Virus record (IMG/VR): IMGVR_UViG_3300046534_000285
Span: 1 to 29,721 of that record
DNA from: a virus
Reading direction: 5' to 3' (one strand)
Length of the DNA: 29,721 nt
This document shows, piece after piece, positions 1 to 29,721 of this stretch. The notes under the pieces are model-generated. The model made no database searches. It was not told the DNA's origin and saw only the letters and a program-made list of their open reading frames with translations. Numbering within the stretch: position 1 is the first letter of the stretch; every line of letters starts with the position of its first letter. The translations under genes were made by a program, and so were the position numbers.

Positions 1-368
1 ATGCCATTAGCACCTGAACCTCGTACACTATTTTTACATTGGTTACAAGATTTTGCTTGAGCAATAGGCACATCCTTGTCTGCTACTTGAGAATCATTAG
101 ACCAGCACACAGGACTTGAAATTTTACCCTCCTGATATACTTTATCATAATAAGTTCTAGACGGCGTGTGAGCCATTTTTATTATTACAACATTCAAATG
201 CTGGTCAGGAGCTACGGCTACCTCTTCACTTCCTAACATCTTTCTAAATTTGTTTCCATTCAAAGAGATGCGATGAAGAGGTTTATTTAACTCCCCTGAT
301 ACCGCTAAAGTATCTGAATCTAAAGGCGATTGACTGTCTTCGATTATATCTTTAAGTTCGTCAGTCAT
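1..368 (-). CDS. Unknown phage protein with CxxC motif, partial (C-terminus beyond window)
   Basis: The ATG lies at 366-368 and the frame is open to the left edge, giving 122 codons, so the C-terminal part is missing. The protein begins MTDELKDIIEDSQ. Near residues 89-113 it has a Cys-Trp-Ser followed later by a CNQCKNS segment, so three cysteines resemble a small metal-binding knuckle. No catalytic motif is visible. It starts eight bases after the stop of the SSB gene and would be co-transcribed with it, so a role in DNA metabolism is possible by context only. Function not recognised. The frame itself is well supported by the absence of stops and by tight packing. Confidence 0.75.
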   Translation of the reverse strand, partial: MTDELKDIIEDSQSPLDSDTLAVSGELNKPLHRISLNGNKFRKMLGSEEVAVAPDQHLNVVIIKMAHTPSRTYYDKVYQEGKISSPVCWSNDSQVADKDVPIAQAKSCNQCKNSVRGSGANG

Positions 369-376
369 GTCCGCCC

Positions 377-1051
377 TTAATCTTTAGTAGACCATTTATC
401 AATAATTCCTGATATATCGTCAGACTTATCCACACTCTCAGTAGGGTCTTTCCTTACTACAGGTTCTTCTACTTTAGGTGCTTCTGGTGATGCTACAACT
501 TCTTCAAAAGTTTCAGGAGTTTCTTGTACAAAACCACCATCTTCTTCTTCAAAACCAAATCGTCCTGCACCTTGAGAACCTTCTACATACTGAATTACTT
601 GAACAGCTCTAAGTCTAAGAGCTACACCTGCACCTACCATACTTGTAAAATACGGTGCAACATAACCATTAACTTTAACTTCAGAGCCTCCCCATATATT
701 ACTATCTTTCATTACTGTACCTTTTGAATCAAAGATAGCTGGAGGATAAGCCGCTTTAGATTTAAACTTAAGAATAACATTACCTGTAGGTTTTCCATCA
801 TCATCTAACTCGTCCATGTAAGGAGGGTTAGAAGTTTTAACTTCTTTACCTTTGTTTTTCTTAGTTTCTTCTTTAACGTTTTCAGCAAATATACCATTAA
901 TTTTTTCAACTAGTGGTGTTGCTTCTTCTTTAGTAAGTATTACATTTACTTTGTACTCACCCTCTTCTGAAAATTTAGTGTCGGGTTTAGATAACCAAGG
1001 GTATTGTGCAATACCTTTTGGTGTAGTGATTGTGTTATCTGTTGTTGCCAT
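377..1051 (-). CDS. Single-stranded DNA-binding protein, T7 gp2.5-like
   Basis: A 224-residue protein with the layout of phage gp2.5-type SSBs. An N-terminal beta-rich OB-fold-like region begins MATTDNTITTPKG and includes GKPTGNVILKFKSKA and a hydrophobic GAGVALRLRAVQVIQYV strand near residues 140-156. It ends in a long acidic, disordered tail rich in Glu and Asp. Such tails bind the partner polymerase and helicase in known gp2.5 and SSB proteins. It would coat single-stranded DNA at the replication fork. An AAGGAG site sits 8-9 bases before the ATG. It lies downstream of the helicase and Gp157-like genes in one leftward operon. The family call comes from overall pattern, not from a diagnostic motif, so a DUF2815-type SSB is the main alternative label. 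Confidence 0.8.
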   Translation of the reverse strand: MATTDNTITTPKGIAQYPWLSKPDTKFSEEGEYKVNVILTKEEATPLVEKINGIFAENVKEETKKNKGKEVKTSNPPYMDELDDDGKPTGNVILKFKSKAAYPPAIFDSKGTVMKDSNIWGGSEVKVNGYVAPYFTSMVGAGVALRLRAVQVIQYVEGSQGAGRFGFEEEDGGFVQETPETFEEVVASPEAPKVEEPVVRKDPTESVDKSDDISGIIDKWSTKD

Positions 1052-1068
1052 GTTTGTATCTCCTTAAG

Positions 1069-1467
1069 TTATTTACTTGGTTTGCGAACTACAATTTGAA
1101 ACTCTCTCATGGTACTAATACCAGGAGGTAATCCCTCATCGGTTCGGTTGCTTAAAAATTCCTTGAAATTAGTCTGATGTATGCGTTGTTGTAATAATTC
1201 AATTGCGTCATTGTTCATAACGTAGTCCTTAAAATTATCCCAATCGCCACATACAAAATTCTCTTTCATGGTTTTTATGATTGTTCCGCTGGTAGTTTTT
1301 ATACTATCAGCTTCTATTTCGTTACACGAGTTCAGCATAACTTGTTCCAACTGTGCAAGCTCGCCTTTTAAATCTTTATCTTTGGCATCGAACTCTCTTG
1401 CATTAGCGTCACGTTTATTACGAATTGCAATATACGCTTTGACTAATTCTTCTAATTTAACTGACAT
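1069..1467 (-). CDS. Gp157-like coiled-coil phage protein
   Basis: A 132-residue protein. Residues 1-45 are a charged heptad-like helix (KLEELVKAYIAIRNKRDANAREF, written here in part). After it comes a small domain containing TTSGTIIKTMKENF, then GDWDNFKDYV, then LLQQRIHQTNFKEFL and a final PPGI...FQIVVRKPSK. This order (coiled coil, SGT strand, DW helix, N-x-KEFL helix, PPG, terminal VRK strand) is shared by many phage proteins of the Gp157 type found near recombination and SSB genes. The molecular role is not established. The 3' end of the helicase gene overlaps its start by 11 bases, so translation is probably coupled. Likely an accessory to replication or recombination. Confidence 0.65.
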   Translation of the reverse strand: MSVKLEELVKAYIAIRNKRDANAREFDAKDKDLKGELAQLEQVMLNSCNEIEADSIKTTSGTIIKTMKENFVCGDWDNFKDYVMNNDAIELLQQRIHQTNFKEFLSNRTDEGLPPGISTMREFQIVVRKPSK

Positions 1468-3028
1468 TTTCTAACTCCTCTCTATATAAATCAACTAATT
1501 TTATGTGGGAATCCACCTTACCTTGAAGCATTCTATACATTCTTTTTTCTACATCTGACCCTTGTAAATGAACAACTGTCATTTTATTAACCTGTCCTAC
1601 TCTATCCATACGAGCAATACATTGTAAATATACCTCCACACTCATAACAGGAGACCAAAATAAAACTACATTAGCTCTAGTTAGAGTTACTCCATGTGAT
1701 GCAGACTGAGGTTGAACAACTAAAACTCTAGGGTTGTCCTCTGTTTGGAATCTATTAATAAGTGAAGCTCTTTCAGTGGCTTTAACATCTCCATGAATGA
1801 GCTCATTACTTATATTGTTCTTTGTTAAATGGTCAGCTACTAAAGTAATAGTATGTCTATATGGCACAAACACTAATACTTTATGCTCTGTTTCTTCTAC
1901 TGCTTCCATTAATGCATTTAATCGTGGCTTAATATCAAACTCAATTACTTCTTTTGTGTCTGTATAAACTGCTCCACCTGATATTTGTAATAGTTTATTA
2001 AGTCCAGCCGCCGCATTGACAGCGGTTACTGATTCTCCGCCTGTTTCAATAAGCATTTGATTTTTTAATTCTTTATAATACGAAAGTGCTTGAGTAGTTA
2101 AAGGTATTTCTCTTGTTTGATACATAACATCAGGCAAATCTAAACACTGAGCCTTAGCAAATCTAATTGCTGGTTGTAAAGCGTCGAACACTTTATGTTT
2201 AGAATCAGGTCTAGGTAGCCATTTAAATCTAGATATTTGGTGCATAACTTTATCTCGCCATGCGTTTGTAAATTTAGGAACTCGTTCAGGTGCTACTAAT
2301 TTTGCTATACCATATGCATCCATAGGAGATTGAGAAGCTGGTGTACCTGTAAGCATCCATAATCTTGTATCAAGAGTAAGAATTTTAGATATAGTTTTCC
2401 ATCTTGAAGTGCTAGTAGACTTGTAAGCATTAGCTTCATCAATTACTATTAAATCAAATCCTCCCTTTTTAATAGCTTCTTTTACAATATTAACACCATC
2501 ATAATTAATAATAACAAACTCATATGAGCCTTCAATAATAGTTTTTCTTTTGTCTGCGGAGCCATGACATACAGCAGATGTCCGATGCATACAAGTATTA
2601 AATATATCGTTTTGCCAAGCTGAATACATAATAGATAATGGACAGATAACTAATACTCGCTTAACAAGACCGAGGTTCATTAGATAATCTGCTGACCATA
2701 ATACAGAGGAAGTTTTCCCTGTGCCTGCTTCATTAAAACAAAATGCTTTAGGATTAATACTTAAAAATTCAGAGGTAACTCGTTGATGGTCAAAAGGTTT
2801 ATACAGACCAGGCCAATCATATTCTTTTACTATAGGGGAGGGTAAAGCAGTTTTAAATCTAACGGCTCTATTGAGGTAGGTCATTTCTTCAACACCCCAA
2901 TTAACTAAAACATCTACAAGTTTGCCATGGTTTTTTATAATAGCTGACTTATTTAGTTGAGCCACAATACTATTACCTACTTGTTCTGAAACAGTTATTT
3001 GAACTGCCTTGTTATCAATTAATTTCAT
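1457..3028 (-). CDS. SNF2-like superfamily 2 DNA helicase/translocase
   Basis: A 523-residue two-domain ATPase. Motif I is NEAGTGKT at 99-106, preceded by a Q-motif-like DHQ near 80-82. Motif II is DEAN at 197-200, where DEAH or DEAD is usual, and motif III is LTGTP at 226-230. The second RecA-like domain has VLVFVPYRHT near 384-393, VLVVQPQSASHGVTL near 435-449, and motif VI QCIARMDRVGQ at 469-479, with the arginines used for ATP hydrolysis. The HGVTLT and DRVGQ signatures are typical of SNF2-type enzymes in phages. It probably remodels or unwinds DNA at forks or during recombination. The start has a GAGAGGG site. It lies between the small HNH-like gene and the Gp157-like gene. Confidence 0.9.
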   Translation of the reverse strand: MKLIDNKAVQITVSEQVGNSIVAQLNKSAIIKNHGKLVDVLVNWGVEEMTYLNRAVRFKTALPSPIVKEYDWPGLYKPFDHQRVTSEFLSINPKAFCFNEAGTGKTSSVLWSADYLMNLGLVKRVLVICPLSIMYSAWQNDIFNTCMHRTSAVCHGSADKRKTIIEGSYEFVIINYDGVNIVKEAIKKGGFDLIVIDEANAYKSTSTSRWKTISKILTLDTRLWMLTGTPASQSPMDAYGIAKLVAPERVPKFTNAWRDKVMHQISRFKWLPRPDSKHKVFDALQPAIRFAKAQCLDLPDVMYQTREIPLTTQALSYYKELKNQMLIETGGESVTAVNAAAGLNKLLQISGGAVYTDTKEVIEFDIKPRLNALMEAVEETEHKVLVFVPYRHTITLVADHLTKNNISNELIHGDVKATERASLINRFQTEDNPRVLVVQPQSASHGVTLTRANVVLFWSPVMSVEVYLQCIARMDRVGQVNKMTVVHLQGSDVEKRMYRMLQGKVDSHIKLVDLYREELENVS

Positions 3029-3103
3029 GTTCCCTCTCTTAAAATCGTAAGGTTACTATAACCCTACTGCGAAATTAAGTATACTACTTAACATATTTAT
3101 ATG

Positions 3104-3433
3104 TCAAGTTTTTTTAGTTCTTTTTTTTCTTTCCCTTGTACTAGTCTCAGATACGAGCTTTTTAGAAGAATTTCTTTTGAATGAACGGTTTTTAGATTTA
3201 GATTGAATCGTAACCCCGGCCTTGTTAGAACCACCCTTAGATAGAGCTTTTCTATGTGACACATCTTTACCCTCACGTTTGTCTGCTACACCATTTTTGT
3301 TTGCATCTTTTCCTGTCTTGTCTATCTTACGGCGTGCACGTTGCCTTTCCATGCGACGTTCATGCTCTGACTTACGAGCCTTCTGTTGCTGGTATTCTTT
3401 TTTATAGGGTCTTTTTTTCTTTGTGTATGCCAT
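3104..3433 (-). CDS. Very basic small protein with degenerate HNH-like finger
   Basis: A 109-residue protein that is extremely rich in Lys and Arg. Residues 56-90 read KDVSHRKALSKGG, then SN, then a Val strand and SKSKNRSFKRN. This matches the beta-beta-alpha pattern of HNH nucleases (D-H-x-x-x-L-S-K-G-G, then Asn-Arg-Ser before a basic helix): His60 and Asn82 are in the expected places, but the zinc cysteines and a clear final His are missing. It is either a minimal HNH-like nicking enzyme or, more likely, a DNA-binding protein derived from one. The Shine-Dalgarno site is weak (AGAG). A 75-base gap separates it from the helicase gene. Family placement is inferred from the motif alone. Confidence 0.7.
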   Translation of the reverse strand: MAYTKKKRPYKKEYQQQKARKSEHERRMERQRARRKIDKTGKDANKNGVADKREGKDVSHRKALSKGGSNKAGVTIQSKSKNRSFKRNSSKKLVSETSTRERKKRTKKT

Positions 3434-3451
3434 ATCTCTATTTTACCACAT

Positions 3452-4114
3452 TTATCTTCTAGGCTTCCAAAACTCACAACTATCTACCGAACACCACCCA
3501 CATAAAGGAGTAGGGTTAGCTTGCCATACATCATTATCATATGACATTTCTAATCTTTTTAAAGGTTGTTCAAATCTTCCCCATGATTTGTCCATATCTT
3601 TTCTAAAATATGTTTCTTCTACAATACTGTTATGCATTATAAAAAACAAAGCTCCTTTTACTTTTTGAACATCAGGGAATATACTAAACACCATTAAAGA
3701 CATTAGCCTTAACTGTTTAGGGTCAGGATATTTTTTACTACCTGTTTTATAATCAACTACAAATGCATGTGTTCCGTCTACAATAAGTAAATCAGCAATA
3801 CCTCTAACCCATCTAGTATCACTATCAAAATCACACGGCTCTTTATTATAAGTCAAAGCCATTTTATGTTCAGGGTATTTATCCCCTTTAATTTTAATAA
3901 GAGGGTCTACAAATTGTTTAAATCTTTGATAGTTTTTAGCTAACTCTTTGCCTTCTTTTACATAGAGTTCTAACGCCTCATGTACTTCAGTACCATATCG
4001 CATAGCTTCGTTCTCTTTAACTATGTAATTTTTTAATACTTTTATTTCATGATATTGTTTAGGGCAATTTTGATATTGCTTTAGTGCTGAGTAACTCCAT
4101 GTAAAGTCTGCCAT
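3452..4114 (-). CDS. PD-(D/E)XK exonuclease, RecB/Cas4-like, possible Fe-S cluster
   Basis: A 220-residue nuclease of the PDDEXK_1 type. It opens with WSYSALKQYQNCPKQY, the usual start of RecB-type nuclease domains. GTEVHEALE supplies the conserved His45, GIADLL supplies Asp108, and VVDYKTGSK supplies Asp121-x-Lys123, followed by a conserved Gln134 (PKQLRLM). Cys17 in the first motif and C-x2-C-x4-C at 205-213 match the spaced four-cysteine arrangement that holds a 4Fe-4S cluster in Cas4 and AddB. It would degrade or trim single-stranded DNA ends during replication and recombination. A possible RBS (AAGGA) precedes the ATG. It shares the leftward operon with the helicase and SSB, consistent with an annealing-type recombination set. 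Confidence 0.88.
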   Translation of the reverse strand: MADFTWSYSALKQYQNCPKQYHEIKVLKNYIVKENEAMRYGTEVHEALELYVKEGKELAKNYQRFKQFVDPLIKIKGDKYPEHKMALTYNKEPCDFDSDTRWVRGIADLLIVDGTHAFVVDYKTGSKKYPDPKQLRLMSLMVFSIFPDVQKVKGALFFIMHNSIVEETYFRKDMDKSWGRFEQPLKRLEMSYDNDVWQANPTPLCGWCSVDSCEFWKPRR

Positions 4115-4139
4115 TATTTATTCCTTTGTATTTTTTGTG

Positions 4140-4721
4140 TCATTGTATGGGTTTTCCTAAGAACCATGATACCATTGAATATCGTGTGCCTTCCTTTACG
4201 GGTGTTACCCTATGCATTACCCATGATGGAAACATAATAATACTACCCTGCTTTACTTTGAATACATTATTCTTCAAATGAGAGCTATGAAATTGAAAGT
4301 CTCCCCCTTTAAAGTCCTCGTTCAGCCACACTACCATTGATATCTTTCGTGTTTTACCATTCAACATTTTATTATTTGGTTTGTTGAGAGTTGACAGCCC
4401 TAATCCATCCACATGCCAATTGTAATGACCACCTGTAGAATATTGTCCTATCTGAAAACTCTCCGCAGCGTCTACCTGTAAGTTCCATCCACTCTTCTTG
4501 TTTGCACCTCGCATATAATGAAATGCCATATCATACAAGTCTTGGTCATCGTTCCAATGAATGTTAGTCTTTCGGGTTTTATCGTCAATTCTACTTACAC
4601 TACCACTAACTTCTTCTGCGGTAATCACCGCCTTTTTAAAATCACCCCCTGCTCTGTCAATAATGTCTTGACACTTCTCTGGAGTTAATTCCTTCTCCCA
4701 CATCCAATATAAACTACTCAC
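4140..4721 (-). CDS. 2-oxoglutarate/Fe(II) dioxygenase, prolyl-4-hydroxylase-like
   Basis: A 193-residue protein with the double-stranded beta-helix signature of PKHD-type 2OG-Fe(II) oxygenases. The iron ligands are His103 and Asp105 in NWHVDGLG and His170 in PSWVMHRVTPV, with Arg180 in EGTRYSMVSW to bind 2-oxoglutarate. The strands VVWLNEDFKGGDFQF and QGSIIMFPSW fill the core. Such enzymes hydroxylate protein side chains or oxidise nucleobases; the substrate here is unknown. The start is GTG at 4719-4721, supported by a GTGA overlap with the stop of the 46-residue gene upstream; an in-frame ATG six codons later is the alternative. Oxygenases of this fold are frequent in marine phages. Confidence 0.9.
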   Translation of the reverse strand: MSSLYWMWEKELTPEKCQDIIDRAGGDFKKAVITAEEVSGSVSRIDDKTRKTNIHWNDDQDLYDMAFHYMRGANKKSGWNLQVDAAESFQIGQYSTGGHYNWHVDGLGLSTLNKPNNKMLNGKTRKISMVVWLNEDFKGGDFQFHSSHLKNNVFKVKQGSIIMFPSWVMHRVTPVKEGTRYSMVSWFLGKPIQ

Positions 4722-4858
4722 CTTCCTTGCCCTCTGTATTTTTTGTATCCAGCTCTAAAGCTTTTGTTCATGGAAGAAGTCTTAGGTACCTTACCCCCTT
4801 GGCTTGTGCGTTTGTGTGTTGGTTCATAATGCTGTTCTGATTGCTTTAGTTTTGCCAT
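4718..4858 (-). CDS. Small basic protein, 46 residues, unknown
   Basis: A 46-codon gene from ATG at 4856-4858 to TGA at 4718-4720. The product is rich in Lys, Arg, Ser and Gly (MAKLKQSEQHYEPTHKRTSQ at the start, a GYKKYRGQGR end). It has no recognisable motif. Its reality rests on linkage: its start overlaps the upstream stop as TAATG and its stop overlaps the oxygenase GTG as GTGA, the same coupling seen through this operon. Short Lys/Gly-rich proteins of this kind recur elsewhere in the window, such as the one at 20591. Confidence 0.6.
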   Translation of the reverse strand: MAKLKQSEQHYEPTHKRTSQGGKVPKTSSMNKSFRAGYKKYRGQGR

Positions 4859-5130
4859 TACTTATCCTTGGTAAAAGTTCTTGTATCGACCCCAACAAAT
4901 CCACAACTCTGAACTTCTGTAATACTAAAAGAAAATGCATTACGTGATACATGGTCGTCAGGTAGGTTAGCATACTTTTCTAAAATACAACTCGCCGCTT
5001 TGTGTTCTGAACAATGTTCTTCAAAGTATTGCATGGCAATAATACAGTTAGGGAAATTGCCCACGTACTGATTGTCTGTATAGCTTCCCGATAAACTGAC
5101 TACGAGAATAAAGATTCCCTCGCCCAACAT
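4858..5130 (-). CDS. Unknown 90-residue protein with N-terminal hydrophobic stretch
   Basis: Starts MLGEGIFILVVSLSGSYTD, a short hydrophobic segment of about 10 residues that could be a weak signal peptide or an inner strand. It contains four cysteines at spaced positions (NFPNC, EEHC, AASC, VQSC), which would suit disulfides if the protein is exported or metal binding if it is not. No family was recognised. The stop overlaps the next ATG as TAATG, and it follows the CxxC protein by one base, so it belongs to the same operon. Confidence 0.6.
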   Translation of the reverse strand: MLGEGIFILVVSLSGSYTDNQYVGNFPNCIIAMQYFEEHCSEHKAASCILEKYANLPDDHVSRNAFSFSITEVQSCGFVGVDTRTFTKDK

Positions 5131-5131
5131 A

Positions 5132-5311
5132 TTAGTAACCCCAATAAGATTGAGTGTCTTTACACTTGCAGTTAGGTTTGTGGCAACTCATACATTTTTT
5201 AGTTAAGCCCGCTTTAATCTTTTCATCATCTTCTTTTACCATCTCATCTTCCCACTCTTGTTTCATGTGGTGCATTGATACAAACTTACTGTGTTCAATC
5301 ATGCTAGCCAT
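5132..5311 (-). CDS. Small zinc-knuckle-like protein (CxxC...CxC)
   Basis: A 59-residue protein starting MASMIEHSKF. The ATG at 5309-5311 is chosen because GGAG stands eight bases upstream and it follows the polymerase stop directly; a start 13 codons earlier would overlap the polymerase. The N-terminal part is an acidic helix rich in Met, Glu and Lys. The end carries KKCMSCHKPNCKCKD, a compact four-cysteine cluster that should bind one zinc. It may assist the polymerase or nucleases, but only its position suggests this. Confidence 0.65.
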   Translation of the reverse strand: MASMIEHSKFVSMHHMKQEWEDEMVKEDDEKIKAGLTKKCMSCHKPNCKCKDTQSYWGY

Positions 5312-5312
5312 G

Positions 5313-7184
5313 TTAACAGTCTCCGTAGTTATCTGCGTATCCACCCTCACAAGTAATAGGTAAATCTTTACCCCATTTAGGTGGTATAGACATTTCTTTC
5401 ATCATAAAATCTAAAGCCTCTTGACTTTCTTTTTTAGGTGCAACACATACTATAGCATCATGAACAGTCAAAATAGGCTTATATTTTTTATTAATTTGAA
5501 TCATTTGCTCACCTATAACTATTCTAGCTAACGCCTGTACTACATTTTCTACTACTGAACCTCCCCATATACCTACTTTACCTCGTCTTGACTTATAAAC
5601 AAATCTTCCTTTAGCCTCAGAAGTATCCCATTCTAGTTCAGGATAGTATATATACATTCCATTAGGCAGTTGTATACCCTCTTTAGTAACCTTAAGAACC
5701 TCGTGTTTGCCTATATAATAAGGAGCTTTACCATTTTCCCATGATGCTATATCTCCTAATGCTTGGTCACAATCCTGCCATAAGTCAATTACTTCATGGT
5801 TTAAATCTCTATAAACTTTAACTAAGTTTTGACATTCCATGTCAGATAGTTTAGCACTAGGGGGTTGAGTTTCTAATGTGTGTTGTAGTTTCTTCCACCC
5901 TGTACCATACCCTAATCCAAGTATACAAGTCTTACCAACAAATCGCTCGACCTTATTTCTTTTATCTATCTTCTTATTATATACTTTAGAGGCAAAGTTT
6001 GAATATACGTCTTCCCCTTTTCTAAACTGCTCTACAACATCTTTTTGACCTGCAAGCCACACTAGTATACGAGCCTCAATTTGTGAGGAATCTACATTTA
6101 ATATTACATGGTCATCAGGTGGAAGAATTCCATTCTTTAAAGCTTTCTTCTTAACGTCCCTGCTTGGTAAGTTCTGAAAGTTTATTTTATCCTGACCTGA
6201 CCACCTACCTGTGTGAGCTCCATAGTATCTTAATGGTACGGGAAGAAGGCCTCTGTTCCGTGCACCAATGTCTAGAAATCTTCTAATTCGTGATTCTTCC
6301 ATTGTTGACTTAGTACCAAGCCTTACAGAACATAGCTCTTGAATAAAGCTATCCTCATGTTCACATAACTCTATAAATCCTAAATCATTTTTAGCTAACG
6401 CATAAGTTTCTTTCTCAGTTGTAGGAGATATTTTTAAAGGTACATCTACCCCTAGCTCTTCTAATAGTTCAGCAAATTGTTTGTTGCTTGCTAATTTCTT
6501 GCGTACATCTTCAGGAGTTTCACACTTAAGCTTCTTCATCAATCCCTCTAACAACTCTTTTTTCTCTTTCTCTACTTCTTCTAGACGAGTAATTAATAAA
6601 GCGTCATCTACTTCTAATACAGGTTGAGTATACATGCGGGTTGTTATATCTATCAGCTTGAGTTCTTCTAAAGGAAACGAAACATTTAACGCTGCGAAGA
6701 GTTTTGCTGTCAAGTTAACATCATTTTTACAGTATTCACCATATTTATGAAGTTCATGAGGTTGAAAGTCCTCCAATCGTTTTCCTTTAGCGTCCAGAAC
6801 CTCTGTTCCTTTTACTCCCAGATTGTAACGCTCAGCTAAAGCTTTCAATGAACCTCCTGCATTTGTGCCATGCACTGCACGAGCCATAGATAATGTATCA
6901 AGATAAAGTTTAGGGACTGCTCCAAATATCCACGAGAGAATTGCTCCGTCAAAATGAATGTTATGACACAACAGTCCTGATTCTTCCCACTCAAAAGAAT
7001 TTATTATTTCTTGTAACTCTTCGTGAGTACCTGAATACCATTTAGTAGAGCCATCATTTACTTTAATAGCAAAGCCAATGACTTGAAACTGAGGACTCTT
7101 AATATATTCTTCAACAGTTAGGGCTTTTAATCCATACCCCGTGTCATAGAATGTTTCAAAATCAAGTGTTATTATTTGTTTCAT
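5313..7184 (-). CDS. Family A DNA polymerase with 3'-5' exonuclease domain
   Basis: A 623-residue replicative polymerase. The exonuclease domain has Exo I LDFETF (Asp8, Glu10), Exo II HNIHFDG (Asp79) and Exo III YCKNDV (Tyr151, Asp155). The polymerase domain has GRWSG and INFQNLPSR near 326-342, motif A NVDSSQIEARI with Asp365, motif B from Arg414 through Lys418 to Tyr426 (KTCILGLGYG), and motif C TVHDAIV with His575-Asp576. The residue equal to E. coli Phe762 is Leu422. There is no 5'-3' exonuclease domain and no inserted DnaJ-like zinc domain. It would copy the phage genome together with the SSB and helicase. The start has GAGAGG five bases upstream. Confidence 0.97.
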   Translation of the reverse strand: MKQIITLDFETFYDTGYGLKALTVEEYIKSPQFQVIGFAIKVNDGSTKWYSGTHEELQEIINSFEWEESGLLCHNIHFDGAILSWIFGAVPKLYLDTLSMARAVHGTNAGGSLKALAERYNLGVKGTEVLDAKGKRLEDFQPHELHKYGEYCKNDVNLTAKLFAALNVSFPLEELKLIDITTRMYTQPVLEVDDALLITRLEEVEKEKKELLEGLMKKLKCETPEDVRKKLASNKQFAELLEELGVDVPLKISPTTEKETYALAKNDLGFIELCEHEDSFIQELCSVRLGTKSTMEESRIRRFLDIGARNRGLLPVPLRYYGAHTGRWSGQDKINFQNLPSRDVKKKALKNGILPPDDHVILNVDSSQIEARILVWLAGQKDVVEQFRKGEDVYSNFASKVYNKKIDKRNKVERFVGKTCILGLGYGTGWKKLQHTLETQPPSAKLSDMECQNLVKVYRDLNHEVIDLWQDCDQALGDIASWENGKAPYYIGKHEVLKVTKEGIQLPNGMYIYYPELEWDTSEAKGRFVYKSRRGKVGIWGGSVVENVVQALARIVIGEQMIQINKKYKPILTVHDAIVCVAPKKESQEALDFMMKEMSIPPKWGKDLPITCEGGYADNYGDC

Positions 7185-7314
7185 TTTTTCCTCTCTTAGA
7201 TTCGGTGCATACCCCTTTTAAATCTTTTGTGTGTCCACACCACCATTGTTTATAAAAGTAGGTTGCAGGTTCTCCACACTTATGACATATTCTTTTTTTA
7301 TTAAAGTCTACCAT
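7162..7314 (-). CDS. Small zinc-finger protein, 50 residues
   Basis: A 50-codon gene from ATG at 7312-7314 to TGA at 7162-7164. The product has CHKCGEPATYFY followed by WWCGH and a GVC, a C-x2-C...C...C pattern of a small zinc ribbon. The tail is Lys- and Asn-rich. It overlaps the end of the upstream TraR-like gene by seven bases and the polymerase start by 23 bases, so its last codons are read in another frame from the polymerase RBS region. Function unknown; possibly nucleic-acid binding. Confidence 0.6.
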   Translation of the reverse strand: MVDFNKKRICHKCGEPATYFYKQWWCGHTKDLKGVCTESKRGKNETNNNT

Positions 7315-7502
7315 TTGTTAGCATATAAAGTATGTTCGTCTCTACAATGTACTGAACACCATCGTCTTTTATCTTCTATTTTCTTTTCACACCAAATACA
7401 TTTACCTGAGTTATTGTTTTCTACTGAAGTATCTACTGTCTTAAGAGTAAACTTAAGGCGAGCCTCTATTTCGTCATTAGCCATATCTATTTCGTCAGCC
7501 AA
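7308..7502 (-). CDS. DksA/TraR-like small zinc-finger protein
   Basis: A 64-residue protein. The N-terminus ADEIDMANDEIEARL resembles the opening helix of short TraR/DksA-type proteins of phages and plasmids. The finger is CIWCEKKIEDKRRWCSVHC, with four cysteines and the IxDxRR link seen in that family. Such proteins enter the secondary channel of RNA polymerase and change promoter choice. The start is TTG at 7500-7502, with a G-rich stretch about nine bases upstream; an ATG six codons later would remove the conserved acidic opening. The 3' end of the HTH gene overlaps the start by 16 bases. A general CxxC phage finger is the alternative reading. Confidence 0.65.
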   Translation of the reverse strand: MADEIDMANDEIEARLKFTLKTVDTSVENNNSGKCIWCEKKIEDKRRWCSVHCRDEHTLYANKW

Positions 7503-7714
7503 TCTTTCATTCCCCCACCATTATTCCATGAAGTGCTATTATTTCTAGTAGGTCTTTTCGCAGGTAGCTTTATTAATCCTTGCTTATCAAAGTCAACTAA
7601 GGTAGCGTACGCTATCCCTGTTGCTTGAGATAATTTGTGGCGACTAAAGTTAGGTCGTTTCTCTTGCCATTCTTTAATTAGTTTAACTGCATTTTCTTTT
7701 TCTGACTCTTTCAT
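7487..7714 (-). CDS. Small helix-turn-helix DNA-binding protein
   Basis: A 75-residue protein. Residues 23-50 (NFSRHKLSQATGIAYATLVD, continuing to FDKQGLIKLP) have the helix-turn-helix pattern: a first helix, the ATGIAYATL turn and recognition helix, then a wing-like LIKLP. The end is Asn/Gly-rich and ends in DWLTK. It may regulate phage promoters, perhaps the repeated palindromes in this window, but that link is only a guess. The start overlaps the stop of the HNH gene as ATGA. Confidence 0.65.
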   Translation of the reverse strand: MKESEKENAVKLIKEWQEKRPNFSRHKLSQATGIAYATLVDFDKQGLIKLPAKRPTRNNSTSWNNGGGMKDWLTK

Positions 7715-8241
7715 AATCTTCCTTTATATTTACCCCAAAGTTTATTTCCTTTGTGGCTATTCCATACATCAGGTACTACTTGTAAATTATTTGGGTGGTG
7801 TTTTCCTTCTTTTGAAATAGGGACAATATGGTCTACTACATATTTTGTTTTACCCTCGTTTTCTTTGCTGAGTTTTTTTGACTGAGCATAAAAACTTCTA
7901 CACTTAAGCTTTTCTTCCTTTGACAAAAGACTATATGCTTTTGCTTTTTTAGCTCGTCTTATTGCTTTAACTGCTAAAATAACATCAGGGTTATCTATTT
8001 TGTACTGCCTATTATATTTTCTACAATGCTCAAGATTATTTTTTCTGAATTTAGAAACACTTATTCTAGTTTGTTCTTTTCTTCTTTCAGGGTTATTTTT
8101 TACATAAATAGCTTTATGTTCTTTGTTACGTTCAGGATTATTTTTTCTCCACTCCTCTGTTCTTGCTTGAACGGCTTCTCTGTTACGATAGTAATATTCC
8201 CTCTGAGCTTTTCGTTGCTTCTCTATATCTAAGTATGGCAT
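7711..8241 (-). CDS. HNH endonuclease with repetitive basic N-terminus
   Basis: A 176-residue protein. The C-terminal HNH core reads VVDHIVPISKEGKHHPNNLQ, then VVPDVWNSHKGNKLWGKY: Asp137-His138, Asn152 and the closing Asn/His pair near 161-163 are all present. Residues 30-85 contain several degenerate repeats of a NNPERxKE unit with Tyr and Arg, a common DNA-binding extension of free-standing phage HNH enzymes. I chose the ATG at 8239-8241 because AAAGGA precedes it and the MPYLD opening is usual for the type; an ATG 18 codons earlier has a weaker site. It probably acts as a selfish nicking or homing enzyme. It lies cleanly between two genes. Confidence 0.88.
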   Translation of the reverse strand: MPYLDIEKQRKAQREYYYRNREAVQARTEEWRKNNPERNKEHKAIYVKNNPERRKEQTRISVSKFRKNNLEHCRKYNRQYKIDNPDVILAVKAIRRAKKAKAYSLLSKEEKLKCRSFYAQSKKLSKENEGKTKYVVDHIVPISKEGKHHPNNLQVVPDVWNSHKGNKLWGKYKGRL

Positions 8242-8303
8242 ATTTTTCCTTTTAAAGTTATTTAGGTGCTCTCGGAGAGATACCAGTTTCTCCATTCTCT
8301 TGA

Positions 8304-8630
8304 TTAGTCTTCACAAGTACCACCAACACAGTATTTACCATTTAGTATTTCATCAGCAATATCTTCGTTAGCCTTTTCAATCTCGGCTGGCTTATGATTC
8401 ACCTCATTTAAAAACTCATTAAGTTTTATTGCATACCATGATAATTTACCAGCATCATCAGAGGCGTCTTGTTCTGAACCTTTCAATCCTATGCGAGTGT
8501 TGTATTTCATTATTGTGCCTTTAAGATAACCTACATATTCCTTGTCTGTTAGTTTAGCACGAATAATCTTAATTGTCTCAATGCCTTGAGTATAGTGGGG
8601 GGGATTAGTTATTATATCTTTGTCATTCAT
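8304..8630 (-). CDS. DUF3310 protein, T7 gp1.7-related
   Basis: A 108-residue protein with the DUF3310 signature: NPPHYTQGIETIKII near the start, VGYLKGTIMKYNTRIGLKG in the middle, and DDAGKLSWYAIKLNEFL toward the end. In T7 the same domain occurs in gp1.7, a nucleotide kinase, so a role in nucleotide metabolism is likely but not shown. The C-terminus has a pair of cysteines (YCVGGTC). It is placed between the VRR-NUC nuclease and the HNH endonuclease in the replication operon. Its ATG follows AGAGAG. Confidence 0.87.
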   Translation of the reverse strand: MNDKDIITNPPHYTQGIETIKIIRAKLTDKEYVGYLKGTIMKYNTRIGLKGSEQDASDDAGKLSWYAIKLNEFLNEVNHKPAEIEKANEDIADEILNGKYCVGGTCED

Positions 8631-8642
8631 TTAAAGACTCTC

Positions 8643-8927
8643 TTATAATTGGTTTAACAACGACTCTAGCATATCTATATTATGCTCGTCAATTATTATT
8701 GAGAATCCTTTTGCAGTTTTAATGTCTTTGAGATGTTTTCTTTGAAGTGCAGTAGGTCTACCTCCATTGGCTTTGCACTCTATACCAACGAATAATCCTT
8801 TGTAACAAGCAATGATATCAGGTACACCATTAGCACCATAACCTCCTGTTGCAGGCATGCAATGATAAGCACCTAGCTTATCTAATATACTTTTTACTTT
8901 AGTCTTTACTTTTTTTTCGGGTGTCAT
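8643..8927 (-). CDS. VRR-NUC domain nuclease
   Basis: A 94-residue stand-alone VRR-NUC domain. GVPDIIACYKG supplies Asp37, VGIECKANGG supplies Glu50-x-Lys52, and TALQRKHL supplies Gln62, in the order of the PD-(D/E)XK fold. Single-domain members are common in phages, where they are taken to act on branched DNA or junctions. The length is normal for the family. It is the first gene of the main leftward replication block. No good Shine-Dalgarno site is seen, and a palindromic hairpin (8945-8962) ends 17 bases before its ATG. Confidence 0.9.
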   Translation of the reverse strand: MTPEKKVKTKVKSILDKLGAYHCMPATGGYGANGVPDIIACYKGLFVGIECKANGGRPTALQRKHLKDIKTAKGFSIIIDEHNIDMLESLLNQL

Positions 8928-8944
8928 GTAGTCTTAATTAAGCT

Positions 8945-8962
8945 AGGGACAATTTAGTCCCT
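8945..8962. repeat. Palindrome copy 1 (GGGAC...GTCCC)
   Basis: AGGGACAATTTAGTCCCT: arms AGGGAC/GTCCCT with a six-base centre. It stands 17 bases before the VRR-NUC ATG and is flanked by TTAATTAAG, which extends the symmetry on one side. Confidence 0.85.
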
Positions 8963-8971
8963 GTGTTAAAT

Positions 8972-9005
8972 AAAAAAAGGGGACTACTAAGAGTCCCCTT
9001 TTTTT
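8972..9005. terminator. Bidirectional intrinsic terminator
   Basis: Stem GGGGACT (8979-8985) pairs with AGTCCCC (8992-8998) around the loop ACTAAG. An A7 run stands on the left and a T7 run on the right, so it can work on both strands. It closes the leftward transcript of 9037-11483. Confidence 0.9.
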
Positions 9006-9036
9006 ACCATCTGGGTTGGATTTCTAATAGATGTAA

Positions 9037-9246
9037 CTATTCTACATCATCTTCTTTCTCTTGTGCAACACCTACAACAAATAATGTTGCTCGTTCACAA
9101 TCTTCATCTAAATTAAAATTAGAACATACTTCATTCCAATCGTTTTTAAAATCAGCTTTGTTGATAACAAACATACCACCTGAGTTGTAAGGTTTCCAAC
9201 TATTGTCTGTCAATGCTTTCTCTTGTTTCTTAGTTAGTTCAAACAT
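9037..9246 (-). CDS. Unknown 69-residue protein
   Basis: Begins MFELTKKQEKALTDNSW. The ATG at 9244-9246 is preceded by GGGGAG with a seven-base gap; an earlier ATG lacks such a site. It has no recognised motif; the C-terminus is acidic (AQEKEDDVE), with a hydrophobic ATLFVVGVA strand before it. The 3' end of the upstream gene overlaps its start by eight bases. It is the last gene before the bidirectional terminator. Confidence 0.65.
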   Translation of the reverse strand: MFELTKKQEKALTDNSWKPYNSGGMFVINKADFKNDWNEVCSNFNLDEDCERATLFVVGVAQEKEDDVE

Positions 9247-9418
9247 TTTTATTCTCCCCAATATCACTCGGTGTAAAATCATTATTACTTTCTATATCAT
9301 CAGTAATAAAATCATCTACTACTTGTGCCACATCATTTGGAATATCAACAATGTCAATATCCCTACCTGATTGTGTTGTCAATACTAACTTCCACGATAC
9401 AATTTTTTCGCAAGTCAT
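9239..9418 (-). CDS. Unknown acidic 59-residue protein
   Basis: ATG at 9416-9418, TGA at 9239-9241. Begins MTCEKIVSWKLVLTTQSGRD and then becomes strongly acidic (VDDFITDDIES). The start overlaps the stop of the membrane protein gene as ATGA, and the end overlaps the next gene by eight bases, so it is a normal member of this tight operon. No family recognised. Confidence 0.6.
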   Translation of the reverse strand: MTCEKIVSWKLVLTTQSGRDIDIVDIPNDVAQVVDDFITDDIESNNDFTPSDIGENKNV

Positions 9419-9645
9419 AATTCACCCCCTATAATAATATCTGTATCGATACACTCGGTATCGGTTTTTAAATAGACACTTGCACCATAACTTGCCTGTT
9501 CAAATGCCCTACCTTTACTGCATACCACCTCGCTAGGTGTGGTATTTTCTTGGTAAGTCTCAAAGATATGTAACACCCCCATACCTACAAAGCTACCAAT
9601 AATTAATCCTGTTGCTAACCAAAATCCGTCATTACATTTATTCAT
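9415..9645 (-). CDS. Small single-span membrane protein, unknown
   Basis: A 76-residue protein with one transmembrane segment at about residues 8-28 (FWLATGLIIGSFVGMGVLHI). The remaining part has two cysteines and ends in TDIIIGGEL. With so few charges before the span, orientation cannot be told. No function recognised; phages carry many such single-span proteins in early regions. Its start overlaps the preceding gene by eight bases. Confidence 0.65.
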   Translation of the reverse strand: MNKCNDGFWLATGLIIGSFVGMGVLHIFETYQENTTPSEVVCSKGRAFEQASYGASVYLKTDTECIDTDIIIGGEL

Positions 9646-9877
9646 TATCTTCCCCTATAAAAGTTATTACATCTTCATCAGTTTCTTCTACTGCTTTACC
9701 CTCTCGGATATGTTCTAATACTTGGTCGGATAGTTCAGCTTTCAATTGAGTATCTAATTCAATACCCTCATCAGTTATTAAAACATCATCACCCTTATCG
9801 TCTTTCATGACAACGGCAAATGTTATGTCTTCTATATACACAAACGCTACTTTCTCAGACTTAAATTTAAACTTCAT
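9638..9877 (-). CDS. Unknown acidic 79-residue protein
   Basis: Begins MKFKFKSEKVAFVYIEDI. The ATG at 9875-9877 has GGAGG eight bases upstream and overlaps the previous stop as ATGA, so I prefer it over a GTG three codons earlier that lies inside that RBS. The product is predicted to be a small beta-rich fold followed by an acidic tail (EETDEDVITFIGEDNE). Function unknown. Confidence 0.65.
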   Translation of the reverse strand: MKFKFKSEKVAFVYIEDITFAVVMKDDKGDDVLITDEGIELDTQLKAELSDQVLEHIREGKAVEETDEDVITFIGEDNE

Positions 9878-10044
9878 TTTTTCCACCTCCCTTTATTTTT
9901 TTCTATTTGTTCTGCTATTTTCTTTTTTATTTCTTCTTCTTGTCTGTAAAATAAATCATCTCGTTCTCTATCAGGGTCACGCTCAGGTGATTGATAAGGT
10001 CTGCCGTCTTCCTCATCAACATATTCATTAGTTCCTTTAATCAT
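9874..10044 (-). CDS. Unknown charged 56-residue protein
   Basis: Begins MIKGTNEYVDEEDGRPY. The ATG at 10042-10044 has GGGAGG seven bases upstream and overlaps the preceding stop as TAATG, so earlier in-frame starts are not needed. Most of the sequence is alternating acidic and basic residues, ending in a Lys/Glu/Gln helix (EEEIKKKIAEQIEKNKGRWK). No known family. Confidence 0.6.
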   Translation of the reverse strand: MIKGTNEYVDEEDGRPYQSPERDPDRERDDLFYRQEEEIKKKIAEQIEKNKGRWKK

Positions 10045-10166
10045 TACAAAACCTCCCATAATATAAATGCACCTAGTGTACATACTACACCAATCACAAA
10101 TCCTGCCATTCTGTTGTTTCTTGCCTTGAGTTTTTCAAACTCATACGCTGTCATATATCTACTCAT
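10044..10166 (-). CDS. Small membrane protein, 40 residues
   Basis: ATG at 10164-10166, TAA at 10044-10046. A basic N-terminal half (TAYEFEKLKARNNRMAG) is followed by one hydrophobic span (FVIGVVCTLGAFILWEVL). By the positive-inside rule the N-terminus would face the cytoplasm. AGGAG stands seven bases before the start. The stop overlaps the next ATG as TAATG. Function unknown. Confidence 0.6.
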   Translation of the reverse strand: MSRYMTAYEFEKLKARNNRMAGFVIGVVCTLGAFILWEVL

Positions 10167-10167
10167 T

Positions 10168-10434
10168 TTAGTTCTCCTTATAATATTTATTAATAAGATA
10201 CTTCTTAGCTTTTTCTACATCTTGAAGTTTAGTGAACTTCTTTCCTAAAAATTTCCATTTGTATACATATTCGTCTTCATCACCTATATACTCAATGAAA
10301 AATAATTTTTGGTTTTTATAATCACGAATACAATAATCAGCAACAAGGCGATATGTATAATTCACTTTTTGATACCCCGAAAATCTTTTACGACTATAAA
10401 ATCCTACTTTGGTTTTAAAATCTGCGACTCTCAT
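10168..10434 (-). CDS. Unknown basic, Tyr/Lys-rich 88-residue protein
   Basis: Begins MRVADFKTKVGFYSRKRFSG. It is unusually rich in Tyr, Phe and Lys (VNYTYRLVADYCIRDYKNQK), with a probable beta-sheet core and a C-terminal helix (LQDVEKAKKYLINKYYKEN). No family recognised. The start overlaps the stop of the 349-residue gene as TAATG. Confidence 0.65.
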   Translation of the reverse strand: MRVADFKTKVGFYSRKRFSGYQKVNYTYRLVADYCIRDYKNQKLFFIEYIGDEDEYVYKWKFLGKKFTKLQDVEKAKKYLINKYYKEN

Positions 10435-11483
10435 TACTTTACCTCCTCTATATTAAAGACTGCTAATAAATGGTCATACTGTCCCCAGTGATAAGAGCCA
10501 TTAGGTGACCACGAAATTACAGAAAGTTTAGCGTCATACATTACTTCATTGCTATAACGATTATTGACAAAGTATTTTTGTTGAATATTAACACTCTCGG
10601 TAGCACCTTTCTTTGCTAGTATCTCAGGTAGCCTAGTCGCCCACATAGGTAGAATACTTCCATACTTGTCATAGTTTGGTAGGTCGCTAATGTTTACAGG
10701 ATAGTCTCCAACATTCGGCGAATGTAGATTACTAAGTTTGAAAGCTAAGCGATTATCCCTATCTTCTGTTGGATTTCTTTCTATTACAGTTTCGTAATAA
10801 GATTCAGAGAGAGAGTTATACCCTATAATATAAACAGGGTTATTAAACACAGTCGCTTTATTTTTCTTACGAGCCTGAATATCGTTGTCTAACTCATTGA
10901 GTTTTTCAAGCTGAGATATAACCTCTTTAGCAATGTTCATAGGCTTGTCTACACTATCACTCGCATACTTTAATAACTCATGATAATCTCCCCCCTGAAT
11001 ATCTATATTATTGTACTCATTCGTCAAATCGTTTATCTCACTATTGGTAACATCATTCACTTTCTGTGCCAATTCATCTACCTTAGGCATAACATTTACC
11101 AGACTCTCTACTGCATTTCGTTTAGAAATATTCTTCATGAGAGCAGACATTCTAAATGATTGTGTAAAACAAGTGTCCCCTCTCTCTTTGAAGTTTTTAA
11201 TAGACTTGAATGTATGTACATTTCTGTCTCCGTCTTTAAACACTCCAACAACACACAAGGGAATATTACTTTTACCCATGATGTATGTAGGTACTGCTTT
11301 TCTATCAGACTCTAACTCAATATCATTACCCCATGCAGACCTATTTTGGTAGGCTTTACGAATAACTTGCAGTCCATAAGTGCCGTGCATTTCTTCTACT
11401 AAGGTATGACAGATACCAGTTTCTAATTCAGAAACCTCTTGTTGCGAGAGCATATGCTCTTGTGATAATAATTCTTGGTTCAT
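10434..11483 (-). CDS. Unknown 349-residue protein downstream of the VWA gene
   Basis: A soluble-looking protein beginning MNQELLSQEHMLSQQEVSEL. A helical stretch at about 120-220 is rich in Asn, Asp, Glu and Lys and may be a coiled coil (EVISQLEKLNELDNDIQARK). The last 100 residues are beta-like and aromatic, ending YHWGQYDHLLAVFNIEEVK. I see no catalytic motif. It lies just downstream of the VWA metallopeptidase-like gene and is led by palindrome copy 2, as the AAA+ and DUF3150-like genes are led by copies 3 and 4. I infer it works with that module. AAGGAG precedes the ATG. Confidence 0.75.
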   Translation of the reverse strand: MNQELLSQEHMLSQQEVSELETGICHTLVEEMHGTYGLQVIRKAYQNRSAWGNDIELESDRKAVPTYIMGKSNIPLCVVGVFKDGDRNVHTFKSIKNFKERGDTCFTQSFRMSALMKNISKRNAVESLVNVMPKVDELAQKVNDVTNSEINDLTNEYNNIDIQGGDYHELLKYASDSVDKPMNIAKEVISQLEKLNELDNDIQARKKNKATVFNNPVYIIGYNSLSESYYETVIERNPTEDRDNRLAFKLSNLHSPNVGDYPVNISDLPNYDKYGSILPMWATRLPEILAKKGATESVNIQQKYFVNNRYSNEVMYDAKLSVISWSPNGSYHWGQYDHLLAVFNIEEVK

Positions 11484-11504
11484 GTGTATCTCCTTATTTA
11501 ATGT

Positions 11505-11522
11505 AGGGACTATTTAGTCCCC
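11505..11522. repeat. Palindrome copy 2
   Basis: AGGGACTATTTAGTCCCC; core GGGACTATTTAGTCCC at 11506-11521. It directly follows the stop of the VWA gene and stands 21 bases before the ATG of the 349-residue gene. Confidence 0.9.
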
Positions 11523-12763
11523 TAGTTATCTAACAACTGCTTAACAACTTTACAACTACTTGGTACAGTTCTATCTGATTCAGTAACTACCCAAAGACTT
11601 GGTGTTGAAACATTCCATACAGGCTTACTGAAATGTCCGTCAGTAAACATAATGATAGCCTCAGCATTTATCTTCTTCTCAGTAATATACTTTGCCACAC
11701 AATCAGGTTCAGTACCCCCACCCCCTGATGATTTGAGTAAACTTACCATGTTGTGATAGTTACTTGGTGTAAACACTTGTTCACTAGAAACATTAGCGTC
11801 CCACCATATCACTCTGAGTTTCTCAGGTTCAGTATTGATAGCTATACTCTCAATCTCACTAACAAACTTATCAAACGCTACTTGCCCAACTGAGCCTGAT
11901 GTATCAATGGCAACTATCAATTCGCCTACCGACTCATCTTCAACTGAGGGCAAATACAAATCGTTTGCCATGTGTCTCTTGTTGAATCGTCGCCATGTAT
12001 ACTCATCACTCCCTCGCATAGATGAAGTAATGAAGTCTCTCAATACATCTTTCCAATCTATAACAGGCGTAAGCATATCTGTAATACTTCTAGGTATGTT
12101 GCCACCTAGTTTCCCTGCCAAAATACTTCCCTGTCGCATAGCTTCTTCAACTTCTTTGTCTAATGACTCATCAACTTTTTGCTGAGCAGATTTCATATCG
12201 CCACTCTTTAGTGCTGTTGTGTCATCTGATACTTGTAAACTTTCAGCGTCATGCTCATCAAGAGTTCCGCCACTATGTTTCTGTGCAAACTCATCAGGGT
12301 TTTCTTCCTGTTCTTTTTCTAAGTCTTTGAGTATGTCATTGACAGACCAATCGTGATACTTAACATCATAGAGTCCACCCTTTGGAAGTTTTACAAATGA
12401 ACCCTCCTTGTCAGCACTTACAATCATGTCATTTACTACATAATCACAGGCTATGTTTACCAACTGATGTTTGCCTTGTTTCATCAACGACCTAAATCGT
12501 GGCATATGTCCTAAGGCTACATGCCCATTCTCATGCCATATCAATGCCCTTAGTTCTGAGTCTGTCAAACTATCAACAAACTCTTTGCCATAGAATTTGT
12601 TGAGTCCGTCTGTCTTAGCCGTTGGACAATCATCTACAATCTTACTGTCACCCATGAGCATAACCCCTGAGAATAGAGCAGTCCTCTTGTCCCTCATGAG
12701 AGAGACATGAGCTTTCTCAAGTCTCTCACTCGCATTGAGTTTTTCTATATGTCGCCCTCTCAT
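11522..12763 (-). CDS. VWA protein with HExxH metallopeptidase-like domain (DUF2201/CobT-like)
   Basis: A 413-residue protein with two parts. The N-terminal part has LIWHENGHVALGH at 74-86, an intact HExxH zinc-peptidase motif (His77, Glu78, His81), and a helical bundle with CDYVVND. After an acidic linker rich in Asp and Glu, IDWKDVLRDF and YTWRRFNKRH lead into a von Willebrand A domain. Its MIDAS is AIDTSGS (Asp287, Ser289, Ser291), with Thr351 in GGGGTEPD and Asp375 in FTDGH. This is the DUF2201 layout. VWA proteins of this type pair with MoxR-family AAA+ ATPases, and that ATPase gene is 158 bases upstream. The target of the pair is unknown. Confidence 0.88.
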   Translation of the reverse strand: MRGRHIEKLNASERLEKAHVSLMRDKRTALFSGVMLMGDSKIVDDCPTAKTDGLNKFYGKEFVDSLTDSELRALIWHENGHVALGHMPRFRSLMKQGKHQLVNIACDYVVNDMIVSADKEGSFVKLPKGGLYDVKYHDWSVNDILKDLEKEQEENPDEFAQKHSGGTLDEHDAESLQVSDDTTALKSGDMKSAQQKVDESLDKEVEEAMRQGSILAGKLGGNIPRSITDMLTPVIDWKDVLRDFITSSMRGSDEYTWRRFNKRHMANDLYLPSVEDESVGELIVAIDTSGSVGQVAFDKFVSEIESIAINTEPEKLRVIWWDANVSSEQVFTPSNYHNMVSLLKSSGGGGTEPDCVAKYITEKKINAEAIIMFTDGHFSKPVWNVSTPSLWVVTESDRTVPSSCKVVKQLLDN

Positions 12764-12921
12764 TACTTATCCTCCTTTATTGTAAGTTCTTCAATCACTA
12801 TCTTGCACAATTCTTTAGTAGTAATTACTTTACTATCAGGTGTTATCCAAAGATTGTGGTAAGGTGTGTCGCAATTATTTGCTATATAATCTTTGAGTTC
12901 TTTTTTCCAATCTTGATTCAT
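12763..12921 (-). CDS. Small protein between the AAA+ and VWA genes, 52 residues
   Basis: ATG at 12919-12921, TAA at 12763-12765. Begins MNQDWKKELKDYIANNC and has a central NLWITPDSKVITTKEL. Both ends overlap their neighbours as TAATG, so translation of AAA+ ATPase, this protein and the VWA protein is probably coupled in fixed proportion. That makes a role as a subunit or adaptor of the ATPase/VWA pair plausible. No known family. Confidence 0.7.
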   Translation of the reverse strand: MNQDWKKELKDYIANNCDTPYHNLWITPDSKVITTKELCKIVIEELTIKEDK

Positions 12922-13991
12922 TATCCCTCTCCAAGTAAGTGAGTATTTTCTAAGCCAAAGTCTCGTATCTCTTTGTTGTTCTTACCAAGTAGAATACCTC
13001 TATCAGTAGACATTAGCATTGTGTAAAACACAGCTTTCATTTCTTTGTTACTAATCCTACCAAGATACTGCATGAAAGCAGACAACTCATCTTGAGTCTC
13101 TAACTTATCAACTGCTTGGAACATCAGTATGAGTTTCGCAGTCAATTGCTCAGGTATGATAGTTTCCATAGGACTAGATAATATGTCCTCAAACTTTGGT
13201 AAGTCTCTCTCTAATGATAAGAAAGCAAACATATCAGCACAGGCAGATTCGCCTATCGTTCCTGAGAGAGCAGTCCTTACTGAATTGTCAGTTAGAATAT
13301 CTTTGTTATCAACAATCACACTTGCTTTTTCTAGTGAGCGTGGTGATACAAACGACAACTGAGTTTTCTTAGGATTGAAAATGTATGGGTTATCTTCCGA
13401 GCCTGTATCAAGATAGCTATGCAAACACTTAGGTGTTAAGTGTACCCATGCTCTAATCAATGGACTAACTGCATTGTTGTTTGCCCATTGTAACCAAGAC
13501 TTGTGGTCAGGTTTTTTCATTCTCATGATACATACTCGGTTACCAGCATGAGCCAACATTCCGTCCCCTAATCCGTCAGACTGATTGTTGGAAGTAGCAA
13601 ATACCATTGAGCCTTTTGGTAATGGTGTATCGCCAACTGAACGCTCAAGCATTAGTCTAGTAAAGATTACTTGCAATAACTTTGGTGCTTTCATAAACTC
13701 ATCAAGTAATATGATTTTTGGTTTCGGTGATTCCAACTTGAAGATAGAACCATTGTAGTTCTCCAAAGTCTTTGTCCCATGATTTGGAATAGTCATAGCT
13801 ATGTCTGACATATCTTTTACTGGACAATCAACATAGACATAATCGTACTTGTCACCTAAGTCTTGCTCTATCATTTTGAGCAATGAAGTTTTACCACACC
13901 CAGCTTCACTCTGAATTACAGGTGTAAGAGTTTCAGCTATTGTTGGTATCAAAGTTCTTAGTTCTTCAATCGTTACTTGGTTCATGTTCAT
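12921..13991 (-). CDS. MoxR/CobS-like AAA+ ATPase
   Basis: A 356-residue AAA+ ATPase. Walker A is SEAGCGKTSL at 28-37, Walker B is IILLDEF at 93-99, sensor 1 is FATSNN at 131-136, and NR at 151-152 is in the usual position of the arginine finger. The order and the short MoxR-type insert (ERSVGDTPLPKGSMV before sensor 1) fit the MoxR/CobS group. These enzymes act as chaperones that mature or load partner complexes through a VWA protein, which is encoded just downstream. Palindrome copy 3 stands 22 bases before its ATG. It is conserved in design, with no broken motif. Confidence 0.9.
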   Translation of the reverse strand: MNMNQVTIEELRTLIPTIAETLTPVIQSEAGCGKTSLLKMIEQDLGDKYDYVYVDCPVKDMSDIAMTIPNHGTKTLENYNGSIFKLESPKPKIILLDEFMKAPKLLQVIFTRLMLERSVGDTPLPKGSMVFATSNNQSDGLGDGMLAHAGNRVCIMRMKKPDHKSWLQWANNNAVSPLIRAWVHLTPKCLHSYLDTGSEDNPYIFNPKKTQLSFVSPRSLEKASVIVDNKDILTDNSVRTALSGTIGESACADMFAFLSLERDLPKFEDILSSPMETIIPEQLTAKLILMFQAVDKLETQDELSAFMQYLGRISNKEMKAVFYTMLMSTDRGILLGKNNKEIRDFGLENTHLLGEG

Positions 13992-14013
13992 AATATATTT
14001 CCTTATATAATGT

Positions 14014-14031
14014 AGGGACTAAATAGTCCCT
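14014..14031. repeat. Palindrome copy 3
   Basis: AGGGACTAAATAGTCCCT, perfect seven-base arms plus outer A/T. It lies between the stop of the DUF3150-like gene and the AAA+ gene. Confidence 0.92.
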
Positions 14032-14038
14032 GAGTTAA

Positions 14039-14959
14039 TTAAATAAACTTACTAAGAATGTCGTCAATCCCATTCTTCACTCTCTTTCTAGTCACAACAC
14101 TTTCTTTCAATGCTTCTGTGCTAACACCACCTAGAATACTTCCAAGTGAGTCGATTGCTACTGACAGCTTTTGTGAATCTTCGTTGTCTACTAACTTGAA
14201 TTGTGAGTATGTAGCACATAACTCTTTTGCTTTCTGCAATGTTGAGTCGTATATCTTCCGTTTCTGTTCCGTAACTTCGCCCGTTTTTGAGTTTGTTGTC
14301 TCTTTATACCCACAACAATGCGAGATACTTTGCATAACTTTAGTGACCCTATCAATCTGTTGATGTAAGACATTTTTAACAATCCCCTCTGTTTGTTTTT
14401 GGTAATTGATTTTCAAGTCTTTAGCTAAGTCGTCTGCCACCTGACATCTAAAGTCTTGCTCAGGTACTTCCGATACATATAAATCTAATGCAAACTTAGA
14501 ACGAACCTCATCTGCTGAGGGATAGTCTGAAGAATCATACATATCACCTTGTTGCATAGCCTGATTAGATACTGCTTGAGGATATTGAGTAATGAATGTA
14601 TCAACTTGTCCATTGAATAAATCCTCCCACATTGAAAACTCACGAGTGAATTTTGGTAAGTCTACAGTCGGTATCAAGTCTTGAGAATGATTCCACCTGT
14701 AAGCTGATTGATTAATCCAATTGTAAATCTTCTGTCTTGTGTTGATAATATCTCGATAAGATGAGTTACCCTGTAAAAGACTTTTGATAAACTTACCACT
14801 ACCTCTATCAGCTTTCTTTTTGTCAGTAACTTCATCTGCGATATTACTGTCTTGCTTTGTTGCAGTCCATGTCTTTACATCTACCGATACCAAAACTGCT
14901 GATGTCGATAAAGATATAATATGGTTTGGTGTCGCAAGTTCTGTGCTTATTGTTTCCAT
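14039..14959 (-). CDS. DUF3150-like protein
   Basis: A 306-residue protein. The central part has a recognisable order: WNHSQDLIPTVDLPKFTREF, then a helix ending in DTFITQYPQAV, then SSDYPSADEVRSKFALDLYV, then SEVPEQDFR. This Trp...LxP...YP...DYP...PxxDFR pattern is what I associate with DUF3150, a family often placed beside MoxR ATPase and VWA genes. The C-terminal part is mostly helical. Function unknown; by neighbourhood it is the client or scaffold of the ATPase/VWA pair. The ATG is preceded by GAGAGGG, and palindrome copy 4 lies about 25 bases upstream. The family name is from memory of the pattern, so it is less sure than the gene itself. Confidence 0.75.
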   Translation of the reverse strand: METISTELATPNHIISLSTSAVLVSVDVKTWTATKQDSNIADEVTDKKKADRGSGKFIKSLLQGNSSYRDIINTRQKIYNWINQSAYRWNHSQDLIPTVDLPKFTREFSMWEDLFNGQVDTFITQYPQAVSNQAMQQGDMYDSSDYPSADEVRSKFALDLYVSEVPEQDFRCQVADDLAKDLKINYQKQTEGIVKNVLHQQIDRVTKVMQSISHCCGYKETTNSKTGEVTEQKRKIYDSTLQKAKELCATYSQFKLVDNEDSQKLSVAIDSLGSILGGVSTEALKESVVTRKRVKNGIDDILSKFI

Positions 14960-14984
14960 AATGTTTCCCTCTCTTAGTTAGTGT

Positions 14985-15002
14985 AGGGACTAAATAGTCC
15001 CC
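14985..15002. repeat. Palindrome copy 4
   Basis: AGGGACTAAATAGTCCCC; core GGGACTAAATAGTCCC at 14986-15001, upstream of the DUF3150-like gene. Confidence 0.9.
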
Positions 15003-15210
15003 ACTGTAAATAACACTTTGTATTGCTATGAATGAGGTTAAATAGAATACTTCTCTCCCACCCATATAACCATTATAGTATAACTTTACATATAAACCTA
15101 GTATTTCTCAACAGTAAATCTTCGGTTGTTAAGCCGATAAATATTTGTGTAGTTTAATATTGTTCTGCTCATAGTTAATTGTAGTTGTCTAAAAACTGCC
15201 AACTTATGTG

Positions 15211-15294
15211 TCTCAATGTTCTGAAGTTTTCTATTTGTTACTAAATGTATCCTGCCATTTTATGTCTCAATGTTCTGAAGTTTTCTATTTGTTA
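15211..15294. repeat. 30-base direct repeat, two copies 54 bases apart
   Basis: Copies at 15211-15240 and 15265-15294 are identical: they start TCTCAATGTTCTGAAG and end CTATTTGTTA. The first half resembles the GTTCCAATGTTCCAAG elements further right. Confidence 0.9.
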
Positions 15295-15299
15295 TATAT

Positions 15300-15309
15300 G
15301 GGCTAGCCC
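15300..15309. repeat. Perfect palindrome GGGCTAGCCC
   Basis: A ten-base perfect palindrome followed five bases later by the small hairpin TTCGCTGCGAA. It sits just after the 30-base repeat; a protein-binding site is possible. Confidence 0.5.
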
Positions 15310-15390
15310 AGTTCGCTGCGAAGCTCATATGATAGCCTGAGACTTTACATATAAGAGTGGTCATAGTGCGTCCTTCACTGTTTACGGGGT

Positions 15391-15750
15391 GTTCCAATGT
15401 TCCAAGCCCTCTTACTTTACTAAAGATACAGAACATGGGTATTTTCTGATGTTTGATTTTAGGTTAAGTTATTGTTTCTATTATATTATATTATATTATT
15501 ACTTTTTGTTCTTTACCACTTGTTCCAATGTTCCAAGCTTTTTCGAGTGGTTTCCCTGAGTGCTAAATTGAACCACATTGCACAAGAGGTACTCTTGAGT
15601 TTCTATTTCTTGAAACCCTAGCCCCCCTCTGTTTTCACTGGAACATTGGAACAACATCATGTAACCTCTTGTTTACTAAAGACTAATCGTGTTCCAAAGT
15701 ATACTCGAATATATGGCACACTTTTGGAACATGATTTCACATAATGGAAC
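15391..15750. repeat. TTCCAA iteron-like cluster
   Basis: Two identical 16-base elements, one inverted element and three half-sites of TTCCAA within 360 bases, around an AT-only stretch. The density is far above that of the rest of the window. Confidence 0.75.
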
Positions 15751-15793
15751 ACAATGTCATTCTGAGGTTTTCCAAATGATGTCTAAATAACAC

Positions 15794-15811
15794 AGGGACT
15801 AAATAGTCCCT
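15794..15811. repeat. Palindrome copy 5
   Basis: AGGGACTAAATAGTCCCT followed by AGCTTAATTAAG. It leads the gene-free region in the leftward direction instead of a gene, so any transcript starting here would run into the TTCCAA cluster. Confidence 0.92.
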
Positions 15812-15882
15812 AGCTTAATTAAGCGTTCGCACGCTCGCTCGTTCGGAGGCTCGCGGGTTATATAACTGGTATCTTTTTAAAT

Positions 15883-15909
15883 AAAAAAAGAGAAGAGCCG
15901 AAGCCCTTC
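15883..15909 (-). terminator. Intrinsic terminator (leftward)
   Basis: On the minus strand GAAGGGC, loop TTCG, GCTCTTC, then a run of seven T (A-run at 15883-15889 on plus). The single G-T pair is only stable as RNA from the minus strand. It ends the transcript of the 58-residue gene. Confidence 0.88.
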
Positions 15910-15929
15910 CCCCTTTCCCCTTAGTTAGA

Positions 15930-16106
15930 TTATAGTCCTTTAAGTTCTAGTGCTTTCGTACCCTCACCAAATAGAGTGAACCTAAGCTCTTCACCATCAG
16001 AAGTTTTGATAGTAATATCTCTAGCATAACTTCCAGATTCACCTACTGCCTCGCTTAATTCTATTTCAATATCTGTAACGCCATGTATGTTCATTGATGT
16101 ACTCAT
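15930..16106 (-). CDS. Unknown acidic 58-residue protein
   Basis: ATG at 16104-16106 with AAGGAG eight bases upstream; TAA at 15930-15932. Begins MSTSMNIHGVTDIEIELSEA and continues as a small acidic beta-type protein with ARDITIKTSDGEELRFTLF. No family recognised. It forms a one-gene transcription unit: a sigma70-like promoter at 16160-16187 upstream and a TTCG-loop terminator just after the stop. Such single-gene units of the leftward side often encode early host-takeover proteins, which is only a suggestion here. Confidence 0.75.
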   Translation of the reverse strand: MSTSMNIHGVTDIEIELSEAVGESGSYARDITIKTSDGEELRFTLFGEGTKALELKGL

Positions 16107-16135
16107 AATGTATCTCCTTAGGTTATAAAATAATC

Positions 16136-16152
16136 AATCAGACCTGACTGAT
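16136..16152. promoter_or_regulatory. Operator-like dyad AATCAG...CTGATT
   Basis: AATCAG (16136-16141) and CTGATT (16147-16152) stand at the expected start point of the promoter at 16160-16187. The same dyad recurs at 18021-18034 in the same place relative to another promoter. Confidence 0.55.
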
Positions 16153-16159
16153 TAAGTTC

Positions 16160-16187
16160 AGTATGAAGTTTTCCAAATCTTAATCAA
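16160..16187 (-). promoter_or_regulatory. Sigma70-like promoter for the 58-residue gene
   Basis: On the minus strand TTGATT (16182-16187), a 16-base spacer and CATACT (16160-16165). The -35 lies in the TTGATTAAG arm next to palindrome copy 6, so a protein on the palindrome would affect it. Confidence 0.55.
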
Positions 16188-16190
16188 GCT

Positions 16191-16208
16191 AGGGACTAAA
16201 TAGTCCTT
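16191..16208. repeat. Palindrome copy 6
   Basis: AGGGACTAAATAGTCCTT, one mismatch at the outer base, flanked by TTAATCAAGCT on the left and AATTAATTAAG on the right, which extends the two-fold symmetry. Confidence 0.9.
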
Positions 16209-16225
16209 GAATTAATTAAGGTTAT

Positions 16226-16275
16226 CGCACGCTCGCTCGCTTAACGCTCGCTCGCTAGATAACTGGTATCTGGCA
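16226..16275. repeat. GCTCGC repeats with TAACTGGTATC motif
   Basis: CGCACGCTCGCTCGC followed by ACGCTCGCTCGCT, then AGATAACTGGTATCTGGC. Related blocks stand at 15824-15873 and 17391-17431. The GC-rich runs contrast sharply with the AT-rich surroundings. Confidence 0.8.
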
Positions 16276-16294
16276 AGATACAAAAAAAAGGGCG

Positions 16295-16341
16295 AAAAAA
16301 AACCTAACCCGCAGGGGTAGCGAACCCCATGTTGTGTTAGG
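16295..16341 (-). terminator. Intrinsic terminator (leftward), two-part stem
   Basis: CCTAAC (16303-16308) pairs with GTTAGG (16336-16341), enclosing GGGGT/ACCCC (16314-16318 and 16324-16328). An A-run at 16295-16302 gives the T-tract on the minus strand. It closes the 287-residue gene. Confidence 0.85.
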
Positions 16342-16398
16342 TAATTTTTCGTAGGATATTAATTCATAATAAACCCCTTAGAGATTAATCAAAAATTA

Positions 16399-17262
16399 CT
16401 AATTGTTTTTAAGCCATACTTTTTTATACTCAGATTTTACAGCGTTAGTAACTAGAGGCTGTAAAATTTCCATAGCCTCTTTTAATAAAGCCATAACTTC
16501 AGGTGCTGAATGAGAAGTTACTTCATCTTTCCCGTCGGTTTTTCTGATTCTTATATATTGCTTAGCTAAAGTCTCATAAACTGATTCACCAATTGAAGAT
16601 TTATTAATTCTAGAAGATACCTTTTTATCAACAGGATTTTCTATTTTATTATATAAATCATTCATGGCTCTAGAGCGTTCTTTTTTCAAAGTACCTCTAG
16701 CTTTATCAAGATTCTCTAAAAGTTTAGTACCTTTTAAAGTTATCCATTTACTAACATCAGTAAAAGCTGAGCCTTTAGCGAATCTTCTAATACCATTTAA
16801 AGTTATACCATCCTTATTATCAGTAGCTGAAATATCAGCTAGATTTAAAACAGTATGAGCTTTTTTATTTTCAACACTATTTACAGAATCGAATCTTACT
16901 TTTTCTACTTGAATCCATTTTGGCTTTTTCGATATTTCAGAATCTAAATACCAATAACCAATTACAGAATCATAAGTACCCAATGCTTTTTCAGTTTCAA
17001 TTTTATCCTTAATAAAAGACTCTTCAATCAAAGATAATGCTTTTACCTCTAAAGGATTTTTAGTACCTTTTTGAATCTTAGGATAAAGATTTTTTAATTT
17101 ACTAACTACTAAAGTTTTACCATTATCAAGCGTTGTTAATGCTTTAGTAAAGCTACCATAGTTACCCTTTTTCATATCTGATTCTATAGTTACTAAATCA
17201 ACATTTACAGAATCATAATCAAATGAATCTAATTCTAATGCTTTGCTAATTGGATTAGCCAT
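16399..17262 (-). CDS. Unknown 287-residue protein
   Basis: Begins MANPISKALELDSFDYDSVN. The ATG at 17260-17262 follows GAGAGG; an upstream in-frame ATG would place 33 extra codons across the promoter and is rejected. The protein is Lys/Ser-rich and mostly helical, with a central beta-like part (VIGYWYLDSEI, KPKWIQVEKVRF) and a C-terminal helical region (APEVMALLKEAMEILQPL). No motif of a known enzyme is visible. It is a one-gene unit bounded by the promoter at 17322-17349 and the terminator at 16295-16341, with palindrome copy 7 at its head. Confidence 0.8.
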   Translation of the reverse strand: MANPISKALELDSFDYDSVNVDLVTIESDMKKGNYGSFTKALTTLDNGKTLVVSKLKNLYPKIQKGTKNPLEVKALSLIEESFIKDKIETEKALGTYDSVIGYWYLDSEISKKPKWIQVEKVRFDSVNSVENKKAHTVLNLADISATDNKDGITLNGIRRFAKGSAFTDVSKWITLKGTKLLENLDKARGTLKKERSRAMNDLYNKIENPVDKKVSSRINKSSIGESVYETLAKQYIRIRKTDGKDEVTSHSAPEVMALLKEAMEILQPLVTNAVKSEYKKVWLKNN

Positions 17263-17321
17263 AATACTATACCTCTCTATAATGATACATTTTATAATGG
17301 TTGTATCGAATCCATAACTAC

Positions 17322-17349
17322 ATATTAGATATTGTAGAATCTTAATCAA
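17322..17349 (-). promoter_or_regulatory. Sigma70-like promoter for the 287-residue gene
   Basis: On the minus strand TTGATT (17344-17349), a 16-base spacer and TAATAT (17322-17327). The arrangement equals that of the promoters at 16160 and 18045. Confidence 0.6.
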
Positions 17350-17352
17350 GCC

Positions 17353-17370
17353 AGGGACCAAATAGACCCT
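17353..17370. repeat. Palindrome copy 7, degenerate
   Basis: AGGGACCAAATAGACCCT: the outer AGGG/CCCT pairs are kept but the inner arm has two mismatches. The flanks TTAATCAAG and TTAATTAAG are kept. Confidence 0.75.
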
Positions 17371-17390
17371 AAGTTAATTAAGAAAAGACC

Positions 17391-17431
17391 CACGCTCTCG
17401 CAAGGGCTCGCTCGCTATATAACTGGTTTCA
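17391..17431. repeat. GCTCGC repeats with TATATAACTGGT motif
   Basis: CACGCTCTCGCAAGGGCTCG then CTCGCTATATAACTGGTTTC. Same order and spacing as the blocks near 15.85 and 16.24 kb. Confidence 0.75.
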
Positions 17432-17448
17432 GTTCGTATACTGAGAAC

Positions 17449-17475
17449 AAAAAAAGGGGGAGCCGAAGCCCCCCG
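17449..17475 (-). terminator. Intrinsic terminator (leftward)
   Basis: On the minus strand GGGGGGC, loop TTCG, GCTCCCC, then seven T. One G-T pair again shows that it works on the leftward transcript. It follows the 93-residue gene by six bases. Confidence 0.9.
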
Positions 17476-17480
17476 CAGAT

Positions 17481-17762
17481 TTACTTACTTCCCCAGTGTC
17501 TATGTTTATCTATAAAAGCATTTACTTCTTTGAGAAACATACCAACATCATCATTATCTAAATCATATTCCTCAGCTATATTTGCTAGGCTTTCATGATA
17601 GGTAACCAATGCAGCATACACCTCATCTGAAATTGGATTATCAAAGTACTCCATCTGATGAGGATTAGCTTTGTCCATGTAGTCTGCAAGTTCATCTATC
17701 TTATTAATGTATGTATTCTTGTTGTTAGTTTCTTTGTACGCTTTCTTTAACATGTTACTCAT
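17481..17762 (-). CDS. Unknown acidic helical 93-residue protein
   Basis: Begins MSNMLKKAYKETNNKNTYIN. Helices are likely throughout (DELADYMDKANP, EVYAALVTYHESLANIAEEY, VGMFLKEVNAFIDKH). No family recognised. There is no clear Shine-Dalgarno site; instead a GC-rich hairpin (17774-17792) ends 11 bases before the ATG, so translation may depend on RNA structure or coupling. The TTCG terminator follows the stop at once. Confidence 0.75.
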   Translation of the reverse strand: MSNMLKKAYKETNNKNTYINKIDELADYMDKANPHQMEYFDNPISDEVYAALVTYHESLANIAEEYDLDNDDVGMFLKEVNAFIDKHRHWGSK

Positions 17763-17773
17763 AATATAATGAA

Positions 17774-17792
17774 CGGGGTGTTAACCACCCCG
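17774..17792. other. GC-rich hairpin in the 17762-17808 gap
   Basis: CGGGGTG (17774-17780) pairs with CACCCCG (17786-17792) around TTAAC. There is no T-run after it on either strand, so it is either a weak terminator or an mRNA-protecting hairpin between two leftward genes. Confidence 0.6.
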
Positions 17793-17807
17793 AACCCTCT
17801 CAGTTAA

Positions 17808-17996
17808 TTAAACTTTCTCTGTGTTAATAGTTATAACCCCGACTAGTCTGCACATAGCCACCACATCTTTTATTTGTTTGATGAGTAGTGCCCTCTCTTC
17901 CTCGTTATCTTTATAACCTACTTGTCTTAACAGATAACCTAGTCTATCTTTAGTTTGTTGCATATCATATGTGTCTATTAAGTTCTGCATAATCAT
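17808..17996 (-). CDS. Unknown 62-residue protein, first gene of the leftward arm
   Basis: Begins MIMQNLIDTYDMQQTKDRLG. AGGA stands four to five bases before the ATG at 17994-17996, which favours it over the ATG two codons later. The product looks like two amphipathic helices (EERALLIKQIKDVVAMCRLV) ending in a short strand. Function unknown. It is the leftward gene nearest the divergent region and is served by the promoter at 18045-18072, so it is likely to be among the earliest expressed genes. Confidence 0.7.
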   Translation of the reverse strand: MIMQNLIDTYDMQQTKDRLGYLLRQVGYKDNEEERALLIKQIKDVVAMCRLVGVITINTEKV

Positions 17997-18020
17997 GTTT
18001 CCTTTTAGTAGTTAATAACC

Positions 18021-18034
18021 AATCAGACCTGATT
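18021..18034. promoter_or_regulatory. Operator-like dyad AATCAGACCTGATT
   Basis: Perfect six-base arms AATCAG/CTGATT at the expected start point of the promoter at 18045-18072. Equivalent to the dyad at 16136-16152. Confidence 0.55.
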
Positions 18035-18044
18035 GATTAAGTTC

Positions 18045-18072
18045 ATTATGGCAAGTGTAGAGTCTTAATCAA
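18045..18072 (-). promoter_or_regulatory. Sigma70-like promoter, leftward arm
   Basis: On the minus strand TTGATT (18067-18072), a 16-base spacer and CATAAT (18045-18050). It is the best match to sigma70 among the three related promoters. Confidence 0.6.
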
Positions 18073-18082
18073 GTTAGGGTAC

Positions 18083-18178
18083 CGCCCCCCTATGCACCAC
18101 TTTCAGCATAGTAGCGTCTGCCCCCCTATACCCCATAATATACACAAATAATCACACCCAAATGAAACACCGCCCCCC
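18083..18178. repeat. Three CGCCCCCC-type runs
   Basis: CGCCCCCCTA at 18083-18092, TGCCCCCCTA at 18119-18128 and CGCCCCCCTT at 18171-18180. In an AT-rich genome three such runs within 100 bases are unlikely by chance. Confidence 0.7.
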
Positions 18179-18282
18179 TTACTTTACAAAAGGCTAATTG
18201 AAAAATTTTTAGTAGATTTTTTGAAAACCCTGTGCTAAACTAAATGCGTAAATATGTATTTCCTTTTAGTTATTTACACGGG

Positions 18283-18309
18283 GCCTACTCTACCCTCTCT
18301 TGAGTAGGC
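18283..18309. other. Hairpin GCCTACTC...GAGTAGGC
   Basis: Eight-base arms at 18283-18290 and 18302-18309 with an 11-base loop and no T-run. It could be part of a rightward leader RNA. Confidence 0.6.
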
Positions 18310-18356
18310 TTCACTTACGAATGATTCTCACTACCTCATCAGCTGTAAAAACTCTA

Positions 18357-18362
18357 TATAAT
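18357..18362 (+). promoter_or_regulatory. Possible -10 box of a rightward promoter
   Basis: TATAAT about 130 bases before the small terminase ATG. No good -35 is found at the usual distance, so this is weak. Confidence 0.25.
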
Positions 18363-18489
18363 ACAAACATGCAAAATATATCTATATACACAATGTTCTT
18401 CCTTATCTTACTTGGTTATTGCCTTTCTCTAGTTTCTTAGTTATACTCTGGTCTTAGCTGCAAATAATTCACAAGGTGTACAGCGACAC

Positions 18490-19059
18490 ATGTCAGACAA
18501 TAATCATATTGTAGTAGTCCCTAATATAGAAGAAGACATCCCTCTACCTAAAAATGCTGTAGAAGCATTCCCAAATCTTACCGTAGAAGAAGAAATTGAA
18601 GTACGCTCTAATACTATAAAGTTAGTATCTGATATTGCAGGGGAAAACATAGAGCCTACTAAAGAGAATCAAGAGAAAGCAAAAGAGATTGCTAAAGAAA
18701 TGATAACCAATCCTAAGCTTAGACCTGAGTTCGCTAACTATCCAAATGAAACTATAGCTTTTCTAGCTGGGTTAGTAGCACAAAGTAATCATATGATAGT
18801 TCAAGATTTAGCTGACTTAAAACTACACGTTGTTAATAACTTAGTTAAAGAAGCTGAGATGGCAAAGTCATCACGAGAAAGAATAGCCGCATTAAAAGCT
18901 ATAGGAGAGATTGATGGGGTTGATGCATTTAAAAGAAAAACAGAAATTACACACATTAGTAAATCTGGTGATGAACTAGAAAAAGAATTAAGAGAGACTA
19001 TAGAACAACTTAAGGGTAAAATAGTAGAAGGTGAGGTAATAGACGAAGATGATAAGTGA
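18490..19059 (+). CDS. Probable small terminase subunit
   Basis: A 189-residue acidic, helical protein directly before the large terminase, overlapping it by 11 bases. The C-terminal part has KSSRERIAALKAIGEIDGVD, then FKRKTEITHISKSG and an acidic end, an order typical of phage terminase small subunits, where the last segment contacts TerL. It would recognise the packaging site on concatemeric DNA. No classic helix-turn-helix is evident at the N-terminus, so the call rests mainly on position and the C-terminal pattern. The start has AAGGTG about 11 bases upstream. Confidence 0.7.
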   Translation: MSDNNHIVVVPNIEEDIPLPKNAVEAFPNLTVEEEIEVRSNTIKLVSDIAGENIEPTKENQEKAKEIAKEMITNPKLRPEFANYPNETIAFLAGLVAQSNHMIVQDLADLKLHVVNNLVKEAEMAKSSRERIAALKAIGEIDGVDAFKRKTEITHISKSGDELEKELRETIEQLKGKIVEGEVIDEDDK

Positions 19060-20575
19060 AGCGGATTTAAACTTATTACAAAAGTCTTTACCTAATATGT
19101 CAGAAAATGAAAGACGTAAGAGTCTTTCGTTATTAAAAGAATACAAAAAGAATTTAATTAAAACACAGGGGAAGGCAAACTTCTTAGACTTTATTAGACA
19201 TGTATACCCCGATTATAAAGTAGGAGCACATCATGCAAGACTTGCTAAATTGTTTGAAGAAATTGCAGACGGAAAAAGAAAACGAGTTATTGTCAATATC
19301 GCGCCTCGTCACGGAAAATCAGAGCTCATATCATATCTGGCACCGGCTTGGTTTTTGGGTAAACATCCAACAAAAAAAGTTATTATGGCATCTCATACAG
19401 CTGACCTTGCAGTTAACTTCGGGCGTAGGGTCCGGAATCTTGTGGGTTCAGAACTTTATAAAGATGTATTCCCCGATATCAGCTTGCAAGCGGATAGTAA
19501 ATCAGCTTCTCGATGGGGTACGAACTACAATGGTGAATATTTCGCAATCGGTGTTGGTGGTGCTTTGGCTGGTAGGGGTGCCGACTTATTCATTATTGAT
19601 GACCCACATTCAGAGCAAGATGCAAAGCTGGGCAAATCAGATGTTTTCTTACCAGCTTGGGAATGGTTTCAGTCCGGCCCGCTTCAGCGTCTTATGCCTG
19701 GTGGTGCTATTGTTGTTGTAATGACTCGATGGTCTAAATTAGACCTCACAGGACAGATAGTTAACCAGATGGTTAAGAATGATGCAGTAGATGATTGGGA
19801 AGTTGTTGAATTTCCAGCAATTTTAGAAGATAAAAAAGGAGAAGAAGTGGCTTTATGGCCTGAGTTTTGGCCTATAGAAGAATTACAAGCTAGACGAGCC
19901 GCTATTGATGTAAGATATTGGAACGCTCAGTACCTACAGAACCCAACTTCAGAAGAAGGGGCACTAATAAAGCGAGAATGGTGGAATATATGGGAAGAAG
20001 AAGACCCACCTAAGTGTGAATTTACTATAATGACACTAGATGCAGCTCAAGAAGCTAATAATAGAGCCGATTACAATGCATTAACTACCTGGGGCGTATT
20101 TTTTAACGAAGAAACAAATAACTACGCTATAATATTACTTAATGCAATTAAAAGACGACTAGAATTTCCAGAATTAAAACAATTATGTATTGAAGAGTAC
20201 CAAGATTGGGAACCTGATGCATTTATTGTAGAGAAAAAGTCAAATGGTGCTGCAATTTACCAAGAATTTAGAAGAATGGGTATTCCGGTGGGTGAATTTA
20301 CTCCAGGGAAAGGCCAAGACAAAATAAGTCGGGTAAATGCTGTATCTGATTTGTTTAGCGGGGGTGTAGTATGGGCTCCCGATAGACGATGGGCACATGA
20401 AGTAATAGAAGAATGTAATGATTTTCCGTCAGGGGCAAATGATGACTTGGTGGATGCTACAACGTTGGCTTTAGCACGGTTTAGGCAAGGTGGATTTATT
20501 CGCTTGCCAAGTGATGAAGAAGATGATATACAGATGTTTAAAAGTCGTAAAAATAAAAGGTTATATGCATTATAA
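19049..20575 (+). CDS. terL: Terminase large subunit
   Basis: A 508-residue packaging motor. The ATPase domain has Walker A APRHGKS at 85-91, an adenine-binding region VIMASHTADLA, and Walker B LFIIDDP at 180-186, followed by VVMTRWSKLDLTG (the coupling motif region). The nuclease domain begins near 330 with IMTLDAAQEANNRADYNA and ends with NDDLVDATTLALARF, which supply its acidic metal-binding residues. It docks on the portal and pumps DNA into the prohead. Length is normal. It starts inside the end of the small subunit gene. Confidence 0.96.
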   Translation: MISEADLNLLQKSLPNMSENERRKSLSLLKEYKKNLIKTQGKANFLDFIRHVYPDYKVGAHHARLAKLFEEIADGKRKRVIVNIAPRHGKSELISYLAPAWFLGKHPTKKVIMASHTADLAVNFGRRVRNLVGSELYKDVFPDISLQADSKSASRWGTNYNGEYFAIGVGGALAGRGADLFIIDDPHSEQDAKLGKSDVFLPAWEWFQSGPLQRLMPGGAIVVVMTRWSKLDLTGQIVNQMVKNDAVDDWEVVEFPAILEDKKGEEVALWPEFWPIEELQARRAAIDVRYWNAQYLQNPTSEEGALIKREWWNIWEEEDPPKCEFTIMTLDAAQEANNRADYNALTTWGVFFNEETNNYAIILLNAIKRRLEFPELKQLCIEEYQDWEPDAFIVEKKSNGAAIYQEFRRMGIPVGEFTPGKGQDKISRVNAVSDLFSGGVVWAPDRRWAHEVIEECNDFPSGANDDLVDATTLALARFRQGGFIRLPSDEEDDIQMFKSRKNKRLYAL

Positions 20576-20590
20576 TAGAGGAAAAAACTT

Positions 20591-20758
20591 ATGAAGGGTG
20601 TTAAACATTATACTAAAGATGGAAAAGAACATAAGGGTTCATCTCATAAGATGAAAGATGGTACATTACACACAAATAAAGCTCACACTAAAACATCAAA
20701 AAAATTAGTACATTTTAAAGAATTATCACAAGCAGCACAAAAAAGGGCTAAGGGATAA
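20591..20758 (+). CDS. Small basic protein between terminase and portal, 55 residues
   Basis: ATG at 20591, TAA at 20756-20758. Lys/His-rich: MKGVKHYTKDGKEHKGSSHK, later KLVHFKELSQAAQKRAKG. A GAGGAAA site precedes the start, and the portal ATG comes four bases after its stop. Marine phages often have a short basic protein at this place; its role is unknown, possibly a packaged DNA-binding protein. Confidence 0.7.
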   Translation: MKGVKHYTKDGKEHKGSSHKMKDGTLHTNKAHTKTSKKLVHFKELSQAAQKRAKG

Positions 20759-20762
20759 AATT

Positions 20763-23282
20763 ATGGCAGACGTAGATAAAGGATTATATGAAGCCCCGGT
20801 TGGAATAGACGAGGCGGCGATGGAAGAACAGGCTATTGAAATTGAGATAGAAGACCCTGAAAGTGTAACTATAGGTATTGGTGATACTGAAATAATTATT
20901 GACCCTGATGCTATGCCTGATGAAGAGTTTAATGCTAATTTAGCTGAAGAACTTTCTGATAAATATATGGTTGAACTCTCAAGTGATTTGCTTGAAGATT
21001 TTGGTAATGATGTTAACTCAAGAAAAGACTGGCTAGAAACTTATGTTGATGGTTTAGAACTATTAGGACTTAAGATAGAAGAAAGGTCCGAACCGTGGGA
21101 AGGCGCATGCGCTGTTTATCACCCACTACTCTCTGAAGCACTTGTTAAATTCCAAGCTGAAACAATGATGGAAACTTTCCCTGCTGCAGGCCCAGTGAAG
21201 ACTTCTATTATTGGCAAAGAAACTCCTGAATGTATTGAGGCTGCTCAACGTGTTCAAGAAAATATGAATTTCCAACTTATGGATGAAATGCCAGAGTATA
21301 GACCTGAGCATGAAAGAATGTTATGGGGTTTAGGATTAGCAGGTAATGCATTTAAGAAAGTTTATTATGACCCTACACTAGAACGTCAAGTATCTATATT
21401 TGTTCCAGCTGAAGATATGGTTGTACCTTATGGTGCTTCTAATTTAGAAACAGCTGAACGTGTGACTCATGTTATGCGTAAGACTGAACAAGAAATTCAC
21501 AACTTACAACATATAGGGTTTTATAGAGACATAGATTTAGGTGAACCAGATTATGACTTAGATGAAGTAGAGAAAAAGATTGCAGAACAAATGGGATTCG
21601 ACGCAACTAATGATGATAGATATAAAATATTAGAGATGAATGTTAACCTTGATTTAGAAGGTTATGAAGATGAAGATAAAGATGGTAAAACAGGAATAGC
21701 ATTACCTTATATAGTTACAATTGATAAAGGTACACAAGAAATATTATCTGTTCGTCGTAATTGGAAACAAGATGATAGCTTACAAAAACGCCGTGAGCAT
21801 TTTGTTCATTATGGCTACATTCCAGGATTTGGGTTCTATTGCTTTGGATTAATTCACCTTATTGGTGGGTTCTCTAAATCAGGAACAATGTTACTTCGTC
21901 AATTAGTTGATGCAGGTACACTATCAAACTTACCTGGTGGATTTAAAGCTAGAGGTCTACGAATTAAAGGTGATGACACACCAATTGGTCCAGCTGAATG
22001 GCGAGATGTAGACGCACCATCTGGAACACTCCGTGACAACTTAATGCCACTACCATATAAAGAACCAAGTCAAGTGCTTGCAGGTTTAATGGATAAGATT
22101 ATTGAAGAAGGTAGACGTTTTGCTTCAGCAGCAGATATGAAAGTATCTGATATGTCAGCTAACTCTCCAGTGGGTTCTACTCTTGCAATATTAGAAAGAA
22201 CATTGAAAGTAATGTCAGCAGTTAACGCTCGTATTTACTACTCAATGAAAAAAGAGTTTAAGTTACTTAAAACTTTAATAAGAGATTATACAGACCCTGA
22301 TTATAAGTATGACCCTTCAACAGGAACACCTGGAGCTAAACAAGAAGACTATGATAAGGTACAACTTATTCCTGTAGCTGACCCTAATGCTGCAACTATG
22401 GCACAAAAGGTTGTTCAGTATCAAGCAGTTATGCAAATGGCTCAACAAAATCCTCAGATTTATGACTTACCAGAACTTAACCGTCAGATGCTAGAAGTAT
22501 TGGGTGTTAAGAACGCCGATAAACTAATACCTACTTCTGAAGATGAAAAACCAGAAGACCCAGTATCTGAGAATATGGATATAATTAATAATAAGCCTGT
22601 AAAAGCTTTTATATATCAAGACCATGAAGCTCATTTAATAGTACATATGTCATTTAGAGATGACCCTAAAATGAAACAAGTCATGGGACAAAATCCTAAA
22701 GCTCAACTAATGTTAGCAGCTATGGAAGCTCATATTGCAGAACATGTAGCATTTGAATATAGAAGACAAATTGAAGAACAGATAGGAGCTACTTTACCTC
22801 CTCCTAATACAGAAATGGATGAAACTTCTGAAATGGGTATAGCTAGACTATCAGCTAAAGCTGCTAAAAAACTTCTACAGAAAGATGTTAAAGAAGCTCA
22901 AATGGAACAAAACCAAGCAGCTCAGAAAGACCCAATATTACAGATGCAACAGCAAGAGCTTAAAATTAAACAACAAGAAGCTCAAGTTTCTGCTCAAAAA
23001 GCAATGGCTGATATTGAAATTGATAAAGCTAAAATTGCAGTTGACAAACTTAAAATTGAAACTGACGAAAGAATTGCAGGAGCTAAGATTGGTGCTAATG
23101 CAAGTCTAGATAATAGAAAAATAAATGCTAAAGAATTAATGGATGGAACAAAAATGGGAATGCAAGCAGTTCAACAAGAACAAGACTTTGCATTACGTTC
23201 ACAAGAATCTCAGTCGCGTAATGCGGCTCAGGTAGAAGAAGTAAAACTAGAGGATGAAACTAAACTTAACGATAAGGAATAA
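20763..23282 (+). CDS. Portal protein
   Basis: An 839-residue protein. After an acidic N-terminal region (ESVTIGIGDTEIIIDPDAM), the portal core runs from about 80 to 640. It includes WEGACAVYHPLLSEALVKFQ, VPAEDMVVPYGASNLETAER, FGLIHLIGGFSKSGTMLLRQ, and KVSDMSANSPVGSTLAILER. The last 130 residues are a long charged coiled coil (LKIKQQEAQVSAQKAM and following repeats of Lys, Ala, Glu). Twelve copies would form the DNA gate and the seat of the tail. It is longer than T7-type portals (about 540) because of its acidic start and coiled-coil end, as in other marine short-tailed phages. A GGG-rich site precedes the start. Confidence 0.93.
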   Translation: MADVDKGLYEAPVGIDEAAMEEQAIEIEIEDPESVTIGIGDTEIIIDPDAMPDEEFNANLAEELSDKYMVELSSDLLEDFGNDVNSRKDWLETYVDGLELLGLKIEERSEPWEGACAVYHPLLSEALVKFQAETMMETFPAAGPVKTSIIGKETPECIEAAQRVQENMNFQLMDEMPEYRPEHERMLWGLGLAGNAFKKVYYDPTLERQVSIFVPAEDMVVPYGASNLETAERVTHVMRKTEQEIHNLQHIGFYRDIDLGEPDYDLDEVEKKIAEQMGFDATNDDRYKILEMNVNLDLEGYEDEDKDGKTGIALPYIVTIDKGTQEILSVRRNWKQDDSLQKRREHFVHYGYIPGFGFYCFGLIHLIGGFSKSGTMLLRQLVDAGTLSNLPGGFKARGLRIKGDDTPIGPAEWRDVDAPSGTLRDNLMPLPYKEPSQVLAGLMDKIIEEGRRFASAADMKVSDMSANSPVGSTLAILERTLKVMSAVNARIYYSMKKEFKLLKTLIRDYTDPDYKYDPSTGTPGAKQEDYDKVQLIPVADPNAATMAQKVVQYQAVMQMAQQNPQIYDLPELNRQMLEVLGVKNADKLIPTSEDEKPEDPVSENMDIINNKPVKAFIYQDHEAHLIVHMSFRDDPKMKQVMGQNPKAQLMLAAMEAHIAEHVAFEYRRQIEEQIGATLPPPNTEMDETSEMGIARLSAKAAKKLLQKDVKEAQMEQNQAAQKDPILQMQQQELKIKQQEAQVSAQKAMADIEIDKAKIAVDKLKIETDERIAGAKIGANASLDNRKINAKELMDGTKMGMQAVQQEQDFALRSQESQSRNAAQVEEVKLEDETKLNDKE

Positions 23283-23285
23283 AAA

Positions 23286-23525
23286 ATGGTCAAGCAAACG
23301 TTAATGCTTCTATCAACCCAGATAGAGGAAAGACGCAAAGAAATGTTAGAAAGTATGGGTAGGGGAACCGATAAATTTGAAGCTTATCAATTTGCATGCG
23401 GAGAAGTTCGTGGATATATGATGGTTCAAAATATGATTTCTGAAGCTCTTCGAGCTCATGAAAAAGGGGAAGAAGATTTTGACTCCACACCTACAGATAA
23501 TGTAGTTACGCTGGAGAAAAAATAA
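23286..23525 (+). CDS. Unknown 79-residue protein after the portal
   Basis: Begins MVKQTLMLLSTQIEERRKEM. It appears fully helical up to about residue 60 (RGYMMVQNMISEALRAHEKG) with an acidic, Thr-rich end. It overlaps the GroES-like gene by one base (TAATG). Small helical proteins between portal and scaffold genes are frequent, and they may help head assembly. Function not recognised. Confidence 0.75.
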   Translation: MVKQTLMLLSTQIEERRKEMLESMGRGTDKFEAYQFACGEVRGYMMVQNMISEALRAHEKGEEDFDSTPTDNVVTLEKK

Positions 23526-23977
23526 TGACTATTGCTACCCCAGACAAAAAAATAGTCTCTATATCTGGAGACCCAATTAAATCTAAAATTACTACAACCA
23601 AAGATGGCAAGAAAGTATCGGGTGATGAAGCTATTGCAAAACTAGCGACTCAACTACCTGATGTTAAAGGCTATCGACTTTTATGTATTGTTCCTGAAGC
23701 AGAGGAAACGTATGAAGGGGGTATTGTAAAATCTGCTGACGTTAAGAAGATTGAAGAAGGAGCAACTGTATGTTTATTTGTTATGCAGTTAGGTGATTTA
23801 GCTTACAAAGATAAAGCTAGATTTCCAGAAGGCCCGTGGTGTAAAGAAGGTGACTTCGTTATTACCCGTGCTTACGCAGGTACTAGAATTAAAATTCACG
23901 GAAAAGAATTCCGCATAATAAACGACGATACCGTAGAAGCAGTGGTCGATGACCCTCGTGGCTACGAACGCGCATAG
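23525..23977 (+). CDS. GroES/Cpn10-like head-assembly co-chaperone
   Basis: A 150-residue protein. Residues 45-140 follow the Cpn10 beta-barrel: GYRLLCIVPEAEETYEGGIV with the mobile-loop region EETYEGGIV, then ATVCLFVMQLGDLAYKDK, GPWCKEGDFVITRAYAGTRI, and KEFRIINDDTVEAVV. In GroES the matching parts are a GGI mobile loop that docks on GroEL and a GDxVxF strand. Phage versions (as T4 gp31) replace the host GroES so that GroEL can fold the capsid protein. Its place four genes before the major capsid gene fits this. The first 45 residues are an extra, charged extension. Similarity is by pattern only. Confidence 0.72.
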   Translation: MTIATPDKKIVSISGDPIKSKITTTKDGKKVSGDEAIAKLATQLPDVKGYRLLCIVPEAEETYEGGIVKSADVKKIEEGATVCLFVMQLGDLAYKDKARFPEGPWCKEGDFVITRAYAGTRIKIHGKEFRIINDDTVEAVVDDPRGYERA

Positions 23978-23986
23978 GAGATTAGC

Positions 23987-25000
23987 ATGGCTGAAATAAT
24001 AAATGAAGTGCCCGACGAAGAAGAAATGACCGGCGGTGAAATAGAGGTAGATTTAGAAGTTAAAGAAAAACCAGAAAAATCTACAGCTGATGTAGAAAGA
24101 GTAGTTCAACCTAAAAAAACAGAAGCAGAGTTAGAAATAGAAGAAGTAGATGATACTCCTCCTGAAGATAGAGGTAAAGACCCTTTACCTGAAGATATGG
24201 TTGAGACTCTTGAAAATGATACATTAGAAGATTATTCTGAACGCGTTAAACAAAGAATGGCTCAGCTTAAAAAAGTTTGGCATGATGAAAGACGTGCTAA
24301 AGAAGAAGCTACTCGTGAAAGAGAAGAAGCTGTTACTTATGCGCAAAAAGTATTAGGAGAAAATAAAACTCTTAAATCTACTTTAAGTGACGGAGAAGAA
24401 GCTTATTTAAAAACTTTAGAAGAAAAGTATACTAGTGATTATACTATGGCTAAACGAAATTATGGTGAAGCTTATGATTCTGGAGATACAGAAAAAATAA
24501 TTGAAGCTCAAGAAGCAATGAATGAAGCTCAATTTAAATTAAATAATGCAAAAAATCAAAAACCGCAGTATAATAAACCTTTACAACCATCTGAAGAAAG
24601 TGTAGACAAACCACAAGCATCATATAAACCTGATGCTAAAGCTAAAGAGTGGCAGGATACTAATACTTGGTTTGGTAAAAATAAAGTTATGACAGCTACA
24701 GCTTTAGGGCTGCATGATGAACTTCTAAGTGAAGGAATTGAAGTTTCATCAGAAATATATTACCGTCGTATAGATGACACGATGCAAAAACTTTTTCCTG
24801 AGAACTTTGGGAAAGACCCGTTGGAACCGATTAAACCCGCCCAGCGCAAACCATCTAATGTAGTAGCACCGGCAACGCGTAGTACCGCGCCTAAAAAAGT
24901 ACGGTTATCTAAAACACAAGTTGCTTTAGCGAAAAAGTTAAAGTTAACTCCGGAGCATTATGCTAGAGAACTTATAAAATTGGAGAACGCAAATGGATAA
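23987..25000 (+). CDS. Probable scaffolding protein
   Basis: A 337-residue protein with very acidic residues 1-80 (PDEEEMTGGEIEVDLEVKE), a long coiled coil from about 80 to 180 (ERVKQRMAQLKKVWHDERRA and following), a Pro/Lys-rich linker, and a basic C-terminus (KKVRLSKTQVALAKKLKLTP). An acidic, helical protein with a basic C-terminal tip just before the capsid gene is the classical form of head scaffolds, whose C-terminus binds the coat protein. It would guide prohead assembly and leave before DNA filling. AGGAG precedes the start. Confidence 0.8.
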   Translation: MAEIINEVPDEEEMTGGEIEVDLEVKEKPEKSTADVERVVQPKKTEAELEIEEVDDTPPEDRGKDPLPEDMVETLENDTLEDYSERVKQRMAQLKKVWHDERRAKEEATREREEAVTYAQKVLGENKTLKSTLSDGEEAYLKTLEEKYTSDYTMAKRNYGEAYDSGDTEKIIEAQEAMNEAQFKLNNAKNQKPQYNKPLQPSEESVDKPQASYKPDAKAKEWQDTNTWFGKNKVMTATALGLHDELLSEGIEVSSEIYYRRIDDTMQKLFPENFGKDPLEPIKPAQRKPSNVVAPATRSTAPKKVRLSKTQVALAKKLKLTPEHYARELIKLENANG

Positions 25001-25463
25001 GGCAACAGAAAGTAAGACAATAAAAAGAACTGACCGAGAAATGGAAAATAGAGAAAGTAAGGTTAAAGAATGGAAGCCAGCAAGTTCGCTACCAGAATTT
25101 AATCAGAAAGCTGGATGGTCTTATAGATGGGTTAGGAGCTCTTTATTAAATGAGCCTGATAACATGAACGTTTCTGCAAAAATGCGTGAAGGCTGGGAAC
25201 CGGTAAAACATTCGGAACACCCAGAGATTCAATTAGCGGCAGACCCTAATTCACAATACAAAGACGGTATTGAAATTGGTGGTGTGCTATTATGTAAAAT
25301 CCCTAAAGAACTAATGGAACAACGTAGGGCTTATGTAGACAAAGCAACGAGGAATCAAACTGAAGCAGTTGATGCTCAGTATATGAATCAAAATGACCCT
25401 CGTATGCCTAAATTTGCTGAAGGCCAAGAGTCGGGAACCAAGTTTGGCAAGGGAAATAAATAA
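24993..25463 (+). CDS. Probable virion or head-assembly protein, unknown
   Basis: A 156-residue protein. Its middle has YRWVRSSLLNEPDNMNVSAK and then MREGWEPVKHSEHPEI, followed by GVLLCKIPKELMEQRRAYV. This W-V-R...D-N...R-x-GWEPV...GLxLC-x-x-P pattern recurs in a phage family always found between scaffold and capsid genes, to my knowledge without a known role. It overlaps the scaffold gene by eight bases, so its level is coupled to it. Confidence 0.7.
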   Translation: MDKATESKTIKRTDREMENRESKVKEWKPASSLPEFNQKAGWSYRWVRSSLLNEPDNMNVSAKMREGWEPVKHSEHPEIQLAADPNSQYKDGIEIGGVLLCKIPKELMEQRRAYVDKATRNQTEAVDAQYMNQNDPRMPKFAEGQESGTKFGKGNK

Positions 25464-25474
25464 GGAGAAATATC

Positions 25475-26119
25475 ATGGCAACAGTTGCAGCCCCATACGG
25501 GTTAAGAGCAATAAACCACATCGGTGGTACGCCTTACGCGGGTTCTACTCGCTTACTCCCTATTACTTTAACAGCACAAAACGGTAATCCAGCAGTAGTT
25601 AATGCTACACCCATTTTTAATGGCTCTGTAGTTAGTTTAAATGCTTCTGGTACAGTAATCGTTACACCAACTGATGGTAACTCAGGTGGCGGTGGCGGTG
25701 CAGCGGCAGCATTTGGAGCCGGAGTAATAGGAGTTTTTGTAGGATGTACTTTTACAGACCCAATTTCGGGTAATTTACAATTTTCACAATCATGGACAGG
25801 TAATGCAGCAACAGATGCGAAAGCGTATGTTATTGACGACCCAGAAGTGGCTTATCAAATACAATCAGCAGGACAAATTACTAACCTTGAATTAGGCGAA
25901 AACTTTTACTTAAATGCAGCACAAACAGGCAACGCAGGTACAGGAAATTCTACAACAGCAGCAACGGTTGTAGGTAATTTTGCTGTAACAGCAGGGTTTG
26001 CGTTTAGGCTTGTAGATTTTGTAGAAGGTCCAACATCCACAGTCGGCGATGCATTTACAGATTTAATTTGTAAGTTCAACGCAGGTATTCACTCATACAA
26101 TAACGCTACAGGCGTTTAA
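25475..26119 (+). CDS. Virion structural protein, possible capsid decoration
   Basis: A 214-residue protein, almost all small and beta-forming residues (Ala, Gly, Thr, Val, Asn). It includes a Gly run (GGGGGAAAAFGAG) near 71-84 and VFVGCTFTDPISGNLQFSQS. Only 12 bases follow the previous gene, and AAGGAG precedes its ATG. It lies directly before the major capsid gene, where decoration or stabilising head proteins are often encoded. The lack of charged residues and of enzyme motifs supports a structural role; the exact one is inferred. Confidence 0.7.
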   Translation: MATVAAPYGLRAINHIGGTPYAGSTRLLPITLTAQNGNPAVVNATPIFNGSVVSLNASGTVIVTPTDGNSGGGGGAAAAFGAGVIGVFVGCTFTDPISGNLQFSQSWTGNAATDAKAYVIDDPEVAYQIQSAGQITNLELGENFYLNAAQTGNAGTGNSTTAATVVGNFAVTAGFAFRLVDFVEGPTSTVGDAFTDLICKFNAGIHSYNNATGV

Positions 26120-26135
26120 TTAAGGAGAATTAAAC

Positions 26136-27044
26136 ATGGCAATTTCAAGAGCCCAGCTCCTTAAGGAGCTATTACCAGGACTTAACGCTTTATTCGGTTT
26201 AGAATATGCGCGTTACGGAGAAGAGCATAAAGAGATTTACGAAACTGAATCTTCAGACCGCTCATTCGAAGAAGAAACAAAACTAGCTGGCTTTGCAGCC
26301 GCACCTCAGAAAAATGAGGGAGCAGCTATTGCGTATGACAACGCACAAGAAGCTTTTACAGCTAGATATAACCACGTAACAATTGCTTTAGGCTTCAGTT
26401 TGACTGAAGAAGCAGTTGAAGATAATCTATATGATAGTCTTTCAGCTCGTTATACTAAAGCTCTTGCTCGTTCGATGGCAAACACTAAGCAAGTTCGTGC
26501 AGCTAATGTTTTAAACAATGGCTTCAATGCAGCTTTCTTAGGTGGTGACGGAGTATCGTTATTCGCAGCTCATCCTACAGTACAAGGTGGTGTAAACAAC
26601 AATCAGCCAGCAGTTGGTGTGGATTTATCTGAGGCAGCACTAGAAGCCGCAGTTATTCAAATCGCAGCTTGGACTGATGAACGTGGTCTATTAATCGCGG
26701 CTAAACCTCGCAGATTAGTAATTCCACCAGCACTACAATTTGTTGCAACTCGTTTATTAGATACTCAGCTTAGACCGGGTACTGCTGATAACGATATCAA
26801 TGCAATGAGAACAAATGGTTCAATTCCAGATGGTTATTCAGTAAATCACTTTTTAACCGATGCGAACGCATTTTTCTTAACTACTGATGTACCTAATGGT
26901 ATGAAGCATTTTGAAAGAACACCATTAACTACATCTATGGATGGCGATTTTGACACAGGTAATGTTCGATACAAAGCCCGTGAGCGTTATTCATTTGGCT
27001 GGTCTGACCCGCTAGGTATTTGGGGTTCACCAGGTTCTACTTAA
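26136..27044 (+). CDS. Major capsid protein
   Basis: A 302-residue protein. The N-terminal helix (LLKELLPGLNALFGLEYARY) and E-loop-like part are followed by YNHVTIALGFSLTEEAVEDN, ALARSMANTKQVRAANVLNN, and a P-domain/A-domain part ending in KPRRLVIPPALQFVATRLL and PDGYSVNHFLTDANAFFLTT. It ends with RYKARERYSFGWSDPLGIWG. The series of spine-helix-like and beta segments, with the R-x-R-Y-S-F-G-W ending, suits an HK97-fold coat protein. Strong AAGGAG seven bases before the ATG and a strong terminator right after the gene suit high expression. Confidence 0.92.
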   Translation: MAISRAQLLKELLPGLNALFGLEYARYGEEHKEIYETESSDRSFEEETKLAGFAAAPQKNEGAAIAYDNAQEAFTARYNHVTIALGFSLTEEAVEDNLYDSLSARYTKALARSMANTKQVRAANVLNNGFNAAFLGGDGVSLFAAHPTVQGGVNNNQPAVGVDLSEAALEAAVIQIAAWTDERGLLIAAKPRRLVIPPALQFVATRLLDTQLRPGTADNDINAMRTNGSIPDGYSVNHFLTDANAFFLTTDVPNGMKHFERTPLTTSMDGDFDTGNVRYKARERYSFGWSDPLGIWGSPGST

Positions 27045-27067
27045 ATTGTAAGTAGTTCCACTCCCTG

Positions 27068-27097
27068 AAAAACCCCACTCCTCTCTGTGGGGTTTTT
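27068..27097 (+). terminator. Strong intrinsic terminator after the capsid gene
   Basis: AAAAACCCCAC (27068-27078) pairs with GTGGGGTTTTT (27087-27097), an 11-base stem with an eight-base loop. The flanking A- and T-runs make it able to work on both strands. Confidence 0.93.
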
Positions 27098-27147
27098 CTT
27101 TATCTACTATTAATACTTTTACGTAGTGCACTAATAAATTAAATAGA

Positions 27148-27153
27148 TATAAT
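27148..27153 (+). promoter_or_regulatory. Possible -10 box of the pqqA promoter
   Basis: TATAAT 46 bases before the pqqA ATG in very AT-rich DNA. The -35 region is a poor match, so sigma70 activity needs help or is weak. Between it and the gene lies the small hairpin TCAGCAATGCTGA (27161-27173). Confidence 0.4.
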
Positions 27154-27198
27154 TCTTATATCAGCAATGCTGAAATCTAATATAAAGGAGAATATCTT

Positions 27199-27270
27199 AT
27201 GTGGACAACACCTCAAGCTACAGAAATGAGATTTGGTTTTGAAGTAACAATGTACGTAATGAATAAATAG
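27199..27270 (+). CDS. pqqA: PqqA, precursor peptide of the cofactor PQQ
   Basis: A 23-residue peptide starting MWTTPQATEMR and containing FGFEVTMY. Glu15 and Tyr19 stand in the invariant E-V-T-x-Y motif; these are the two residues that PqqE joins and from which PQQ is built. The MWT-P start and the R-x-G-F-E-V-T-M-Y centre are those of normal PqqA (22-24 residues in most proteobacteria). AAGGAG stands eight bases before the ATG, and TAG follows a MNK ending. No pqqB, C, D or E is in the window, so PQQ synthesis would need the host's enzymes. The gene is alone between two intrinsic terminators. PQQ serves periplasmic dehydrogenases such as methanol dehydrogenase. A boost to the host's PQQ during infection is the simple inference. 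Confidence 0.93.
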   Translation: MWTTPQATEMRFGFEVTMYVMNK

Positions 27271-27304
27271 TTGTTAAAATAGAGACATAAATTAACAACA
27301 AACT

Positions 27305-27330
27305 AAAGGGGCTTCGGTCCCTTTTTTGTT
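27305..27330 (+). terminator. Intrinsic terminator after pqqA
   Basis: AAAGGGGC (27305-27312), loop TTCG, GTCCCTTT (27317-27324), then more T. The outer ACAAC/GTTGT bases lengthen the stem. Confidence 0.93.
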
Positions 27331-27331
27331 G

Positions 27332-27445
27332 TATAATGGCATGAAAACGTGTAACATAAATTATCTGGGTAAAACCAGCTTATCAGACTGCCCCAGCAGA
27401 CGCATACACGACTGATAAGCTTTAACTTTGTATGGAGAAACAATT
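27332..27445 (+). promoter_or_regulatory. Structured leader of the gene at 27446
   Basis: TATAAT at 27332-27337 may be a -10 box, though without a -35. Then CTGG...CCAG (27365-27378) forms a small hairpin, and AGCTTATCAG (27377-27386) pairs perfectly with CTGATAAGCT (27412-27421). The two stems share two bases, so they compete in part. The region holds no gene and ends at the RBS GGAG (27434-27437). Confidence 0.55.
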
Positions 27446-27880
27446 ATGTCAAGAACTACTTTTTCAGGTCCCGTTGCCTCAACTAACGGATTTATTCCAA
27501 CATCATTTGTAGCAATCGATGTTACCCCCGCCGCAGCTATTACCGTAGCTCAATTAACTACAGGAAAAATTACATCAACTTCTGCCGCAGCCGTTGCAAT
27601 TACATTACCTACTGCCGCACTTTTAAGTACAGGAATAGCTGCTGTTGCAGGACAAGAATTTATTTTTATAGTAGATAACACAGCCGGAGCTAATACTGTA
27701 ACACTTACTCTAGGTGCAGGTGGAGCAGTTTCTGGTTTAGGTGCACTTGTAGGTGCCACATTTGGATTACTTGCAATTACTGCAGCAGCAGACATAGCTA
27801 AATGTAGCTTAATATTTACCGGCGGCGATGGTATAACACCTGGTAGTGCTACAGGATATAGATATACACGTTTAGCTTAA
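27446..27880 (+). CDS. Virion structural protein, Ala/Thr-rich
   Basis: A 144-residue protein starting MSRTTFSGPVASTNGF. The ATG at 27446 has GGAG eight bases upstream; an earlier ATG would lie across that site. It is made of Ala, Thr, Val, Gly and Ile in short beta-type runs (AAVAITLPTAALLSTG, GANTVTLTLGAGGAV) and is nearly free of charge. It looks like a small beta-sandwich decoration or fibre-base protein. No signature of a known family was found. It is first in the second rightward block after pqqA. Confidence 0.7.
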   Translation: MSRTTFSGPVASTNGFIPTSFVAIDVTPAAAITVAQLTTGKITSTSAAAVAITLPTAALLSTGIAAVAGQEFIFIVDNTAGANTVTLTLGAGGAVSGLGALVGATFGLLAITAAADIAKCSLIFTGGDGITPGSATGYRYTRLA

Positions 27881-27893
27881 TTAGGAGATAGAT

Positions 27894-28580
27894 ATGGAAC
27901 AAACAGATATTTGGTCGATTAACCCATCTATTTCCGCTACGTTTTTTAAAACTGCAGCAGTTGTTACAGGAGGAGTATTTCCTAGAGCATTAACATTAAC
28001 TAACACTAACCCTGTTGTCGCTAAAGAAGGCGCAGGATATAGACTTGTGTTTACTTCTGTAGGCAATGATAGTGGTATTACATTTACTATTAATGGAACT
28101 GTCGTAGGTAATCTTGTGGATGGTCCTAGTAGCGTTAATTATCCTGAAGTAGTAACCGGAGGAAATGCCGGTGCTGTTAACTCAGTATACTATTATTCAA
28201 GGATAGATAGCATTGTAATTAGTGGCGCAGCAGCAGGTACCGTTGCCGTAGGTACAGTAGGAAGTTTAGCTTTACCTCGTTGTAGAGTTAAAGGCTTTTA
28301 TATAGTAGGTGGCGCAGGAGCGGGAAGTTTAAAAATAGACCGTCACACACATACTACTAATCTTGGAACCGTAACTACAGTTCCTCCAGCATCTTCCGTA
28401 CACACTTCAATTACTCCTGGAATAGCTAATAATATATTAGATGTCACTACACCAGCAGGAGCTACACTAACTCAATTTTTATCATTACCCGGACAAGGTA
28501 TTCTGACAGGTCAACAACAAAATGACTTTAGTGTAGTAGTTGATACTGGACTAACAGATTACACCCTATTCTGTGGATAA
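27894..28580 (+). CDS. Virion structural protein, beta-rich
   Basis: A 228-residue protein starting MEQTDIWSINPSISATFFKT. It has long beta-type runs of Val, Thr, Gly and Ser (FTSVGNDSGITFTINGTVVG, SIVISGAAAGTVAVGTVGSL), few charges, and a KIDRHTHTTN segment near 145. It follows the previous gene by 13 bases with GGAGA before its ATG. The composition is like that of head-decoration or head-fibre proteins. Exact role not recognised. Confidence 0.7.
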   Translation: MEQTDIWSINPSISATFFKTAAVVTGGVFPRALTLTNTNPVVAKEGAGYRLVFTSVGNDSGITFTINGTVVGNLVDGPSSVNYPEVVTGGNAGAVNSVYYYSRIDSIVISGAAAGTVAVGTVGSLALPRCRVKGFYIVGGAGAGSLKIDRHTHTTNLGTVTTVPPASSVHTSITPGIANNILDVTTPAGATLTQFLSLPGQGILTGQQQNDFSVVVDTGLTDYTLFCG

Positions 28581-28582
28581 AA

Positions 28583-28669
28583 ATGGATGAAGAACCCAAA
28601 CCAACCGGACAACAGGAACGCCTAGAAGAACTTAGGCGTTGGTTTGAGGCACTTGGAGATTGCGTATAA
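28583..28669 (+). CDS. Tiny acidic protein, 28 residues
   Basis: ATG at 28583, TAA at 28667-28669. Begins MDEEPKPTGQQERLEELRRW and is a likely amphipathic helix. It starts two bases after the previous stop and overlaps the next ATG as TAATG. This linkage is the main support. It may also be a leader that couples translation to the next gene. Confidence 0.5.
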   Translation: MDEEPKPTGQQERLEELRRWFEALGDCV

Positions 28670-28965
28670 TGGCAACAGCAAAAAAACGAGGGATGGGGAT
28701 AAAGACTTCTGTAAAGTCAGGTAACTTTAGAAAGACTAAGACAGGAGCTGGGATGACAACGAAAGGTGTTAAAGCTTATCGGAAAGCAAACCCAGGTAGT
28801 AAGCTTAAAACAGCTGTAACAGGAAAAGTAAAAGCAGGTTCTAAAGATGCAAAGAGACGTAAGTCATTTTGTGCTAGAAGTGCAGGACAAGCTAAGAAGT
28901 TTCCTAAAGCTGCTAAAGACCCTAATTCTAGACTTAGACAAGCACGTAAACGATGGAAATGTTAA
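28669..28965 (+). CDS. Basic DUF6321-like phage protein
   Basis: A 98-residue protein with more than a quarter Lys and Arg. It has GAGMTTKGVKAYRKANPGSK, LKTAVT, RRKSFCARSAGQ and a RQARKRWKC end. The G-M-T-x-K-G-V...NPGSKLKTAV...KSFCAR...RKRWKC order is frequent in phage proteins I associate with DUF6321. It probably binds nucleic acid or is packed with DNA. GGAG stands ten bases before the ATG. Confidence 0.72.
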   Translation: MATAKKRGMGIKTSVKSGNFRKTKTGAGMTTKGVKAYRKANPGSKLKTAVTGKVKAGSKDAKRRKSFCARSAGQAKKFPKAAKDPNSRLRQARKRWKC

Positions 28966-28967
28966 AT

Positions 28968-29177
28968 ATGGATGATTCAACGAAACACTTATTAGACTTC
29001 GCGTCTATATTCACAGCGGTAGGAACCTTATTAACATGGCTCCCTCACTTAGCTGCAATCTTCACTATTCTTTGGACCGGTATTAGAATCTATGAAACTA
29101 AGACTATTCAAAAAATGGTAGCAAACAGAAAAGCAAAGAAACACAAAGAGGCAGTTAACAATGCCCGCCGTAAGTAA
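28968..29177 (+). CDS. Probable holin
   Basis: A 69-residue protein starting MDDSTKHLLDFASIF, with a hydrophobic region from about 9 to 38 (FASIFTAVGTLLTWLPHLAA, then IFTILWTGIRIYE) that can form one long or two short membrane spans. It ends in a basic tail (RKAKKHKEAVNNARRK). Short N-terminus, hydrophobic hairpin and basic end are holin features. It would time lysis by opening the inner membrane. No endolysin is in the window. ATGs at 28953 and 28959 are other possible starts inside the preceding gene. Confidence 0.6.
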   Translation: MDDSTKHLLDFASIFTAVGTLLTWLPHLAAIFTILWTGIRIYETKTIQKMVANRKAKKHKEAVNNARRK

Positions 29178-29721
29178 GAAACAACAAAAGTTTATGCAGG
29201 CGGTGGCTAATAGCCCTAAGTTTGCTAATAAAGTAGGTGTCAATCAATCAGTAGGACAAGAATATACTAAGGAGAACAGCATGAAAACGAAGAAAATGAA
29301 TATGGGCGGTAGAGCTATGAATGACCGAGACGGCTCTGTAGCAATGGACCCTAAGATGCAAATGGCAATGGCTGCACAACAAAAACGAGCTGCTATGGGT
29401 GGTATGAAAAATGGTGGTGCTACTATGAAAGCTAAAGGTAAAACTATGGCAGGAATTAAAAAAATGAAAGCTGGTGGTAATACATCTCGCATGAATAGAA
29501 CAGAAGAGTTAGGTCGCGTTGATGCTGAGCGTGCTGATACTGCATCTGGTCGTCGTAATCTTAGCGCTGAAAAAAGCCGTATTAGAGGTGAGCTTGGTAT
29601 GAAAATGGGCGGAGCCACAGCTGATAAAATGGGTCGTGCTTTAGCTAAAGATAACAAAGGTATGTCTAAAGCTAAATTAGATGATGCAGGTGGTCGCGCT
29701 ATGATGAAAAAAGGCGGAGCT
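29161..29721 (+). CDS. DUF3008-like N-terminus with Met/Gly/Lys-rich region, partial
   Basis: The ATG at 29161 overlaps the holin gene, and the frame is open to the right edge (187 codons). The first 40 residues (MPAVSKKQQKFMQAVANSPK, then FANKVGVNQSVGQEYTK) resemble the start of DUF3008-type phage proteins. The rest is low-complexity: MGG, KMG, KKGGA and AMM units with many Met, Gly, Lys and Ala. An in-frame ATG at 29281 has its own AGGAG six bases before it and could give a shorter second product. Function unknown; possibly a virion-packed basic protein. The C-terminus is missing. Confidence 0.7.
   Translation, partial: MPAVSKKQQKFMQAVANSPKFANKVGVNQSVGQEYTKENSMKTKKMNMGGRAMNDRDGSVAMDPKMQMAMAAQQKRAAMGGMKNGGATMKAKGKTMAGIKKMKAGGNTSRMNRTEELGRVDAERADTASGRRNLSAEKSRIRGELGMKMGGATADKMGRALAKDNKGMSKAKLDDAGGRAMMKKGGA

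Follow-up and report, generated by a model that had tools for sequence, protein, structure and literature searches.

A stand-alone gene for the PQQ precursor peptide PqqA in phages of methylotrophs, often placed behind a putative promoter of host type

Introduction

The precursor peptide PqqA, whose Glu and Tyr are the residues joined into PQQ and whose binding to PqqD is established for the family, is consumed stoichiometrically, and the enzymes of the PQQ pathway are reused. PqqA has been described in a probable virus of methylotrophs: the Lake Baikal viral population VP_266, predicted to be a T4-like Methylophilaceae phage, carries the peptide, which was read there as raising PQQ and methanol oxidation in a phage set that also has methanol dehydrogenase (PMC7678222, 2020). 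Moreover, a 2026 study of reservoir sediments lists pqqA, pqqE and pqqD among the P-cycling genes that viruses encode (PMC13188868), an account that likewise places pqqA on viral contigs but does so as a catalogue entry, with pqqE and pqqD included and with phosphate solubilisation as its framework. On the host side, Methylophilaceae have 3-12 pqqA copies and usually one pqqBCDE set (PMC4109929); stand-alone host pqqA copies can rank among the most expressed, and overexpression of pqq genes has brought modest or limited gains only (PMC9851590).

Here, we analyze a pqqA gene in a 29,721-nucleotide viral contig (the window, by which we mean the whole stretch of DNA analysed). The first-pass annotation of this DNA had cautioned that a pqqA of methylotroph phages might already be on record, and the 2020 report on a Methylophilaceae phage confirms that caution (PMC7678222). 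Phage PqqA as such is thus already known, and the window contig adds to that kind; it differs from VP_266 in belonging to a lineage with a MinM2/HTVC023P-type head, in having no visible methanol dehydrogenase and in carrying pqqA in an insulated slot behind the capsid gene. What is new is the presence of unannotated pqqA genes in nine Methylophilales phage records and at least 120 IMG/VR contigs, together with an upstream motif shared by hosts and viruses; within the open-access literature (subscription papers and preprints lie outside this scope), we found no report of unannotated pqqA in cultured methylophages or of a shared promoter motif.

Results

The window pqqA consists of 23 codons plus a stop and encodes MWTTPQATEMRFGFEVTMYVMNK, with Glu15 and Tyr19 present. 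It lies among the following features, all on the + strand:

26136-27044, +: major capsid protein gene (PF25209, E=7e-13; phrog_371), directly upstream of the slot that holds pqqA; relatives provide synteny
27067-27098, +: terminator-like hairpin with a 12-pair stem and T tail, which would end the capsid operon and insulate pqqA
27110-27127, +: degenerate dyad operator-like motif, TTAATACTTTTACGTAGT, with a combined PWM score of 10.9, above the 95th and below the 99th percentile of controls
27148-27153, +: putative -10 box, TATAAT, 38 bases from the motif start, the commonest spacing at viral pqqA genes
27161-27173, +: short stem-loop of the 5' leader, TCAGC-AAT-GCTGA, kept in 4/5 aligned relatives and lost in L125
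27184-27190, +: ribosome-binding site AAAGGAG, predicted from sequence, 8 nt 5' of the pqqA ATG
27199-27270, +: pqqA, encoding the 23-aa PQQ precursor peptide
27305-27324, +: terminator-like hairpin, AAAGGGGCTTCGGTCCCTTT, with T tail, which would close the pqqA cassette; kept in L123-L127

A length of 23 aa and the AAAGGAG site fit the short, ribosomally made peptides of the PqqA family, which are about 22-30 aa long, and the E-x-x-x-Y core that provides the Glu and Tyr of PQQ is in place. The Pfam PqqA model PF08042 aligns with the peptide along its full length of 19 positions (E=1.1e-10, 41.6 bits against a cut-off of 21.1), and TIGR02107, the equivalog model of NCBIfam, matches as well (E=9.6e-10, 38.1 bits against a cut-off of 20). 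In a PF08042 profile search, this gene was the single match in the whole 29.7-kb linear record, and 14 control genomes gave zero matches. By sequence, the product is a true PqqA. The observation in the first-pass annotation, a 23-codon ORF with a ribosome-binding site, Glu15 and Tyr19, was correct in every detail, subject to the virus being probably incomplete; a comparison with PqqA family models had been proposed there, and both models place the peptide above their curated cut-offs.

Genes for a large terminase, a portal, a major head protein and a family A DNA polymerase identify the window contig, by its gene content, as a bona fide tailed phage. Its head genes are nearest to those of Synechococcus phage MinM2, Planktothrix phages and the Pelagibacter phages HTVC023P/027P; with related phages of about 58-65 kb, the virus genome in the 29.7-kb record is probably incomplete. 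A 2OG-Fe(II) oxygenase gene (PF13640, 4140-4721), of a type reported in OM43 phages too (PMC10580990), lies in the replication-side half of the contig.

The gene had been described at the outset as a pqqA without the rest of the PQQ pathway, and this holds throughout the 29.7-kb linear record, within which none of four probes (pqqB, pqqC, pqqD and pqqE) found a match; the unseen part of the virus lies outside this scope. Likewise, the pqqB-E probes found none within the locus DNA searched of at least 120 pqqA-bearing viral contigs, and the pqqB, pqqC and pqqE probes had no genuine phage match among 50,697 phage records, the matches obtained being contaminated Acinetobacter contigs and, for PqqE, additionally weak radical-SAM similarities. 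Carriage of pqqA alone is therefore the rule for phages rather than a quirk of this contig. The PqqA matches in the Acinetobacter "phage" records were themselves rejected as phage genes because pqqBCDE directly follow pqqA, as in bacterial DNA: CAKLQF020000010.1 and CAKLQH020000055.1 are labelled Acinetobacter phage MD-2021a in GenBank, and their contents are bacterial pqqABCDE DNA. That these records are such cases raises the idea that the window pqqA also stems from bacterial contamination or a chimeric assembly. We regard this as exceedingly improbable, because the gene is flanked by the capsid gene and by the following gene of the structural half, at the same place as in 6/7 of the closest relatives, which are separate contigs, and because cultured complete phage genomes also have pqqA. 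With 22/23 identity to a host peptide, terminase, portal and capsid genes around it and conserved synteny, it is a metabolic gene of host type carried in a genuine virus genome, as is characteristic of phage auxiliary metabolic genes.

Viral and host pqqA loci were collected by degenerate patterns requiring several core residues. At least 120 IMG/VR contigs match the degenerate PqqA pattern, and every match listed reads as PqqA. A tblastn search of the 50,697 phage records gave 12 PqqA matches, comprising one uncultured podovirus, the two Acinetobacter contigs and nine records of cultured Methylophilales phages, a tally that covers part of the cultured methylophages: MEP431-434, Venkman EXVC038S, HIM624-A, phiMB624-A, MG-MTP1 and RSA-MFP1, names taken from taxonomy, yielded no PqqA match, and EXVC038S was likewise absent from the matches to 10 kb of Venkman DNA. 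The nine are P19250A, which infects freshwater LD28, and Venkman, MEP301, MEP401, MEP402 and Melnitz (four records), which infect marine OM43; their pqqA products of 23-24 aa are above the PF08042 cut-off. Venkman, MEP301 and Melnitz were the only OM43 isolates before MEP401 and MEP402 were described (PMC10580990), and all five of these phages have pqqA. Among the phages known here from taxonomy by name, MEP431 is classified under Pelagivirus in the taxonomy, and two HTVC019P proteins used as queries returned no Methylophilales phage among the matches listed.

In the cultured-phage records that we opened, pqqA is uncalled, and the locus is blank or carries an antisense "hypothetical protein"; PHROGs holds no PqqA family. 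In the papers describing these phages, we found no mention of a PQQ gene, with PQQ appearing once as a medium ingredient and other auxiliary genes being listed. The cultured phages resemble the window in having PqqA, no pqqB, pqqC or pqqE that we could find, the upstream motif in most cases and Methylophilales hosts, but differ from it in the genome position of the gene and in virion type, and the neighbourhood of pqqA differs between phage lineages in each lineage opened.

Across 107 distinct viral pqqA genes, variation affects 0.08, 0.06 and 0.30 of the sequences at codon positions 1, 2 and 3, respectively, making the third position 4-5 times more variable than the other two, and pN/pS is 0.16. 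The third-position excess and the pN/pS value exclude a chance ORF; judged from these sequences, the viral peptide is under strong purifying selection, in line with the maintenance by selection that marks an auxiliary metabolic gene. The pattern of the first scan fixed some residues; in a rescan that left the codons for Glu15 and Tyr19 free, both residues were kept in 120/120 matches listed, and Arg11 and Asn22, which were unforced in the first scan, are likewise invariant. A lack of Glu/Tyr conservation in related phages had been named beforehand as a point that would speak against PqqA, and conservation was found instead.

The same data bear on a possible decoy role, in which viral PqqA would occupy PqqD/PqqE to saturation and reduce the PQQ of the host, or would alter PqqA-linked regulation. 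A short peptide could compete with host PqqA for PqqD; an inhibitor, however, would need neither the Glu15 and Tyr19 seen in all unforced matches listed nor a sequence identical or near-identical to host PqqA, and we consider such a role quite unlikely compared with that of a substrate.

On sequence grounds, the window pqqA appears to form a small self-contained promoter-gene-terminator cassette downstream of the capsid gene, with a predicted promoter. The 600-base region contains six terminator-like sites, some of them overlapping, compared with 0.4 expected. pqqA occupies the post-capsid slot in 6/7 of the closest capsid relatives and in 1 of the other 73. In the closest relative, L122 (93% capsid identity), the flanks can be aligned and a 108-aa gene replaces pqqA, and in L125 and L126 the slot holds another small gene plus pqqA; these different occupants indicate an interchangeable cargo site of which pqqA is one occupant. 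The product of the L122 gene (L122:7010-7336) is small, and its N-terminus includes a hydrophobic stretch. Because the slot is an insertion point, as these relatives illustrate, the small cassette, equipped with a promoter and a terminator, might be a mobile element, neutral or selfish, that phages sharing a host exchange without gaining much from it. This is unlikely, given that the peptide is under strong purifying selection, that pqqA recurs in unrelated phage lineages with a common host order and that the pqqA-type promoter accompanies pqqA and not the other occupant in L122.

Motif discovery by expectation-maximisation from random starts, run independently on host and viral pqqA upstream regions, returned the same top motif from both sets, cTCATGAAatTCaTtAGg in hosts and TTaATGATTTTCctTA in viruses. 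The host-only matrix scored above 10 at 63/107 viral pqqA upstreams and at 12/628 upstreams of other ORFs in the same viral loci. When a TATAAT-like box at a preferred distance was also required, 44 viral pqqA upstreams and none of the other ORF upstreams qualified, a comparison that is less independent than the former because these distances had themselves been selected with the viral genes under comparison. The motif starts 61 bases before the -10 box in hosts (43/104) and 38 bases before it in viruses (28/95), and a weaker second copy lies 23 bases downstream in hosts and 23 bases upstream in viruses; thus the strongest host site is at 61 and the viral site mostly at 38. For a transcription start about 12 bases beyond the first base of the -10 box, the motif copies would lie near -64 and -41 and would correspond to the activator positions used in class I and class II activation. 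These data suggest that most viral pqqA genes lie behind a putative promoter of the host pqqA type.

Within the window, the spacing of this promoter type is exact and the site is degenerate: with the host-only matrix, the site at 27110 scores 3.6, and 18 window sites on both strands pass the motif threshold, with only the spacing setting 27110 apart on the + strand. In the alignment columns of the degenerate site, five relatives carry intact copies, CTCATGAATATGCKTAG or CTCATGATTTTACGCAG, and AGATATAATTCTT at the -10 region is nearly invariant among relatives. The enrichment of the motif upstream of viral pqqA could also mean that the peptide is of less importance than the DNA site, with operator copies on replicating phage genomes titrating a host activator of pqq genes. 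This appears very unlikely, as it leaves the conservation of the ORF unexplained and as the operator in the window is degenerate while the pqqA ORF is intact.

Exact copies of the motif in two OM43 genomes of 1.3 Mb lie mainly at pqqA promoters, namely those of a single pqqA and of a tandem pair. KB13 and M. methylotrophus have additional exact sites elsewhere in the genome, in M. methylotrophus also upstream of pqqB. A conserved OM43 site had been assigned to a neighbouring SoxYZ-like gene; this assignment was rejected when a PF08042 scan revealed the tandem pqqA pair directly downstream. The OM43 genomes examined have three pqqA copies, the tandem pairs sharing one upstream motif besides a separate extra copy, and tandem pairs about 200 bases apart are present in marine Methylophilales genomes (L219, L222 and G001-G003).

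The commonest host PqqA, MWTTPAATEMRFGFEVTMYVMNK, accounts for 57/129 host copies listed, and the window peptide differs from it at residue 6 only (22/23 identical). All host loci listed by the same core pattern are in records titled with Methylophilales genera or broader groups that include them, a match to be read with the caveat that the search pattern itself fixes several residues. Because a single residue separates the peptide from the commonest host form and the nine cultured pqqA phages infect Methylophilales, the host of the window virus is very probably a methylotroph, with good evidence from the peptide for a member of this order. The first-pass annotation had proposed a marine methylotroph: the methylotroph is very probable on these grounds, but "marine" does not follow, as a freshwater LD28 phage and marine OM43 phages both have pqqA. 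Its interpretation is thus supported for the true PqqA, the lack of other visible pqq genes and the methylotroph host and unsupported for the marine habitat; the cassette arrangement and the putative promoter of host type had escaped it.

Discussion

Taken together, these results make it likely that viral pqqA is an auxiliary metabolic gene that supplies extra PqqA substrate to the host pqqBCDE pathway during infection and thereby sustains PQQ. In the model that we propose from sequence comparisons, phages captured pqqA from a Methylophilales host and retained it as a self-contained cassette. Upon infection, host RNA polymerase would transcribe the cassette, probably aided by the host activator of host pqqA promoters, and the viral peptide would enter the host pathway of PqqD/PqqE, PqqB and PqqC as an added consumable substrate, with crosslinking by PqqE. 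The resulting PQQ supply would keep methanol dehydrogenase active during viral replication, and with it the provision of energy and C1 carbon, to the benefit of the phage. Since hosts have many pqqA copies and one pqqBCDE set, and since PqqA is consumed and the enzymes are reused, a phage copy most simply adds substrate. In view of the limited gains from overexpression of pqq genes (PMC9851590), we put forward a precursor bottleneck during infection as a hypothesis; that every lineage carries only the consumable peptide makes the question of precursor limitation in infected cells testable.

Host Methylophilales pqqA genes resemble the viral ones in their near-identical peptide and in the same upstream dyad, and stand-alone copies away from pqqBCDE occur among them. 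It is tempting to speculate that repeated capture of pqqA behind a host-type promoter wires viral precursor supply to host regulation of PQQ synthesis and that many or most Methylophilales phages relieve a general bottleneck in this way, a broader proposal to which we give an even chance. If true, few metabolic genes would be carried as regularly by the phages that kill abundant aquatic methylotrophs as this gene of 23 codons, which is too short for most gene callers, and viral infection would be linked to methanol oxidation. The shared promoter motif also offers a handle on the regulator of PQQ synthesis in Methylophilales.

Finally, two minor observations concern neighbouring DNA and other viruses. 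The leader of the gene following pqqA (27338-27445; ATG at 27446) contains a conserved structured element, CTTATCA-GACTGCCCCAGCAGACGCATACACGAC-TGATAAG, the core of which was matched in at least 120 viral contigs. Its outer helix can form in 78/79 distinct copies with base-pair changes, taking the best of several registers, and Rfam at the gathering threshold gave no match in the window, leader element included; the element is possibly an undescribed phage leader RNA. Separately, five viral contigs (L003, L029, L032, L047 and L055), some of 148-356 kb, encode another PqqA type (..FEITMYIANR or similar), in several cases with the same upstream dyad motif, and their hosts may lie outside Methylophilales.
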